From: Oscillospiraceae bacterium
GTDB taxonomy: Bacteria > Bacillota > Clostridia > Oscillospirales > Oscillospiraceae
Direction of reading: 5' to 3'
Assembly: GCA_021771635.1 (NCBI GenBank)
Contig: JAETOQ010000003.1
Location: 1-64,000, forward strand
Length of the DNA stretch: 64,000 nt
The notes beneath the pieces are model-generated. The model searched no databases. It was given only the letters and a program-made list of their open reading frames with translations, and was not told the origin of the DNA. Shown piece by piece: positions 1-64,000 of the stretch. Position 1 is the stretch's first letter. Each line of letters opens with the position of its first letter. Both the position numbers and the translations under genes were made by a program.

Positions 1-114
1 GCCATACGGCGTCGCTTTCCCTTGCCATACGTCAGTATGGCTGCGGAAAATCTCCTTGTCTGACGAGAAAAATCCTCGTCCATCCGGCATTCCCCGGTTA
101 TGAATACAGGTTCT
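1..114. repeat. MITE-like repeat, copy 1 (cut by window edge)
   Basis: This is the right part of a ~160-bp repeat that recurs at 23808-23971 and 49905-50065. It shares the internal GCCATACGTCAGTATGGC palindrome and the right terminus CGGTTATGAATACAGGTTC. The left terminus lies outside the window. No coding potential is visible. It lies 3' of the efflux operon. Confidence 0.85.
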
Positions 115-166
115 AAGCATTCTCCTGATCAATACGAAATGACGGCGCGTTTTTCTTCAAACGTTC

Positions 167-212
167 CAAAAAAAGAGAACCCGCCCCCATCTGTTTGGAT
201 GGAGGCGGGCTC
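167..212 (-). terminator. Rho-independent terminator of the RND efflux operon
   Basis: Read on the minus strand, a GC-rich hairpin (GAGCCCGCCTCCAT, loop, ATGGGGGCGGGTTC) is followed by CTCTTTTTTT. It lies just after the stop codon of the RND pump gene, so it ends that operon. Confidence 0.85.
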
Positions 213-220
213 AACGTGTA

Positions 221-3200
221 TCAGACTTCGGCGGGAATCTCTTCGGCGCCGGGAGACGCGGGGGTATCCTTGCGCTTTTTCCGGTGGAAGTGCTTGGGCA
301 GGTCATCGATGACCGAGTAGTAAACAGGGGTGAACAGCAGGGTGATGATCGTGGAGATGATCATGCCGCTCATCATGGTGATGCCCATGTCGCTCATCAT
401 TTCGTTGGTGTCGCCGATGCCCAGGGCCATGGGGACCATAGCCAGAACGGTGGTCAGGGTAGTCATCATAATGGGGCGGATGCGCAGAGGGCAGGCCTTC
501 AGAATGGCGTCCTCCCGGCTCTCGCCCATCTCCCGGCGGATCTTGATGTATTCCACCAGGATGATGGAGTTGTTGACCACCGTGCCCGCCAGCATGATCA
601 GGGCCACCAGGGAGATCATGGACAGGTCCCGGCCTGTGACAGGCAGGGCAAACAGCGCGCCGGTGAAGGCCACCGGCAGGATCATCATGACGATGACCGG
701 CATCAGGAAAGACTCGAACTGGGCCGCCAGCACGAAGTACACCAGGCCCAATGCCACCAGCAGGGCCAGCAGCAGGTCGGAGAAGTTCTCCATCATGTCC
801 GTGTAACTGCCGGTCAATTCAGCGGTATAGCCCTCCGGCATCGGATACCGGTCCAAAAGCTGGGTGAGTTCCTTGGTCATCTCCGTGGCATTGCCGCTGA
901 TGGTGCCGCCGGTGATGTTCACCTGGCGGGACTGGTTGACACGGGTAATGGTCTGAGGAGCCTGAACGATGTCGACATTGGCGATGGAGGCCAGGGGCAC
1001 ATAGCCGCCCATGGCGGTGGCCACCGGCATGGACCGCAGAGCGTCCAGACTGGCGGCGGCGGAACCGTCGCCCTTGACCACCACGTCCAGCTCCTTGTTG
1101 TCGATGGTGACGGTGGTGGCGGTGCTGCCGGTCAGCTCGGAGCGGACGGCGGCGCCCACCTGGGCGGCCGTCAGACCGTACTGAGAGGCTGCCTCCCGGT
1201 TCATGGTGACCTTCACCTGGGGGACCTGCTCCGCCACAGAGCTGGTGACGTCCACGGCGTCCGGCAGCTGAGAGATCTCCGCCATGAGATCATCAGCGAT
1301 CATGGTCAGTGTGCCGTAATCGTCGCCGGTGATCTCCACGCTGATGTCGCTGCCGCCCATCATGGCGGTCATGTCGGAGGCGGAGACGGTGATCTCGCAG
1401 CCGGCGATATCCGCCAGCGGGGCCCGCAGGCTGTCCGCCACGTCGCTGCTGCTGCGCTTCCGGTCGCCCCGGTCCACCAGATTCAGCGTGACGGAGGCGG
1501 ACTCGGGCTGGCAGGTGTAGTACAGGCTGTCCAGCTCCGGCACCTGGACCTGGGCGAGAGACACCACCCGGTCGGCGATGGCCGAGGTCTCATTGATATC
1601 CGAGCCAATGGGGGTGCTGATGGAGACGGAGACCATGCCCTGGTCCATCTCCGGCATCAGGACCATGTTGGTGGAGAGGCAGCTGATAATAAAGATGGCC
1701 ACCAGACCAAAGGAGACCAGCATTCCGATTTTCAGATGATGGACAAAGTAGTCCAGCAGGCGGATATAGCGGTCGTAGAGCTTTTTGATCCACTGGCCGC
1801 AGCAGGCCACGATGGGGTTGGGCTTTTTGGATGCCTGTTTCAGCTGCTGCGCCCGGACCTTGTCCGTGTCCAGCAGCATGTAGCACAGCAGGGGGACCCA
1901 GGTCAGGGCGATGACCAGGGAGCCCAGGATCAGAAAGGCAATGGTCAGGCAGAAGTCCTTGAACAGCATGCCCGCCATGCCTCCGGTGAGGCCCAGGGGC
2001 AGGAACACGGCCACCGTGGTCAGGGTGGAGGCCATGACAGAGGTGGTGACCTCCTTGGTGCCGTCCACGCAGGCGCTCATGCGGTCATGGCCCTCGGCAG
2101 CGAAGCGGTAGATGTTTTCCAGTACGACGATGGAGTTGTCCACGATCATGCCCACGCCCATGGCGATACCGCCCAGGGACATCATGTTCAGCGTCAGGTC
2201 AAACACGTTCATCAGCACGAACACCGCCAGGATGCACACGGGCATGGACACGGCGATGGTCATGGTGGCGCCCCAGCGGCGCAGGAACAGGAATACCACA
2301 ACGGCGGCCAGCAGCACGCCCAGCATGATGTTCTGCAGGGCGGAATCCACGGCCAGATTGATGTAGTCCGAGGCCAGATAGGGGGTTGCGTAGTGGATGC
2401 CGGCGTTCTCCGCCGCCAGTTCCGCCATCCGCTCCTCCACGGCGTCGGAGGTGGCTGCCTCATTGGCGCCGGACTGCTTGGAGACCTGCAGGATCACGCA
2501 GGGGCTCCCATCCATCTGGGCCAGGGTGTCGGTATCCTGGGTGGCCAGCGCCACATCCGCCACTTCGCTGAGGCGGACGGTGCCGCCGGTGGGCAGAGCC
2601 ACCAGCATGTTGGCAACATCCTCCACAGATTGGAACTTGGCGTCCGTACTGACTGTCAGAGCCTTGGAGCCGTTCTGCATATCACCGCCGGGATACAGCA
2701 GGTTCTCCGCCGCCAGGAACTGGGAGATGTAGCTGCTGGACAGGCCGAAGCCCGATGCCCGGGTGGGATCGATGCGCACTTCGATCTGCTGCTCCACGCC
2801 GCCGCCGACAGACACGGAGGCCACGCCGTCGATGCGCTCCAGGGCGGGGGAGATGGTGTCCTCCGCCAGGGCCTGGAGGTCTGCCAGGTCGCTGCCCATC
2901 AAGGCGATGATGGCCGTGGGCATCAGGTCGCTGATATTGATGTTGACGATGATGGGGTCCATGGCGCCGTCCGGCAGGGAGAGCATGTCAAATTTCTCCC
3001 GCAGCTTGGTGGCGGCGATATCCAGGTCCGTGTCCTCCACATAGGTGATCTGGACCTGGCTGACGCCGTCCGACGAGGTGGAGGACACGGAGTCCACACC
3101 GGGGACGGACATGATGGCCGTCTCCAGGGGCCGGGTCACCAGCTCCTCAATGTCGCTGGGGGTGGCGCCGTTGTAGTAGCACATGACCAGCGCCATGGGC

Positions 3201-3325
3201 GCCTCCATATCCGGCAGCAGGGACATTTGGAGCTGGGTGGTGAATACCACGCCGAAGATGGCGATCATGATGACCGCCAGCAGCGTCGATACCTTATGCT
3301 TGATGCAAAATTTTGCTGTACTCAT
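221..3325 (-). CDS. RND family efflux pump, inner-membrane transporter
   Basis: A 1034-residue protein of the AcrB/HAE1 type, the usual full length for this family. An N-terminal membrane segment follows a short basic head. Two large extracytoplasmic loops alternate with two blocks of membrane helices, giving the duplicated 12-helix RND plan. The TM4 relay motif reads IVDNSIVVLENIYR, so one of the two neighbouring Asp residues of AcrB is Asn here. The second half carries VVNNSIILVEYIK. It is expected to export drugs or lipophilic compounds using an ion gradient. The gene is the last of a TetR - TolC-like - adaptor - pump operon and starts 6 bp after the adaptor stop, with a GGAGG site upstream. 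The substrate cannot be read from sequence. Confidence 0.95.
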   Translation of the reverse strand: MSTAKFCIKHKVSTLLAVIMIAIFGVVFTTQLQMSLLPDMEAPMALVMCYYNGATPSDIEELVTRPLETAIMSVPGVDSVSSTSSDGVSQVQITYVEDTDLDIAATKLREKFDMLSLPDGAMDPIIVNINISDLMPTAIIALMGSDLADLQALAEDTISPALERIDGVASVSVGGGVEQQIEVRIDPTRASGFGLSSSYISQFLAAENLLYPGGDMQNGSKALTVSTDAKFQSVEDVANMLVALPTGGTVRLSEVADVALATQDTDTLAQMDGSPCVILQVSKQSGANEAATSDAVEERMAELAAENAGIHYATPYLASDYINLAVDSALQNIMLGVLLAAVVVFLFLRRWGATMTIAVSMPVCILAVFVLMNVFDLTLNMMSLGGIAMGVGMIVDNSIVVLENIYRFAAEGHDRMSACVDGTKEVTTSVMASTLTTVAVFLPLGLTGGMAGMLFKDFCLTIAFLILGSLVIALTWVPLLCYMLLDTDKVRAQQLKQASKKPNPIVACCGQWIKKLYDRYIRLLDYFVHHLKIGMLVSFGLVAIFIISCLSTNMVLMPEMDQGMVSVSISTPIGSDINETSAIADRVVSLAQVQVPELDSLYYTCQPESASVTLNLVDRGDRKRSSSDVADSLRAPLADIAGCEITVSASDMTAMMGGSDISVEITGDDYGTLTMIADDLMAEISQLPDAVDVTSSVAEQVPQVKVTMNREAASQYGLTAAQVGAAVRSELTGSTATTVTIDNKELDVVVKGDGSAAASLDALRSMPVATAMGGYVPLASIANVDIVQAPQTITRVNQSRQVNITGGTISGNATEMTKELTQLLDRYPMPEGYTAELTGSYTDMMENFSDLLLALLVALGLVYFVLAAQFESFLMPVIVMMILPVAFTGALFALPVTGRDLSMISLVALIMLAGTVVNNSIILVEYIKIRREMGESREDAILKACPLRIRPIMMTTLTTVLAMVPMALGIGDTNEMMSDMGITMMSGMIISTIITLLFTPVYYSVIDDLPKHFHRKKRKDTPASPGAEEIPAEV

Positions 3326-3331
3326 TTGCCG

Positions 3332-4594
3332 TTATGCCTCCCCGGCAGGGGCCTGTTCATCCGGGGAAGCGGTCTCGCCGGGTGTTTCGCTGGAGGCTTC
3401 ATCAGGCGTTTCCACCGGCGCCGCGGAAATTTGCGTGTTCTCCTCCGTGACGATCCGCACAGGGGCGCCGTCGGACAGATAGGCCTGACCGACCGTCACC
3501 AGCTGCTCACCGGCGGAGAGACCGGAGAGGATCTCCGTAACGCCGCTGCCGGTGAGTCCGGTGGTGACCTCCACATACCGGGCGGTGTCGCCCTCCACCA
3601 CATAGACGTACTGGGTGTCGCCGCTGGTGAGGATGGCCTCCGTGGGGACCACGATGGCGTTTTCGGAGACATCGGTGTGGAAGGTCACGTCGGCAAACAT
3701 ACCGGAGAGCAGGTCCGTCACGTCAGCGGGAACGGTGAGGGTGACGGTGTACAGCTTGGTTTGGATATTAGCTGCCCGCTCCACGGAACGGATGGTGGCG
3801 GTGAAGTGTTTGTCAATGGCACTGACATATACGTCCGCTTCGCTGCCGGCGTCCAGCTTGGGCACCAGCGCCTCGGAGACGGAGACGGTGACCTTCATCT
3901 GGTCCGCGCCGTCAATGACCGCCAGCGGCATGGAGTTGGAGATGAAGCTGTTTTCCACGGCGTTCATGGTCACCAGTGTGCCGGACATGGGGGCGATGAC
4001 GTTGCCGTCCGTGTCCACGTTTTCCAGCGCGGTATCCAGCTGTTCCAGGCCGGATTTGGCATTTTGGATCCCGGCCTCCAGCTGGGACAGGGCGGAGTTC
4101 CGCCCGGCCACCGCGTTCAGATAGTTCAGCTCCGCCTGGTCCACCTCCAGCTGGGAGGCGGCGCCGATCTCAAACAGGGCCTTGGTGTTGTTGAGGTTGT
4201 CGGCCGCCAGCCCCACCTGTTTGTCCAGGACGGCTTTCTGGTCCTGATAGCTCTGCACCGTGGAGTTGTAGCTGATGCGGGCGGCGTTATAGGACGCCAG
4301 GGAGCTGCCCAGGTCCAGGGTGCAGAGGATATCTCCCGCTTCCACCAGATCACCGGCCTGTGCGTACACAGCGGTGCACTTGGCGGTAGAGGCGATGAGG
4401 ATCGTGGCCTCGTTATCCGCGGAGATCTTGCCGGAGACCTTGTTTTCCGCGGCAATGGTGTCGGCGGATACCGTCTCCACCTGGACGGCCGTGCCCGCGG
4501 CCGGCGCCTCCTCCGGCTCCTCACTGCCGCAGGCCGTCAGGGACAGGGCCAGGACGGCGGCCAGCAGAGCGGCGGCAATACGATTTCGTTTCAT
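3332..4594 (-). CDS. RND efflux periplasmic-type adaptor subunit (HlyD/AcrA family)
   Basis: A 420-residue lipoprotein. Its signal peptide ends in the lipobox LTAC (cleavage before Cys22). The order is barrel/lipoyl half, a coiled-coil hairpin (roughly residues 90-190, rich in Gln/Leu/Ala), the second lipoyl half, then beta-barrel and membrane-proximal domains. A Pro/Glu-rich C-terminal tail follows. Adaptors of this family link an RND pump to a TolC-type channel, and genes for both flank it here. The start has an AGGAGG site 11 nt upstream. In a single-membrane organism it would sit on the outer face of the cytoplasmic membrane. Confidence 0.93.
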   Translation of the reverse strand: MKRNRIAAALLAAVLALSLTACGSEEPEEAPAAGTAVQVETVSADTIAAENKVSGKISADNEATILIASTAKCTAVYAQAGDLVEAGDILCTLDLGSSLASYNAARISYNSTVQSYQDQKAVLDKQVGLAADNLNNTKALFEIGAASQLEVDQAELNYLNAVAGRNSALSQLEAGIQNAKSGLEQLDTALENVDTDGNVIAPMSGTLVTMNAVENSFISNSMPLAVIDGADQMKVTVSVSEALVPKLDAGSEADVYVSAIDKHFTATIRSVERAANIQTKLYTVTLTVPADVTDLLSGMFADVTFHTDVSENAIVVPTEAILTSGDTQYVYVVEGDTARYVEVTTGLTGSGVTEILSGLSAGEQLVTVGQAYLSDGAPVRIVTEENTQISAAPVETPDEASSETPGETASPDEQAPAGEA

Positions 4595-4609
4595 GTGATT
4601 CAGGTCCTC

Positions 4610-4880
4610 CTATGATAATGTCTGCTGAATAAACCGCAAATCGGTTTATTCGCGCGGCGGCAGCCGCGCAATTCCATAAAACCGGCTCAAAGGAGCCGCT
4701 TTTATGGAATCCAGCCATTGTTACAATGCGTATTTCCACCGGTAGCGCTGAGACGCACCAGTGGCTGGTGCAAGGCTTTTGGACAATTTCGTTCAAAAAC
4801 CTTGCACTTGAACAAAGCCTATTGCTCTTGAAAGTTGGCTTTCAAGACTTTCGGCGTTGTTCAATACGCATTATGATAAA
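4610..4880. repeat. Hairpin mosaic between adaptor and TolC-like genes
   Basis: This non-coding stretch of about 330 bp (4595-4928) is built from consecutive inverted repeats. They are AATAAACCG/CGGTTTATT, GCGCGGC/GCCGCGC, a TTCCATAAAA..TTTTATGGAA stem, GCAAGG..CCTTGC and CTTGAAAG..CTTTCAAG. The last modules are enclosed by a perfect 10-bp inverted repeat, AATGCGTATT at 4725-4734 and AATACGCATT at 4863-4872. It splits an otherwise tight operon and may act as a terminator, processing site or dead MITE. No function is demonstrated. Confidence 0.75.
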
Positions 4881-4928
4881 GTATCTGATCCCATCCGCAT
4901 GACTGGGACAGCTGCTCTGAGACAGGCG

Positions 4929-6317
4929 TCAGTTCAAAACGCCGTGCTGCACAGCCCAGCAGTAGGTGTTGTAGGAAGAGAACAGATCGTTGGCGGAGGT
5001 GCGCACCTTTTCCTCCGCCTCGCGCAGATCGTCCTCGGCGTCCAGAAGGGCGTTTTTGGAGATGGTGCCCTGCTGGTATTTCAGCTCCATGGACGCATAG
5101 CTGTCCTGCTGGCAGGCCAGGGCGGTCTTGGCGGCGTCCCAGATCTGCTTGTAGTCGTTCACCTGGGCGTACAGAGTGCGGAACTTCAGCTCATAGTCCT
5201 GAATGGTGTTATTGTATGTATACTGTGCGGCCTGCCATGAATGTTTGGCGGCAAGGAACTCATACTTCTTCTCATTGTATCCGTATTTGCGGCCGGATTC
5301 TTTATAGTCCTCCTGGGCGTCCTCCAACGTTCTGGCGGCGGCATACAGGTCGTAGCTTTTCTCCTTGGCGGCCAGCAGGTCGGTCTCCAGATCCATGGCC
5401 CCCAGCTGCTTCTCCGTCACCTCCGGTACGGGTCCCAGCTGGATCTCACCGGTCTGCTCCGCGCCGATCAGCATTTCCAGCTGCAGCTTGTAATTCCGGA
5501 TGTTCATGCGCAGCGTCTCCAGGCCGCTGACCAGGGCCGTCCGCCCGGATCTGACCTCGGAGAGCTGAAGGGCGGAGATCTGTCCCATCTGATAGCGCAG
5601 CTCCATCTCCTCCACGGTGCGGTTCAGGGAGTCCAGCTGCCGCTGGAGCGCCGCCTCCTGGATGTCCATGGCCCGCACGGCCACATACAGGGCCTCACCG
5701 GCGATGACGATCTGATCCTGCAAGGCTTTCAACTGGCGGATGGTGGCGGCGTTGTCCTCCTGCATCTCGCCGTCCCGAATGGCGTCAAACTGCTCCCGCA
5801 CGGCATCATACTGCGTCTGCAGGTTCTGGGACGCCAGACTGCCCGCAATGGGTTCCCCCATCATGCCGGAGGAGGTGATCATACCCCACTGGGCGTCGGC
5901 GATATCATTCAGAGTTTCCCGGAGGCTTTGCTCCAGCTTGTCGTAGTCGATCACCTCCAAGGCCTGGATGTTTTCCTCCAGGACCAGCACCTGCAGGTTT
6001 TTCTCCCGCATCCGGCGCTCCACGTTGGCGAAGGTGACGGTGCCCACCTCGTCAGGGACGGTCTCCACCGCCTCCGTCAGCGATTCTCCCGTCTCGGGAT
6101 CGATTTCCGGCTCCGTGTCCGGTCCCGCCGGAGAGAGCGGCTCTTCCTCTTCGGCAGGCGCTCCGTCCTCGGTGTCCCCCGCGGCTTCGGTGCCGTCCGT
6201 TGTCTCCTCGGCGGCCTGATCCTCTGCCGGTGCTTCCTCTCCCGCCAGGGCGGACACCGCGCACAGGGAGAGCGTCAGCGCCAGGGCCAGAAGCAGTGCA
6301 ATGATTCGCTGTTTCAT
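4929..6317 (-). CDS. TolC family outer-channel-like protein
   Basis: A 462-residue secreted protein. The track start lies 13 codons upstream. The ATG at 6317 is preferred because GAGGAGG sits 6 nt before it and the protein then begins with a clean signal peptide (MKQRIIALLLALALTLSL). After the signal comes an acidic Glu/Asp/Pro-rich linker of about 60 residues. Two long helical coiled-coil repeats follow, typical of the outer membrane efflux protein fold. TolC proteins form the exit duct of tripartite pumps. The gene lies in one operon with the adaptor and RND pump. An outer-membrane-style duct in a probably monoderm Firmicute is unusual, so it may span the wall instead. Confidence 0.85.
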   Translation of the reverse strand: MKQRIIALLLALALTLSLCAVSALAGEEAPAEDQAAEETTDGTEAAGDTEDGAPAEEEEPLSPAGPDTEPEIDPETGESLTEAVETVPDEVGTVTFANVERRMREKNLQVLVLEENIQALEVIDYDKLEQSLRETLNDIADAQWGMITSSGMMGEPIAGSLASQNLQTQYDAVREQFDAIRDGEMQEDNAATIRQLKALQDQIVIAGEALYVAVRAMDIQEAALQRQLDSLNRTVEEMELRYQMGQISALQLSEVRSGRTALVSGLETLRMNIRNYKLQLEMLIGAEQTGEIQLGPVPEVTEKQLGAMDLETDLLAAKEKSYDLYAAARTLEDAQEDYKESGRKYGYNEKKYEFLAAKHSWQAAQYTYNNTIQDYELKFRTLYAQVNDYKQIWDAAKTALACQQDSYASMELKYQQGTISKNALLDAEDDLREAEEKVRTSANDLFSSYNTYCWAVQHGVLN

Positions 6318-6327
6318 ATGTGCCTCC

Positions 6328-6957
6328 TCAGTCAGGGTTTTCCAGGCAGTCCGCACGCAGACTGCCGCGTTTGATGATATCCAGGCGCTCGGCTAGCTCC
6401 CGCCGGTATTCCTCGTTCCGTTCGGGCTTTGTCAGGCTGTCCATCATGGCGGTGCCCAGACTTAGTGTCGCCATGGAGAATACCCGCCGGACAAATTCCA
6501 GGTCCTGCCGCCGGAGCCGGGAGATGTCCAGCTGGTCCAGCAATTCCTCCAGCGGTTTTTCCGGCGGCGCTGACGCGACCTTTTCCAGATCGATTCCGGC
6601 GTTGACCTGCAAAACACGGATGAACCGGTTCAGCAGAGGGCTGCAGGCCGTGTTCCGTCTCTCACAAAAGCTGTCATATGCCAGAAGCTGTACGCGGAAG
6701 ATATCCCCTTCCGCCTGGACCAACAGCTCTTTGAACGCCCGCAGAAAATGCTCCCGGATATCGTTCAGAAGGTAGGCAAACAGGTCGGCCTTATCGGCAA
6801 AGTACTGATAAAAGCTGCCCCGTGGAATGCCCGCCCGCCGGATGATCTTGTTGATGGAAGCGTCTGAGTAGGAAACGGCGGTGAATTCCTCCCAGGCCGC
6901 ATCCAGAAAACGGCTCCGCTTCTCCTCAGGCAGACGGAGAAACGTCTCTGTACACAT
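6328..6957 (-). CDS. TetR/AcrR family transcriptional regulator
   Basis: A 209-residue protein. The N-terminal helix-turn-helix (residues about 10-55) contains IIRRAGIPRGSFYQYFADK, the classic TetR recognition-helix pattern. The C-terminal ~150 residues form a helical ligand-binding domain with no diagnostic motif. It is the first gene of the efflux operon, 10 bp ahead of the TolC-like gene. Two TGACA-type palindromes sit directly after its own promoter. The simplest reading is an autorepressor that releases the operon when a pump substrate binds. Confidence 0.93.
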   Translation of the reverse strand: MCTETFLRLPEEKRSRFLDAAWEEFTAVSYSDASINKIIRRAGIPRGSFYQYFADKADLFAYLLNDIREHFLRAFKELLVQAEGDIFRVQLLAYDSFCERRNTACSPLLNRFIRVLQVNAGIDLEKVASAPPEKPLEELLDQLDISRLRRQDLEFVRRVFSMATLSLGTAMMDSLTKPERNEEYRRELAERLDIIKRGSLRADCLENPD

Positions 6958-6979
6958 GGGTATGCCTCCTTATAAAAAA

Positions 6980-7042
6980 TGACAAATTGTCATCTTGTGA
7001 CAAGCTGTCGCTTATTATAAACAAGCGGGGGACCTGTGTCAA
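6980..7042 (-). promoter_or_regulatory. Efflux operon promoter with two TetR-type operators
   Basis: On the minus strand, TTGACA (7042-7037) and TATAAT (7019-7014) are separated by exactly 17 bp, a perfect consensus promoter. Just downstream lie GACAAGCTGTC-type (6998-7010) and TGACAAATTGTCA (6980-6992) palindromes, which share a TGACA half-site. A repressor bound there would cover the transcription start and early transcribed region. Assigning them to the adjacent TetR is inference. Confidence 0.85.
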
Positions 7043-7150
7043 CACGCTCCCAATAAAAAATGAAATCTTCACAAAATCGTTACATTTGCGCCTATCTCCG
7101 GGCAAAAAGCTCCCGCAGACGGGCAAACCGCCTGCGGGATCGCAGTCTGG

Positions 7151-7888
7151 TCACTTTTTGCTCTGGCAGCGCAGGGACAGCTGCTCTGCCGTGATGGCAT
7201 AGCCGTCCTCCGCCCAGCGGTCCACTGGGCGCTCCTCCGGCAGAGTCTCGCCTCTGTGCCGGTAGATGGCGGCGGCCACCGTCTCCAGCAGCCGGGGGTT
7301 CTTCACCAGGATGGGCCCGGTGAGCTGGGAGGCAAACACACTGTTCCGGTGGAAGCCCTCGGCGCCTCCCGGCCCCTCGTTTCCATAGCCCATGGCAACA
7401 GAGGTCAGCAGGGGCGTGTCCACGCCCTTGATGATGGTGCATTTATTCATGAAGCCCACCACCGCCTCAGGGTAGAGGTCGGTCTTGCCGTAAACGTCCT
7501 CCACGAACCGCTTCCTGCCCTGCACAGAGGTAAAATCCGCCAGACCGATGCCGTCGAAGACCTTGCCGCCGGCGTCGGTGATGGACCTGCCCAGAAGCTC
7601 CATGGCAGTCCCGGCAAAGAGCATGGTGACGCCGCCTTCAGCGGCAGCCTTCACGGCCCCGCCGAACCGGGCAAAGTCCGCCAGAGCGGCCTTTTGGGCC
7701 CGCTCGGTGCCGGCACCCATGAAGAGGAAGTCGGCCTGGGAGAGGTCGGCCTCCTGACCGGGGGCCACCGTCTCCACGCTCACGGCATTGCCCAGCCCCT
7801 CCAGATACCGCCGCAGGACCGACACATTGGCATAGCTGCCGTACAGGCTCATGAGATCGGGGTAGAAGTGGATGATCTTCAGTTCCAT
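7151..7888 (-). CDS. GatD-like class I glutamine amidotransferase, catalytic dyad missing
   Basis: A 245-residue protein with the fold and order of GatD, the partner of MurT in lipid II glutamate amidation. In GatD the nucleophile sits in ICGGYQxLG and the histidine in YLHGPIL. Here the matching stretches read AGTAMELLG (Gly near residue 93) and QLTGPIL (Thr near 190). Both catalytic residues therefore appear replaced, while GYGNEGPGGAEG and GPILVKNPRL around them are kept. As written it should not hydrolyse glutamine. It starts 4 bp after the MurT-like gene, so the two probably form a complex. It could be a structural subunit, an ammonia-channel remnant or a repurposed domain. The alignment was made by eye. 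Confidence 0.8.
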   Translation of the reverse strand: MELKIIHFYPDLMSLYGSYANVSVLRRYLEGLGNAVSVETVAPGQEADLSQADFLFMGAGTERAQKAALADFARFGGAVKAAAEGGVTMLFAGTAMELLGRSITDAGGKVFDGIGLADFTSVQGRKRFVEDVYGKTDLYPEAVVGFMNKCTIIKGVDTPLLTSVAMGYGNEGPGGAEGFHRNSVFASQLTGPILVKNPRLLETVAAAIYRHRGETLPEERPVDRWAEDGYAITAEQLSLRCQSKK

Positions 7889-7892
7889 GTCC

Positions 7893-9227
7893 TCACGCCT
7901 CCTTTTTCACATCCGGCAGAGTCAGCAGCTTGTCCCGGTCGGAGAAGCAGGTGATCACATACAGGTCCTCACCGCCCTCTTCCCTTAAAGCGGCCGCGGC
8001 GGCGGCAATGTCCGGCTGGACAGACCAGACCTCCGGGGAAATGGAGGTGAAGGAGAACCGCTCCGCCAGATCATTGCAGTACCGGCCCGAGAGGAGGATC
8101 CGCTTCACATGACCGCAGTTCAGCTGGTCGAAGTCGATGTCCCACAGCCAGCTGGTCTCGCTGGTGAAGTACTTCCGGCTCACCGCGTCCACGATGATGA
8201 GGACCGTGCAGTCCGCCTTGGTGGAGGCCACATACCGCAGGTTGGTGTCGTAGGCGATGCTGTTCTCGTGCTTGGAGGTCAGGAGCGTCCCGTGATGCGC
8301 CCCCAGGGTGAACTTCTGCATCCGGCCGTTTTTCAGGATGTAGTTGTTGATGACGCCCGCGATCCGCTCCGGCGCCGTGCCGCACTCCCGGCAGGCGGCA
8401 TAGGCCGCCAGAATGTTGTACACATTGTAAATGCTGCGAAACGCCAGCTGGATGGTCACGGTCCCGTCGATGGTCAGCGTGCCGTTTTCCAGGTCCGCCG
8501 CTGTGGCGGTGTAGTCCGTGGCGGGCTTAGCGTGGCCGCATTTCGTGCAGCGGTAGGCGCCGATGTGGTTGTAATGGACGTAATCGTATTCCATGGGGGC
8601 GTGGCACAGGGGGCAGTAGGCGCCGTCGTGATACACGCCGGTGGGGGCGCCGGTGGAGACGGCGCACTTGTCCAGGCCGAACCAGCGCACCTTGCCGTGC
8701 CCGTTGGCAAAACAGCTGGACAGGGGATCATCTGCGTTCAGGATCAGCTCCGTCTCGGAGTGGATGGCGGGCAGGATGGCGTCGTACACCCACTCGGGAT
8801 GGCCGTTCCGGGTCAGCTGATCCCGGTACAGGTTGGTGACCACGAACTCGGTGGGATGGAAGAACTTGAAGCTGTGGGCGGCGTAGCGCTCGTCGGACTC
8901 GATCAGCAGCACATCCGCCCGCACCCGACCGCTCAGGGTGGCGTGGGTCAGCACCAGGGTGGTGACGCCCTCGATCTGGTTGGAGCCCTCCTCGTTGTAG
9001 ACCACGTTTTTCCCGTCGGCCCGGAGAATGGCGGCGATCATCTCCACGGTGGAGGTCTTGCCGTTGGAGCCGGTGACGGCGATGATGTGGGGCGGCAGCT
9101 GCACCCGGGCCAGGATATCCGGGCAGATCTTCAGGGCGAACTTGCCGGGCATGGAGCTGCCCTTGCCAATGAGTTTGCCTACGAAACGGCCCAGCTTGCA
9201 CACGACGATGGCGAGAAATTTTCTCAT
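7893..9227 (-). CDS. MurT-like Mur ligase with zinc ribbon
   Basis: A 444-residue Mur ligase family protein. It has the P-loop GSNGKTS (residues 53-59), LNADDP near 164 and a four-cysteine ribbon CPLC/CTKC (205, 208, 227, 230), the insertion that marks MurT. The C-terminal DUF1727-type domain contains TSWLWDIDF. MurT activates the glutamate of lipid II for amidation. This copy departs from canonical MurT: the usual NPxGxNQ segment reads SKHENSIAYDTN, and the acidic residue before TSW is Glu. It overlaps the upstream cyclase gene by 4 bp (ATGA) and is followed by the GatD-like gene. It may act on another substrate or use free ammonia. Confidence 0.85.
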   Translation of the reverse strand: MRKFLAIVVCKLGRFVGKLIGKGSSMPGKFALKICPDILARVQLPPHIIAVTGSNGKTSTVEMIAAILRADGKNVVYNEEGSNQIEGVTTLVLTHATLSGRVRADVLLIESDERYAAHSFKFFHPTEFVVTNLYRDQLTRNGHPEWVYDAILPAIHSETELILNADDPLSSCFANGHGKVRWFGLDKCAVSTGAPTGVYHDGAYCPLCHAPMEYDYVHYNHIGAYRCTKCGHAKPATDYTATAADLENGTLTIDGTVTIQLAFRSIYNVYNILAAYAACRECGTAPERIAGVINNYILKNGRMQKFTLGAHHGTLLTSKHENSIAYDTNLRYVASTKADCTVLIIVDAVSRKYFTSETSWLWDIDFDQLNCGHVKRILLSGRYCNDLAERFSFTSISPEVWSVQPDIAAAAAALREEGGEDLYVITCFSDRDKLLTLPDVKKEA

Positions 9228-9895
9228 GCCTGTTCCATCTCCTTCTCGGAAAAATCCCGGAATTCCGCGATGGCGCGGACCGGCGCGCCGTCGGCGTTTT
9301 TATATTTCAGCGGCAGGGCGAAGAACATCAGGTCGTTCCGGCCCACTACCTTTTTCAGACACAGGCTCTCGATGATGACCAGACCGCCGTTCAACAGGAT
9401 CTTGTGGGCGGAGAGGGTGTCCCCCCGCAGAGTATCCACGCTGAGGGCGTCGGTGCCCACGCCCTTGAGGCCGCAGGAGACCAGGTACTTGGCCGCCTCC
9501 TCGTCAGGGACCGGGAAGGTGTCCTCATAGTAGGCGTCCGTGCCCCACTTCTTCTCCCATCCGGTGTAGAACAGCACAAAGTCCGCGGACCGGACGGCGC
9601 CGTTCTGCTCCCGCAGGAAGTCGGCGGTGATGACGCCGCCGGGGGCCATATGGGACACGTCCAGCACGATGGCCCGCCCGCAGAAGTGGGAGGCGGGCAG
9701 GAGCTCCAGGCTGGAGCCCTCCCGCAGCAGGTGAGAGGGAGCGTCCATATGGGTGCCGGTGTGGGAGGACAGGGTGATCTGCGTCTCCCGGTAGCCGGTC
9801 CGGGTCAGAGAGCCGGTGGCGGTCATGGAGGGTGCGGTGGAACCGGGATACATGGGCATTTCCGGCGTAATGGTGTGCGTCAGGTCAATAATCAT
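9224..9895 (-). CDS. Cyclase family protein (kynurenine formamidase-like metal hydrolase)
   Basis: A 223-residue protein with the family signature HTGTHMDAPSHL (residues about 45-56), whose His and Asp residues bind metal. A later conserved segment is GVGTDALSVD. Members include bacterial arylformamidase (KynB) and polyketide-type cyclases, and most hydrolyse amides or lactones. No tryptophan catabolism genes are nearby. The gene leads a three-gene operon and overlaps the MurT-like gene by 4 bp, suggesting linked action on an amide-containing substrate. The true substrate is unknown. Confidence 0.85.
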   Translation of the reverse strand: MIIDLTHTITPEMPMYPGSTAPSMTATGSLTRTGYRETQITLSSHTGTHMDAPSHLLREGSSLELLPASHFCGRAIVLDVSHMAPGGVITADFLREQNGAVRSADFVLFYTGWEKKWGTDAYYEDTFPVPDEEAAKYLVSCGLKGVGTDALSVDTLRGDTLSAHKILLNGGLVIIESLCLKKVVGRNDLMFFALPLKYKNADGAPVRAIAEFRDFSEKEMEQA

Positions 9896-9986
9896 GAGTC
9901 GGATCCTTTCCTATGTGGTGCGGTTGATATAAATCTTCCCCGTGGGAGAAGATGGCAGACAAAACGAAGCGGAAAAAATGCGGGTT

Positions 9987-10211
9987 TCACCGCTCATCCC
10001 GGAGGCCCAGGAGGTAGTCGGTACTAACATGAAAATGCTGGGCCAGTGCGATCACGGTAAGCGCGGGAATGTTCACCTGCCCATACTCAATTTTTTGATA
10101 GTTGCTGGTAGTACAGCCCAGGGATTCTGCCATGGCTTTTTGGGTTTCACCGGATTCCATGCGCAAAGCCTGCAAACGCCGTCCTAAGATGGTTAGAAAA
10201 TTTTGTTCCAT
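9987..10211 (-). CDS. XRE family helix-turn-helix regulator (module 1)
   Basis: A 74-residue protein that is almost entirely one Cro/C1-type HTH. QKAMAESLGCTTSNYQKIEYG is the HTH core, followed by the helical cap ALTVIALAQHFHVSTDYLLGL. There is no sensor domain. It diverges from a small acidic protein gene across 81 bp that hold a promoter and an AGCACAAT/ATTGTGCT palindrome. The same arrangement recurs on the other side of mnmG. It is a likely local repressor. Confidence 0.9.
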   Translation of the reverse strand: MEQNFLTILGRRLQALRMESGETQKAMAESLGCTTSNYQKIEYGQVNIPALTVIALAQHFHVSTDYLLGLRDER

Positions 10212-10223
10212 GAGAGCCTCCTA

Positions 10224-10275
10224 TTGACACACAATTATATTATGTGTTATTATGGAAGCACAATAAAATTGTGCT
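10224..10275 (+). promoter_or_regulatory. Promoter and operator between XRE module 1 and small gene
   Basis: TTGACA (10224-10229) and TATTAT (10248-10253) are spaced by 18 bp. A perfect inverted repeat AGCACAAT-AAA-ATTGTGCT lies at 10257-10275 over the expected transcription start. A weaker ACACAAT..ATGTGT repeat fills the spacer. The half-site CACAAT is shared, which fits two repressor sites. The regulator is inferred to be the divergent XRE protein. Confidence 0.75.
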
Positions 10276-10292
10276 ATTTGGGAGTGCTTTTT

Positions 10293-10550
10293 ATGAATGA
10301 GACTTATAACTGGCTTTATGACTATTACGCGGAGCCGCAGCTTCAAACCCTACCGGCGTTCAGCGATGAACTTCTGGAAGACTTCGCAAAGGCGGCGCCG
10401 GGATCGACAGAAATTGACCTGCTGGACCGCCTGGAAGCACTGCGGCTGGACTGGTGTACCGCCGCCTTTACAGCGGGCGTACAGCTGGGCATGGGCCTGC
10501 TGGCGCCGTATGCGCGGCAGACGGGGGCGGGCTTCTTCCGGAAGGATTAA
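10293..10550 (+). CDS. Small acidic protein, DUF6809-like (module 1)
   Basis: An 85-residue protein starting at [10 protein letters not shown]. The ATG at 10293 is chosen over the track start because GGGAG lies just upstream and the longer form would begin inside the promoter. It is acidic in the middle ([21 protein letters not shown]) and ends with [15 protein letters not shown]. That last block resembles the conserved tail of small Oscillospiraceae proteins of the DUF6809 kind, a weak by-eye match. It is paired divergently with an XRE gene. Its stop overlaps the convergent mnmG stop by 4 bp (TTAA). Function unknown. Confidence 0.7.
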
Positions 10551-12412
10551 CGCTCCAAATAGATCATCAATGCCGTCACATCCGCCGGGGACACGCCGGA
10601 GATGCGGCTGGCCTGCCCCAGGTCCAGAGGGCGGACAGCGGCCAGTTTTTCCCGGGCCTCCAGCCGCAGTCCCTGAATGGCGCTGTAATCCAGATCCGGC
10701 GGCAGCTTGTGGGACTCCATTTTGCGGAAATCCTCCACCTGCTTCTGCTGGCGCTGGATATAGCCCTCGTATTTCACGCTGATCTCCACCTGTTCCGCCA
10801 CATCCGGCGGCAGTTCAGGCCGTCCGGGGTCAAAGGGGGCCAGCTCCTCGTAGTGGAGCTGGGGCCGCCGCAGCAGGGAGATGAGGGGACAGCCGTCGGT
10901 AACGTCCGCCGTGCCCTTTTCCGCCAGAAACGCGGACAGCGCGGGGCTGGGCGAGACGCCTGTGTGGGTGAGCCGCTTGATCTCCCGGTCCACGGCATCG
11001 TACTTTTCCTCCACGGCACGGAGCCGTTCCTCCGGGACCAGGCCGATCTCATAGCCGCGTTTTGTCAGCCGCTGGTCGGCGTTGTCCTGCCGCAGCAGCA
11101 GGCGGTATTCGCTGCGGGAGGTCATGATGCGGTAGGGCTCATTGGTTCCCTTGGTCACCAGGTCGTCGATGAGGGTGCCGATATAGGACTCCGACCGGGA
11201 CAGGACGAAATCGCCCTCGCCCCGCAGCTTCCGGACGGCGTTGACACCGGCCACAAAGCCCTGGACGGCGGCCTCCTCATAGCCGGAGGAGCCGTTGAAC
11301 TGCCCCGCGCCATAGAGGCCGGACACGGCTTTCACCTCCAGCGTGGCCCGCAGGGCCAGGGGATCGATGCAGTCGTACTCGATGGCATAGGCGGGCCGGG
11401 TCATCACGGCGTGACGCAGGCCCGGCACGCTGTGGAGCATTTGAATTTGGACCTCCTCGGGCATGGAGGAGGAGAAGCCCTGGATGTACAGTTCCTCGGT
11501 ATTCAGCCCCATGGGTTCCACAAAGAGCTGGTGGCGGAGCTTGTCCGGGAAGCGGACGATTTTTGTCTCGAAGGAGGGGCAGTACCGGGGGCCGACGCCC
11601 TCGATGAGGCCGGAGTACATGGGCGCCCGGTCCAGATTTTCCTGGACGATGCGCTTCGTCTCCTCCGTGGTCCAGGTGAGCCAGCAGACAGCCCGGTTTT
11701 CCGGCTGGGCCGGGGTGGAGTAGGAGAAAGGCACCGGCAGGTCATCGCCGGGCTGGACCTCCATCTCGTCAAAGTCCACGGTCGCCGCGTGTACGCGGGG
11801 CGGAGTGCCGGTCTTGAACCGCCGCAGGGGCAGGCCCAGCTTCAAAAGGGAGTCCGTCAGCCGCAGAGCGGCGTGCATCCCGTCGGGGCCGGAGTCCTCC
11901 ACGCACTCGCCCACGATGGTCCGGCCCGCCAGATAGGTGCCGGTGGCAAGGATCACAGCCCGCACGTCAAACACCGCGCCGGTGGACAGAACGACGGAAG
12001 AGACCGCGTCGTTCTCCACCCGGACCTCCACCACCTCGCCCTGGCGGACGGTCAGATGGTCCTGCCGCTCCAGAGTCTGCTTCATCCGCTCCTGGTATTT
12101 CCGGCGGTCCGCCTGGGCCCGGAGGCTCCACACGGCGGGGCCCTTGCCCTTGTTTAAAAGGCGGTATTGGATGCAGCACGCGTCGGCGGCCCTTGCCATC
12201 TCACCGCCCAGGGCGTCCAGCTCCCGGACCAGGTGGCCCTTGCCGGTGCCGCCGATGGCGGGGTTGCAGGGCATGTTGCCCACGGCGTCCAGATTGATGG
12301 TGAACACGATGGTCTCCATCCCCAGCCGGGCGGCGGCCAGAGCGGCCTCAATGCCGGCGTGGCCGGCGCCGATGACGGCAATATCAAATTGTCCGGCGTG
12401 AAATTCGGTCAT
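10547..12412 (-). CDS. mnmG: tRNA uridine-5-carboxymethylaminomethyl modification enzyme MnmG
   Basis: A 621-residue protein of normal MnmG/GidA length. The FAD dinucleotide-binding motif [17 protein letters not shown] is at residues 15-31, followed by the GidA signature [17 protein letters not shown]. The C-terminal helical tRNA/MnmE-binding domain ends [20 protein letters not shown]. With MnmE it installs the cmnm5 group at the wobble uridine of certain tRNAs. In many Firmicutes mnmG sits beside mnmE and rsmG. Here it stands alone, flanked by two XRE/small-protein modules. Confidence 0.97.
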
Positions 12413-12428
12413 GGGACGGTGGTTCCTT

Positions 12429-12641
12429 TCAGCGTTTCAGCTCACGGATGTCCGTGCGGCCCATCAGCCAGTCCACGGACACGTCAAAAAAGTCCGCGAT
12501 ATGCAGCAGATTGTCAAAACCCGGCTTGGCTCCCAGTTCCAGGTCCTGATATCCACGGGCCGACATACCTACCTCTTTTGCAATTTCTGCCTGTGAGAGC
12601 TTCCGCTCTTTTCGCAGGGCACGGATTTTTTCAGCAAACAT
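12429..12641 (-). CDS. XRE family helix-turn-helix regulator (module 2)
   Basis: A 70-residue protein starting [14 protein letters not shown]. The ATG at 12641 is preferred because AGGAGG lies 6 nt upstream, whereas the track start would run through the divergent promoter. The HTH is [21 protein letters not shown], followed by [20 protein letters not shown]. It is a stand-alone DNA-binding domain. It diverges from another small protein gene, repeating the layout at 9987-10550. The two XRE proteins are only distantly alike. Confidence 0.9.
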
Positions 12642-12653
12642 GGTCATCCTCCT

Positions 12654-12711
12654 CTTGACACGCACTCGGATGTGCGGCATAGTAGTATAAAACAACACAC
12701 TCGAATGTGTG
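12654..12711 (+). promoter_or_regulatory. Promoter with two tandem operators, XRE module 2
   Basis: TTGACA is at 12654. Two near-identical inverted repeats, CGCAC-TCGGAT-GTGCG and CACAC-TCGAAT-GTGTG, flank the likely start region. Both fit the pattern CRCAC-TCGRAT-GTGYG, as expected for two sites of one dimeric repressor. The -10 element is less clear: CATAGT at 17 bp, or TAGTAT further on. The adjacent XRE protein is the obvious candidate regulator. Confidence 0.7.
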
Positions 12712-12748
12712 AAATTTTAAAATTATGCTAAGCGGGAGGGATTCATGT

Positions 12749-12934
12749 ATGAATGGCTTCTACAATATCCCCGAGGTCATGGAAGAGCTTTTTCTTGCCT
12801 GGGTTCCCGGCCCGGACCCGTGTCAATGGCCGGAGCACCTGCGGGAGGACCCGGTCCGGGGGTATGGGCTGTACTGCTTTTATCAGGGGCTCTCCCTGGG
12901 GGTGCGGTTGGAAGATGCCTGCCGTCAGGGCTGA
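12749..12934 (+). CDS. Small protein, DUF6809-like (module 2)
   Basis: A 61-residue protein starting MNGFYNIPEVMEELF. The ATG at 12749 follows GGGAGGG by 8 nt; the upstream in-frame ATG overlaps no such site. It is acidic and aromatic-rich, and its end YCFYQGLSLGVRLEDAC parallels [12 protein letters not shown] of the module 1 protein. It is divergent from an XRE gene and overlaps the convergent phosphoesterase gene by 10 bp. Function unknown. An overlapping 197-residue frame at 12745-13338 is a shadow of the phosphoesterase. Confidence 0.65.
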   Translation: MNGFYNIPEVMEELFLAWVPGPDPCQWPEHLREDPVRGYGLYCFYQGLSLGVRLEDACRQG

Positions 12935-13794
12935 CCGGCGGCCCGGCGCAGCGTCACCACCGCCACCTCCGGCCGGTTGAACAGGCGGAAGGTGGAGCCG
13001 GAGTTGCCCAGTCCCCGGGTGACGAACAGGGCGGAGCCGCTTTCCTCGTAAAGCCCCGCCGTGTAGGAGGGGAACAGGGTGCGTTCCACGGAGATCAGCC
13101 CGTCGGTAAAGGGCAGGCGCACCAGTCCGCCGTGGCCGTGGCCGGAGACCACCAGGTCCGCTCCCAGCAGACTGTAATGCTCCGGGAAGTAATTATTCCT
13201 ATGGGCCAGCAGGATCCAGAAGGGATCGCCGTATGCGGCGTAGACCTCAGCCGCCACGGTCTCCGGCGGCTTCTGGTCCGCGTAGCCGTTGGGATCGTCG
13301 ATGCCCGCCAGCACGATGGTGCTGCCATTTCGCTCTAATTGTAAAGACTGGTTGGACAGGACCGTCATGCCGTGGGCCGTCAAGGTCTCCTTCAGCTCCG
13401 GCACATCGCCGATGGCCCACTCATGGTTGCCTGTGATATAGTAGGCGGGAGCGATGGCGGACAGTCCCTCCGCCACGGTGGCGGCGTAATCCGCGGGGAT
13501 GTCATGAAAGGAGTCCAGCAGGTCCCCCACCAGAAAGATGTATTCCGGCGTTTCCGCCCGAACGGCATCCAGAAGCTCCGCGTTGTCCTCGCCGAAACAG
13601 GCGGTGTGCAGATCGCCCAGCACCACGATCCGGCAGCCGTCAAACCCATCGGGCAGGTCCGTGAAAGATGGTTCAAAATGCGTGATCTGCAGAGCGCGGT
13701 TGTCCCACCGGATGAAGAGCGCGGCCAGGACACCGGCCAGCAGCAGCGTCAAAGCCGTCCGCAGGGCCCTGCGCTTCCGCACATGCTTTGCCAT
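12925..13794 (-). CDS. Membrane-anchored metallophosphoesterase (YkuE-like)
   Basis: A 289-residue protein from the ATG at 13794, where AAGGAGG lies upstream; the longer track frame is unsupported. One N-terminal membrane segment (residues about 10-28) is followed by an outward-facing calcineurin-like domain. Its metal motifs appear in order: GDLHT, GDLLDSFHD, GNHEW and SGHGHGG. Relatives act as phosphodiesterases or phosphatases at the membrane, and some cleave lipid-linked phosphates. No operon partner is visible. The substrate is not predictable. Confidence 0.92.
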   Translation of the reverse strand: MAKHVRKRRALRTALTLLLAGVLAALFIRWDNRALQITHFEPSFTDLPDGFDGCRIVVLGDLHTACFGEDNAELLDAVRAETPEYIFLVGDLLDSFHDIPADYAATVAEGLSAIAPAYYITGNHEWAIGDVPELKETLTAHGMTVLSNQSLQLERNGSTIVLAGIDDPNGYADQKPPETVAAEVYAAYGDPFWILLAHRNNYFPEHYSLLGADLVVSGHGHGGLVRLPFTDGLISVERTLFPSYTAGLYEESGSALFVTRGLGNSGSTFRLFNRPEVAVVTLRRAAGQP

Positions 13795-13853
13795 AAAAAA
13801 GCGGCCTCCTTCGCCGCAATATCGAACACACGCCAAAGACGCGAAAAAGTACG

Positions 13854-13889
13854 TTAGCCGTGCCAGATCCGGCACGGCTAATATTATAA
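13854..13889 (-). promoter_or_regulatory. Extended -10 promoter with inverted repeat, phosphoesterase gene
   Basis: On the minus strand, TGTTATAAT is an extended -10 element (13891-13883). An 11-bp inverted repeat TTAGCCGTGCC/GGCACGGCTAA (13854-13881) directly follows and covers the expected start of transcription. It could be an operator or a 5' hairpin. The rest of 13890-14101 shows no gene. Confidence 0.5.
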
Positions 13890-14101
13890 CATATGTAGTA
13901 TTTGTGTGGCGAGAGAAAAAATGTACAAAGAAGCGGGAAAAACAGGGGGCTGTTCCGCATTTTTCGGGGATTTTGCCCCATGGAACACCGCACGCCCCGC
14001 AGACGGTCCGGCCAACAGCGGCAAAAGGCGGAGACGCCGAAAAAGATGGTAAAATACACAAAAGCAAAAAGTGAATTTTATGTAAAGAGACGAAAAAAGC
14101 C

Positions 14102-14130
14102 TTGACTCTTCATAAAATTTGTGCTATTGT
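14102..14130 (+). promoter_or_regulatory. Promoter of a short transcription unit
   Basis: TTGACT (14102-14107) and TATTGT (14125-14130) are spaced by 17 bp. Transcription would start near 14137 and meet a terminator at 14259-14290. No ordinary gene lies between. Confidence 0.65.
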
Positions 14131-14136
14131 GATTTC

Positions 14137-14290
14137 AACCTGAAAAGAAAGGAGTGACTGATATTAGGATCCAAAACGTTCTGCCGCGCGGGGATATTGA
14201 TGATCTGATTTTTTTGGATGATCCATGGACCTCCAGCGAGCGATAAATCAAGTGGAAGCCACGCCAGACAGGCGTGGGTTTTTCTTTTTT
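14137..14290 (+). ncRNA. Putative ~150-nt transcript, small RNA or micro-ORF
   Basis: The stretch has its own promoter and a strong terminator (CCACGCC-AGACA-GGCGTGG then TTTTTCTTTTTT), so a short RNA is predicted. After AAAGGAG there is one open frame ending at TAA 14244-14246. It would have to begin with GTG 14154, directly on the Shine-Dalgarno, or with ATT 14163 at good spacing. The product would be 27-30 residues, acidic (GDIDDLIFLDDPW). It could be a peptide gene with a rare start, or a non-coding RNA. Confidence 0.4.
14259..14290 (+). terminator. Terminator of the short transcription unit
   Basis: A 7-bp perfect stem CCACGCC/GGCGTGG with a 5-nt loop is followed by GTTTTTCTTTTTT. Confidence 0.85.
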
Positions 14291-14460
14291 GCGGCACTTT
14301 CACGCGGCGGGAACGCCCATTTGCCATGGCGGCCCCAAGCGGCATTTTGGAAGAGGCCGGCTGGCGGTGCCGGCCGGCCCCCGATGGCCTTTGAAAGGAG
14401 ACTGGGCGTTCAAGGAGCCCAGCCCAGTATATGAAAGTGCAAAAAAACGCAAAAAACCAT
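14285..14460. repeat. Hairpin mosaic upstream of hppA
   Basis: An outer inverted repeat, TTTTTTGC..CACTTTCA at the left and TGAAAGTGCAAAAAA at the right, encloses smaller hairpins. These include CCGGCTGGCGGTGCCGG and TGGGC..GCCCA. No open frame in it looks real. It has the same design as the mosaics at 4610, 36873 and 61530. Confidence 0.6.
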
Positions 14461-14486
14461 AAATTTTCCACGCAAAATTTGCAAAA

Positions 14487-14530
14487 GCAAAAAAAGCCAT
14501 CCGGAAGACTTTCTTTCGGATGGCTTTTTT
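14487..14530. terminator. Bidirectional terminator hairpin
   Basis: AAAAAAGCCATCCG and CGGATGGCTTTTTT flank a short loop, with A and T runs on both sides. It isolates hppA from upstream transcription. Confidence 0.8.
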
Positions 14531-14679
14531 CCAGAGAAACTTTGTTTTTTGCGCTACAAAAACGCAAAATTTGCGAAAATTTGCCTGGAATTGGGAACAA
14601 TTTTACCGGAAGCTAATGCTATTTTTTGGATAAAACGTAAAAAATACAACGTTTGCGCAAGAAAAGGCAAAAGTGTTAC

Positions 14680-14707
14680 TTGAAAAAACGTTCACGTGTG
14701 TTATTAT
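14680..14707 (+). promoter_or_regulatory. hppA promoter
   Basis: TTGAAA (14680-14685) and TATTAT (14702-14707) are separated by 16 bp, about 40 bp before the ribosome binding site AAGGAG of hppA. Confidence 0.65.
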
Positions 14708-14752
14708 GATATAGCACTGTAAAACACACAAAACCAATAAGGAGTGGAAAAA

Positions 14753-16873
<2,121 letters not shown>

Positions 16874-16910
16874 GCAGACACTGCCTGACAGCGTTCACCA
16901 CATACGAAAA

Positions 16911-16945
16911 GACGCCCCCCGTTTCCCGGCGGAGGGCGTCTTTTT
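16911..16945 (+). terminator. hppA terminator
   Basis: The stem GACGCCC..GGGCGTC is followed by TTTTT, 38 bp after the hppA stop codon. Confidence 0.85.
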
Positions 16946-16982
16946 GCATGTGGTTCATCAGGGAGTATCATGTTTGCGCATA

Positions 16983-17285
16983 TTAAAAATGGAGAAGGAG
17001 GTCCAGTGTGGCAAGCGCTGTGGCAAGAGCAGGCAGCATTGCCAAGCGGGAGACGAACCAACTTTGTGCGGCATATACTCCCTGCCGGAATTCCCGCCAC
17101 CAGATGATGAGAAGCGGCCAGGACAGCAGGTTCAAGGGCACCATGCACAGTTCAAATACCCCGTCGTCCAGATCAAACCAAATTTGAACGATCAAGAATA
17201 GAAGAACAGTTCCCATACAGAGGCAGAAAGTAAGTGTGCAACGCTTTTCCACGAACCCCATCAGCCTGTCTAAAAACGCGAGCAT
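16983..17285 (-). CDS. Small membrane protein of unknown function
   Basis: A 100-residue protein with three likely membrane helices: about residues 18-38 (TFCLCMGTVLLFLIVQIWF), 45-63 and 78-99. AAGGAGG is 7 nt before the ATG, which supports a real gene. Its base composition is less GC-rich than its neighbours. It is convergent with hppA and has no recognised domain. Confidence 0.6.
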   Translation of the reverse strand: MLAFLDRLMGFVEKRCTLTFCLCMGTVLLFLIVQIWFDLDDGVFELCMVPLNLLSWPLLIIWWREFRQGVYAAQSWFVSRLAMLPALATALATLDLLLHF

Positions 17286-17417
17286 GCCAACGCCTCCTTT
17301 CCTTCAGAATAGCAGGCTGCCGGACAAAAAACAAGATTTCCCGCTTTGCACATTTTTCAAGAGGAAAATCCCCTAAAAATTGAGCGGGAAAAGGCCAAAA
17401 CAAATCACGCACTTCGC

Positions 17418-17446
17418 TTGACAAGGTAATCGTTTACCGATATAAT
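17418..17446 (+). promoter_or_regulatory. Consensus promoter with LacI-type operator, Fe-S scaffold operon
   Basis: TTGACA (17418-17423) and TATAAT (17441-17446) are a perfect consensus with 17-bp spacing. The spacer is filled by GGTAATCGTTTACC (17425-17438), a 12-of-14 palindrome centred on CG. This is the shape of LacI/CcpA family operators. A repressor bound there would block RNA polymerase. No LacI gene is in the window. Confidence 0.8.
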
Positions 17447-17524
17447 GTTCAGCGGAAAACCTGTGAAAGCCGCCCAAAACAGCGGTTTTTCCTAAAATAC
17501 ATATCAGGAAAGGAACGCACGAAC

Positions 17525-18217
17525 ATGATCTACTCTACCGAAGTGCAGAATATGTGCCCCGTTGCCAAGGGCGCGTACCATGGTCCAGCGCCCATCCCCG
17601 AAGAGGGCAAGTGGGTCCAGGCCAAGGAAATCAAGGATATTTCCGGCCTGACCCACGGTATCGGCTGGTGCGCCCCCCAGCAGGGCGCCTGCAAGCTGAC
17701 GCTGAATGTGAAAGACGGCATCATCGAGGAGGCTCTGGTGGAGACCATTGGCTGCTCCGGCATGACACACTCCGCCGCCATGGCCTCCGAGATCCTCATC
17801 GGCAAGACGCTGCTGGAGGCGCTGAACACCGACCTGGTGTGCGACGCCATCAACACCGCCATGCGGGAGTTGTTTTTGCAGATCGTCTATGGCCGCACCC
17901 AGACCGCGTTCTCCGAGGGCGGCCTGCCCATCGGCGCCTCCCTGGAGGACCTGGGCAAGGGCCTGCGGAGCCAGGTGGGCACCATGATGGCCACCAAGGC
18001 CAAGGGCCCCCGCTACCTGGAGATGGCCGAAGGCTATGTTACTCGCATCGCCCTGAACAAGGACGATGAGATCATTGGCTATGAATTTGTGAACTTGGGC
18101 AAGATGATGAACAGCATCAAGAAGGGGCTGGACGCCAACGCGGCGCTGGAGAAAGCCAAGGGCCACTACGGCCAGTTCGAGAATGCCGCCAAGTACATCG
18201 ACCCCCGTCACGAATAA
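17525..18217 (+). CDS. NifU/IscU-like iron-sulfur cluster assembly scaffold protein
   Basis: A 230-residue protein related to the NifU N-terminal scaffold domain. Three cysteines fit cluster-ligand positions: the pair in GWCAPQQGACKL and the one in IGCSGMTHS. Another lies near the N-terminus (MCPVAKGAYHG). It is longer than IscU (~130 residues), with an extra C-terminal ~100 residues. It is the first gene of a two-gene operon with the GGGtGRT protein, 19 bp apart. No isc or suf partner is nearby, so its client is unknown. Confidence 0.85.
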   Translation: MIYSTEVQNMCPVAKGAYHGPAPIPEEGKWVQAKEIKDISGLTHGIGWCAPQQGACKLTLNVKDGIIEEALVETIGCSGMTHSAAMASEILIGKTLLEALNTDLVCDAINTAMRELFLQIVYGRTQTAFSEGGLPIGASLEDLGKGLRSQVGTMMATKAKGPRYLEMAEGYVTRIALNKDDEIIGYEFVNLGKMMNSIKKGLDANAALEKAKGHYGQFENAAKYIDPRHE

Positions 18218-18236
18218 GAAAAGGAGGAATTGACCA

Positions 18237-19235
18237 ATGGCTCTGTTTGAAAGCTACGAGAGAAGAATCGACAAGATCAATTCCGTCCTGTCTCAGTACG
18301 GAATTTCCAGCGTGGAGGAGTGCCGCGACATCTGCACCGCCGCCGGCTTTGATCCCTACGAGATCGTCAAGGGCATTCAGCCCATCGCCTTTGAGAACGC
18401 CGGCTGGGCCTACTGTGTGGGCGCCGCCATCGCGCTGAAGAAGGGCGTCAGCTCTGCCGCCGAGGCGGCTGAAGCGATCGGTGAGGGCCTCCAGGCCTTC
18501 TGCATCCCCGGCTCTGTGGCCGAGGACCGCAAGGTGGGCTTGGGCCACGGCAACCTGGGCGCCATGCTGCTGCGGGATGAGACCAAGTGCTTCGCCTTCC
18601 TGGCGGGCCACGAGTCCTTTGCCGCCGCCGAGGGTGCCATCGGCATCGTCCGCAATGCCAACAAGGCCCGCAAGGAGCCCCTGCGGGTCATCCTGAACGG
18701 CCTGGGCAAGGACGCCGCCCAGATCATCAGCCGCATCAACGGCTTCACCTACGTCCAGACCAAGTTCGACTACTACACCGGCGAGCTGGCTGTCGTCAAG
18801 GAGATCCGTTACTCCGAGGGCGAGCGGGCCAACGTCCGCTGCTACGGCGCCGACGACGTCCGTGAGGGCGTTGCCATCATGCACAAGGAGGGCGTGGACG
18901 TGTCCATTACCGGCAACTCCACCAACCCCACCCGGTTCCAGCACCCCGTTGCCGGCACCTACAAGAAGGAGTGCATCGAGCAGGGCAAGAAGTACTTCTC
19001 CGTGGCCTCCGGCGGCGGCACCGGCCGCACCCTGCATCCTGACAACATGGCCGCCGGTCCCGCCAGCTACGGCATGACCGACACTATGGGCCGGATGCAC
19101 TCCGACGCCCAGTTCGCGGGCAGCTCCTCCGTCCCCGCTCATGTGGAAATGATGGGCTTTTTGGGCATGGGCAACAACCCCATGGTCGGCGCCACCGTCG
19201 CCGTGGCTGTGGCTGTTGCAGAGAGCCGGAAGTAA
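18237..19235 (+). CDS. GGGtGRT protein (conserved, function unknown)
   Basis: A 332-residue protein carrying the name-giving motif SGGGTGRTLHP near residue 260. Other conserved stretches include GHGNLGAMLLRDET, GHESFAAAEGAIGIVRNANKARK and ISRINGFTYVQTKFDYYTGELA. The Gly-rich loop suggests nucleotide or phosphate binding, but no reaction is established. It follows the Fe-S scaffold gene in one operon, with AAGGAGG before the ATG. The cysteine content is modest. The recurring pairing suggests the scaffold serves this protein or vice versa; that is inference. Confidence 0.9.
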   Translation: MALFESYERRIDKINSVLSQYGISSVEECRDICTAAGFDPYEIVKGIQPIAFENAGWAYCVGAAIALKKGVSSAAEAAEAIGEGLQAFCIPGSVAEDRKVGLGHGNLGAMLLRDETKCFAFLAGHESFAAAEGAIGIVRNANKARKEPLRVILNGLGKDAAQIISRINGFTYVQTKFDYYTGELAVVKEIRYSEGERANVRCYGADDVREGVAIMHKEGVDVSITGNSTNPTRFQHPVAGTYKKECIEQGKKYFSVASGGGTGRTLHPDNMAAGPASYGMTDTMGRMHSDAQFAGSSSVPAHVEMMGFLGMGNNPMVGATVAVAVAVAESRK

Positions 19236-19255
19236 TTTCGAATACAAAATGTAAA

Positions 19256-19292
19256 GAATCCCCGGAGTTCAACTCCGGGGATTCTTCTATTT
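19256..19292. terminator. Shared terminator of convergent genes
   Basis: The perfect stem GAATCCCCGGAG..CTCCGGGGATTC is followed by TTCTATTT on plus and by TTTACATTTT on minus. It serves the GGGtGRT gene and the convergent 125-residue ORF. Confidence 0.85.
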
Positions 19293-19295
19293 AAG

Positions 19296-19673
19296 TCAGG
19301 GACAGGTGACTCCGGATTTTTCTTCCAGAAATTTGATCCATTTTTCACGCTTTGTCATGGAGAGTTTATCTGTTGTAAGGCCGCTTTCCTGAGTCTCGTA
19401 AGTAATCTCGATTCCCATGGGGAAAAAGCCCTGAGAACATTTTCCAATTTGCCGGATGTTCTGGTAAGGGATGACGATGTTATCGTCCAGAGGGCCTGTT
19501 ATGCAGATCAACCTCGCTTCTGTGAAGTAGGCCCAGCCCTGTTTCCACTGTCCGATTTTCCACACCTTTTGCACATAGCTTGCCTGTAGATAATCCACAA
19601 GGGTATCATTCTGATCCATCAAACCTGCTTCCACTAGGTTTTTCTTCTGTTTTTCCTTTTTGGCGTCGTTCAT
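19296..19673 (-). CDS. Hypothetical protein with PH-like domain
   Basis: A 125-residue protein with a lysine-rich head (MNDAKKEKQKKNLVEAG). A beta-rich stretch YFTEARLICITGPLDDNIVIPYQNIRQIGK follows, which looks like a bacterial PH/GRAM-type domain. A short helix ends it. AAGGA precedes the ATG. No signal peptide or membrane segment is present. It lies downstream of pta on the same strand, 32 bp from the pta stop, and may be cotranscribed. No function is assigned. Confidence 0.65.
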   Translation of the reverse strand: MNDAKKEKQKKNLVEAGLMDQNDTLVDYLQASYVQKVWKIGQWKQGWAYFTEARLICITGPLDDNIVIPYQNIRQIGKCSQGFFPMGIEITYETQESGLTTDKLSMTKREKWIKFLEEKSGVTCP

Positions 19674-19705
19674 TGTTATGCGTCCTTTTCGCGATGTATA
19701 AGGGA

Positions 19706-20686
19706 TCAGTCCTCACACAGGCCGGCGGTGATGATGGCCATGGAGTAGACCTCCTGGGCGTTGCAGCCGCGGCTGAGGTCGTTGATGGGGGCGTTCAGGC
19801 CCTGCAGGATGGGGCCGTAAGCCTCGAAAGAGCCCATGCGCTGGCAGATCTTGTAGCCGATGTTGCCGGCGTTGATGTCGGGGAAGATGAAGGTGTTGGC
19901 GTGACCGGCCACCTTGGAATCGGGGCACTTGGTGTGGGCCACACGGGGAGAGACAGCGGCGTCGAACTGCAGCTCGCCGTCGATGGCCAGATCGGGGGCC
20001 AGGGCCTTGGCCTTGGCGCAGGCGTTGCGCATCTTGTCCACGTCCTCGCCCTTGCCGGAGCCCAGGGTGGAGTAGCTCAGGAAAGCGACCTTGGGATCAA
20101 TGCCGAACACCTTGGCGGTGGCGGCGGTCTCCAGGGCGATCTCTACCAGCTCGTCCTCGGTGGGCTTGATGTTGATGGCGCAGTCGCCCATAGCCAGGAC
20201 CTCACGGTCGCCGGTGGCAGAGGGACGGACCAGGATGAAGCAGGAGGAGACGATCTTGTTGCCGGGCTTGGTCTTGATGATCTGCAGCGCGGGACGGACG
20301 GTGTCGGCGGTGGAGTAGGTTGCGCCGCCCAGCAGGGCGTCGGCATAGCCCATCTTCACCAGCATGGTGCCGAAGTAGTTGCCCTGCTTCAGGGCGGCGC
20401 GGCACTGCTCGTCGGTCATCTTGCCCTTGCGCAGCTCCACCATGGTGGCGACCATCTTGTCCATATCCTCGAAGGTCTCGGGATCCAGGATCTCGGCGCC
20501 GCGGATATTGAAGCCGATCTCCTCGGCGGCCTTCTGGACTTCCTCCACGCTGCCCACCAGAACGGGAGTCAGGAAAGTACCGGACAGCAGGCGGGCGGAG
20601 GCCTCCAGAATGCGGGGATCGGTGCCCTCGGTGAACACGATCTTGCGGGGATGGGCCTTTAACTTGTTGATCAAGAATTCAAACAT
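19706..20686 (-). CDS. pta: Phosphate acetyltransferase
   Basis: A 326-residue Pta of the short (class I) type. The start MFEFLINKLK at 20686 is used because TTGGAGG lies 8 nt upstream. Conserved blocks are IVFTEGTDPRILEA, ADALLGGATYSTADTVRPALQ, AFLSYSTLGSGKGEDVDKM and VAGHANTFIFPDINAGNIGYK. It interconverts acetyl-CoA and acetyl phosphate, the step before ATP-yielding acetate kinase. No ackA is in the window. It has its own promoter. Confidence 0.96.
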   Translation of the reverse strand: MFEFLINKLKAHPRKIVFTEGTDPRILEASARLLSGTFLTPVLVGSVEEVQKAAEEIGFNIRGAEILDPETFEDMDKMVATMVELRKGKMTDEQCRAALKQGNYFGTMLVKMGYADALLGGATYSTADTVRPALQIIKTKPGNKIVSSCFILVRPSATGDREVLAMGDCAINIKPTEDELVEIALETAATAKVFGIDPKVAFLSYSTLGSGKGEDVDKMRNACAKAKALAPDLAIDGELQFDAAVSPRVAHTKCPDSKVAGHANTFIFPDINAGNIGYKICQRMGSFEAYGPILQGLNAPINDLSRGCNAQEVYSMAIITAGLCED

Positions 20687-20738
20687 TTTGATTTCCTCCA
20701 AAAATCGTCAAGATTAGGCTGAGTTGAATACTGATTTT

Positions 20739-20766
20739 ATTATACACAACTGGTCGGCAGGGTCAA
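20739..20766 (-). promoter_or_regulatory. pta promoter
   Basis: On the minus strand, TTGACC (20766-20761) and TATAAT (20744-20739) are spaced by 16 bp, about 50 bp before the pta start. Confidence 0.75.
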
Positions 20767-20920
20767 TCAGAAAATGGAAATATCACCACAAAAATTTACG
20801 GATACTTCACCAATTCTTCTGTCAAATGTGCAAAACTGCCATTGCCGGACCCAATATGAACAAAGGGAACAAAAGTATCAAAACAGGGCCATTTGGAGAG
20901 GTTTCGGTCACAAATAGTGC

Positions 20921-20949
20921 TTGACGAACCTATATAAAAGGGGTATCAT
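20921..20949 (+). promoter_or_regulatory. Promoter of LysM/M23 peptidase gene
   Basis: TTGACG (20921-20926) and TATCAT (20944-20949) are spaced by 17 bp. The start codon is ~50 bp downstream. The 20767-20920 stretch between the divergent promoters holds no recognisable gene. Confidence 0.7.
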
Positions 20950-21000
20950 GAAACGGTAACAAATTGTAACTATTTTGGATGCCATTGATTCAGGAGAATT

Positions 21001-22923
21001 ATGAGTCAGAATACAAAAAGAGAACATCAGCCGGAAGCGCAGGGCGGCAGGCGGCTGGCAAAGGGAGCCTCCGCGCCGGCTTACAGCGCAGAGGGAGAGA
21101 CCAGGCGGCAGAGGCCGCCCGCTGACCGGAGAGAGCGCCGGGAGGTCCGGACACAGGCCGCCGGGGGGACTGCGGTCACAGAACGGTCCGCTGAGCGAAA
21201 GCAGGCCCGCCGTCCCGCCAGGGCCGCGATCTCCGCGTGGGAAGAGCAGCCGGCGGTGCGGCAGGAGAAGAAGCGGCCGGTGAGAAAGACGCGGAAAAGC
21301 ATTCTGGAAAACCTGCTGGAGGACTGGCGGGACCCGGAGGATGACGCCGGTTTTTTCAAGAGCTGCTACTTCGGGATGAAGCGGATCACGCGGCGGGTCC
21401 GCCGCCGCTGGCGGCACATCGTCCGGGAAAAGCACGCCCATAACTTCCCGGAATCGGAGCGCCTGCCCATTCAGCTTCTGCTGTTTGCCTGGTGTATGCT
21501 GCCCATGCTGGGAAGCCGGCTGCAGGAGCTGATCCTGGGCCGCCGCAGACAGGCGGCCAACGGCCCGGGACATACCCGGAAATGGAAGCGGAAGATCCAC
21601 CCGGCGGCATTCCTGGGCAGCGGCTGCGTGATCGCGGCGATCATCCTGTTTTGTTCCACCTACACGCTTGGCACAACGGTCAGCTATGACGGCGAGGTCA
21701 TCGCCTCCGTGGCCAGCAAGAGCACGGCGGAGGACGTACAGGAGGATCTGGAGCAGATCACCACCCGGACGCTGGGAGAGACCTTTACCATCGATGACTC
21801 TCTGATCCAGTATTCCTCCGGCCTGCTGCGCAGGAAGGATGTGGTGGATAAGGACACGCTGGAGGAAGGCCTGTCCGAGGAGATCGGCCTGGTGACGTCG
21901 GCCTACTGCCTGTATGTGGACGGCGAGCGCATCGGCGCGACGCCCTATGAGGGCGCGCTGGATGAATTGCTGGAGCAGCTCCGCAGCGGCGCCACGGATG
22001 AAAACACCATCTCCTGCACCTTTGCTGAGGACGTGGAGATCAAGGAGGAATTTGTCCCAACGGATGAGATCATGAACCTGGGACACCTGGCGGAGACGCT
22101 GTACAGCACGAAGACCGCCGAGGTGACCTATGAGGTGAAGAAGGGCGACACTTGGTCGGAGATCGCCAACAGCCATAACCTGACCTCCAAGGAGCTGCTG
22201 GCGCTGAACCCCGGCTACAACATCAATAAACTGCAGATCGGCGAAGTGCTGACGCTGTCCGCGTCTGTTCCCTACCTGACCATGACCGTGGTACAGCGGG
22301 AGCGGTACGTGGAGGATGTGATGTACGACATCGAGTACACCGACTCCGCCAATATGTATAAGGGCGATACCAAGGTCACCTCCGCCGGACAGTACGGTGC
22401 GGCGGACGTGGTGGCCACTGTCACCTACGTCAACGGTGAGGAGACGGAGCGGACGGTCCTGTCCTCTGTCACATTGCGGCAGCCCGTCACGGAGCAGCAG
22501 CTCCGGGGTACGAAGGACCGGCCCACCTGGCTGCCCACGGGCAGCTTCCGCTGGCCTGTCTCCGGACGCATCACCTCCCGCTTCGGCGGGCGGAAATCCC
22601 CCGGCGGCATCGGCTCCACCAACCACAAGGGCATCGACATTGCGGCGCCCTATGGAACGCCGGTCTACGCCGCTGACGGCGGCATCGTGACCTACGCTGG
22701 CTGGATGAGCGGATATGGCTATCTGGTCCGCATCAATCACAACAACAACGGCTACGAGACCTATTACGGCCATAACAGCAGCCTGACGGTCTCCGTGGGC
22801 GACAGAGTCTACAAGGGCCAGCAGATCGCCCGGGTGGGCTCCACCGGCAACTCCACCGGCAACCACTGCCACTTTGAGGTCCGCTATAACGGCGTTGCCA
22901 AAAACCCCCTGAACTATCTGTAA
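21001..22923 (+). CDS. Membrane-anchored LysM, G5 and M23 peptidase cell-wall hydrolase
   Basis: A 640-residue protein. The first ~200 residues are cytoplasmic, Arg/Ala/Gln-rich and probably disordered. A membrane helix is at about 205-225 (GCVIAAIILFCSTYTLGT). Outside follow a helical/beta region, a LysM domain (YEVKKGDTWSEIANSH, ~376-420), a G5-type domain (~425-505) and a C-terminal M23 domain (~535-636). The zinc motifs HKGID and HCHFEV are intact. Such proteins cleave peptidoglycan cross-links or activate other hydrolases during growth, division or sporulation. AGGAG precedes the ATG. It is monocistronic. Confidence 0.94.
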   Translation: MSQNTKREHQPEAQGGRRLAKGASAPAYSAEGETRRQRPPADRRERREVRTQAAGGTAVTERSAERKQARRPARAAISAWEEQPAVRQEKKRPVRKTRKSILENLLEDWRDPEDDAGFFKSCYFGMKRITRRVRRRWRHIVREKHAHNFPESERLPIQLLLFAWCMLPMLGSRLQELILGRRRQAANGPGHTRKWKRKIHPAAFLGSGCVIAAIILFCSTYTLGTTVSYDGEVIASVASKSTAEDVQEDLEQITTRTLGETFTIDDSLIQYSSGLLRRKDVVDKDTLEEGLSEEIGLVTSAYCLYVDGERIGATPYEGALDELLEQLRSGATDENTISCTFAEDVEIKEEFVPTDEIMNLGHLAETLYSTKTAEVTYEVKKGDTWSEIANSHNLTSKELLALNPGYNINKLQIGEVLTLSASVPYLTMTVVQRERYVEDVMYDIEYTDSANMYKGDTKVTSAGQYGAADVVATVTYVNGEETERTVLSSVTLRQPVTEQQLRGTKDRPTWLPTGSFRWPVSGRITSRFGGRKSPGGIGSTNHKGIDIAAPYGTPVYAADGGIVTYAGWMSGYGYLVRINHNNNGYETYYGHNSSLTVSVGDRVYKGQQIARVGSTGNSTGNHCHFEVRYNGVAKNPLNYL

Positions 22924-22937
22924 ACAGCGGCACTGAC

Positions 22938-22967
22938 AGAAGGCGCCCCGCACGCGGGGCGCCTTCT
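22938..22967 (+). terminator. Terminator hairpin after M23 peptidase gene
   Basis: The stem AGAAGGCGCCCCGC/GCGGGGCGCCTTCT is perfect. The following T-run is poor (CTGCTG), so efficiency is uncertain. Confidence 0.65.
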
Positions 22968-23106
22968 CTGCTGCGGATCGCCCCCGAGCTCACGATTTTC
23001 AGCGTGTCGGAGGTCGGCGGCTGCATGGGCGCTGTCTCAAAAAATAGGTGATTTGTGAAAATTTTTCTTACATCTTTTGTTTAAAATGTGGTAAACTATA
23101 AGTGCA

Positions 23107-23158
23107 GCGTGCGGTCCCGGCAGACGTAAGTCCAGTTGCCGGGACCGTACGCGTTTTC
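23107..23158 (+). promoter_or_regulatory. Terminator-like hairpin in the carD 5' leader
   Basis: GCGTGCGGTCCCGGCA pairs with TGCCGGGACCGTACGC (16 bp with one G-U pair) around a 14-nt loop. GTTTTCT follows, and it lies 22 nt before the carD ribosome binding site. A plausible weak promoter (TTACAT, 18 bp, TAAACT) lies just upstream, so the hairpin would form at the very 5' end. It could be an attenuator or an mRNA stabiliser. Confidence 0.6.
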
Positions 23159-23179
23159 TATGATCAAGGAGGGATTTCC

Positions 23180-23710
23180 ATGTTTCAGCCAGGAGATATG
23201 GTCGTATACGGCACCACCGGCGTGTGCCGGGTAGAGGAGATCACCCAGCCGAATATGAGCGGTGTGGACCGGAGCAAACCGTATTATCTGCTCAAGCCGC
23301 TTTTTCAGGACGGCGTGATCTATACCCCCGTGGAAAATGGAAAGGTGTCCATCCGCCCGGTGATCTCCGCGAAGGAGGCGGAGGCGCTGATCGACCTGAT
23401 CCCCGGTATGCAGGCGGAGGCCTGCCGCGCGCCGACGCTGCAGGCCCTGGCCCAGCACTATCAGGCCGTGGTGCGCAGCCACGACTGCAGGGACCTGATC
23501 GAATTGATGATGTCCATCTATGCAAAGCGCTGTCAGGCGGAGGCACAGAATCGGCGGCTGGGCATGGTGGACGAACGGTATATGAAACAGGCGGAACGCC
23601 TTCTGTACGGCGAACTCTCCGTTGCGCTGAACATTCCCTTTGACGAGGTCCAGCCTTACATCGCCCGCCGGGTGGACGAGGGCTGCCCCTCAGGAGCGGC
23701 TGGGGCGTGA
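23180..23710 (+). CDS. CarD family transcriptional regulator
   Basis: A 176-residue protein. The start at MFQPGDMVVYG (23180) is used because AAGGAGG lies 7 nt upstream; the track start lies inside the leader hairpin. The N-terminal ~65 residues are the CarD/CdnL/TRCF RNA-polymerase-interacting domain (GDMVVYGTTGVCRVEEI, YYLLKPL). The C-terminal part is helical and basic, as in CarD proteins that stabilise open complexes at rRNA and other promoters. It has its own terminator. Confidence 0.9.
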   Translation: MFQPGDMVVYGTTGVCRVEEITQPNMSGVDRSKPYYLLKPLFQDGVIYTPVENGKVSIRPVISAKEAEALIDLIPGMQAEACRAPTLQALAQHYQAVVRSHDCRDLIELMMSIYAKRCQAEAQNRRLGMVDERYMKQAERLLYGELSVALNIPFDEVQPYIARRVDEGCPSGAAGA

Positions 23711-23768
23711 GCGCGAAGCGCGGCCGCGACAAAATCATGAGCGGATCATGAGCGCATGCACATATGGA

Positions 23769-23806
23769 CACGGCTGCGGACAGTTATGTCCGCAGCCGTG
23801 CTGCTT
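23769..23806 (+). terminator. carD terminator
   Basis: The stem CACGGCTGCGGACA/TGTCCGCAGCCGTG has a 4-nt loop and is followed by CTGCTTT. Confidence 0.8.
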
Positions 23807-23807
23807 T

Positions 23808-23971
23808 AGAACCTGTATTCATAACCGTTGATCGCCGTCTGAGCGGTCTTTTTCCCGCCATACTGCGTCGCTTTCCCTTGCCATACGTCAGTATGGCTGC
23901 GAAAAATCTCCTTGTCTGTCGGGAAAAATCCTCGCCCCTCCAGCATTCCCCCGGTTATGAATGCAGGTTCT
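23808..23971. repeat. MITE-like repeat, copy 2 (complete)
   Basis: This 164-bp element has terminal inverted repeats AGAACCTGTATTCATAACCG and CGGTTATGAATGCAGGTTCT (19 of 20 match). Internally it shares ~90% of bases by eye with copies at 1-114 and 49905-50065. It has no ORF. Its right end abuts and completes the stop codon of the minus-strand ABC exporter gene. No clear target duplication is seen. Confidence 0.85.
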
Positions 23972-25614
23972 TACAGATGGAGATACCGCCCGCCGTTCCG
24001 CCGGTAAAGACGGTGAGAGATGGAGAGCACGGTGCGGCCCTGAGCCGCCTTCTGCAGGGCGGTCAGAACGGCGCGCTCCGTATCGGCATCCAGATTGGCG
24101 GTGATCTCGTCCAGCAGGAGAATGACCGGGTCTGCGGCCACGGCCCTGGCGACCGCCAGGAGCTGGCGCTCTCCCTGGGAAAACAGCGTTTCCGTGCAGG
24201 GGGTGTCATAGCCTTGCTTCAGGCGGGAGATGGTTTCATGGAGGCCTGCCATTCTGGCGGCGGATATCACCTGCTCCCGGGAGATGGAGCCATCCCACAG
24301 GGTGATCTGGTCCGCCACAGTGCCCGGAACCAGGTAAAAGGACTGCTCCACATAGCCGAAGAGCCTGCGCTTGACGGCACTTGGGATTTTGTCCGCATCG
24401 GCGCCAAAGACGCGGACACTTCCGCTGCCCGGGGAATAGAGACCCAGCAGCAGCTTGAACACGGTGCTCTTTCCCGCGCCTGTCCGCCCGGTGAGGGTGA
24501 CGGTCTCACCGGGAACCACTGTGAAGCCGCAGTGATGCAGGACCTGCTGGCTGTCGCCGTAGCTGAACGCCACATCCGTCAGCTGGACGGCCGGCTCCCC
24601 GCTGGACAGGAGGGCTTCCAGTGTGATGGTATTGTCCGTGTCCGGCTGCTGGGGTTCCACAAGGAATTCCTGGATGCGCCGGACGCCTGCCACGGCGGAC
24701 TGGATGCTCTGGATCTCCATGCCGACGCTCTCCAGAGGCTCAAACACCTTGCCCACATAGGCAATGACCGCTACGGCGGTTCCCACCGACATCCCGAAGA
24801 GCGCCTGCATCTCTCCGCCCAGGGAGGCGGCGGTCATCATGACGGCCACCACCACGGCACTGACAGTCAGGATGATGGGGGAGTAGATGGCGTCATAGAA
24901 GTTGGATTTCTCCATAGCCCGGTAGCTCTTCTGGATGGCCTGGTCATACCGTTCCTCCATATACCGCTCCCTGCGGTAGGTGTGGATCATGCGGATGTTC
25001 CGAATGGTCTCGGGAACGTGCTGGCTGACCTGGCCCACCGCCGCCCGGTTATCCAGCTGGGCTTTCAGCATCCGCCTTTGGAAGATGCGGGTCATGGCAA
25101 ACAGCAAAGGCGTGACCAGCACCAGCAGTCCGCCCAGTCCGGGGCTTTTGACAAAGATGACGGCCAGAATACCGGCGATTTTGCACACGTCCACCACCAT
25201 GCCGATGACGCCGGAGGCAAACAGGGCCTCCACGGTGTCCACATCCCCGACGAACCGGGAGACCGTGGCGCCCGGGGCCTGGGCGGTGAAATAGGCGGCG
25301 GGGAGGTGGGACAGCTTGGCGCACATGGCGCGGCGGAGGGCGCGGGTGATCTTCTGACCGAATACGGTGATGAGGAACGCCTGCGCGGCGTCAAACAGGC
25401 CGGAGGCGGCCGCCGCCCCAAAGTACAGCAGGGCCAGCCGAAGGGAAATACTTCCGCCGGAGGTCAGCGTGTTGACGATGTTCTCCAGCACCAGCGGCGG
25501 GAGCAGCGCGAAGAGAATGGAACCCGCCACAGCCAGCAGCAGGCCCAGCATCAGCAGTTTGGACCGCAGGACGACGGAGCGGAGGATGGTCCAAAGAGAG
25601 GCCTTACGCTTCAT
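23971..25614 (-). CDS. ABC exporter half-transporter, subunit B (membrane + ATPase)
   Basis: A 547-residue fused permease/ATPase. The six-helix exporter domain is at residues ~15-300. The ATPase has GRTGAGKS (Walker A), VILLLDEITANLD (Walker B with catalytic Glu) and a degenerate signature SQGERQLLAVA in place of LSGGQ. It ends LSISHRLYRRNGGRYLHL. It overlaps the preceding exporter gene by 11 bp, so the two form a heterodimer. The stop codon is shared with the MITE copy, so the native C-terminus may have been trimmed slightly. Confidence 0.93.
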   Translation of the reverse strand: MKRKASLWTILRSVVLRSKLLMLGLLLAVAGSILFALLPPLVLENIVNTLTSGGSISLRLALLYFGAAAASGLFDAAQAFLITVFGQKITRALRRAMCAKLSHLPAAYFTAQAPGATVSRFVGDVDTVEALFASGVIGMVVDVCKIAGILAVIFVKSPGLGGLLVLVTPLLFAMTRIFQRRMLKAQLDNRAAVGQVSQHVPETIRNIRMIHTYRRERYMEERYDQAIQKSYRAMEKSNFYDAIYSPIILTVSAVVVAVMMTAASLGGEMQALFGMSVGTAVAVIAYVGKVFEPLESVGMEIQSIQSAVAGVRRIQEFLVEPQQPDTDNTITLEALLSSGEPAVQLTDVAFSYGDSQQVLHHCGFTVVPGETVTLTGRTGAGKSTVFKLLLGLYSPGSGSVRVFGADADKIPSAVKRRLFGYVEQSFYLVPGTVADQITLWDGSISREQVISAARMAGLHETISRLKQGYDTPCTETLFSQGERQLLAVARAVAADPVILLLDEITANLDADTERAVLTALQKAAQGRTVLSISHRLYRRNGGRYLHL

Positions 25615-27352
25615 GGCTGCCGCCTCCTTCCGCCTGGGCCTGATACAGCCCGGCGTATTCCGGGCAGGTCTCCATCAGCGCGGCGTGGGTGCTGGCCGTA
25701 ACATGCCCATCCTCCATCCAGAGCACCTGGTCAAGGGAGGGGAAGAGGTCCAGCCGGTGGGAGATGAGGAGCACGATGCTCTCTCCGGCAAGCTGCCGCA
25801 GGTGGGCCATGATCTCACCCTCTGTCGCCTGGTCCACGGCGGAGAAGGGATCATCCAGGACCAGGAGGGGCCGCCTGTGGCAGAGAGCGCGGGCCAGCGC
25901 CAGGCGGGCCTGCTGCCCGCCGGAAAGCCCCGTGCCGGAATCTCCCACCAGCGTCTGCACCCCTGCCCGCATGACCGAGACCTCCTGATCCAGGCAGACG
26001 GCTTTCAGCCAGGGGGATGCGTCGCCGTCAGTCCCCAGAAGAATATTTTCCGCGATGCTGGTCCGCAGAAGCTCCGGCTGGTGGCCCAGATACCCAACAA
26101 CGGTGCTGCGCTCCGCCGGAGACAGGGCGGCCAGCTCCCGCCCGCCGAAGCGGATGCTGCCGCCGTAGGGCCTCTCGCACAAAAATACTTTACCCAAGGT
26201 GGACTTTCCGCAGGCTACGGGTCCGGTGACGCCGATGACCTGTCCGGGCCGGGCGGAGAAGGACACTTCGGAAAAGATCGGGCCTCCGCCGGGATAGGCG
26301 AAGGAAAGACCGGAGACCACCAGCTCCGCGGGCGGCGCGGCGGGAAGCTCCGGCACCGCCTGGGGCGGCTGGAGCAGGGGCTTGACACGTCTCCAGGACA
26401 CCTGGGCCTTCTGCACGGCGTTGAACAGCTTGGCGGCCTTAGAGGTCTTGACGGCCAGCTTGGTGTAGCAGGTGAGAAAAGCGGTGAACGCGGCGATATC
26501 CCAGGCCGCCCAGCCGTTTCCCTGGACATTCCGGGCGCCCAGCCACAGGATGGGCACCGTGCCCAGCATGGAGAGGACGCGGTACAGGGGCGGCATGGTG
26601 TTCTCCCACAGGTTGGCGGCCACCGCCCGCTTTTCATAGTCGGCCAGCCGGGCCTCGTAGGCGGCGTTTCGGCGCTCCTCCAGGCCAAACACCCGGTAGG
26701 TCACGGCGCCGGACACCCGGTCCAGCGTGGCGCCGCTCAGCACCCCGGCACTCTCCTTATAGGCCGCCGCGCAGCGGGACACCGGCTTTTTCATGCGCTC
26801 CGCCAAAAAGAGCGCCGCAGGCGGGAAGAGACTGACCAGCAGGGTCAGCCGCCAGTCGTAAACCAGCAGCAGGGCCAGATACGCCGCCATGGCCACGCCG
26901 GTGTCGAATACCTCGGTGGTGAATTTGCGCATCCCCTCCGCGCAGGCGTCCACATCAGCGATGGCCCGGGTCATCATGCCGCCCACGCTCTCCTGCTCCA
27001 GGTCCGGCTTGGACCTGTGGACCAGGCTGTTGTACAGGACACGCTTCATATTGCGGTTTACGTCGTTGGCAAAGCGGCGCACATAGAACCGCTTCAAATA
27101 CCGCATCCCCTGGACAAACAGCGTCACGACCGCATAGAGCGCCGCCGCGGCCAGCATGGCGGACCATTGGGCGGTGCCCCGCAGGATCTCCAGCAGGCAT
27201 TGGGCCAGCCGGCCCTCCAGCAGCGGTCCCGCCGCAAGCCCCACATTGTATAGGATGCCGGTTACGGTAACGATCAGCAGCGGCCCCCTCTCCATCGCGA
27301 AATAGGAGCGGATGCGGTCCGGCTGCCGGAGACCGGGCATGGCTTCTCTCAT
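25604..27352 (-). CDS. ABC exporter half-transporter, subunit A (membrane + ATPase)
   Basis: A 582-residue fused exporter. The start MREAMPGLRQPDR at 27352 overlaps the MarR stop as ATGA, and GAGGAGG lies upstream. The longer track frame is unsupported. Walker A is GPVACGKS and the signature is the canonical LSGGQQARLALARAL. Walker B is LLVLDDPFSAVD, with Asp in place of the catalytic Glu. Together with subunit B this gives the asymmetric site pair known from heterodimeric multidrug exporters (one consensus, one degenerate site). Substrate unknown; the MarR context suggests drug or stress export. Confidence 0.93.
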   Translation of the reverse strand: MREAMPGLRQPDRIRSYFAMERGPLLIVTVTGILYNVGLAAGPLLEGRLAQCLLEILRGTAQWSAMLAAAALYAVVTLFVQGMRYLKRFYVRRFANDVNRNMKRVLYNSLVHRSKPDLEQESVGGMMTRAIADVDACAEGMRKFTTEVFDTGVAMAAYLALLLVYDWRLTLLVSLFPPAALFLAERMKKPVSRCAAAYKESAGVLSGATLDRVSGAVTYRVFGLEERRNAAYEARLADYEKRAVAANLWENTMPPLYRVLSMLGTVPILWLGARNVQGNGWAAWDIAAFTAFLTCYTKLAVKTSKAAKLFNAVQKAQVSWRRVKPLLQPPQAVPELPAAPPAELVVSGLSFAYPGGGPIFSEVSFSARPGQVIGVTGPVACGKSTLGKVFLCERPYGGSIRFGGRELAALSPAERSTVVGYLGHQPELLRTSIAENILLGTDGDASPWLKAVCLDQEVSVMRAGVQTLVGDSGTGLSGGQQARLALARALCHRRPLLVLDDPFSAVDQATEGEIMAHLRQLAGESIVLLISHRLDLFPSLDQVLWMEDGHVTASTHAALMETCPEYAGLYQAQAEGGGSHEA

Positions 27353-27819
27353 ATGGATTCCTCCTCGCTCAGCCGGGCGGTCACATGGGGAAAGCCGCTC
27401 CGGCTCTCGGCCTTGGAACGGACATAGAGCGTGTGCAAAAGGCTCGTAAAGACCTCCTGCTCTGGGGGAGACAGTCCCTCCAGCAGCCATTCGTAAAAGG
27501 CTGTCTCCACGGACACCTTGGACCGCTTCAAAGACTCCGCCTGTTCCGTGGCGTACAGCATCTGCCCCCGGCTGTCGGCGGGATTCTGCCGCCGGACCAG
27601 GTAGCCCTTGCCCTCCAGGCTTGCCACCCGGCGGGCCACGGCGCCTTTATCCATGTTCAAAAGCGTACAGACCTCTTTTTGTGAAATGCCGGGGTTATGG
27701 CGGACGGCGTGGATCAGATCGAATTCCCCGGTGCCGATCCCGGTCTCCTTCATCATGCGGAGTGTCAGTTTGGCAGCCTCCCGGGCGATCTTGGTGATCT
27801 GACGCTGGGAAAGGTCCAT
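27349..27819 (-). CDS. MarR family transcriptional regulator
   Basis: A 156-residue winged-helix protein. ISQKEVCTLLNMDKGAVARRVASLEGKGYLVRRQNPADSRG is the helix-turn-helix plus wing, with the usual D-x-R tip. It is the first gene of a MarR - ABC - ABC operon, overlapping the next gene by 4 bp. A TAGTTG-N6-CAACTA operator lies next to the promoter. It is probably an autorepressor relieved by the exporter's substrate. Confidence 0.93.
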   Translation of the reverse strand: MDLSQRQITKIAREAAKLTLRMMKETGIGTGEFDLIHAVRHNPGISQKEVCTLLNMDKGAVARRVASLEGKGYLVRRQNPADSRGQMLYATEQAESLKRSKVSVETAFYEWLLEGLSPPEQEVFTSLLHTLYVRSKAESRSGFPHVTARLSEEESI

Positions 27820-27837
27820 GGGAACACCTCACTTTAA

Positions 27838-27885
27838 TAGTTGTAGCATCAACTAAATCATAGTACCCAGAGATGGAAAAGTCAA
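27838..27885 (-). promoter_or_regulatory. MarR-ABC operon promoter and operator
   Basis: On the minus strand, TTGACT (27885-27880), a 17-bp spacer and TATGAT (27862-27857) form the promoter. The inverted repeat TAGTTG-N6-CAACTA at 27838-27855 follows over the start site. The half-site TAGTTG is typical of MarR operators. Confidence 0.85.
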
Positions 27886-27964
27886 GGCCTGGGGCTTTCT
27901 GAGAGAGCCTGTAATAGGGCAGAATGCCCCTGTAAAACGATGAAATACCTATCTGAAAGGCGGG

Positions 27965-28063
27965 CACAAAGGGGAGCGGATCGGATCGATCGGTGTTGGC
28001 CTGATGGGAAAGTCCATGGTCCGCACGCTGATGAGGTATTATGAACGGTCAACCAGCAGATAA
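27965..28063 (+). pseudogene. Relic of a beta-hydroxyacid dehydrogenase N-terminus
   Basis: A ~33-codon frame without a start codon reads ERIGSIGVGLMGKSMVRTLM before stopping at TAA. This matches the Rossmann-fold start of the 3-hydroxyisobutyrate dehydrogenase family. The intact gene at 33435 has KIGFLGLGVMGLPMAKNLV. The frame is bounded by a stop at 27941 and lacks the rest of the domain, so it looks like a decayed fragment. The neighbouring bases to 28190 hold small hairpins but no gene. Confidence 0.4.
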
Positions 28064-28194
28064 ACACTTGTTTATAAAAACAAATGTCCACCACTGGCAA
28101 ACTAAACAAGAATTCCAGGGATGACTGTGGAATTGAAATGGAAAACGACGAAAAAGGGATGAGATCTAAAGAGCAGCTTGACTTTCTGAAAAGC

Positions 28195-28487
28195 CCTATG
28201 CTAGGATAACACCACGAAATACGAAGAAGGGAACAAGTAACCTGGTTCGCTCCGCTTTCAGAGAATTGCCGGTTGGTGCAAGGCAATAAGCGCCGGATAA
28301 GGTGAAATCATCCTGGAGTAGCCTGCTGAAGGAGAACCTGTTAGGCAGTGCCGGGCCGCACCCGTTACAGTGCAGGGCTTGTTGGAGCCTGCTGAGATGG
28401 CGGCGCATGATACGCCGTTAACAAGAGTGGTACCGCGAAGGATCTTCAGCCTTTGCCTCTTGATTTGCAAGAGGCAAAGGCTTTTTT
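28195..28487 (+). promoter_or_regulatory. T-box riboswitch, isoleucine-type specifier, upstream of ilvC
   Basis: The leader shows the T-box order. Stem I carries GAACAAGTAACC and an apical GGTTGGTGCAAGG. The specifier region GTGAAATCATCCTGGAGT follows, then the T-box sequence AACAAGAGTGGTACCGCG (28420-28437). A terminator AGCCTTTGCCTCTT/AAGAGGCAAAGGCT with a T-run is at 28448-28487. The specifier reads ATC (28307-28309, and ATC again next to it), an isoleucine codon. Uncharged tRNA-Ile would stabilise the antiterminator and turn on ilvC and genes beyond it. Confidence 0.92.
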
Positions 28488-28567
28488 CATTCTCCGGAGC
28501 GCAGGCCAGAAGTCAGCAGACACGCGGATCGCCCCACAAAAACGAAAAGAAAAAGGAGAACAAAAAC

Positions 28568-29587
28568 ATGGCTGTCAAGAAGTATTACGATTCCGACTGT
28601 AATCTGGGGGTGCTGGACGGCAAGACTGTCGCCGTCATCGGCTTTGGCTCCCAGGGCCACGCCCATTCTGAAAATCTGGCCGAGAGCGGCGTGAACGTGG
28701 CCGTCGGCCTGCGCAAGGGCTCCACCCACTGGGAGAAGGCCGCGAAGTTCGCCGAGACCTGCCCCAACTTCCACGTGATGGAGGTGGAGGAGGCCGCCAA
28801 GGCCGGCGATATCGTGATGATGCTGGTTCCCGACGAGCTGTGTGCCGATATCTACAACAAGCAGGTGGCTCCCTACATGACCGAGGGAAAGACGCTGGCC
28901 TTCGCCCACGGCTTCAACATCCACTTCAAGACCATCGTGCCCCCCACCAATGTGGACGTCATCATGGTGGCGCCCAAGGGCCCCGGCCACACGGTCCGCA
29001 GCCAGTACCTGGAGGGCAGGGGCGTTCCCAGCCTGATCTGCGTGGAGCAGGACTTCACCGGCAAGGCCAAGGACACCGCCCTGGCCTACGCTTCCGCCAT
29101 CGGCGCCGGCCGCGCCGGTATCCTGGAGACCTCCTTCAAGGAGGAGACCGAGACCGACCTCTTCGGTGAGCAGGCCGTTCTGTGCGGCGGCGTGTGCGGC
29201 CTGATCCAGGCCGGCTTCGAGGTGCTGGTGGAGGCCGGCTACGAGCCGGAGATGGCCTATTTTGAGACCTGCCACGAGATGAAGCTCATCATCGACCTCA
29301 TCAACGAGGGCGGCTTTGGCAAGATGAGTTACTCCATCTCCAACACCGCCGAGTACGGTGACTACCGCACCCGCAGCCGGCTGATCACCGAGGATACCCG
29401 CAGGGAGATGCGCCAGATCCTCAAGGAGATCCAGGACGGCACCTTCGCCTCCGAGTTCCTGGCGGAGATGAATCCCAACGGCGGACGCAAGACACACTTC
29501 CTGGCCCAGCGCCGCATGGCCGCAGAGCACCCCATCGAAAAGGTGGGCGCCCAGCTGCGGGCCATGATGAGCTGGCTGAAAAAGTAA
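28568..29587 (+). CDS. ilvC: Ketol-acid reductoisomerase (NADP-type, class I)
   Basis: A 339-residue protein from the ATG at 28568, which has AAAAGGAG upstream. The longer track frame begins in the T-box. The Rossmann motif [17 protein letters not shown] is followed by LRKGS, a loop suited to NADPH. The C-terminal knotted domain includes EQAVLCGG and SNTAEYGDY. It isomerises and reduces acetolactate or acetohydroxybutyrate in valine, leucine and isoleucine synthesis. It is first in an operon with ilvD and controlled by the T-box. Confidence 0.97.
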
Positions 29588-29649
29588 TAAGGACAGAGGG
29601 GCCGGGACACGGAGCCATGGCCCACCCGAAGAAGGAGGAGACCATTTCC

Positions 29650-31308
29650 ATGCGCAGCGATAACGTGACAAGAGGCGCCGAACGGGCGCCCAACCGCAGT
29701 TTGTTTTACGCTCTGGGCTACACGCCCGAGGATCTGGAAAAGCCGCTGATCGCCGTGGTCAGCGCCCACAGCGACATCGTCCCCGGTCATATGAACCTGG
29801 ACAAGCTGACCGACGCTGTGAAGAGCGGCATTGAGGCAGCCGGCGGCACGCCCTTCATGGTGCCCGCCATCGGCGTATGCGACGGCATCGCTATGGGCCA
29901 TGTGGGCATGAAGTACTCCCTGGCCAGCCGGGAGCTGATCTGCGACAGCGTGGAGACCATGTTTATGGCCCACCAGTTCGACGGGATGGTGCTGGTGCCC
30001 AACTGCGACAAGATCGTCCCCGGCATGGTCATGGCGGCGGTGCGGATGAACGTGCCCACCGTGGTCTGCTCCGGCGGTCCCATGCTGGCAGGCACCTATG
30101 ACGGCCAAGAGGTCAGCCTCTCCAAGATGTTTGAGGCCGTCGGCTCCTACAAGGCCGGGCTGATCAATGAGGAACAGCTGGAGGACTGCACCCAGAACAG
30201 CTGCCCCGGCTGTGGCAGCTGCTCCGGTATGTACACCGCCAACAGCATGAACTGCCTGTGCGAGGCCATCGGCATCGGCCTGCCCGGCAACGGCACCATT
30301 CCCGCGGTGTACAGCAAGCGGCTCCAGCTGGGCCGCCGGGCGGGCGCCGCCATCATGGAGCTGGTCCGCCGGAACATCTGCGCCCGGGACATCGTCAACG
30401 AGCGCAGCATCCGCAACGCCCTGACCTGCGACATGGCTCTGGGCTGCTCCACCAACACGGTGCTGCATCTGCTGGCCATCGCCCACGAGGCAGGCGTGCC
30501 TGTGGACCTGGCGCTGTTTAACGAAATTTCCGCCAAAACGCCCAACCTGTGCCACCTGGCCCCCGCCGGTCCCACCCACATGCCGGACCTGTACGCCGCC
30601 GGCGGCATCCCCGCCGTTCAGGCGGAGCTGGCAAAGCAGGGCCTGCTGGATCTGGACTGCCTGACCGTCACCGGCAAGACACTGGGCGAGAACATCAAGG
30701 GGGCAAAAAACACCGATCACAACGCCATCCGGCCCATCGAGGACCCGTACAGCACCACCGGCGGCCTGCAGATCCTGTGGGGCAACCTGGCCCCCAACGG
30801 CTGTGTGGTCAAGCGCAGCGCCGTGGCTCCTGAGATGCAGGCCCACACCGGCCCCGCCCGGGTGTTTGACAGCGAGGACGATGCCATCGCCGCCATCTAC
30901 GCCGGAAAGATCGTCCCCGGCGACGTGGTGGTCATCCGCTACGAGGGCCCCAAGGGCGGCCCCGGTATGCGGGAGATGCTGAATCCCACCTCCGCCCTGG
31001 CGGGCATGGGCCTGGACAAGACCGTGGCCCTGATCACCGATGGCCGCTTCTCCGGCGCCAGCCGGGGCGCGTCCATCGGCCATGTCAGCCCGGAGGCCGC
31101 CTCCGGCGGCCCCATCGGCCTGGTGCGGGAGGGAGACCAGATCGCCATCGACATCCCCAACGCCTCCATCACCCTGCTGGTGTCCGGGGAGGAATTGGCC
31201 GCGCGCAGGGCCGCCTATGTCCAGCCCGCCCCCAATATCACCACCGGCTGGCTCAGCCGCTATGCCCGCATGGTCACCAGCGCCGACGAGGGCGCGGTCC
31301 TGCGGTAA
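29650..31308 (+). CDS. ilvD: Dihydroxy-acid dehydratase
   Basis: A 552-residue enzyme. The start [16 protein letters not shown] at 29650 is used because GGAGGAG lies 9 nt upstream, rather than the track start. Iron-sulfur ligands occur in PNCDKI and [20 protein letters not shown]. The C-terminal [12 protein letters not shown] and [10 protein letters not shown] blocks are intact. It dehydrates dihydroxy acids to the keto acids of valine and isoleucine synthesis. It lies 62 bp after ilvC in the same transcription unit. Confidence 0.97.
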
Positions 31309-31326
31309 ATCCCACTGGATCAGGAT

Positions 31327-32529
31327 GTGAGTACTGTGCGATTGGAAGAGATGAAAAACCGCCTGGCGGGGCTGGTGATCTTTCGGGAGCTGCTGAAAGA
31401 TCCTGTGGCCGCTGCTTTCCGGGAGATGCTGGAGGCCCGCTGCCGGGCGGATGGGGAGGCATTCACCGCCAGCTGTGCCGCCTTTGAGGCCGCGCTGTTT
31501 GAATCCGGTGACAACTGGTCCGCCTATCTGCACGACATCGTGCTGGAGAGCGAGAACGTCTGCGTCCGGCATCAGGCCGCGGGCGGCGTCAGCCCAGTCC
31601 TGGAGACGACGCTGCACCGGGAGCTGGCCTTTTTTGACGAGCTGGCCCAGGTGCGGCTGGAGACACTGACGGACGGGCTGCCCGGCGCTCCCGCGTTTCT
31701 GGAGAGCTGGGCCGTAGCCCCCAGCGCCATTTCCACCGACTATGTCCAGCGGATGCGGGAGGTGAGCTCCAAGGGTTACGGCATCTTTGCTCGCTACCAT
31801 GTGTTTACCGTGGAAGACGGCCAGCTGGTGCCGGTGAAGTATCCGGACCCCCAGCGGCTGGAGGAGCTGCCCGGCTACGAGAAAGAGCGGGAGAAGGTCA
31901 TTGCCAACACCCGTGCATTGCTGGCAGGCAAGCCCGCCAACAACGTGCTGCTGTACGGCGACGCGGGCACCGGCAAATCCAGCGCCATCAAGGCCATTGC
32001 CAACGCCTTTGCGGACGAGGGGCTGCGGCTGGTGGAGGTGAAGAAAAACCAGCTCTACCAGATCCCGGACCTGATGGATGCGCTGGCGTCCAATCCGCTG
32101 AAATTTATTCTGTTCATCGATGACCTGAGCTTTACCGCCAATGACGACAACTTTGCCGCCCTGAAGGCGATTCTGGAGGGCAGTGTGGGCGGACGGGCGC
32201 ATAACATCGCGGTATACGCCACCAGCAACCGCCGCCATCTCATCAAGGAAACACTGACGGACCGCACCGGCGATGACATCCATGAGAGCGACACCCGTCA
32301 GGAGCTGATGAGCCTCTCCGCCCGCTTCGGCCTGACCATTACGTTCGGAAGCCCCGACCGGGATCGGTATCTCCATATCGTGGAGCAGCTGGCCCGGCAG
32401 TACGGCGTGGAAATGGATGCGCGGGAGCTGGCGGTCCGCAGCGAGGCATTTGCCATCCGCGCCGGCGGGCGCAGCGCCCGGGTGGCAAAACAGTTCATTG
32501 AACTGTGCAAGGCCGGCGTTCCCTGCTGA
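31327..32529 (+). CDS. DUF815 family AAA-type ATP-binding protein
   Basis: A 400-residue protein. The C-terminal half is an AAA ATPase: Walker A GDAGTGKSS near residue 217, Walker B FILFIDDLSF near 262, and sensor region YATSNRRHL. The N-terminal ~180 residues are a helical region found in DUF815 proteins. The start is a GTG. It follows ilvD by 18 bp, so it may be cotranscribed, although no metabolic link is known. A chaperone-like or remodelling role is possible; the substrate is unknown. Confidence 0.88.
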   Translation: MSTVRLEEMKNRLAGLVIFRELLKDPVAAAFREMLEARCRADGEAFTASCAAFEAALFESGDNWSAYLHDIVLESENVCVRHQAAGGVSPVLETTLHRELAFFDELAQVRLETLTDGLPGAPAFLESWAVAPSAISTDYVQRMREVSSKGYGIFARYHVFTVEDGQLVPVKYPDPQRLEELPGYEKEREKVIANTRALLAGKPANNVLLYGDAGTGKSSAIKAIANAFADEGLRLVEVKKNQLYQIPDLMDALASNPLKFILFIDDLSFTANDDNFAALKAILEGSVGGRAHNIAVYATSNRRHLIKETLTDRTGDDIHESDTRQELMSLSARFGLTITFGSPDRDRYLHIVEQLARQYGVEMDARELAVRSEAFAIRAGGRSARVAKQFIELCKAGVPC

Positions 32530-32561
32530 ACCAATACTAGATAAAGAGGGAGGCGTTCCCC

Positions 32562-33155
32562 ATGTCTGTTGCAGTCTGCCTGGAACTGGTGGTCTCCGCC
32601 TGTGCCACGACCTTTTCGCCGGGACCCAACAATATCCTGCTGCTGAGCAGCACCAGCACCCACGGCTTCCGGAAGTGCCTGCCGCTGCTCTGCGGCATCT
32701 GGACCGGCCTGCTCACCATCATGCTGGTCTGCGGCTTCGGCTGCGCCGTGCTGGGAGAGCTGGTGCCTCAGATCGTCCCCGTGGCAAAGTACGTGGGCGC
32801 GGCGTACATCCTGTATCTGGCCTACCGCACGCTGCTGCGGAAGGCGGGCGGCGCCGAGGGCGGCGAGTCCAGGCCGCTGACCTATGTCAATGGGTTCCTG
32901 CTTCAGTTCCTGAATGTGAAGATCCTGATGCTGGGCATCTCTTTCTACTCCAGCTTCATCATGCCCCATGGCTTCCGCGTGACCTCGGTGCTGGCTTTTG
33001 CGGTCATCATGGCGGCCTGCGCCGGAACGGGAAATGTGATCTGGGCCACGCTGGGCGCCATGCTGTTCCCCATCTACCAGCGGTACAACAGGGCCATCCA
33101 TGTGATCATGGCGCTGCTGCTGGTATGGTGCGCGTGGAAGATCGTCTCCATTTGA
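32562..33155 (+). CDS. LysE/RhtB family amino acid exporter
   Basis: A 197-residue protein with about six membrane helices. The family start motif TTFSPGPNNILLLSS is near residue 16, and GxxxG-rich helices follow (YVGAAYILYLAYRTL, FLLQFLNVKILMLGI). The family exports amino acids such as lysine, threonine or homoserine. A GGGAGG ribosome site precedes the ATG. It lies 32 bp after the DUF815 gene and ends the ilv transcription unit, where it might relieve amino acid overload. Substrate unproven. Confidence 0.92.
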   Translation: MSVAVCLELVVSACATTFSPGPNNILLLSSTSTHGFRKCLPLLCGIWTGLLTIMLVCGFGCAVLGELVPQIVPVAKYVGAAYILYLAYRTLLRKAGGAEGGESRPLTYVNGFLLQFLNVKILMLGISFYSSFIMPHGFRVTSVLAFAVIMAACAGTGNVIWATLGAMLFPIYQRYNRAIHVIMALLLVWCAWKIVSI

Positions 33156-33199
33156 CGGGACCTCAGGCTGTCGATAAACCAGAAAGGTCAGGAAAACGG

Positions 33200-33418
33200 G
33201 AAGGAGGGGTGTGCGCGGCTGGCCCGCAGGCCGTTTCGGAGCGCAACCGGGCGCGGCCCGGCTCTTAGCGCGGAGATGAACCCAGGAAGGGTGCCCTGCG
33301 CCATTCAAATCAACAGATTTCAGAACTTTTTAAAAGTTCTGAAATCTTAAGCAGCTTGTCGAAAAGACTTTTTCGACAAGCTGAGGTCCGCCTGATTTTT
33401 GATCAGGCGGACCTTTTT
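33200..33418 (+). terminator. Hairpin array ending in a terminator
   Basis: The 33156-33434 gap contains no gene. It holds CCGGGC/GCCCGG, GATTTCAGAACTTTT/AAAAGTTCTGAAATC (33311-33341) and CAGCTTGTCGAAAA/TTTTCGACAAGCTG. A clear terminator GGTCCGCCTGAT/ATCAGGCGGACC with TTTTT is at 33385-33418. Only the last hairpin has a terminator T-tail in the plus direction. It ends the ilv-lysE unit. Confidence 0.8.
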
Positions 33419-33434
33419 CAGTGCCGGACAGAAA

Positions 33435-34316
33435 TCATGCCTCTTTGCCGACGGTGACGTCCATTTTGTCCTCGTAGTATTTCACCATGGCGATCTGGTC
33501 CTCGTCGATATGCCCGTTGTCGGCCATCCAATCCATCACATGCAGGACCACGTCCGTCATGGGCAGATCAATGCCCAGTTTGTGGGCGTAGTGCTTGGCG
33601 TTGAGAATGTCCTTGCGGTGGACGGCGATGCGGGCGCCAGGCTCATAGTCCCGGAGGATGAGCTTGGGGACCTTGTTGTCATACAGGGGGCCGCCGGCAA
33701 AGCCGCCCCGGGTGGCGTCGAAGGTGGTCTGCAGGTCAATGCCCGCCTTGGCGGCAAAGGCGTATCCCTCAGCGATAGCCACCAGAGTGGCGCCGCCAAT
33801 CATGTTGTTCACCAGCTTGGTGACACTGCCGCTGGCAGGCCCGCCGGTGTACACCGGATCGCCCATGCAGGACAGCAGAGGCTTCACTGCCTCAAAGGCC
33901 TCCCGGCGGCCGCCGGTCATGATGGCCAGCGTTCCGGCGATGGCCATGGGATTGCCGCCGCTGATGGGGGAGTCCAGCAGGGACATGCCGGCGGCCTCTG
34001 CCTTTTCGTAGAGATCCAAAATGATGTCAGGGGCGGTGGAGGAGAGGTCGACGATGATATTGCCGGGTTTGCCGTACCGGATAGCCTGCTCCACGGAATC
34101 GATGATGATGGGGTGCGTGGGCAGGATCTGCATGATGACGTCGCAGGTCTTATAGATCTCCACAGCGTCCTTCGCGGCGATGCCGCCCGCGGCCCGGAAG
34201 GACTCCACCTGCGCCGGGACCACATCAAACCCCATTACGGGGCAGCCGGATCTTTTCACCAGATTTTTAGCCATGGGCAGCCCCATGACGCCCAGGCCGA
34301 GAAAACCGATTTTCAT
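33435..34316 (-). CDS. NAD(P)-binding beta-hydroxyacid dehydrogenase (3-hydroxyisobutyrate/tartronate semialdehyde reductase type)
   Basis: A 293-residue protein from the ATG at 34316; the track's first codon is a TTG nearer the AAGGAG site. The Rossmann motif KIGFLGLGVMGLPMAKNL is followed by the substrate-binding DSPISGGNPMAIAGTLAIM. The catalytic Lys lies in GSVTKLVNNM. It oxidises or reduces a 3-hydroxy or 2-hydroxy-3-oxo acid; the exact substrate is unclear. It diverges from a LysR regulator, which probably controls it. Confidence 0.92.
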   Translation of the reverse strand: MKIGFLGLGVMGLPMAKNLVKRSGCPVMGFDVVPAQVESFRAAGGIAAKDAVEIYKTCDVIMQILPTHPIIIDSVEQAIRYGKPGNIIVDLSSTAPDIILDLYEKAEAAGMSLLDSPISGGNPMAIAGTLAIMTGGRREAFEAVKPLLSCMGDPVYTGGPASGSVTKLVNNMIGGATLVAIAEGYAFAAKAGIDLQTTFDATRGGFAGGPLYDNKVPKLILRDYEPGARIAVHRKDILNAKHYAHKLGIDLPMTDVVLHVMDWMADNGHIDEDQIAMVKYYEDKMDVTVGKEA

Positions 34317-34505
34317 ATCAGACAAGCTCCTTTATCGACCGGAATTTTGGGGGACAGCAGCCGATCCGCAAGAACGCGGTCACTCGCTGCTGATCTCAGG
34401 ATAGCAGATTTTGCTTCCGCGGGGAAATATCGGTTTTTTATCCGCCGATAACCTGGGATTATGGGTATGTGCGGAAAAAGGCGCTGTCCTGCGATAAGCG
34501 GCATA

Positions 34506-34533
34506 TTGACTTTTCATAAAAAGATTTTATGAT
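34506..34533 (+). promoter_or_regulatory. LysR gene promoter overlapped by a palindrome
   Basis: TTGACT (34506-34511), a 16-bp spacer and TATGAT (34528-34533) form the promoter. A perfect palindrome TCATAAAA-AGA-TTTTATGA (34514-34532) covers spacer and -10, as expected for LysR autoregulation. Confidence 0.75.
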
Positions 34534-34566
34534 AAAGACAATAAAATGTCTCAAGGGGGGATCTGT

Positions 34567-35460
34567 TTGCTGGATATCAAACGCCTGCGGTATCTCGAGG
34601 CCGTGTACCGCTGCCGCAATTTCACAAGGGCCAGCGAGGAGCTGTTTGTCTCGCAGCCGGCCATTTCCGCGGCGGTCAGCGCCATGGAGCGGGAATTGGA
34701 TGTGAAGCTGATCGTCCGAACGCCCAAGGAGGTCACGTTCACCCTGGAGGGGGAGCAGTTCATGCGGCATGTGTTCCGCATTTTAAAGGAGTGCCAGGCG
34801 GCAGAGGAGCTGGCGGCGGACTTTTCCAAGACCCGGAGCGGAACGCTGCGCCTGGGAGTCTCCCCGACGTTGAGCGGACAGTTTTTGCCCATGCTGTATG
34901 AGGATTTCCTGCCCGGCTGGCCCGGGGCTGTGGTGCATCTGGACGAGGGGTCCATGCGGGACCATATCGAAAAGATCCAGAATGACGTACTGGATCTCTC
35001 CTACAACGCGCTGCCGGAGCCGGGCAGCCTGCCGGGGCTCTCACTGGTCCCTGTGACCTCAACGGAGGTGTGCGTGCTGATGCGGCCCCAGCACCCGCTG
35101 GCGGCGGAGGAGCGGATCCCGATCTCTGCCTTGGAGGGGCGGGATATCGTGACACTGAACGAGAAGTCCCAGATCCGGGCGAAGGTCACGGCGGAGCTGG
35201 AACGCCATGGCATCGTGCCCCATGTGGTCTCCTGCCACGAGCAGATCATATGCATGGTCAACATGATCCGCCTGGGGGATTACATCGGCTTCATCAACGC
35301 GGACAGATCGTACCATGCCCTGGGCTGTGAAGAACTGATCGTCCGCCCCTTTGCGGAACCCATCCGCTTTGACGTGGGATTTCTCCTGAAACAGGGAAAG
35401 CAGATCCCCAGGATCTCCCGGGAGCTGATCGCATTTACCCAAAAAACCATGGAGCCATAA
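34567..35460 (+). CDS. LysR family transcriptional regulator
   Basis: A 297-residue protein. The TTG start at 34567 (LDIKRLRYLEAV) is preferred: AAGGGGGG lies 6 nt upstream and it matches the usual LysR N-terminus. The track ATG at 34546 has no site. The HTH NFTRASEELFVSQPAISAAVSAMERELD is at residues ~18-45. The C-terminal effector-binding domain begins SGTLRLGVSP. It diverges from the hydroxyacid dehydrogenase gene, its likely target, and its promoter holds a palindrome. Confidence 0.92.
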   Translation: MLDIKRLRYLEAVYRCRNFTRASEELFVSQPAISAAVSAMERELDVKLIVRTPKEVTFTLEGEQFMRHVFRILKECQAAEELAADFSKTRSGTLRLGVSPTLSGQFLPMLYEDFLPGWPGAVVHLDEGSMRDHIEKIQNDVLDLSYNALPEPGSLPGLSLVPVTSTEVCVLMRPQHPLAAEERIPISALEGRDIVTLNEKSQIRAKVTAELERHGIVPHVVSCHEQIICMVNMIRLGDYIGFINADRSYHALGCEELIVRPFAEPIRFDVGFLLKQGKQIPRISRELIAFTQKTMEP

Positions 35461-35498
35461 GCATGGGATGGAACGGGGCAATATCGGAAAAGAGTAAG

Positions 35499-35523
35499 GC
35501 GCGGCCCCCCCTGCGGGCCGCGC
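35499..35523. terminator. GC-rich hairpin between convergent lysR and ThrE-type genes
   Basis: The perfect stem GCGCGGCCC/GGGCCGCGC is followed by TCCTCTCT on the plus strand. It probably ends the LysR transcript; the T-tail is weak. Confidence 0.5.
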
Positions 35524-35626
35524 TCCTCTCTGGATACCTCAGACGCCTCTGCCTGCAACGCCCGCATTTTCCGGCCGCGCAGAAAGACGAATTTGCTTTT
35601 CCCCTTCGGCTGTCCATGAGCCGCTG

Positions 35627-36856
35627 TTACCGCACGGCGCGGAACCGGGGCAGCCAGGCCCGCAGGACGGAGGAGATCAGCATGGCGCCCACGGACAGCG
35701 CGGCGGCAAAGCCCAGGGTGTGGAGCAGGGTGGACAGGAACAGGGAGGTCTCACCCGTGATGCAGTACTGCATGGCCTTGTAGATGCCGGAGCCGGGCAC
35801 CAGCGGGAGCAGGGCCACCTGCAGATACCCGGTGACCGGACAGTGCCGGACCCGGGCCATCAGCTCCGAATAGGCGCTGATGGACATGGCCGCCAGGAAG
35901 GCGGAAAAGATGTCGGATCGGAGGACTTCCATGGACAGCAGGTAGACCAGCCAGCCCAGGGCCGCCCCCAGCCCGCAGATCAGGATGCCGAGGCCCTGGA
36001 TGTTGAATTCGATGCCAAAGCCCACGCAGGCGAAAAACGCCCACAGGCAGGGGAGCAGATACGCGCCCGTCACCGCCTGGGCGGCTGGAGCGGCGCCCCA
36101 CAGCCCCTGCCCGATCAACAGCGGCAGGGCGGTGCCCAGGGCGATGGCGGTTGCTACCAGCAGGGTCTCGGCGGTGCGGGTCAGACCGGAGATCAGGTCA
36201 CCCGCCATGATCTCCCGCATGGCGTTGGTCAGCGCCATGCCGGGCACCAGGACCATCAGCGTGGCGATGGTGATGACATCCGGGCTCCGCCCCCAGCCGA
36301 TGTGGACCAGGACCAGCGCCAGCAGGGAGGCCACGGCGGAGCAGACCACCGTGCGGAAGAAGATGTTGGAGCCGATGAAGGCACGGCCGAACAGGACGCA
36401 GACGCCCACCGCCAGACCGGCGACGGCGGCGCAGAGGCAGTCCTGGATGCCGCCGCTGAAAAAGAGGGCAAAAAAGGCGGGAGCCATCATATAGCCCAGC
36501 AGGGTCATGCGGGGAGAAAAGGCCCGGCAGTTCTCCGTCAGGCCGTCCACCAGCCGCTGGGCCTCCTCCACCGGCGGCGTCTCCCGGCACAGGCGGCGGC
36601 ACAGGCCGTTGCACCGCTCCAGCAGTTCGATATCCGTGCCGTGGGCAGGGATGCGGTACATCTGCGTGATGGGCGTCCCATCCGGGGTGTTGATGCTGAC
36701 GATCAGACAGCTGGGGATGGAAAAGACCTGGGGCTCCAGGCCGTAGGCGGTCAGCAGGCGGTTCACGGATTCCTCCACCCGGTAGATCTCCGCTCCGCTG
36801 GCCATCAGCTGGCGGCCCAGCTGGGCGGACATATTCAGCAGCTTATAGTAATCCAT
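35627..36856 (-). CDS. Threonine/serine exporter family protein (ThrE-type fusion)
   Basis: A 409-residue protein joining two normally separate ThrE parts. The N-terminal DUF1212-type half (residues ~1-250) carries LMASGAEIYRVEESVNRLL and is followed by five membrane helices. The C-terminal DUF3815-type half has LLPLVPGSGIYKAMQ. Corynebacterial ThrE has the same fused plan and exports threonine and serine. No partner gene is nearby. Upstream lies a hairpin mosaic instead of an obvious promoter. Confidence 0.9.
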   Translation of the reverse strand: MDYYKLLNMSAQLGRQLMASGAEIYRVEESVNRLLTAYGLEPQVFSIPSCLIVSINTPDGTPITQMYRIPAHGTDIELLERCNGLCRRLCRETPPVEEAQRLVDGLTENCRAFSPRMTLLGYMMAPAFFALFFSGGIQDCLCAAVAGLAVGVCVLFGRAFIGSNIFFRTVVCSAVASLLALVLVHIGWGRSPDVITIATLMVLVPGMALTNAMREIMAGDLISGLTRTAETLLVATAIALGTALPLLIGQGLWGAAPAAQAVTGAYLLPCLWAFFACVGFGIEFNIQGLGILICGLGAALGWLVYLLSMEVLRSDIFSAFLAAMSISAYSELMARVRHCPVTGYLQVALLPLVPGSGIYKAMQYCITGETSLFLSTLLHTLGFAAALSVGAMLISSVLRAWLPRFRAVR

Positions 36857-36872
36857 GGCGGCCTCCTTGTCG

Positions 36873-37056
36873 ATATAGTCGGCACACTTGAAAATCGGTC
36901 AATACCGATTTTCTGACAGCGGCAGAGCCGCTGTCGGGCGCCGCCCGTGCGCTGACTATGAAGTCTGACGCAAGGCCGCTTTGCGGCCTTGTGGGGTGAG
37001 ATGGCTCCCCCGCAAGTTGAAAAGATTTTACTTCTTTTCAACTGCGTCAACTATAA
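36873..37056. repeat. Nested hairpin mosaic upstream of the ThrE-type gene
   Basis: Hairpins follow each other: GAAAATCGGTCAATACCGATTTTC, GACAGCGGCAGAGCCGCTGTC, GCAAGGCCGCTTTGCGGCCTTG and AGTTGAAAAG..CTTTTCAACT. The first two are enclosed by an ATAGTC..GACTAT outer repeat. The last two are enclosed by TGACGCA..TGCGTCA. The rest of 37057-37204 is AT-richer and shows no gene. Confidence 0.75.
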
Positions 37057-37204
37057 CACCCTCAAGATACCATGTTTTCGCAAAATTGCAAGGGGAAAGA
37101 CAGGGGCAGGGCGATTTGCGGAGACGTTAACGTGCCCGTGGCCCTTTGTGTTTCTGCAAAACAAGGAGGGAGCGCTGTTGAAAACGCGCTCCCTCCGAAA
37201 ACGA

Positions 37205-38011
37205 TCATGCCATTTCCAAGACCTGCACCTCATAGATGCAGTCCTTGAAACTTGTGAAGTTGTCCTCATATTCGTTGGCCAGGGCCAGACACGGTGCCGC
37301 CGCGTCCCGGAAATACTGGCGGACAAAGGTGCTGTCAAAGGGCTCCGACAGGATGCGGGACTGGGTGCAGAAATAGGTGCCCGCCGGAATGCGCATCAGA
37401 TTGGGGCACCGGATCTCAGGCAGTTCCCGCAGATATACAAAGTAATGGGTGGGAACGATCTTTCCGGCCAGCAGGGAGGGGAAGTCCAGCAGATACCCGT
37501 TCTGGCGCAGAAAACGCGTGTGGGAGAAAGCCTCGCTGTGCTGCAGCTTCGTGAGACGTTTCCCGGCGGTCCCATAGATATCCTCGCCGGGGGCCAGGGG
37601 CTCCGCCAGCAGATATCGTTCCGGCTCCTTTACCTTATAAGGCAGATTGTTATAGTTGTAGTAATCGATGTGGTCGTAGTACTCCACATACCAATCCAGC
37701 TCTTTCAAAAGCTCCTGCAGATGATCCAATTCTTTTTGGATCGATTGCCGCCGCCGGATCAAAAACTGCTTGAACTGCCCAATATCATTGGAGGCCAGAG
37801 CCTCCCGGATATCCTCCAGACGGAAGCCGAAGCGCTGTAAGTACTTGACACGGGAGATGTAGTGGATCTGATCGTAGCTGTAATAACGGTAGCCGGTTTT
37901 CTGGTCGGTGTAGTGGGGGACCACAATGCCGCTTTTGTCGTAGAAGCGGATCGTTTGGGGAGACATATTCAAGAGTGCGGCGACTTCACCGATGGTATAA
38001 CGTTCCTTCAT
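37205..38011 (-). CDS. MerR family regulator with effector-binding domain
   Basis: A 268-residue protein from the ATG at 38011, where GGGAGG lies 7 nt upstream. The N-terminal MerR winged helix reads YTIGEVAALLNMSPQTIRFYDKSGI. A coiled-coil dimerisation helix follows (RRRQSIQKELDHLQELLKEL). A C-terminal ~150-residue domain of the BmrR/GyrI-like ligand-binding type completes it. It diverges from the AGCS symporter and methionine gamma-lyase-type genes. Their promoter has the long 19-bp spacing MerR proteins act on. It is a likely activator of that operon. Confidence 0.92.
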   Translation of the reverse strand: MKERYTIGEVAALLNMSPQTIRFYDKSGIVVPHYTDQKTGYRYYSYDQIHYISRVKYLQRFGFRLEDIREALASNDIGQFKQFLIRRRQSIQKELDHLQELLKELDWYVEYYDHIDYYNYNNLPYKVKEPERYLLAEPLAPGEDIYGTAGKRLTKLQHSEAFSHTRFLRQNGYLLDFPSLLAGKIVPTHYFVYLRELPEIRCPNLMRIPAGTYFCTQSRILSEPFDSTFVRQYFRDAAAPCLALANEYEDNFTSFKDCIYEVQVLEMA

Positions 38012-38159
38012 AGAGACACCTCCCTGCATACCAGTATTACAAAAAAGATCGAAAAAGTCTACACTTAACTACAAGGTTTGACTCAAAAAATCACAAAAAA
38101 TAGCTGGATGTCACAAAATAGATCCAAAAAATTTTATCAAATTTTACAAGGGATTCCCG

Positions 38160-38190
38160 TTGACCTTATAGCGGGGAAAAGCAATACACT
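38160..38190 (+). promoter_or_regulatory. Long-spacer promoter of the AGCS operon (MerR-type)
   Basis: TTGACC (38160-38165) and TACACT (38185-38190) are separated by 19 bp. Such over-long spacers need DNA distortion by MerR regulators, and a MerR gene diverges from this promoter. Dyad symmetry in the spacer is only partial (CTTATA..GGAAAAG). The rest of 38012-38296 has AT-rich sequence and no gene. Confidence 0.6.
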
Positions 38191-38296
38191 GATGCCAAAG
38201 GGGTTCGCAGCTGGTATTTTTTCAAAAATACGGGCCTGAGAACTCCGATAGGCACCCTGCGCGAGAGAAAAGAGAAAAAGAAGAGAGGTATTACAA

Positions 38297-39778
38297 ATGA
38301 CGTTTATTGATTTCCTGTACAAGCTGGACGGCTGGGTCTGGGGAACGCCGCTGCTGGTCCTGATCATGGCCGTGGGCATCTACTACATGGTCAAGGGCAA
38401 GTTCTTCCCCTTTGTGCACTTCGGCCACGCGGTCAAAAACACGGTCCTTGCCAAGAGCACGGAGTCCGGCAAGAGCGGTGAGGGCAAAATCTCTCCTTAC
38501 CGGGCGTTCTGCCTGGCCCTGGGCGGCGCTGTCGGCATGGGAAACATCTCCGGCGTGGCAACCTCTATCGCTGTCGGCGGGCCCGGTTCGATTTTTTGGA
38601 TGTGGGTCTGGGCGTTCTTCGGCATGATGATCAAGACCGCTGAGACCTCTCTGGGCCTGTACTACCGCCACAAGGAGGCTGACGGCAAATACAGCGGCAG
38701 CGCCATGCACTACATGGAGCGGGGCATCAAGGGCGAGATGGGCTGGAAGTTCGGAAAGCCCCTGGCGGTCCTGTTTGCCATCTCTCTGTTCCTGATGGTG
38801 CTGCAGGGCAGCGGCGCCTACACGGTGGGCGAGACGCTGAACGCCTCCTTTGGCCTGAACCTCATGGCCGTTGTGGTGGTTTACGTGCTCTTTATCGTGT
38901 ATCTGCTGATCCGCGGTGAAAACACCATCGGTAAAGTCGCGGAAAAGCTGGTCCCCATTATGTGCGGCGTGTATCTGCTTGCGACGATCGTGATCCTCCT
39001 GCTGAATGTCACCCATCTCCCCGCCATGTTTGCGGAGATCTTCAAGGGCGCGTTTACCGGTACTGCTGCCGCCGGCGGCTTTGCGGGCTCCGTGGTCTCC
39101 CTGACCATCCGCCAGGGCGTTGCCCGGTCCGTCTATTCCAATGAGGCCGGCAACGGCACCTCTCCGCTGATCCACGGCTCCGCCGACACCGTCCACCCGG
39201 TCCGTCAGGGCCTCTGGGGCGCCGTGGAGGTGTTCTGCGACACCCTGATCGTCTGCACCTGCTCCGGTCTCGCCATCCTGGCCACCGGCACCTGGACCTC
39301 CGGCGTCAGCGGCGCGCCCCTGGGCGTGCTGGCATTCACCACCGCCTTTGGAGAGATGGGCAGATACTTCCTCGGCATCATGACGATCCTCTTCGCGTTC
39401 ACCACCTCCACGACTTGGTACATCTTCTATCAGAACATTTTGAGATACCTCTTTGAGAAGTGGCCCAATGTGCAAAAGGCCGCGCACAAGATCTTTGCGG
39501 TCGCTTTCCCGCTGATCATGGTGGGCAACGCCGCGCTGGTGTACTATTCCAATTCCGACGCCACGCTGTTCTGGACCATCGTCAGCATTGTCACGGCGTT
39601 CCCTCTGTTCTTCAATGTCCTGGCCCTGGTGGTCCTGAGAAAGAAGTTCTGGGCGCTGCTCAAGGACTATAAGGCCCGCTATATGGGAATCGGCGAGGTC
39701 GATCCCAGCTTCCATGTGTTCGCGGAGGACGATCCGGAAGTAATGGCCAAGATCAACAAGAACCTCGGCGAATCCTGA
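38297..39778 (+). CDS. Alanine/glycine:cation symporter (AGCS family)
   Basis: A 493-residue membrane protein with about 11 helices. The AGCS signature GAVGMGNISGVATSIAVGGPGS is near residue 76, and RSVYSNEAGNGTSPLIHG near 277. The family imports alanine, glycine or related small amino acids with Na+ or H+. AGAGAGG precedes the ATG. The next gene, 48 bp on, encodes a PLP lyase of the methionine gamma-lyase type. The operon may therefore import and break down a sulfur amino acid instead; that substrate shift is inference. Confidence 0.94.
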   Translation: MTFIDFLYKLDGWVWGTPLLVLIMAVGIYYMVKGKFFPFVHFGHAVKNTVLAKSTESGKSGEGKISPYRAFCLALGGAVGMGNISGVATSIAVGGPGSIFWMWVWAFFGMMIKTAETSLGLYYRHKEADGKYSGSAMHYMERGIKGEMGWKFGKPLAVLFAISLFLMVLQGSGAYTVGETLNASFGLNLMAVVVVYVLFIVYLLIRGENTIGKVAEKLVPIMCGVYLLATIVILLLNVTHLPAMFAEIFKGAFTGTAAAGGFAGSVVSLTIRQGVARSVYSNEAGNGTSPLIHGSADTVHPVRQGLWGAVEVFCDTLIVCTCSGLAILATGTWTSGVSGAPLGVLAFTTAFGEMGRYFLGIMTILFAFTTSTTWYIFYQNILRYLFEKWPNVQKAAHKIFAVAFPLIMVGNAALVYYSNSDATLFWTIVSIVTAFPLFFNVLALVVLRKKFWALLKDYKARYMGIGEVDPSFHVFAEDDPEVMAKINKNLGES

Positions 39779-39826
39779 CCACTTGGGTTTCACTATCATA
39801 AGCTGTTCAATAAGGAGAATCACATC

Positions 39827-41008
39827 ATGCCTGAATATTCCGTTACCACTGAGGCCCTGTATCAGGGTAATCATATCCGGGGAATGGAAATGCACCCGGA
39901 GACCATTCCCTGCTTCCTGACCACCGCCTTCACCATGAAGGGGTTCAAGGAGGTCCAGGAGACCTATGACACCAAGGGCTATACCTACATCCGCACCCGC
40001 AACCCCAACCGCACCGCCCTGGGCGAGGTCATCTCCTGCCTGGAGGGCGGGGAGGAGTCCCTGATCTTCTCCTCCGGCATGGGCGCTATCACCACGACGC
40101 TGATGGCGGTCCTGGAGCCCGGCGACCATGTGATCTGCAACGCCAACATCTACGGGGAGACCTTCTGCGTCATGACACAGATCCTGAAGAAGTGCAATGT
40201 GGATGTGACCTTTGTGGACTACCAGAACACCGAGGACATCGCCAAGGCTGTGCAGCCCAACACCAAGCTGATCTACTCCGAGGTGTTCTCCAACCCCACG
40301 CTGACGCTGGTGGACTTGCGGGCGGTGTCGGAGCTTGCCCACAAAAACGGCGCGCTGCTGATGGTGGACAATACCTTCACCAGCCCCATTGCCATCCGGC
40401 CCATTGACTTTGGCGCCGATATCGTCATCAACAGCCTGACCAAGTTCCTCAACGGCCACAGCGATGCCGTGGGAGGCTCCGTCACCACCACCCATGAACT
40501 GTGCGGAAAGATCCAGCCGGTATCCATGCTGCTGGGCACCCCCGGCGATCCCTTCAGCTCCTGGCTGATCCACCGGGGCATCAACACCGCTTCCGTGCGG
40601 CTCCCCCAACAGATGCACACCGCGGAGCGGCTGGCCCAGGTGCTGTCCCGGAACAAGCACGTCTCCAAGGTCAACCACCCCAGCCTGCCCACCTACCCCC
40701 AGAAGAAGCTGGCGGACAGCATGTTCGGCAAAAACGGTTACTGCGCCATGCTGAGCTTCATCGTGCCGGAGGACCTGGAGAAGATCGACCAGTTCATGCT
40801 GGCTCTGAAGTTCCCCCGGTACGCCCCCACCCTGGGCGGCCTGCACACCACTCTCAGCCATCCCGTCACATCCTCCCACATGGGCGTGCCTGACGAGACC
40901 CGGCGGAAGATGGGCATCACCCCCGGCATGATCCGTGTCTCCGTGGGCATCGAGGATGCCGACGACCTGGCGGCGGACTTTGAGAACGCGCTGAAGGTTT
41001 TCGACTGA
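39827..41008 (+). CDS. PLP-dependent methionine gamma-lyase / cystathionine lyase family enzyme
   Basis: A 393-residue Cys/Met-metabolism PLP enzyme. The pyridoxal lysine lies in NSLTKFLNGHSDAVGGS. YTYIRTRNPNRTALGEVI and FSSGMGAITTTL form the cofactor phosphate pocket. The family includes methionine gamma-lyase, cystathionine gamma-lyase and gamma-synthase, and the exact member cannot be fixed by eye. Its place behind an amino acid symporter favours a catabolic lyase releasing a thiol and ammonia. It is cotranscribed with the AGCS gene and followed by a strong terminator. Confidence 0.88.
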   Translation: MPEYSVTTEALYQGNHIRGMEMHPETIPCFLTTAFTMKGFKEVQETYDTKGYTYIRTRNPNRTALGEVISCLEGGEESLIFSSGMGAITTTLMAVLEPGDHVICNANIYGETFCVMTQILKKCNVDVTFVDYQNTEDIAKAVQPNTKLIYSEVFSNPTLTLVDLRAVSELAHKNGALLMVDNTFTSPIAIRPIDFGADIVINSLTKFLNGHSDAVGGSVTTTHELCGKIQPVSMLLGTPGDPFSSWLIHRGINTASVRLPQQMHTAERLAQVLSRNKHVSKVNHPSLPTYPQKKLADSMFGKNGYCAMLSFIVPEDLEKIDQFMLALKFPRYAPTLGGLHTTLSHPVTSSHMGVPDETRRKMGITPGMIRVSVGIEDADDLAADFENALKVFD

Positions 41009-41135
41009 TCAAAACAGGAAGCCGCACTCACATCCGTACGGCCCGCGGGGCAGTCGGTATGCGGATCGCTCTATGTGTTCGGGATATAGCAAGGCGGGCG
41101 GCGTGCTGCGTATCCGTGATATGAAAAGAGTTCAG

Positions 41136-41176
41136 AATCCCCCTGCGATTTTTGAAAAGTCGCAGGGGGATTTTTT
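41136..41176 (+). terminator. Terminator of the AGCS operon
   Basis: The perfect stem AATCCCCCTGCGA/TCGCAGGGGGATT is followed by TTTTTT. The remainder of 41009-41264 holds the arcA leader and no gene. Confidence 0.9.
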
Positions 41177-41264
41177 GCGTCCCCACGCATGAAAATAAAA
41201 AAAGCAGAAATCCTATTCCAGAACAAGCGCAACACATTTTGACTCTGAAAAGGAGTGAACCGAT

Positions 41265-42488
41265 TTGGAGACGGGACTTCATAATACTTCCGAGATCGGG
41301 CGGCTGAAAAAGGTGCTGCTGCACCGGCCCGGCGCGGAACTGGAAAATCTCATGCCGGAATATCTGGAGCGGCTGCTGTTTGACGATATCCCCTATCTGC
41401 GGGAGGCACAGCGGGAGCATGACGCCTTTGCTGACTGCCTGCGCAGCCAGGGGGTAGAGGTGGTCTACCTGACGGACCTGGTGGTCCATTCACTGACTTC
41501 TGACGAAGTGCGAAGGGACTTTATTCGGCAGTTTTTGGACGAGTCCGGCGTCCAGGATGACCGGACCCGCGGCATTCTGGAGGATTTCCTTGGAGAGATG
41601 CCGGACAAGGAGATGGTGTCCACCATGATGGCGGGCATCCGGAAAGGGCAGCTGCGGGCGGAGAGCGGAAGACTGGGCGACTATCTCTCCGCGGCGGAGG
41701 ATGATTACCCCTTTGCTGTGGACCCCATGCCCAACCTGTATTTCACCCGGGACCCCTTTGCCATCATCGGCACCGGCGTGTCCATCCACAGGATGCACAC
41801 CGCCACCCGGAACCGGGAGACACTGTTCGGCAAGTTCATCTTTGAGCATAACCCGGAGTATATGCACGCGCCCCGCTGGTATGACCGGGGGGAGACCTCC
41901 TCCCTGGAGGGCGGCGACATCCTGGTGCTGTCGTCCCAGGTGCTGGCGGTGGGCATCTCCCAGCGGACGCGGGAGAACTCCATCGACACCCTGGCGGAGA
42001 CAGTCCTTTCTCAGAGCAAGACCTTTAAAAAGGTCCTGGCCTTCAACATCCCCAAGACACGGTCCTTTATGCACCTGGACACCGTATTCACCATGGTGGA
42101 CCGGGACAAGTTCACTGTCCATCCCAACATCCTCTCCAGCATCACCGTGTTCGTCATGGAGCTGGACGAGAACCGCAAAATGAAGATCCGCCAGGAGGAC
42201 GGACGGCTGGAGGATATCCTCAAGGAGCATCTGGACCTGGACAAGGTGACCTTGATCCCCTGCGGCCAGGGCAGCGAGATCGACGCCGCCCGGGAGCAGT
42301 GGAGCGACGGCAGCAACACTCTGGCCATTGCCCCCGGCGAGGTGGTGGTGTACTCCCGAAACTATGTCACCAACCGCTCTCTGGAGGAGGCGGGCATCCG
42401 CATCCACACCATTCCCAGCGCGGAGCTGTCCCGGGGACGGGGCGGCCCGAGATGTATGTCCATGCCTCTGTGGAGAGAGGATCTGTGA
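41265..42488 (+). CDS. arcA: Arginine deiminase
   Basis: A 407-residue enzyme with a TTG start; AAAAGGAG sits 10 nt before it. The guanidinium-modifying fold is shown by PNLYFTRDPFAIIG, SSLEGGDILVLS and HLDTVFTMVD. The catalytic Cys is in RGGPRCMSMPL at the C-terminus. It converts arginine to citrulline and ammonia, the first step of the ADI pathway. An ornithine carbamoyltransferase and a transporter follow in the same direction. Confidence 0.96.
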   Translation: METGLHNTSEIGRLKKVLLHRPGAELENLMPEYLERLLFDDIPYLREAQREHDAFADCLRSQGVEVVYLTDLVVHSLTSDEVRRDFIRQFLDESGVQDDRTRGILEDFLGEMPDKEMVSTMMAGIRKGQLRAESGRLGDYLSAAEDDYPFAVDPMPNLYFTRDPFAIIGTGVSIHRMHTATRNRETLFGKFIFEHNPEYMHAPRWYDRGETSSLEGGDILVLSSQVLAVGISQRTRENSIDTLAETVLSQSKTFKKVLAFNIPKTRSFMHLDTVFTMVDRDKFTVHPNILSSITVFVMELDENRKMKIRQEDGRLEDILKEHLDLDKVTLIPCGQGSEIDAAREQWSDGSNTLAIAPGEVVVYSRNYVTNRSLEEAGIRIHTIPSAELSRGRGGPRCMSMPLWREDL

Positions 42489-42593
42489 AAAAGCAGGGAT
42501 CAGAAATGAAAAAATCAAAAATTTTCTTTCCGATCTCCCGATTCCTGACGCCGAATTCCCAATTTCTAATTGTATAAAAAGGAGAACTGAACG

Positions 42594-43592
42594 ATGGCAG
42601 TGAATTTGAAAGGCCGGAGCTTTTTGACTCTGGAGGACTTTACCCCCGCTGAGATCCGCTATCTGCTGGATCTGGGCCACGCCCTGAAAGCAAAGCGCAG
42701 AGCGGGCATCTGCGATCCCGTGATGAAAGGCAAGCACATCGTGCTGCTGTTTGAAAAGACCTCCACCCGCACCCGCTGCTCCTTTGAGGTGGCGGCCACC
42801 CAGGAGGGCGCCCATGTCACCTACCTGGACGCCGGCAGCTCCCAGATGGGCAAAAAGGAGTCCCTGGAGGACTCCGCAAGGGTACTGGGCCGCTTCTTCG
42901 ACGGCATCGAGTACCGGGGCTATGACCAAAAGAATGTGGAGGAGCTGGCGAAGTACTCCGGCGTCCCGGTTTGGAACGGCCTGACCGACGCGGACCACCC
43001 CACCCAGATCCTGGCGGACATGATGACCATCGAGGAGCACTGCCACAAGCCCCTGAACAAGGTCAAGGTGGTGTTCCCCGGCGATGTGCGGAACAATATG
43101 TGCTACGCCTGGATGATCGGCGCGGCGAAGATGGGCATGCACTTTGTGGCCATGGGGCCCCAGGAACTGGCCAAGGAGATGGACCAGGACCTGATCAAGC
43201 GGGTGTTCGCCACCGCCCGGGAAAACGGCGGACTCATTGAGATCACCGATAACCGCAACGACCTCAAGGACGCCGACGTCATCTACGGCGACATCTGGGC
43301 CTCCATGGGCGAGGAGGAGCTGATCCCCAAGCGGGCGGAGCTGCTGTCGCCTTTCCGGGTGACGGAGGAGACCTTGAAAGCCACCGGCAATCCCAATGTA
43401 CTGTATATGCACTGCCTGCCCTCCTTCCACGACTTTGAGACCAAGCTGGCCAAGGAGTGGAAGGATAAGGGCGTGGATATCCGGGAGGTCACCGACGAGG
43501 TGTTCCGCAGCCGGAACAGCGTCGTGTTCGACGAGGCGGAGAACCGGATGCACTCCATCAAGGCCGTGATGGTGGCGACTATCGGAAAATAA
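42594..43592 (+). CDS. Ornithine carbamoyltransferase
   Basis: A 332-residue enzyme. The carbamoyl phosphate site is EKTSTRTRCSFEVA near residue 57, followed by DHPTQILAD and the ornithine loop HCLPSFHD. It lies 105 bp after arcA and 15 bp before the transporter gene. This favours the catabolic role (citrulline to ornithine plus carbamoyl phosphate, arcB). Sequence alone does not separate arcB from the anabolic argF. No carbamate kinase gene follows. Confidence 0.95.
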   Translation: MAVNLKGRSFLTLEDFTPAEIRYLLDLGHALKAKRRAGICDPVMKGKHIVLLFEKTSTRTRCSFEVAATQEGAHVTYLDAGSSQMGKKESLEDSARVLGRFFDGIEYRGYDQKNVEELAKYSGVPVWNGLTDADHPTQILADMMTIEEHCHKPLNKVKVVFPGDVRNNMCYAWMIGAAKMGMHFVAMGPQELAKEMDQDLIKRVFATARENGGLIEITDNRNDLKDADVIYGDIWASMGEEELIPKRAELLSPFRVTEETLKATGNPNVLYMHCLPSFHDFETKLAKEWKDKGVDIREVTDEVFRSRNSVVFDEAENRMHSIKAVMVATIGK

Positions 43593-43607
43593 GGAGGGGA
43601 CACCCCT

Positions 43608-44996
43608 TTGAAAACATCCAAATTCCGTATGCCCACCGCCTACACCATTTTGTTTCTGCTGATCATTCTGGTGGCGATCGCCACATGGCTGATTCCGGCG
43701 GGCGCTTATGAGTATGTGGACGGTGTGCCGGTGGCAGGGACCTACCACACGGTGGAGCCCAATCCACAGGGCGTGGGCGATGTGCTGAAGGCCGCGTTCT
43801 CCGGCTTTTACGACGCTGTGGACGTCTGCGTCTTTATCCTGATGGTGGGCGGCTTCCTGGGCGTGGTGATGAAAACCGGCGCTGTGGACGCGGGCGTCAG
43901 CAGCACCATCCGCCTGCTGGACAACAAGGAGAAGTGGCTCATCCCCATTCTGATGCTGCTCTTCGGCCTGGGCGGCACCACCTACGGCATGTGGGAGGAG
44001 ACCATGGCCTTCTATCCGCTGCTGATCCCGGTGTTCCTGGCCGCGGGATACGATGCGGTGGTGGGCATCTCCGTGATCCTGCTGGGGGCCGGCGCGGGCA
44101 TCATCAGCTCCACGGTGAATCCCTTTGCAACGGGTATCGCGGCGGGCTTTGCCGGGGTGTCCCTGGGAGAGGGCATTTTGCTCCGTGTCCTCCAGTGGAT
44201 CGTGTTTGAGGGCGCGGCCATCTGGTTCGTCATGGCCTACGCCGCCAAGGTGAAGAAAAATCCCTCCAAGTCCGTGGTGGGTGTTGGCGCGGGCAAGATC
44301 AAGGTGGCCATGGATGAGACCGTGCCCTTCACTGTCCGGCGCAAGGTCATTATGGTCCTGTTCACCCTGACATTTCTGGTGATGATCTACGGCGTCATCC
44401 CCTTTGACGAAATGGGACTGCCCCTGCCGGTTTTGGGTTGGTGGTTCCCGGAGCTGTCCGCTCTGTTTCTGGTGGCGGGCATCATCATCGGCTTCATCGA
44501 CGGCCAGCGGGAGGATGAGATCGCCGAGACCTTTGTGGCGGGCTGCGCGGACCTGCTGGGTGTGGCGTTCATCATCGGCATCAGCCGGGGCATCACGGTG
44601 CTGATGAACGATGGCGGCATCACCGACACGGTCCTGCACTGGGGCGAGAACGCCCTGGCGGGGGCGGGACCCATCAGCTTCGTCCTGCTGGTGTATCTGA
44701 TCTATCTGCCCCTGACCATCCTGATCCCCTCCTCCTCGGGCCTTGCCACCCTGTCGGTGCCCATCATGGCACCCCTGGGCAAGTTCGCCGGAGTGGGGGG
44801 AGACCTGGTGGTGACGGCGTTCCAGTCCGCCTCCGGCCTGGTGAACATCATCACCCCCACGGCGGCAGTGGTGATGGGCGCCCTGGCCCTGGGCCATGTG
44901 CCCTACGACCGCTGGGTCAAGTATGTGTGGAAGCTGATCCTATATTTCCTGCTGCTGACCATGGTGTTTTTGATCGTGGGCGTCTGGCTGGGGTAG
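43608..44996 (+). CDS. YfcC family transporter, likely basic amino acid antiporter
   Basis: A 462-residue membrane protein with ~11-12 helices. It starts with TTG at 43608 (KTSKFRMPTAYTILF), and GGAGGGG lies upstream. Conserved loops include FGLGGTTYGMWEETMAFYPLLIP and SSSGLATLSVPIMAPLG. YfcC/ArcD2-type carriers exchange arginine and ornithine in ADI clusters. The position directly after arcA and an OCT gene supports arginine/ornithine antiport here. It ends the operon. Confidence 0.9.
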   Translation: MKTSKFRMPTAYTILFLLIILVAIATWLIPAGAYEYVDGVPVAGTYHTVEPNPQGVGDVLKAAFSGFYDAVDVCVFILMVGGFLGVVMKTGAVDAGVSSTIRLLDNKEKWLIPILMLLFGLGGTTYGMWEETMAFYPLLIPVFLAAGYDAVVGISVILLGAGAGIISSTVNPFATGIAAGFAGVSLGEGILLRVLQWIVFEGAAIWFVMAYAAKVKKNPSKSVVGVGAGKIKVAMDETVPFTVRRKVIMVLFTLTFLVMIYGVIPFDEMGLPLPVLGWWFPELSALFLVAGIIIGFIDGQREDEIAETFVAGCADLLGVAFIIGISRGITVLMNDGGITDTVLHWGENALAGAGPISFVLLVYLIYLPLTILIPSSSGLATLSVPIMAPLGKFAGVGGDLVVTAFQSASGLVNIITPTAAVVMGALALGHVPYDRWVKYVWKLILYFLLLTMVFLIVGVWLG

Positions 44997-45122
44997 GAGA
45001 CAGATATCCACGCCGGCCAACGAAGCACTGCCGGCAAAAGAGACTGCCTGCGGATGCCATACCGGACGCGGAAAAGGACGGGCGGGAAGCGGCCGCTTTT
45101 TGCCCATCCTTCTTTGCAGCAA

Positions 45123-45179
45123 GATCGCCGTCAAGGACTCGAAGCGCAAAGCGCGTCCTTGACGGCGGTCTCTGTTTTT
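45123..45179 (+). terminator. Terminator of the arginine deiminase operon
   Basis: A 16-bp stem GATCGCCGTCAAGGAC/GTCCTTGACGGCGGTC is followed by TCTGTTTTTC. Between 44997 and 45354 only this hairpin and AT-rich sequence are seen; the ORF at 44927-45358 is a shadow. Confidence 0.75.
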
Positions 45180-45354
45180 CGCGGCGGGCGGCGCTATACA
45201 GTGGATACGAGGAAAAAGCGAATATTCATCTTGATATTCATACTGCACTGGTAAAAATAGACAAGAAAGCCAAAAATAATACTGATATTCGAGGGGGATT
45301 TCTGGCAGGACAGAGAAAGCGGCCAAATAAATATACATTTTTTTTGAAAAAGTA

Positions 45355-45383
45355 TTGACATTGAGGGTGCGGCGTGATAAGGT
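45355..45383 (+). promoter_or_regulatory. Promoter of the amino acid ABC importer operon
   Basis: TTGACA (45355-45360) and TAAGGT (45378-45383) are spaced by 17 bp. The ~90-nt leader holds GGGAGG/CCCTCC and CTCCC/GGGGAG self-complementary blocks, so folding may affect the ribosome site. Confidence 0.6.
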
Positions 45384-45483
45384 ATCCACAGTCAAAGGGA
45401 GGAAAACATTCCCTCCTGGCGGCATTTGGAATTGACTCTCCCTCAAAAGGGGAGGAAACTTATTGGAAAAGGAAGATCGTATT

Positions 45484-46350
45484 ATGAAAAAGCTGTTTGC
45501 ACTGTTGCTGACACTGGCAATGGTCCTGTCTCTGGCCGCCTGCGGCGGCAAGGAAGAACCCGCCCCCGACACCCAGGAGCCCAGCGGCACCGAGGAACCC
45601 ACCGAGACCGCCATCACCACCGTCGTTGACGGTGTGCTGACTGTGGCTACCAGCCCCGACTTTGCCCCCTATGAGTTCTATGCCGTGGACGAGAGCGGCA
45701 ATGCCAACCTGGCGGGCTTCGATATGGCCCTGGCTCAGTACATCGCCGACTACCTGGGTCTGGAGCTGGACGTCATCCCCATGGACTTTGACGGTGTGCT
45801 GAGCGAAGTCACCGCCGGCAACGTGGACCTGGGCATGGCCGGTCTGTCTCCCGATCCTGACCGTATGGAGGCCATGGACTTCTCCGACATCTACTATATG
45901 GGCGGCCAGTCCCTGGTGGTCACCCAGGACAACAAGGACAAGTGGTCCGCGCTGGAGGATCTGAACGATCCCTCTCTGAGCATCGGCGCGCAGCTGGGCT
46001 CTATCCAGTATGACCTGGCGGTGGAAAACACCCCCGACGCCAACATCGTTCAGCTGGCCAAAGTGACCGATGTGGTCTCCGAACTGCTGGGCGGCAAGCT
46101 GGACGCCGGCTTCATCGAGACCGTTGTGGCCGAGAGCTATGCCAAGAACTATCCCGACCTGTATATTGCCTTTGACGTCCCCTATGAGGTGGAGGGTTCT
46201 TCCATCGGCGTTGTGAAGAACAACGAGGCGCTGCTGGCCGGCGTCAATGAGGCCATCGCCGCCGCTCTGGCTGACGGCTCCATGGACAATTTCGTGGCCG
46301 AGGCCAATGAGCTGGCTTCCGGCGACATCATTGAGGGCCTGGTCGACTGA
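45484..46350 (+). CDS. Amino acid ABC transporter substrate-binding lipoprotein (family 3)
   Basis: A 288-residue protein starting MKKLFALLLTLAM at 45484. The lipobox SLAAC anchors it outside the membrane. After a Glu/Pro/Thr linker comes the type 3 solute-binding fold: LTVATSPDFAPYEFYAVDESG, GFDMALAQYIADYLG and VTAGNVDLGMAGLSPDPDR. It binds a polar or charged amino acid, possibly arginine given the upstream operon. Permease and ATPase genes follow. Confidence 0.94.
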   Translation: MKKLFALLLTLAMVLSLAACGGKEEPAPDTQEPSGTEEPTETAITTVVDGVLTVATSPDFAPYEFYAVDESGNANLAGFDMALAQYIADYLGLELDVIPMDFDGVLSEVTAGNVDLGMAGLSPDPDRMEAMDFSDIYYMGGQSLVVTQDNKDKWSALEDLNDPSLSIGAQLGSIQYDLAVENTPDANIVQLAKVTDVVSELLGGKLDAGFIETVVAESYAKNYPDLYIAFDVPYEVEGSSIGVVKNNEALLAGVNEAIAAALADGSMDNFVAEANELASGDIIEGLVD

Positions 46351-46449
46351 TCCCTCTGCACATTCTGGCATGTATTCCGCAATTCCTCCCCGTAAGCGCA
46401 CGGGGAGGAATTGCGCGTTCAAGAAAGAGACCCCGAAAGGAGTTGCGCG

Positions 46450-47235
46450 ATGAAAATTTCTGCGGCAGGCTTTGAAAAGGTATGGCAGTACTCTCAGATG
46501 TTTAAGGAGGGTATGCTCTGTACCGTCTATCTCTCTCTGTTTACGGTCATCCTCGGCTTTTTGCTGGCCCTGGTGCTGGCCACCATGCGAATGACCAACT
46601 TCCGTCCCTTCCGGGCCCTGGGATTGGACAAGGACGGACATCTCCGGGACGGCGGCTTTCTGCTGGCCCTGAGCAAGTTCAATCCCATCGCGTTTATTGC
46701 CACCGTCTATGTGGAGGTCGTCCGCGCCACGCCTATGCTGGTGCAGCTCTTCATCGTGTACCAGGTGGTCTTCAATAAGAATGTCATCCGGCTCCCCTCG
46801 GTGACGGTTCTGGGTTTTCTCCGGCTGGACCGGTTTCTGCCCGGCGTCATCGCCCTGGCCCTGAACTCCGGCGCCTACCTGTCCGAGATCATCCGGGCGG
46901 GCATCCAGTCCATTGACGGCGGCCAGACCGAGGCGGCCCGCTCTCTGGGCCTGACACAGGGACAGAATATGATCCATATCGTGCTGCCCCAGGCCATCAA
47001 GAACATTCTGCCGGCCATCGGCAACGAATTTGTCACCATCATCAAGGAATCCGCCATCACCTACACCATCGGCGTTCAGGACCTGATGGCCGCGGTGAAG
47101 GCGGCCCAGGCGGGGACCTTCCTGGTGCTGGAACCGCTGCTGGTGGTGGCGGCCATGTACTTCTGCCTGACGTTCCCCACCTCCAAGGTCATTGCTTACT
47201 TTGAAAGGAGAATGAGCCGTGGCGACAAGAGATAG
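46450..47235 (+). CDS. Amino acid ABC transporter permease
   Basis: A 261-residue HisM/GlnP-type permease from the ATG at 46450, with GAAAGGAG 8 nt upstream. It has ~5 helices, and the EAA loop [32 protein letters not shown] contacts the ATPase. It overlaps the ATPase gene by 17 bp, showing translational coupling. It lies 99 bp after the binding-protein gene, with a GGGGAGGAATT/AATTCCTCCCC hairpin between them that could set unequal expression. Confidence 0.94.
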
Positions 47236-47995
47236 TCTGATCCAGGTCACCGACTTGAAGAAACACTACAACAAAGGCGCCATCAAGGCTCTGGACGGCG
47301 TCACTGTGGATATCAACCGGGGCGACGTGATGGTGGTCATCGGCCCCTCCGGCTCCGGCAAGTCCACCTTCCTCCGCAGCCTGAATCTGCTGGAGGAACC
47401 CACCGGCGGCTCCATCGTGTTCGACGGCGTGGATATCACCAAGAAAAAGACGCGGAACGCCGAGGGAAAGATGGTCAAGCTGGACATCGACCAGCACCGC
47501 CAGAAGATGGGCATGGTGTTCCAGCACTTCAACCTGTTTCCCCACATGACCATTCTGGACAACATGACACTGGCCCCCATCAAGGTCAAGCATATGGACC
47601 GGGCCGCCGCCGAGGAAAAGGCTCTGGCCCTGCTGGACCGGGTGGGTCTGAAAGACCGTGCCGGGGCGTATCCCATCCAGCTCTCCGGCGGCCAGAAGCA
47701 GCGGGTGGCCATCGTCCGGGCCCTTGCCATGGAGCCGGAGGTCATGCTGTTTGATGAGCCCACCTCCGCTCTGGACCCCGAGATGGTGGGCGAGGTATTG
47801 GAGGTCATGAAGCAGCTGGCTCATGATGGCATGACCATGGTGGTGGTCACCCATGAGATGGGCTTTGCCCGGGAGGTGGGCAGCCGTGTGCTGTTCATGG
47901 CGGACGGCAAGCTGCTGGAGGAGGGTGCGCCGGCGGACATCTTCGGCAATCCCCAGCACCCCAGACTGCAGGACTTTCTGAGCAAGGTACTTTGA
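47219..47995 (+). CDS. Amino acid ABC transporter ATP-binding protein (GlnQ type)
   Basis: A 258-residue ATPase with a GTG start inside the permease gene and AAAGGAG upstream. Walker A is GPSGSGKST, the signature [10 protein letters not shown], Walker [13 protein letters not shown] and the switch [10 protein letters not shown]. An 18-residue insert after the A domain ([18 protein letters not shown]) is longer than in most GlnQ proteins. It powers uptake by the preceding permease and binding protein. Confidence 0.95.
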
Positions 47996-47999
47996 TCTC

Positions 48000-48290
48000 G
48001 AGGGGGGAGCGGGCTATCACCGTTGCGGCATTACGATTCCCGGCCCTTATCAGGGCCGCCAATCGTGCCGCTGCCTCAAAAGCGGTTCGCTTCATCCGCC
48101 GCTGGCGGCGCTTCACCGCTTTCCCCTCGACCTCCCCCTCGCACCAGTGACATCGGTCACTGGTGGACGCCGCCCAAGGAGGCTGAGTCAATGTATTTTT
48201 GCCAGGTACAGAAGGTGAATTGCCCCAAGGGGCAAGAGAAGCCCCTCTGGAGGGCGCCCTGACAAAAATGATTTCAAATTTTTATCGTGC
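48000..48290. repeat. Hairpin mosaic after the amino acid ABC operon
   Basis: A row of inverted repeats fills the gap. They are CGAGGGGG..CCCCTCG, CGGCCCT-TATC-AGGGCCG, GCGGT..ACCGC blocks around GCCGCTGGCGGC, CACCAGTGACATCGGTCACTGGTG and TTGCCCCAAGGGGCAA. The final part sits between TTTTTGCCAGG and CCTGACAAAAA. No gene is supported. Confidence 0.65.
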
Positions 48291-48302
48291 AAAAATACTG
48301 AC

Positions 48303-48333
48303 AAGGGCACGCACGAAAGTGCGTGCCCTTTTT
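48303..48333 (+). terminator. Terminator before the M20 amidohydrolase gene
   Basis: The perfect stem AAGGGCACGCAC-GAAA-GTGCGTGCCCTT is followed by TTT. It ends the amino acid ABC operon and separates it from the M20 gene. Confidence 0.9.
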
Positions 48334-48371
48334 CACAAACTGGACCAATATTATAGAGAGGTGTTGTCATC

Positions 48372-49814
48372 ATGATAAAAGAAAAGCAGGCGGCTATCCG
48401 TGCCGTTGCGGAAAAAGCGGGCCTGGTGGCGGAAGTGGCGGACCACATCTGGGAATATGCCGAGTTGTCCCTCCAGGAGGAGAAGTCCGCCGCACTGTAC
48501 TGCGAGGTGCTGGAGCGGGAGGGCTTTGCCGTGGAGAAGGGGATCTGCAACATTCCCACGGCGTTTTCCGCGTCCTATGGCAGCGGGCGGCCCATCATCG
48601 GCATCCTGGCGGAGTATGACGCCCTGTCCGGCCTGTCCCAGAAGGCGGGCAGCGTGGAGCGGGAGGAGCTGGTTCCCGGCGGCTGCGGCCATGGCTGCGG
48701 ACACAATCTGCTGGGCGCCGGGGCTTTTGCCGCGGCGCTCGGAGTCAAAGCCTATCTGGAAATGACGAAGCAGCCCGGGACCGTGGTGCTCTACGGCTGC
48801 CCCGGCGAGGAGGGCGGTGCCGCCAAGGCGTTCATGGCCCGGGACGGCCTGTGGTACGGCCTGGACGCGGCTCTGACCTGGCACCCGGAGGACACCAACG
48901 AGGTGGTCACCGGCTCCACCAACTCCTGCATCCAGACCCAGTACAAATTCACCGGCGTGGCAGCCCATGCCGCCGGGGACCCGGACCGGGGCCGCAGCGC
49001 CCTGGACGCTGTGGAGCTGATGAACATCGGCGTCCAGTTCCTGCGGGAGCACATGTCCTCCAAGGCCCGCATCCATTACGCCATCACCGACGCCGGCGGC
49101 CGCAGCCCCAACGTGGTCCAGCCCCGGGCCAGCGTGCTGTATATGGTCCGGTCCAACCACGTGGCGGAGGCGGTGGAGCTGCAGAAGCGGGTGGACCAAA
49201 TCGCGGAGGGCGCGGCGCTGATGACGGGGACCACCTTTGAAAAGCAGTTTATCGACGGCCTGGCGGACACGGTGACGAATCACACGCTGGAGACGCTGCT
49301 TCACCGGAACTTCACGGAGCTGGGCGTGCCCGGCTATACGGCGGAAGAGCACACCTTTGCCGACGCACTGGCAGAGACTTATCCCGGCAGCGATAGCATA
49401 CCGGGCATCGGCGCCCAGTATGACGCCACTTACGGGGAACAGGCCAAAGCCCTGCGGGCCAAGGCCGGCCACGCCATGAACGACTTTCTGCTGCCGCTGT
49501 ATCAGGGGGAGGCGTTCCAGCCCGGCTCCACCGATGTGGGCGACGTCAGCTGGCAGACGCCCACGGCCCAGATCCATGTGGCGGCGTGGCCCAACGGCTG
49601 TCCCGGCCACAGCTGGCAGAATGTCTCCTGCGGCCGGACGGACATCGGCCATAAGGCTGCCCTCCACGCCGGAAAGGTGCTGGCGGCGGCCGCCATCGAC
49701 CTGCTGGCGGACCCGTCGCTGCTGACAGCGGCTCGGGCAGAGTTCCAAAAGCGGACGGAGACAGGCTATACCTGCCCCACTCCGGCGGATGCCGTGCCGG
49801 TGGTCCCGGACTGA
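48372..49814 (+). CDS. M20 family amidohydrolase (AbgB-like aminoacyl hydrolase)
   Basis: A 480-residue metallohydrolase. The metal-site motifs are GGCGHGCGHNLLGAG near 105 and GCPGEEGGAAKAF near 138. The lid/dimerisation domain follows (FTGVAAHAAGDPDRGRSALDAVEL). AbgB relatives cleave p-aminobenzoyl-glutamate or N-acylated amino acids. Its position after an amino acid importer suggests release of amino acids from acylated or peptide forms. The stop codon TGA begins the composite repeat that follows. Confidence 0.92.
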   Translation: MIKEKQAAIRAVAEKAGLVAEVADHIWEYAELSLQEEKSAALYCEVLEREGFAVEKGICNIPTAFSASYGSGRPIIGILAEYDALSGLSQKAGSVEREELVPGGCGHGCGHNLLGAGAFAAALGVKAYLEMTKQPGTVVLYGCPGEEGGAAKAFMARDGLWYGLDAALTWHPEDTNEVVTGSTNSCIQTQYKFTGVAAHAAGDPDRGRSALDAVELMNIGVQFLREHMSSKARIHYAITDAGGRSPNVVQPRASVLYMVRSNHVAEAVELQKRVDQIAEGAALMTGTTFEKQFIDGLADTVTNHTLETLLHRNFTELGVPGYTAEEHTFADALAETYPGSDSIPGIGAQYDATYGEQAKALRAKAGHAMNDFLLPLYQGEAFQPGSTDVGDVSWQTPTAQIHVAAWPNGCPGHSWQNVSCGRTDIGHKAALHAGKVLAAAAIDLLADPSLLTAARAEFQKRTETGYTCPTPADAVPVVPD

Positions 49815-50134
49815 TACGATTCTTCCGCAGAAAATAGATATTTTCTGCGGAAGAAGGCGTCGCTAAGCGCGCCGCCCATTTGTGCCACAGGCACAAATGC
49901 CGTCGAACCTGTATTCACAACCGTTGAACGCCGCCTGAGGGGCCTTTTTCCCGCCATACGGCGTCGCTTTCCTTTGCCATACGTCAGTATGGCTGCGGAA
50001 AATCTCCTTGTCTGACGAGAAAGATCCTCGTCCATCCAGCATTCCCCGGTTATGAATACAGGTTCTAAGACTTCAACGCGCCTTCGGCGCTATAAAAAGC
50101 AAACTTCGTCTACTTTTTAATGAAGTCTAGTATG
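49812..50134. repeat. Composite hairpin repeat B, copy 1, interrupted by MITE copy 3
   Basis: From TGATACGATTCTTCCGCAG to GAAGTCTAGTATG the sequence is the reverse complement of 57191-57360 with few changes. Its modules are TTCTTCCGCAGAAAATA/TATTTTCTGCGGAAGAA, TTTGTGCC/GGCACAAA, CGCGCCTTCGGCGC and GACTTCA..TGAAGTC. At ATGCCGTC the 161-bp MITE-like element is inserted. The other copy reads straight through there (ATGCCGTCTCATAAGAC). This is direct evidence that the element moves. Confidence 0.85.
49905..50065. repeat. MITE-like repeat, copy 3 (inside composite repeat B)
   Basis: GAACCTGTATTCACAACCG at the left and CGGTTATGAATACAGGTTC at the right form the terminal inverted repeats. The interior matches copies 1 and 2. 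Relative to the empty site at 57191-57360, three bases (TCA) are missing at the junction and no target duplication is evident. Confidence 0.88.
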
Positions 50135-50141
50135 AAAGCAG

Positions 50142-50172
50142 ATCCCCCGTGTGCCGGCACGGGGGATTTTTT
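50142..50172 (+). terminator. Terminator upstream of the purine permease gene
   Basis: ATCCCCCGTG-TGCCGG-CACGGGGGAT is followed by TTTTTT. It probably ends M20 gene transcription past the repeat. A weak TATGAT -10 for the permease lies at ~50253. Confidence 0.8.
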
Positions 50173-50290
50173 ATGGGCCGCGTGAATACATACAAATATT
50201 TATTTTGGAAAACAAAAATTTTGTTTGCTTTTACGGGGAAATGTGCTATGATAGAGAGGTATCCCAAAAACCTGTAAGGAGGCGTTTCCC

Positions 50291-51646
50291 ATGAAGACCC
50301 CAGCGTCCAGCCGGGACCTGCTGTTCCAGTTCCATGGTGTCCCGCCCTTTGGCACATCCGTATCCCTGGCCCTTCAGCATCTGGTGGCCATGATCGTAGG
50401 CTGCGTGACGCCGCCGATCATCATCGCCGGAGCCATCGGCCTCTCCCAGGCGGACCGGGTATTGCTGATCCAGGCGTCTCTGGTGATGTCCGCCGTGTCC
50501 ACGCTGCTGCAGCTCTTTCCCATTGGGAAGCGGTTTGGCTCCGGCCTGCCGGTGATCCTGGGTGTCAGCTTTGCCTATGTACCCAGCATGCAGGCCATCG
50601 CCGCCTCCGGCGGAGGTGTGTCCGCCATCGCGGGCGCCATGCTGGTGGGCGGCCTGGTGGCGATCGTCGTGGGTGTGTTTGTGAAGAAGATCCGCCTGCT
50701 GTTTCCGCCGGTCATCACCGGAACGGTGGTGTTCACCATCGGACTGTCCCTGTATCCCACCGCCATCAACTACATGGCGGGCGGCACCGCCAATACCTAC
50801 GAGGCCGTTACGGCCAAGGGTCTGACGGAGGCGCTGGTGTACGGCTCCTGGCAGAACTGGCTGGTGGCGGCGCTGACGCTGACGGTGGTCATGATCCTGA
50901 ACAACCACGGCAAGGGGCTGTGCAAGCTGGCGTCCATCCTGCTGGGCATGATCTTTGGCTATATCGTGGCATTGCGCTTCGGCATGGTGAGCTTTGCCGA
51001 CGTGGGGACGGCGGCCTGGTTCTCCCTGCCCCGCCTTCTGCACTTCGGCGTGACCTTTGACTTGCCCAGCTGTGTGGCGGTGGGCCTGCTGTTCGCCATC
51101 AACTCCATTCAGGCCATTGGCGATTTTACCGCCACCACCGTGGGAGGCATGGACCGGGACCCCACGGACAGCGAATTGCAGGGGGGCATCATCGCCTACG
51201 GCGCCAGCAATATCCTGGCGGCGCTGTTCGGCGGACTGCCCACGGCGACCTATTCCCAGAACGTGGGCATCGTCAGCACCAATAAGGTGGTGAACCGGAC
51301 GGTGTTTGCCCTCACCGGGGTTTTTTTGCTGCTGGCGGGCGTGTCGCCCAAGTTCGCGGCTCTGCTGACCACGATCCCTCAGTGTGTGCTGGGCGGCGCC
51401 ACCATCACCGTGTTCTCCACCATTGCCATGACGGGCATGAAGCTCATTGCCTCCCAGGACCTGACGGCCCGGAATACCACCATCGTGGGACTGTCCGCCG
51501 CCCTGGGCGTGGGCATCTCCCAGGCCAGCGCCGCCCTGAGCCAGTTCCCGGACAGCGTGACCATGATCTTTGGAAAATCCCCCGTGGTCATCGCCACCCT
51601 GATGGCGGTGCTGCTGAACCTGATCCTGCCCAAAGAGAAGGCCTGA
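50291..51646 (+). CDS. NCS2 family purine permease (xanthine/uric acid type)
   Basis: A 451-residue membrane carrier with ~12-14 helices. Family signatures are LALQHLVAMIVGCVTPPIIIAG, GLPVILGVSFAYVPSM and the substrate-loop AIGDFTATTVGG near residue 277. Members import xanthine, uric acid or uracil with H+. The QxxxxxVS/TTT type residues are not resolved enough to name the base. GTAAGGAGG precedes the ATG. It stands alone between a terminator and an IS relic. Confidence 0.92.
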   Translation: MKTPASSRDLLFQFHGVPPFGTSVSLALQHLVAMIVGCVTPPIIIAGAIGLSQADRVLLIQASLVMSAVSTLLQLFPIGKRFGSGLPVILGVSFAYVPSMQAIAASGGGVSAIAGAMLVGGLVAIVVGVFVKKIRLLFPPVITGTVVFTIGLSLYPTAINYMAGGTANTYEAVTAKGLTEALVYGSWQNWLVAALTLTVVMILNNHGKGLCKLASILLGMIFGYIVALRFGMVSFADVGTAAWFSLPRLLHFGVTFDLPSCVAVGLLFAINSIQAIGDFTATTVGGMDRDPTDSELQGGIIAYGASNILAALFGGLPTATYSQNVGIVSTNKVVNRTVFALTGVFLLLAGVSPKFAALLTTIPQCVLGGATITVFSTIAMTGMKLIASQDLTARNTTIVGLSAALGVGISQASAALSQFPDSVTMIFGKSPVVIATLMAVLLNLILPKEKA

Positions 51647-51732
51647 GGATGATAGAGCTTTGATAAACCGCCGCTGGGCATGATCAAACGATCATTGCAC
51701 CTGGTAAGATAAAGGTAGGCATTCACAAAAAT

Positions 51733-51770
51733 GAAGTGGCTCCAAAAAGTTAGACAAAAATAGAAGCAAA
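51733..51770. mobile_element. Possible IS3-family terminal fragment
   Basis: The stretch CTCCAAAAAGTTAGACA looks like the outer end common to IS3/IS150 elements. There is no matching other end or orfAB in the window. It lies between the permease gene and a transposase relic. Confidence 0.3.
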
Positions 51771-51782
51771 AATGAGTTAAGC

Positions 51783-51831
51783 AGCTGAAGGGCTTGCCGC
51801 CTGTGCAGAGCAGGCGGCAAGCCCTTCAGCT
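51783..51831. repeat. Perfect 21-bp-stem hairpin
   Basis: AGCTGAAGGGCTTGCCGCCTG and its exact complement flank a 7-nt loop. It may end purine permease transcription, though only TTTG follows, or be part of the adjoining IS relic. Confidence 0.75.
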
Positions 51832-51839
51832 TTGCCTGA

Positions 51840-52019
51840 ATGCGGCGGCTGGTAGAAGAAGTTCAGTGCAAGATCGCCTATTGCGGGTTCTGCGGGTTTG
51901 AACTGGATGACGCCATCCCGGATCACACTGCATTCAGCAAAACCAGGACGCAAAAATGGCAGCAAGGCAGGCCACCGCCGTTCCCGGCATGTGGGTATAC
52001 TGGGAAGCACAATGGATAA
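51840..52019 (+). pseudogene. Truncated IS5/IS1182-type transposase relic
   Basis: A 59-codon frame reads RRLVEEVQCKIAYCGFCGF and DDAIPDHTAFSKTRTQKW. This is the conserved N-terminal region of IS5/IS1182 transposases (RRLxEEVxxNxAYRWFxG, PDHSTFSxxR). The catalytic DDE domain is absent and the frame drifts to a stop, so the element is dead. It was missed by the ORF track. The minus-strand ORF at 51777-52010 is its antisense shadow. Confidence 0.65.
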
Positions 52020-52043
52020 ATCTTAACAGCCATGAATAAATTG

Positions 52044-52072
52044 TTGACGCCTCCCTGCATATGACGTATGCT
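52044..52072 (+). promoter_or_regulatory. argH promoter with palindrome
   Basis: TTGACG (52044-52049) and TATGCT (52067-52072) are spaced by 17 bp. GCATATGACGTATGC (52057-52071) is a 5-bp-arm palindrome over the -10. Upstream, CATGAATAAATTGTT resembles half of an ARG box, so ArgR control is possible but not certain. Confidence 0.6.
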
Positions 52073-52182
52073 TATACAAGCTGGATGCTCAAACAGGCGT
52101 CAGATACATCCGTTCGAAAATATCATGTTTGCGTGATAGCATCTCCGGCGGAATGATTTAAAAATAAAGGAGAAGAACAGCT

Positions 52183-53571
52183 ATGGCGAGCTTATGGGGC
52201 GGCAGATTTGAAAAGGATATGGATGAGATCGTAAAAAAATACAATGCCTCCATCTTTTTTGACCAGAGGATGTACAATGAGGACATCGACGGCAGTATTG
52301 CCCATGTGACGATGCTGGGCAGACAGGGCATCGTCACGGAGGAGGAAAAGGAGCAGATCATAGCGGGGCTGGAGGAGATCCGGGAGGACATCGCCGCCGG
52401 CAGGATCGTATTCACCGTGGAGGACGAGGACATCCACATGGGGATCGAAAGCCGCCTGACCGCCCGGATCGGCGACGTGGGCAAAAAACTGCACACCGCC
52501 CGCAGCCGCAACGACCAGTGCCAGGTGGACGGCCGCCTGTATCTGAAAAGGGAGATTCGGGAGATTTTGAACAGCCTCTGCTGCCTGGAGAGCGTCATCC
52601 TGGAGAAAGCGGAGAAATACGCGGACCAGATCACCGTGGGCTTCACCCACCTGCAGCACGCACAGCCCATCACCATCGGCTTTGTGTTCATGGCCTATTT
52701 CCAGATGTTTAAGCGGGACATCCAGCGGCTGACAGACACCCTGGAGCGGATGGATCACAACCCCCTGGGCTCCTGCGCCCTGGCGGGGACCACCATGCCC
52801 ATCGACCGCCAGCTCACCAGCCAGCTGCTGGGCTTTGCCGCTCCCTGTGAAAACGCCATGGACGGTGTCAGCGACCGGGATTACAGTCTGGAATTCCTCA
52901 GCGACGCATCAATCTCTATGATGCACCTCTCCCGCTGGGCGGAGGAGTTCGCCTGGTGGAATTCCTCGGAATTCTCCTATATCGCCATTGACGACAGCTT
53001 CTGCACCGGCAGCAGCATCATGCCCCAGAAGAAAAACCCGGATATGGCGGAGCTGATCCGGGGCAAGGTGGGCCGGGTGTACGGCGACCTGATGCAGCTG
53101 CTGACAGTCATGAAGGGAACACCTCTGGCCTACAATAAGGACTTTCAGGAGGACAAGGAGAGCCTGTTTGACGCCGTCGATACCTGGAAGGCCACCATTG
53201 ATATCTTTACCCGGATGCTGGATAAGACGGAATTCCGCATGGACCACATCGAAAAGCAGCTGAGCCGCGGCTTCCTGAACGCCACCGATATTGCCGAGCA
53301 CTTCGCCAAGCAGGGCATTCCCTTCCGGGAGGCCCATGCCATCGTGGGCCGTATGGTCAAGGCATGTGAAAGCAAGAACTGCGATTTCCAGGACCTGACC
53401 GAGGAGGACCTGCAGAGCATCGACAGCCGTGTGACTAAGGCATCCCTGGGCGATATCAGCATCAGATCCTGTGTGAATGCCCGTATGTCCTTCGGCGGCA
53501 CCGCCCCGGCGGAGGTGCGCCGCCAGATCGCCGTGGGCAAGGCGTGGCTGGACAGTCTGGAATTCCAATAA
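52183..53571 (+). CDS. argH: Argininosuccinate lyase
   Basis: A 462-residue enzyme of the fumarase superfamily. LWGGRFEKDMDE opens it, TARSRNDQCQVDG and THLQHAQPIT hold substrate residues, and the signature GSSIMPQKKNPD is intact near residue 280. The usual argH start SRNDQVATD is slightly altered. It splits argininosuccinate into arginine and fumarate. It stands alone, without argG next to it. AAAGGAG precedes the ATG. Confidence 0.96.
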   Translation: MASLWGGRFEKDMDEIVKKYNASIFFDQRMYNEDIDGSIAHVTMLGRQGIVTEEEKEQIIAGLEEIREDIAAGRIVFTVEDEDIHMGIESRLTARIGDVGKKLHTARSRNDQCQVDGRLYLKREIREILNSLCCLESVILEKAEKYADQITVGFTHLQHAQPITIGFVFMAYFQMFKRDIQRLTDTLERMDHNPLGSCALAGTTMPIDRQLTSQLLGFAAPCENAMDGVSDRDYSLEFLSDASISMMHLSRWAEEFAWWNSSEFSYIAIDDSFCTGSSIMPQKKNPDMAELIRGKVGRVYGDLMQLLTVMKGTPLAYNKDFQEDKESLFDAVDTWKATIDIFTRMLDKTEFRMDHIEKQLSRGFLNATDIAEHFAKQGIPFREAHAIVGRMVKACESKNCDFQDLTEEDLQSIDSRVTKASLGDISIRSCVNARMSFGGTAPAEVRRQIAVGKAWLDSLEFQ

Positions 53572-53584
53572 ACCAAATAGCAAA

Positions 53585-53617
53585 AGCCGCCCGCAGCGTT
53601 TTCCGCTGCGGGCGGCT
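53585..53617. terminator. Bidirectional terminator between argH and the PatB-type gene
   Basis: AGCCGCCCGCAGCG/CGCTGCGGGCGGCT forms a perfect 14-bp stem. The minus side has TTTTGCTATTT, the plus side CTGCTT. It serves two convergent genes. Confidence 0.85.
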
Positions 53618-53644
53618 CTGCTTATGCAGATATCAGAACAGAGA

Positions 53645-54814
53645 TCACAGGCCGTTGACCGCCGCTTCCAGCTGCCGCAGGGCCTGTTCCAGCACGCTGC
53701 GGGGGCAGGCGGCATTCAGGCGCATATAGCCGTTCAGGCTGCGGCCGAAAGAACAGCCGTCGTTCAGGCCCAGTTTGGCTTTCTGGATCATGAAGTCGTG
53801 CAGCTCTTCGTTGGTCATGCCCAGCTCCCGGCAGTCCAGCCACATGAGATAGGTGGCGTCGGGGGCGTAGGTCTTGATTTTGGGAATGTGCTTTTCGCAG
53901 TAGTCCACAACAAAATCAAAGTTGCCGGAGATGTAGGGCAGGAGCTGTTCCAGCCACTCCTCACCGCCGGTAAAGGCGGCCTCCATGGCGGTCAGGGAGA
54001 AGGCGTTGTTTCGGTGGATATCCATGTTCATCCAGAAGCGGTCAAAGACCTGCTTCATGTGCTGGTTGGGGAATACCACGGTGCTGGCCTGAAGCCCCGC
54101 CAGGTTGAAGGTCTTGGTTCCGGAGATGCCGGTGATGACATATCTGGCGATCTCAGGAGACAGCGCTGCTGTGGGGGTGTGCTTCCTGCCGTGGAAGATC
54201 AGGTCGGAGTGGATCTCGTCGGAGAACATCACCACATGGTATTTCATGCACAGCTCCGCCATGCGGCGCAGCTCCTCCGGCGTCCAGACAATGCCCAGGG
54301 GGTTATGGGGATTGCACAGCAGGAACAGGTCCGCCTGCTGGAGCTTGGCCTCGAAATCCGCCCAGTCAACGGTCCACTTCCCATCTTGTTCCACGAACTG
54401 GTTTTCCAGGACGCTTCGGTTCCAGGCCTCGGTCATGTCGTAGAACTCGGAGTACACCGGCGTTTGAATGAGGACGCTGCCGCCCTCCGGGGTGAACAGC
54501 TTCACACAGGCGCTGATGGACTGGACCACGCCCAGGCTGAAGCTCATGAGAGACTGGTCGATATCCCAGCTGTTCCGGCGTTTCTGCCAGGTCCGGATGG
54601 CCTCAAAATAGCTGTCGGGCCGGGCGGTGTAGCCCCAGATGCCCTCCTGAGCACGCCGGGACAGGGCGTCAATGATGGGCTGGGCGGTGCGGAAATCCAT
54701 ATCCGCGATCCACAGAGGGATCACGTCGTCTGTGCCGAATTTTTTGATCCGTTCATCGTATTTGGCGGAGTGGTTTTGAGAACGGTCAATGACGGTGTTG
54801 AAATCATACTGCAT
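53645..54814 (-). CDS. MalY/PatB family PLP-dependent C-S lyase
   Basis: A 389-residue fold-type I aminotransferase-like enzyme. WIADMDFRTAQPIIDAL is the family N-terminus. NPHNPLGIVWTPEEL is the cofactor ring region, and the pyridoxal Lys is in SGTKTFNLAGLQ. PatB/MalY enzymes act mainly as cystathionine or cysteine beta-lyases, giving pyruvate, ammonia and a thiol. It diverges from a CyuA-type cysteine desulfidase gene, which strengthens a sulfur amino acid role. Confidence 0.92.
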   Translation of the reverse strand: MQYDFNTVIDRSQNHSAKYDERIKKFGTDDVIPLWIADMDFRTAQPIIDALSRRAQEGIWGYTARPDSYFEAIRTWQKRRNSWDIDQSLMSFSLGVVQSISACVKLFTPEGGSVLIQTPVYSEFYDMTEAWNRSVLENQFVEQDGKWTVDWADFEAKLQQADLFLLCNPHNPLGIVWTPEELRRMAELCMKYHVVMFSDEIHSDLIFHGRKHTPTAALSPEIARYVITGISGTKTFNLAGLQASTVVFPNQHMKQVFDRFWMNMDIHRNNAFSLTAMEAAFTGGEEWLEQLLPYISGNFDFVVDYCEKHIPKIKTYAPDATYLMWLDCRELGMTNEELHDFMIQKAKLGLNDGCSFGRSLNGYMRLNAACPRSVLEQALRQLEAAVNGL

Positions 54815-54984
54815 GCTGCCTGCTTCCTTTCTCCATGGCTGCCGCTGAACGCGTGAATGTAGTCGCCAAATGGTTCGGACAGGAACTGTGGTCCGCAGCC
54901 ATTCGCCATCATCAGTTAACCATGATTCTGCCTGTTTTTCAAGAGCTTTCTGGGAAATAGCGGGGGAGCGAACAGGCAGGCGGC

Positions 54985-55013
54985 TTGCTTTTTACTCTGG
55001 TTCGGGATACAAT
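54985..55013 (+). promoter_or_regulatory. cyuA-type gene promoter
   Basis: TTGCTT (54985-54990) and TACAAT (55008-55013) are spaced by 17 bp. Its CGGCTTGC..GATACAAT frame closely resembles the yhcH-type promoter at 56425-56453. Confidence 0.6.
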
Positions 55014-55059
55014 GAATGGGATACAAAGCCAACCGCATTTATGGGAAGGAGCTTTCATT

Positions 55060-56352
55060 ATGATCACAAGAGAAGAACTGCTGACAATGCTGAGGCAGGA
55101 AGTCGTCCCGGCCCTGGGCTGCACGGAACCGGTGTGCGCGGCTCTGGCCGCCGCCGACGCCTACCACGCCATCGGGGGACAGATCGTCTCCGTGAAGCTG
55201 GAGGTCAATCCCGGCATCTATAAAAACGGCATGAGCGTGGGGATCCCCGGCTTTCCGAGAGTGGGCCTGAAATATGCCGCCGCCCTGGGGGCATGCCTGA
55301 GCAATCCGGAAAAGGGCCTTCAGCTGCTGGAGGATATCGACGAGTCCATTACCGCCCGGGCCATCCAGCTGGTGGAGGACCGCCATGTGGTGGTGATGAT
55401 CAAGCACGACGAGATCCAGCTCTACGCCCGGGCAGAGATAATTACCACCACGGGCATCGGCATCAGCGAGATCCGGGGCACCCACTCCAACATCGTGTTC
55501 ACCAAGCGGAACAATGAGGTCCTGGTGAACAAGCCGTACGCCGCCGGCGGGGAGGACGACCTCCACGCCAGGCTGAAGCACATGACCGTGGCGGAGATCA
55601 AGGCCGTGGTGGACCAGTGCGGCGAGGAAGAGCTGGCCTTCATGCTGGACGGCGTGGAAATGAACGAGAAGCTGGCGGACTTCGGCCTGAAGAACGCACC
55701 GGGCATCGGCATTGCCGGAGCGCTGAAAGATCAAGTGGAGACCGGGACCATGGGGGACAATCTCTTCAGCCGCGCCATGATGCGGGTGGCCAGCAGCGCC
55801 GAGGGACGCATGAGCGGCTGTCCCTATGCCGTCATGAGCAGCGCCGGAAGCGGCAACCACGGCATCACCGCCATCATTCCCGTGGTGGAGATGGCGCGCC
55901 ATTTGGGCGCTTCCAATGAACAGCTGGAAAAAGCGCTGGCCTTCTCCCATGCACTGAACGTGTACATCAAGATGTATACCGGCAAGCTGTCCGCCACCTG
56001 CGGCTGCGGCGTTTCGGCCGCCACCGCCGCTGCCGCCGCTATGGTATGGCTGATGGGCGGCACGGACGAACAGATCGGCAGCGCCATCATCAACATGAGC
56101 GGCAACCTCACCGGCATGATCTGTGACGGCGGAAAGATCGGCTGCGCCCTGAAGCTGGCCACCGCCACCAACGCTGCCATGATGTGTGCCTATCTTGCTA
56201 TGAGCGATGTGGTGCTGCAGTCCACGGACGGCATCTGCGGGAGCACGCCGGAGCAGGCCATCCGCAACATGGGCCGTGTCAGCACACCGGGTATGCTGGA
56301 GACGGATAAGACCATCCTGGATATCATGATGGAGAAGGACCAGGCGGGCTGA
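55060..56352 (+). CDS. CyuA/UPF0597 family L-cysteine desulfidase-like protein
   Basis: A 430-residue protein from the ATG at 55060, with GGAAGGAG upstream. The family N-terminus [19 protein letters not shown] and the cluster-binding-type stretch [16 protein letters not shown] are intact, as are [13 protein letters not shown] and CALK. It is related to the L-serine dehydratase alpha domain. Characterised relatives are oxygen-sensitive 4Fe-4S enzymes that turn cysteine into pyruvate, ammonia and sulfide. The divergent PatB-type gene fits cysteine catabolism. Confidence 0.9.
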
Positions 56353-56424
56353 AAGACATCGCCGCCGTATCACGGACTATGGTGAAAAGCGGACCATGAT
56401 TTTTTGGAAAGGCCCAAGTCCGGC

Positions 56425-56453
56425 TTGCATGGTGTCCTGTTCTGCGATACAAT
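56425..56453 (+). promoter_or_regulatory. yhcH-type gene promoter
   Basis: TTGCAT (56425-56430) and TACAAT (56448-56453) are spaced by 17 bp, about 55 bp before the start codon. Confidence 0.6.
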
Positions 56454-56507
56454 TAAAAAAGCAGGGCCCGGCTGTGCGCGGGCAGACAGAAAGGGAGGCG
56501 AGTTTCG

Positions 56508-56957
56508 ATGCTCTACGGAACGACGAAGCATTTAGAATCCTATCAGGGGATCCACCCCGGCGTGATGCGGGGATTGGAGATCCTGCGGGACACGGATTTT
56601 TCTAAACTGGAGGATGGCCGGTACGAGGTAGACGGCGATGACCTGTTTTTCTTTATCCAGAGCTATATGAGCAAACCGGCCAACGACATGCCGGAGTCCC
56701 ACAAAAAATATGTGGATATCCAGTATCTGATCTCCGGTCGGGAATGGATGGGCGTAGCGCCCCTGGAGGACATGACAGAGGTCGTGGAGGCACGGCCTGA
56801 GAAGGATATCTGGCGCCATCACGGTCCCACGGATAAGATCCTGGTGACCGGGGACCGGTTTGCGGTGTTTTGGCCGGAGGATGCCCATGCTCCGGGGATC
56901 GCCGTGGATGGCCCCGAGCCCTGCCGCAAGTGCGTGGTGAAGGTGCGGGTGGGCTGA
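56508..56957 (+). CDS. YhcH/YjgK/YiaL family protein
   Basis: A 149-residue cupin-like protein with the family motifs SHKKYVDIQYLISGREWMG and FAVFWPEDAHAPG, whose His residues bind metal. Some relatives (NanQ) speed up anomer exchange of N-acetylneuraminate released from host glycans. The convergent amino-sugar cluster 0.4 kb away includes a sialate lyase-like gene, which fits that role. AAAGGGAGG precedes the ATG. Confidence 0.9.
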   Translation: MLYGTTKHLESYQGIHPGVMRGLEILRDTDFSKLEDGRYEVDGDDLFFFIQSYMSKPANDMPESHKKYVDIQYLISGREWMGVAPLEDMTEVVEARPEKDIWRHHGPTDKILVTGDRFAVFWPEDAHAPGIAVDGPEPCRKCVVKVRVG

Positions 56958-56997
56958 AAACCACCGTATATCCAGTGGGATGCTGCATAGCAAAAAG

Positions 56998-57038
56998 AAA
57001 AGCGCTGTGGGAAACAAGAGTTTCCCACAGCGCTTTTT
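56998..57038 (+). terminator. yhcH-type gene terminator
   Basis: AAAAGCGCTGTGGGAAA/TTTCCCACAGCGCTTTT with a 6-nt loop is followed by TT. It is symmetric enough to work in both directions. Confidence 0.9.
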
Positions 57039-57059
57039 TGATATTGCATGATACGTAAA

Positions 57060-57190
57060 CCTGTTAAAAAGATTGGAGATCCTTTGATAGCGCAAAGCGC
57101 GTCGGTTTTTTATGAGATGTGGCGGCGTACGTTTCGTGCGCCACCCGCGCGGCACGCGGAATTTCAAATAAAGTACTTTATTTGAAATTA
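57060..57190. repeat. Hairpin modules next to composite repeat B
   Basis: GTGGCG..CGCCAC, CCGCG..CGCGG and a 30-base perfect palindrome AATTTCAAATAAAGT-ACTTTATTTGAAATT lie in tandem. They extend the mosaic character of copy 2 of repeat B. No gene is present. Confidence 0.65.
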
Positions 57191-57360
57191 GTATCATACT
57201 AGACTTCATTAAAAGTAGACGAAGTCTGCTTTTTATAGCGCCGAAGGCGCGTTGAAGTCTTATGAGACGGCATTTGTGCCTGTGGCACAAATGGGCGGCG
57301 CGCTTAGCGACACCTTCTTCCACGGAAAATATCTATTTTCTGTGGAAGAATAGTATCAGA
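57191..57360. repeat. Composite hairpin repeat B, copy 2 (empty site)
   Basis: This ~170-bp repeat is the reverse complement of 49812-50134 without the MITE-like insertion. It begins, relative to the minus-strand UgpC gene, exactly at the stop codon TGATAC. The first copy does the same after the M20 gene. The hairpin right after the stop may serve as an RNA 3' end. Confidence 0.85.
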
Positions 57361-58477
57361 GGCTGATGAGGTTTTTCTCAGAATCCGGATCAAACAGGTG
57401 GATGGAGTCAGAACGGAAGGTGAAGTTCATGGCGGTGCCATAGGTGATGCCGCCCCGCAGCTCGGCGGGCAGATCGCCGGTGGGGACACGCAGGACCACG
57501 TCCTTGCCGTTGCTGGTGACGTGCAGATAGTATTCGCTGCCCATCATCTCGGAGACCTCCACCGTGCCGGTGACCGTGCCGGGAGTGCCGGCGGGGGCGA
57601 AGCGGATATGCTCGGGCCGGATGCCCAGGATCACGTCCTGCTCACCATGACCGGCCAGGGCCTTCTGGATCTCGGCAGAAAGGGCGACATCAACGCCGCC
57701 CACCTGGGCGTGATAGCTCTCCTCGCCGTCCTTGACCAGCTTGGCGTCGAAGAAGTTCATCTGAGGCGTGCCGATGAAGCCGGCGACAAAGATATTGGTG
57801 GGATGGTCGAACACCTGCTGGGGCGTGCCGATCTGCTGGATGAAACCGTCCTTCATGATGACGATGCGGTCAGCCAGTGTCATAGCCTCAGTCTGGTCAT
57901 GGGTGACGTAGACGAAGGTGGTGTTGATGCGCTGACGCAGCTTGATGATCTCGGCGCGCATCTCGTTGCGCAGCTTGGCGTCCAGGTTGGACAGAGGTTC
58001 GTCCATCAGCAGCACCTTGGGCTCACGGACGATGGCACGGCCGATGGCCACACGCTGGCGCTGGCCGCCGGACAGGGCCTTGGGCTTCCGGTCCAGATAC
58101 TGGGTGATGCCCAGAATCTCAGCCGCCTGATCTACCCGCTGCTTGATCTCGGCGGCGGGGACCTTCTTCAGCTTCAGGGGGAACTCCATGTTCTCGCGAA
58201 CTGTCATGTGGGGATACAGGGCGTAGCTCTGGAACACCATGGCGATGTCCCGGTCCTTGGGCTCCACGTCGTTGCAAAGTTTGTCATCGATGTACAGCTC
58301 GCCCTTGCTAATCTCCTCCAGGCCGGCCACCATGCGCAGTGTGGTGGACTTGCCGCAGCCGGAGGGGCCGACCAGGACGATAAATTCCTTATCGGCGATC
58401 TCCAGGTTGAAGTCTGTGACTGCGGTGACGCCTCCGTCATAGATCTTGTAGATGTTCTTCAGGCTGACAGTTGACAT
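57356..58477 (-). CDS. ugpC: Sugar ABC transporter ATP-binding protein (UgpC/MsmX type)
   Basis: A 373-residue ATPase. Walker A is GPSGCGKST, the signature LSGGQRQRVAIGRAI and Walker B VLLMDEPLSNLD. The C-terminal TOBE/regulatory domain (residues ~240-373) is typical of MalK/UgpC. It energises carbohydrate importers of the MalFG type, and one ATPase can serve several systems. It is the last gene of the amino-sugar cluster, separated from nagA by ~190 bp with a hairpin. It probably powers the permeases at 61748-63565. Confidence 0.94.
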   Translation of the reverse strand: MSTVSLKNIYKIYDGGVTAVTDFNLEIADKEFIVLVGPSGCGKSTTLRMVAGLEEISKGELYIDDKLCNDVEPKDRDIAMVFQSYALYPHMTVRENMEFPLKLKKVPAAEIKQRVDQAAEILGITQYLDRKPKALSGGQRQRVAIGRAIVREPKVLLMDEPLSNLDAKLRNEMRAEIIKLRQRINTTFVYVTHDQTEAMTLADRIVIMKDGFIQQIGTPQQVFDHPTNIFVAGFIGTPQMNFFDAKLVKDGEESYHAQVGGVDVALSAEIQKALAGHGEQDVILGIRPEHIRFAPAGTPGTVTGTVEVSEMMGSEYYLHVTSNGKDVVLRVPTGDLPAELRGGITYGTAMNFTFRSDSIHLFDPDSEKNLISL

Positions 58478-58612
58478 AGTATATGACCGTGGCTCCGGTG
58501 CCTCCGCACCAAAAGCCTCCCCGCCGGGAGAGTATCCCCCGTGGGATTACGGCAGGTCTCCACACTGCCGCACCGCCGGTTAACGGATTATTTCCTCCTT
58601 TTTTATGGCTGA

Positions 58613-58643
58613 CCTGCCGCTATAAAAATGGAGTAGCGGCAGG
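58613..58643 (-). terminator. Hairpin between nagA and the ugpC gene
   Basis: CCTGCCGCT/AGCGGCAGG flanks a 13-nt AT-rich loop just after the nagA stop. A T-tail is lacking on the minus strand, so it may be a processing site or a weak terminator. Confidence 0.5.
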
Positions 58644-58667
58644 CGCCTGATTCAAAAATTTGGGGGA

Positions 58668-59801
58668 TCAGCGCTCCACGGCCCTGCCGCGGAACACGAC
58701 CGCGCGAATGGAGAGGTCCTCTCTGTCCAGCAGGACCAGGCTGGCTTCCTTGCCGGCCTCCAGACTGCCGGCACGGTCATTGATGCCGATGGCCTGAGCG
58801 GGATTGCAGGACGCGGCCCGCACGGCATCCGCCAGAGGGATACCGAAGGAGACCGCTGTTTTCAGACAGCCCATCAGGTCTGTGACAGACCCCGCCAGGG
58901 TGTTGGGATCGTGGGCGAGAGTGGCCCGGTTGCCGCGGACCACGATCTCCTGCCCGCCGAAGGGATACTGGCCGTCGGGCATGCCGGTGGCCCGGAGCGA
59001 ATCGGAGACCAGGACCACCCGCTCCGCGCCGAAAAGCTGGAACACGGCACGGACCACGCTGGGATGGATGTGGATACCGTCGCAGATCAGCTCCACACGG
59101 GTGGCGGGGTGGTCGAACGCCGCACCGACCACGCCGGGAGCCCGGTGGGTAAAGGGAGGCATGGCGTTGAAGAGGTGGGTGCAGTGGCGGGCGCCCGCAT
59201 CCATGGCGGCGCAGGCGGTCTCATAGTCCGCTGTGGTGTGGCCGATGGAGACGGTGATGCCGTCCGCCGCCGCGCCGCGGATGAATTCCTCCGCATGGGG
59301 CTGCTCCGGGGCCACCGTCACCAGCTTCACAAGACCGCCGGCGGCTTTCTGAAGGCGGCGCAGCATGCCGATATCCGGATCATGGAGGAAGGCACCGTTC
59401 TGGGCGCCCTTTTTCGCTTCGCAGAGGAAGGGACCCTCCAGATGGAGGCCCGCCAGATCCGCGCCGCGGTCAGCCTTGGCCTTGTGGGCGGCGGCATTCT
59501 CGCAGATGCGGGTCAGCTGATCCTCCGGAAGCGTCATGCCCGCGGGGCAGATATAGGTGATGCCCCGGGACAGCTCATAGTCCGCCATCTTCTGCAGACC
59601 GTCAGGCGTTGCGTCGCTGAAATCCTCGCCCACACAGCCGTGGAAGTGCACGTCGATCAGGCCGGGGATCACATAGCAGCCGGCAGCGTCCAGGACCTGG
59701 CCGTCTCCGCTGGCGGCGGAGAGAAGGGGACCGTCGGTACAGACCTCCCGCGCCACAAAGCCTTCCTTCAGGTCAAAGACCTGTCCGCCGGTTATTCGCA
59801 T
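58668..59801 (-). CDS. nagA: N-acetylglucosamine-6-phosphate deacetylase
   Basis: A 377-residue amidohydrolase. The metal/active-site motifs are PGLIDVHFHGC near 55, HLEGPF, IGHT and HLFNAMPPFTHRAPG, with VLVSDSL near 268. It removes acetate from GlcNAc-6-phosphate to give GlcN-6-phosphate for NagB. It overlaps nagB by 10 bp (nagB is upstream), so the two are translationally coupled. Confidence 0.96.
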   Translation of the reverse strand: MRITGGQVFDLKEGFVAREVCTDGPLLSAASGDGQVLDAAGCYVIPGLIDVHFHGCVGEDFSDATPDGLQKMADYELSRGITYICPAGMTLPEDQLTRICENAAAHKAKADRGADLAGLHLEGPFLCEAKKGAQNGAFLHDPDIGMLRRLQKAAGGLVKLVTVAPEQPHAEEFIRGAAADGITVSIGHTTADYETACAAMDAGARHCTHLFNAMPPFTHRAPGVVGAAFDHPATRVELICDGIHIHPSVVRAVFQLFGAERVVLVSDSLRATGMPDGQYPFGGQEIVVRGNRATLAHDPNTLAGSVTDLMGCLKTAVSFGIPLADAVRAASCNPAQAIGINDRAGSLEAGKEASLVLLDREDLSIRAVVFRGRAVER

Positions 59802-60544
59802 ACAGGCACCCCCGCGGCCGCCAGTTTGCTCAGGGCCGCCTTATCGCCCACCAGGACCACGTCCTTGTGGAGCTGGAGGATAGAGGCGGGACACTCCGGC
59901 GTGATGGGACCGCAGAACGCGTTGTATACGGCATCGGCTTTGTCCTCGCCGCTGGCGATCAGCAGCACCCGGCGGGCGGCCATGATGCAGCCGATGCCCA
60001 TGGTCAGGGCCTGGCGGGGCACATCGTCAGCGCTGGCAAAGAAGCGGGCGTTGGCATCGATGGTGCTCTGTGTCAGGTCCACCACATGGGTCTCCTTCAC
60101 AAAGCAGTCGCAGGGTTCGTTGAAACCGATGTGGCCGTTCCGGCCCAGGCCCAGCAGCTGCAGATCCGCATAGCCCAGGGAGCGGACCAGCTCGTCGTAC
60201 CGGGCACACTCGGCGGCGGGATCGGCGGCGAGACCGTCGGGCACATGGGTGTTTGCCGCGTCGATATCGACGTGGTCAAAGAGGTTGGTCTGCATGAAGT
60301 AGCGGTAGCTCTGGTCGTGCGTGGGAGCCAGACCCTTGTACTCGTCCAGATTGACGGTGCGGACTTCCTTGAAGCTGAAATCGCCCCGCTGGTTCCAAAC
60401 AGTCAGCTGCTTGTACGTGCCGATGGGAGTGGAGCCGGTGGCCAGACCCAGTACGCAGTCCGGCTGACGAATGACCTCAGCGGAGATGAGGTTGGCGGCC
60501 CGGCGGCTCATGGCCTCGTAATCCGCCTCCTGATAGATCCTCAT
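59792..60544 (-). CDS. nagB: Glucosamine-6-phosphate deaminase
   Basis: A 250-residue isomerase/deaminase. GLATGSTPIGTYK binds sugar phosphate, NLDEYKGLAPTHDQSYRYFM is the family signature, and GLGRNGHIGFNEP holds catalytic residues. It converts GlcN-6-P to fructose-6-P and ammonia. It follows the sialate lyase-like gene by 32 bp and overlaps nagA, forming the catabolic core of the cluster. Confidence 0.97.
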   Translation of the reverse strand: MRIYQEADYEAMSRRAANLISAEVIRQPDCVLGLATGSTPIGTYKQLTVWNQRGDFSFKEVRTVNLDEYKGLAPTHDQSYRYFMQTNLFDHVDIDAANTHVPDGLAADPAAECARYDELVRSLGYADLQLLGLGRNGHIGFNEPCDCFVKETHVVDLTQSTIDANARFFASADDVPRQALTMGIGCIMAARRVLLIASGEDKADAVYNAFCGPITPECPASILQLHKDVVLVGDKAALSKLAAAGVPVCE

Positions 60545-60576
60545 AATATTTGCTCTCCTTTATTATGCGATGATTT

Positions 60577-61485
60577 TTAGCAGTACTTGGCGATGGAGGC
60601 GGCGATCATAGCGGCGGCTTCATCCACAATGGCTTCATCGGCGGCGGTCAGGGGCGCCAAAGGCAGCCGGACGCCGCCGCAGTCCGGGCCGCCCTGCTTG
60701 CGGAGGATGGCCTTGATGACCGCGTACATGTTGCCGTGGGTGGAGCACATCTTGTAGATGATGCGGCAGGCCTCGTTCTGGATCTCCCGGGCCTCTTCCA
60801 TCTTGCCGGCCAGGAACAGCTCCCGGATCTTCAGATACAGCTCCGGCATGGCACCGTAGGTGCCGCCGATGCCGCCGATGGCGCCCATGGCCAGGCCGCC
60901 CAGCAGCTGCTCGTCGGGACCGTTGAAGACAATGATGCCCTCGTCCCTCCACATCTGGATATCCTGGGTAGGCATGGAGGAGTTCTTCACGCCGACGACG
61001 CGGGGGTTCTTGATCATCTCCCGGATCAGGGGAATGGACAGGGACACACCCGCCAGCTGGGGGATGTTGTAGATGATGAAGTCGGTGTTGGGGGCCGCGT
61101 CGGAGATGTCATTCCAATACTTGGCGATGGCATGCTCCGGCAGGTGGAAGTAGATGGGGGGGATGGAGGCGATGGCATCCACGCCCAGGGATTCGGCGTG
61201 AGCGGCCAGCTCCCGGGAATCAGCGGTGTTGTTGCAGGCCACGTGGGCAATGACGGTCAGCTTGCCCTTGGCAACGGCCATCACGTTTTCCAGCACCAGC
61301 TTGCGCTCCGCCACACTCTGGTAGATGCACTCGCCGGAGGAGCCGCCCACATAAAGCCCCTTGACGCCCTTGTCCACGAAATACTGAGTCAGCTCGCGGA
61401 CAGCCTGGGGGCTGATGGCCCCCTCGGCGTCATAGCAGGCGTAAAACGCAGGGAAAATACCCTGATACTTGGTGATATCTCTCAT
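60577..61485 (-). CDS. N-acetylneuraminate lyase-like DHDPS family aldolase
   Basis: A 302-residue protein. The ATG at 61485 (MRDITKYQGIFPAF) is preferred because GGAG lies 8 nt upstream; the track start at 61503 has no site. The aldolase motifs are GLYVGGSSGECIYQS, the Tyr in IIYNIPQLAGV and the Schiff-base Lys in VVGVKNSS. NanA splits sialic acid into ManNAc and pyruvate. The nagB, nagA and YhcH-type neighbours support this assignment, but nanE and nanK are not in the window. Confidence 0.88.
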   Translation of the reverse strand: MRDITKYQGIFPAFYACYDAEGAISPQAVRELTQYFVDKGVKGLYVGGSSGECIYQSVAERKLVLENVMAVAKGKLTVIAHVACNNTADSRELAAHAESLGVDAIASIPPIYFHLPEHAIAKYWNDISDAAPNTDFIIYNIPQLAGVSLSIPLIREMIKNPRVVGVKNSSMPTQDIQMWRDEGIIVFNGPDEQLLGGLAMGAIGGIGGTYGAMPELYLKIRELFLAGKMEEAREIQNEACRIIYKMCSTHGNMYAVIKAILRKQGGPDCGGVRLPLAPLTAADEAIVDEAAAMIAASIAKYC

Positions 61486-61529
61486 AACGAACAAACGCTC
61501 CATTCTTTTTCAATATACCGGAAAATCGC

Positions 61530-61740
61530 CGTTTAATACTGATTCTTGACAAAACCATTTCGTTTTATCAAGAATGGAAACGCACTTGTGCGTTTCCATT
61601 TTGCACCGTAAACGGTGCAAAATGCGTCTCATAAGAACTTGACGCGCCTCCGGTGCTATATTGGGCAGCCGTTGGCGGCTTCGCCGCTTACGGATGCCGC
61701 ATCCCACTTGCAGGGTAACAAGTTCTAGTATGACACGGCA
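61530..61740. repeat. Hairpin mosaic between permease and lyase genes
   Basis: Hairpins TTCTTGACAAAAC../TTGATAAAACG pairs, GGAAACGCAC-TTGT-GCGTTTCC and CATTTTGCACCG/CGGTGCAAAATG are followed by a ~105-bp module. That module is bounded by TCATAAGAACTTG and CAAGTTCTAGTATGA. Its ends match those of the inner module of repeat B (CATAAGACTTCA..TGAAGTCTAGTATGA), so they belong to one family with different cores. Confidence 0.75.
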
Positions 61741-61747
61741 TTCCCCA

Positions 61748-62632
61748 TCAGCCCTTCACAGCGCCCATGGTGATGCCCTGGGTGAAGTACTTCTGGAAGA
61801 TCAGGAACACGATGATGATGGGCACGGCGGCCAGCGCGGCGCCGGACATCAGCAGGCCCAGATCCACGGAGGTCTCCGCCTGCATGGTGGAGATGCCCAG
61901 GGAGATGGTGAAGTTGGCGTTGCTGGCCAGCATGACCAACTGCATGAAGTAATCATTCCAGGAGTTGATGAAGGTGAAGATCGCCAGCGCGCCGATGCCC
62001 GGCTTGACCATGGGCAGGACGATGGTGGCAAAGGTGCGGACCTCACCGGCGCCGTCCACACGGGCGGCCTCCAGGATCTCTCCGGGAATGCCCTCGGCAA
62101 ACTGCTTCATCAAAAACACGCCGAAGGGCCAACCCACTGTCGGGAAGATCACAGCCCACAGGGTGTCCCACAGATGGAGGGCGGACATTTCGCGCAGCAG
62201 AGGGATCAGGATGACCTGCTTGGGCAGAGCCATGGCGCACACGATCAGGGAGAACAGCAGGGTGCGGCCCACAAAACGCTTCTTCGCCAGGGCATAGCCC
62301 GCCATGGCGGCAGTGATGCAGGTGAGGAGCATAGCCATGACCGCCATAAACACCGTGTTCACCAGCCAGCGGATCACGCCGGGGACGGTGGGCCCTACCA
62401 GGGCGCCGATCTCAAACAGAGGCGCGGAGCGGCGGGAAAACAGCTTTTCAAAGTTGGCCATGGTCCACTCGGTAGGCCACAGGTGCGGCGTCTGCGCATA
62501 AATGTCCTGGCCGGTTTTGAAAGCGCCTGTGACGATCCAGTACAGCGGGAAGGTAAACGCTACGGCCAGCAGGATCAGCACGATCAGGCTGAAGATCCGG
62601 TAGGCCTTGCTGCGGTTAGACGTAATCTTCAT
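61748..62632 (-). CDS. Carbohydrate ABC transporter permease (MalG/UgpE type)
   Basis: A 294-residue permease with six helices. The EAA motif EAARVDGAGEVRTFATIVLPMVKPGIGALAIF contacts the ATPase. The family imports oligosaccharides or, here, probably an amino sugar or sialate derivative. It starts 15 bp after the partner permease. A hairpin mosaic follows its stop codon, possibly setting lower expression of the enzymes downstream. Confidence 0.94.
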   Translation of the reverse strand: MKITSNRSKAYRIFSLIVLILLAVAFTFPLYWIVTGAFKTGQDIYAQTPHLWPTEWTMANFEKLFSRRSAPLFEIGALVGPTVPGVIRWLVNTVFMAVMAMLLTCITAAMAGYALAKKRFVGRTLLFSLIVCAMALPKQVILIPLLREMSALHLWDTLWAVIFPTVGWPFGVFLMKQFAEGIPGEILEAARVDGAGEVRTFATIVLPMVKPGIGALAIFTFINSWNDYFMQLVMLASNANFTISLGISTMQAETSVDLGLLMSGAALAAVPIIIVFLIFQKYFTQGITMGAVKG

Positions 62633-62647
62633 AGTTTCCTTCCCCCC

Positions 62648-63565
62648 TTACTTCTCTTTTGCCAGCTTGAACTGCAGGGCAGACAGCAGACCGATGAAGA
62701 TAGCCAGGATCACGCCCATGGCGTTGGCATAGCCGAAGTGTCCGGCCTTTTCCGTCAGCTTGAAGGCGGTGTAATAGATATAGTACATCACCGTGTTGGT
62801 GCCGGAGCCGCCCTGTGTCAGCAGCTGGATCAGAGCAAAGCACTGGAAGGAGTTGATGGTGGTGATGACCAGGATATACAGTGTCGTGGGCATCATCTGG
62901 GGCCACTTGATCTTCCAGAACACCTGCAGGTTGGTGGCGCCGTCCACCTGGGCGGCCTCCACCAGGGACTGGTCCACGTTGCCCAGCGCGGAGACATACA
63001 GCACGATGGGCTGGCCCACGGAGGTGGTGAACAGGATCAGGATGATGCAGCCCAGGGCGTACTTGGGATCGCCCAGCCAGTTGATGTTTTTGTCGATGAT
63101 ATGGAGCCCATCCTTGAGCACATAGTTGAAAATGCCGGTGTAGTTGTCGTACATCCACTTCCACACCACGGTGACGGCCACGGAGCCGGTGACCACAGGC
63201 AGATAGAAGATGCAGCGGAAAGCGGACAGCAGCTTGCCATTGAGCTTATAGATGGCGGAGGACACCCACAGGGAGAATGCGCAGACCGTGGGCACGCTGA
63301 CGATCACGATGACAAAGGTGTTCCACAGCGCCTCCTTGAAGGTGGCGTCTTGCCACAGGTCCGTGAAATTCTTCAGCCCCACAAAGTTTCCCATGCCCGC
63401 GGTGTTCATGTTGACGTCAGTCAAGCTGTTGAAAATACAGACGAACATGGGAATGATGACAAAGCCGACAAAGAAGATCAAACTGGGCAGCAGGAACATA
63501 TAACCAGAGATGGTCTCACGCCGCACCAGCGCTCGGCTCATGGTTGATTTAGGCTGTTTTGCCAA
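62648..63565 (-). CDS. Carbohydrate ABC transporter permease (MalF/UgpA type)
   Basis: A 305-residue permease with six helices. The EAA loop EAAQVDGATNLQVFWKIKWPQMMPTTLYILV is near residue 212. It pairs with the MalG-type permease and the solute-binding protein upstream. GAGAGG lies before the ATG. Substrate is inferred from the enzymes in the cluster. Confidence 0.94.
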   Translation of the reverse strand: MAKQPKSTMSRALVRRETISGYMFLLPSLIFFVGFVIIPMFVCIFNSLTDVNMNTAGMGNFVGLKNFTDLWQDATFKEALWNTFVIVIVSVPTVCAFSLWVSSAIYKLNGKLLSAFRCIFYLPVVTGSVAVTVVWKWMYDNYTGIFNYVLKDGLHIIDKNINWLGDPKYALGCIILILFTTSVGQPIVLYVSALGNVDQSLVEAAQVDGATNLQVFWKIKWPQMMPTTLYILVITTINSFQCFALIQLLTQGGSGTNTVMYYIYYTAFKLTEKAGHFGYANAMGVILAIFIGLLSALQFKLAKEK

Positions 63566-63666
63566 AACAAATCTCTCCTCTCTCAGAATGATTCAGAGGG
63601 TGGAGATACGCATCACAGGCTCGGTTTGTCCAGCCTGTCATGCGTATCCCCATCCAGGAAAGGAAA

Positions 63667-63699
63667 CGCCCCTTCCCCGCGCGTTGCGGGGAAGGGGCG
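63667..63699 (-). promoter_or_regulatory. Intercistronic hairpin between binding protein and permease genes
   Basis: CGCCCCTTCCCCGC/GCGGGGAAGGGGCG forms a perfect 14-bp stem with a 5-nt loop, followed on minus by TTTCCTTTCC. Such hairpins stabilise the binding-protein mRNA and reduce read-through, giving more binding protein than permease. Confidence 0.7.
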
Positions 63700-63740
63700 C
63701 GCTACCCTTCTATGCGTTAGATGGTTTCTCAGCGGATCGA

Positions 63741-64000
63741 TCAGCCGTTGATAGCGGCATTTGCCTCGGCCATGAAGGTGTCGACAGTGGAGGCGATATC
63801 AGCGCCCTCACCGATATCCTGGAGCATATTCCACCAGGAGGTACGAGCCTGGGCCCAGCCGCCGGTGACCTGATAGTAGTCGCCCAGGTAAGGCATCAGC
63901 TTGTTGTACTCGGCCATGATGGCGTTGTCAGCCCAGATACCGGACAGATCGGTGCCCTCAGCGGTGTCGCGGACGGCGAAATAGTTCGCGGCCTTGACAG
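63741..64000 (-). CDS. ABC transporter solute-binding protein, C-terminal part (cut by window)
   Basis: The frame runs from the window edge to TGA at 63741 and encodes the last 85 residues. Segments are AANYFAVRDTAEGTDLSGIW, YLGDYYQVTGGWAQARTSWW and FMAEANAAING at the end. The Trp/Tyr-rich stretch and final helix are typical of family 1 sugar-binding proteins, whose C-terminal lobe lines the ligand cleft. It precedes the two permease genes. It was missed by the ORF track because its start is outside the window. Confidence 0.85.
   Translation of the reverse strand, partial: VKAANYFAVRDTAEGTDLSGIWADNAIMAEYNKLMPYLGDYYQVTGGWAQARTSWWNMLQDIGEGADIASTVDTFMAEANAAING

Follow-up and report, generated by a model that had tools for sequence, protein, structure and literature searches.

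A divergent MurT and a pseudo-glutaminase GatD form a conserved pair in Oscillibacter-group gut bacteria and may use a donor other than glutamine

MurT/GatD, the lipid II isoglutaminyl synthase of S. aureus and S. pneumoniae, is essential in several pathogens and serves as a drug target; its product alters host recognition of peptidoglycan fragments. In the S. aureus enzyme, Cys94 and His189 of GatD together with Asp349 of MurT make up one putative glutaminase triad that spans both subunits (PMC6113224). Replacement of Cys94 by glycine or serine abolishes glutamine-dependent amidation (PMC3266927), and the D349N substitution in MurT abolishes catalysis with glutamine (PMC6113224). In S. pneumoniae, activity is strongly lowered by changes at the P-loop, the acceptor Asn, the Asp-Glu pair, Asp136, and Arg140 (PMC6085368).

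Several other systems are related to the pair described below. By fold and profile, the nearest non-MurT Mur-type ligase is the archaeal pseudomurein peptide ligase C (PDB 6vr7), which has a longer N-terminal region and only 20% identity to the divergent MurT. By analogy, it may be an earlier example of amino-acid ligation among these relatives of MurT. We know of no GatD partner for ligase C. The MurC-F amino-acid ligases have ATP-dependent carboxylate activation in common with the divergent MurT, which differs from them in its truncated N-terminal domain and its GatD partner, as in MurT generally. The nearest described parallel is a MurT homologue of Methanopyrales and Methanobacteriales that has no glutaminase partner (PMC11915815); compared by that description, GatD is absent in the archaea, whereas a dead GatD has been kept here. 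A search of open papers turned up no published account of a dead-GatD clade.

The locus lies in a window of 64,000 nucleotides, the whole stretch analysed (positions 1 to 64,000 of contig JAETOQ010000003.1, assembly GCA_021771635.1, from an Oscillospiraceae bacterium). Three genes are transcribed from the minus strand, in the order of a cyclase-family gene (9895-9224), a MurT-like gene (9227-7893), and a GatD-like gene (7888-7151). The first two overlap by 4 bp (9224-9227) and the last two are separated by 4 bases (7889-7892); coordinates, strand, overlap, and gap were all reproduced as an earlier note on this DNA had given them. The mnmG gene lies upstream of the three, and a TetR gene and an RND efflux operon lie downstream. 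The TetR gene (6328-6957) adjoins the RND/HlyD/OEP efflux genes, which occupy 221-6356 of the minus strand and encode an AcrB-type RND pump, an HlyD-type adaptor, and an OEP/TolC-like outer-membrane efflux protein, in a lineage usually regarded as single-membrane. A 1443-aa open frame antisense to this operon (284-4615, plus strand) is probably an artefact of high G+C.

The GatD-like protein (245 aa; PF07685 GATase_3, 7.7e-14) retains the class-I GATase fold, the long C-terminal interface helix, and the interface loop, and its gene stands beside murT. Its AlphaFold model has a pLDDT of 97 and a TM-score of ~0.9 to S. aureus GatD. Both glutaminase residues are gone, and the description of this GatD as dead is thus borne out. 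In the alignment with the S. aureus protein (S. aureus numbering), Cys94 is opposite a glycine, Gly93 of the window protein, in the former nucleophile elbow LFAGTAMELLG (7586-7624, minus strand), and the catalytic His189 is opposite a threonine in VFASQLTGP (7313-7339, minus strand). In the latter motif the Gly-Pro is kept, and Pro191 of S. aureus contacts MurT. The curated GatD equivalog NF045636 scores 92 bits against its cut-off of 400. On these residues, the protein is almost certainly a pseudo-glutaminase, and the window complex is predicted not to use glutamine in the amidation of lipid II D-Glu.

The divergent MurT (444 aa) comprises a Mur ligase middle domain (PF08245, 1.7e-12) and a MurT_C domain (PF08353, 1.3e-20, 73.9 bits). 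As the earlier note had reported, the P-loop and zinc ribbon are present and the NPxGxNQ segment is absent. The P-loop GSNGKTST (residues 53-60, 9048-9071; this and the following features are on the minus strand) and the zinc-ribbon cysteines C205, C208, C227, and C230 (8538-8615) are intact. Across the clade, TGSNGKTST is conserved, and the divergent alignment shows no variation at the four cysteines, the P-loop Lys/Thr, the acceptor Asn85, Asp112/Glu113, Asp136, or Arg140. Judged by alignment, all the ATP- and acceptor-site residues checked are retained.

Other parts of the protein have been exchanged for new ones. The segment KNPAGMN of S. aureus MurT is aligned with SKHENSIAYDTN in the window protein, two residues longer, within SKHENSIAYD (residues 318-327, 8247-8276), which takes the place of the canonical KNPAGxN. 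Further on, VDAVSRKYFTSETSWLWDIDF (residues 346-366, 8130-8192) stands in place of DNAADGRD-SWLWD, including the catalytic-triad Asp349; here DNAADGRD is opposite DAVSRKYFTSE, and Asp349 has become Glu. The clade consensus at the two sites is SKHENSxxYD and VDAVSRKYFTS[E/D]. In a third region, the active-site loop NLYRDQLTRNGHPEW (residues 132-146, 8790-8834), an invariant His143 occupies the position of a Glu in canonical MurT. This His was considered as the Mg-binding histidine of MurC-F; it lies in the same loop and in another alignment column, and the idea was given little weight. An AlphaFold model (pLDDT 85) finds the MurT proteins of S. pyogenes and S. pneumoniae at TM 0.70-0.74, and the MurT equivalogs NF045635 and NF052464, whose cut-off is 800 bits, score 185.8 and 203.1. 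The MurE motif of amino-acid-adding ligases has been discussed (PMC6113224). Stem-peptide type was weighed as a possible cause of the exchanged segments, and MurE of the window genome carries DNPR, as expected for meso-DAP.

Set beside the S. aureus and S. pneumoniae enzyme, the pair thus has in common the two-gene unit, the folds, the P-loop, the acceptor residues, the zinc ribbon, and the GatD C-terminal helix and Gly-Pro interface loop. It differs in lacking the glutaminase Cys and His, in having Glu mostly in place of Asp349, in the replacement of KNPAGxN and DNAADG, in the change from Glu143 to His in the loop, and in forming a separate clade. Since both the glutaminase-subunit and the equivalog comparisons fail, the name lipid II isoglutaminyl synthase should not be applied to it.

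Among 247 genomes of the order, a MurT_C match was present in 63, with 17 of the canonical and 46 of the divergent type. Both GatD residues were lost in all 45 readable GatDs beside a divergent MurT and kept in all 16 readable partners of a canonical one. Named carriers of the divergent type include Oscillibacter valericigenes, O. ruminantium, Dysosmobacter, Flavonifractor, Pseudoflavonifractor, Candidatus Enterenecus, and Massiliimalia massiliensis, and a separate phylum-wide sample of 300 genomes contained mostly canonical pairs and a few divergent or partly changed ones. None of the 247 genomes of the order possessed both kinds of MurT, the sole second match being an 80-residue piece at a contig end, and so one kind appears to replace the other. 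By chance, 3.2 genomes with both would be expected, and the probability of finding none is 0.03 on the assumption of independent genomes, which they are not, so that the zero count lends replacement some support but is not strong evidence for it. In the window genome, a second, canonical MurT was sought and not found; it has a single MurT.

Divergence from canonical MurT was also upheld by phylogeny, where clustering with canonical proteins did not occur. In a MurT tree from all columns, 69 of 70 MurTs with a dead GatD clustered together, and in a mixture-model tree of 50 rows, from which the replaced segments and the His loop had been removed, the dead group formed one side of a branch with an SH-aLRT of 97. 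The dead clade likewise had an SH-aLRT of 96 in a GatD tree without the active-site columns. Recovery of one clade in both trees indicates that the pair was inherited together, and the MurT change and GatD death appear, from these trees, to share a single main origin. As a point against the mechanism proposed below, the association of dead GatD with the new MurT segments rests mainly on one evolutionary transition. The same state in 46 genomes of one clade is neither chance nor local decay. Across the main subtype, represented by 34 non-redundant sequences, 52-60% of the columns in the replacement segments had at least 95% identity, versus 13% in the rest of the protein; conservation so far above that of the remainder points to function, not decay. 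Within the genus, dN/dS (Nei-Gojobori) was ~0.2-0.4 for both genes; cross-genus values are unreliable, as synonymous sites saturate. The divergent MurT/dead GatD pair is therefore genuine and conserved, a variant of a known enzyme that characterises a whole lineage.

The C-terminal domain of a Mur ligase binds the incoming amino acid, and the two replaced MurT segments lie in that domain. A mechanism can be sketched. As the conserved residues suggest, MurT would bind ATP and phosphorylate a carboxylate; the likeliest one is the alpha-carboxylate that D-Glu presents in the lipid-linked peptidoglycan precursor. GatD, judged from its sequence and by analogy with the tested mutants, would be incapable of glutamine hydrolysis, and with the glutaminase residues missing, glutamine-derived ammonia would not be the nucleophile. 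The new conserved MurT segments would instead bind an amine or amino acid for ligation to D-Glu, GatD would remain as an obligatory structural subunit, and the cyclase would be a clade-specific accessory. That MurT is still an ATP-dependent ligase is very probable, and that its acceptor is D-Glu of the wall precursor, as homology suggests, is fairly likely. Given the rest, an amine or amino acid is somewhat favoured over free ammonia as the donor, with the new C-terminal segments pointing in that direction. As a whole, the proposal that a MurT/GatD heterodimer with a pseudo-glutaminase activates the D-Glu alpha-carboxylate for a nucleophile other than glutamine-derived ammonia comes close to an even prospect without quite reaching it. 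We would put forward only tentatively the more specific view that this MurT clade switched to a small amine or amino acid, retaining its former glutaminase as a pseudoenzyme, and makes a D-Glu modification undescribed in this large group of gut bacteria. In broader terms, these sequences suggest that many Oscillibacter-group gut bacteria probably attach something other than glutamine-derived ammonia to a wall building block. Cadaverine and putrescine are known on D-Glu in Negativicutes (PMC10628300), and a 2024 review has an entry for the peptidoglycan type of Oscillibacter but gives no data for it (PMC11382707).

The main rival to an amine or amino-acid donor is free ammonia: D-isoglutamine would be made from the cytoplasmic ammonia pool, and GatD would only shape the MurT active site. 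Other amidotransferases have ammonia-dependent versions, and gut anaerobes live amid much ammonia. Moreover, the S. aureus complex of MurT with GatD C94G can still draw on free ammonia at pH 8.5, for which GatD is required (PMC3266927), such that loss of the glutaminase alone demands no new donor. The failure of canonical and divergent forms to co-occur would also be expected if their products were identical. However, neither the wild-type S. aureus enzyme nor C94G used ammonia at pH 7.5 (PMC3266927), and this explanation leaves unaccounted for the exchange of two MurT segments for different, strongly conserved ones with two added residues. We consider it a credible possibility, albeit on the doubtful side.

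It is also conceivable that the acceptor has changed, and that the ligase acts on a small-molecule or envelope carboxylate rather than on the peptidoglycan stem peptide. The distance from the equivalog cut-offs (MurT 203 of 800 bits, GatD 92 of 400) would fit such a shift, as would the disappearance of the DNAAD residues proposed to touch the stem peptide. This is nonetheless unlikely, since the N-terminal region, the acceptor-site Asn, and the Asp-Glu pair are all retained, the presence of just one kind of MurT in each genome suggests that one took over the role of the other, and no genes of another pathway are linked to the locus. When gene neighbourhoods were compared across genera for hints of the donor, MurT and GatD alone recurred; the remainder was housekeeping synteny (mnmG, metallophosphoesterase, helicase).

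The same neighbourhoods bear on the cyclase. The first gene encodes a metal-dependent hydrolase of 223 aa (PF04199 Cyclase, 1.8e-36), in which the metal-binding motif HxGTHxDxPxH, shared with kynurenine formamidase, isatin hydrolase, and PDB 1r61 of this family, is intact as HTGTHMDAPSH (9731-9763, minus strand). It falls below the cut-off of the kynurenine formamidase (arylformamidase) equivalog TIGR03035 (104.7 of 223 bits). The earlier note had proposed that all three genes form a unit in which ligase and hydrolase act on one substrate; the cyclase might then free an amine donor or reverse the modification. One part of the note's reading stands: the divergent pair is itself conserved. MurT-GatD adjacency is near-universal in the clade. 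Where the cyclase is present, the 4-bp overlap is found at 32 of 39 loci and an intact metal motif at 38 of 39, with some genomes counted twice, and a local functional tie to MurT-GatD within the genus is possible. On the other hand, the cyclase lies directly upstream of MurT in only ~21 of the 33 genomes of the Oscillibacter-type genus with readable upstream DNA, roughly one in three lacking it there; among the more distant carriers it stands beside MurT at no locus. Several near-complete genomes of the genus also had no good homologue elsewhere. The cyclase is thus an accessory gene, not a core one, and is not needed for MurT-GatD function; a three-gene pathway is quite improbable, and the MurT-GatD pair is the more interesting part of the locus. 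That the operon is simply degenerating toward loss, as the faster divergence of GatD might suggest (mean pairwise identity of 37% in the clade, versus 53% for MurT), is already contradicted by reading frames that are intact in the loci examined, purifying selection, the conserved new segments, and a confident fold, and is hardly credible.

A common gut-bacterial lineage has lost the defining glutaminase step while keeping and conserving both subunits. Either its cells use free ammonia, a donor that the S. aureus enzyme did not accept in vitro at neutral pH, or another group is placed on D-Glu. The latter, if true, would change the immune ligands released by these bacteria. If the donor has switched, related enzymes could be candidates for adding glycine, diamino acids, or polyamines to D-Glu elsewhere; the papers searched named no enzyme for these additions in other bacteria.

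Further variation was observed among the loci. A subtype of the dead clade (~20 non-redundant sequences, e.g., L141, L142, L184, L197, L230, and L238) has the segments AKGQNPxACSR and SENxxW and the loop NLFRDSIxRNAHPEY, and these differences could mean that there is more than one donor among the dead clade. In one genome labelled as the same genus (G010), the MurT/GatD belongs to the other dead subtype and seems to be divided between contigs C156 and C40 (L034, L035), possibly through contamination or replacement. At six Oscillospiraceae MAG loci (L084, L086, L088, L091, L096, and L099), MurT and GatD are ~130-770 bases apart, versus the usual few bases. A second, independent dead GatD (AISAGYQ, LQGP) occurs at L227 (G713), in another genus of the phylum (code g321), beside a MurT with NPAGFNQ and DLPADGRD, and at L219 and L228 of the same genus code, GatD is dead or was not found beside such a MurT. 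Finally, at L221, L222, and L223 (family code f44), the GatD Cys has become Gly with the His kept, and the MurT segments read SISSFEQ together with an acidic DDEDDEEE stretch.
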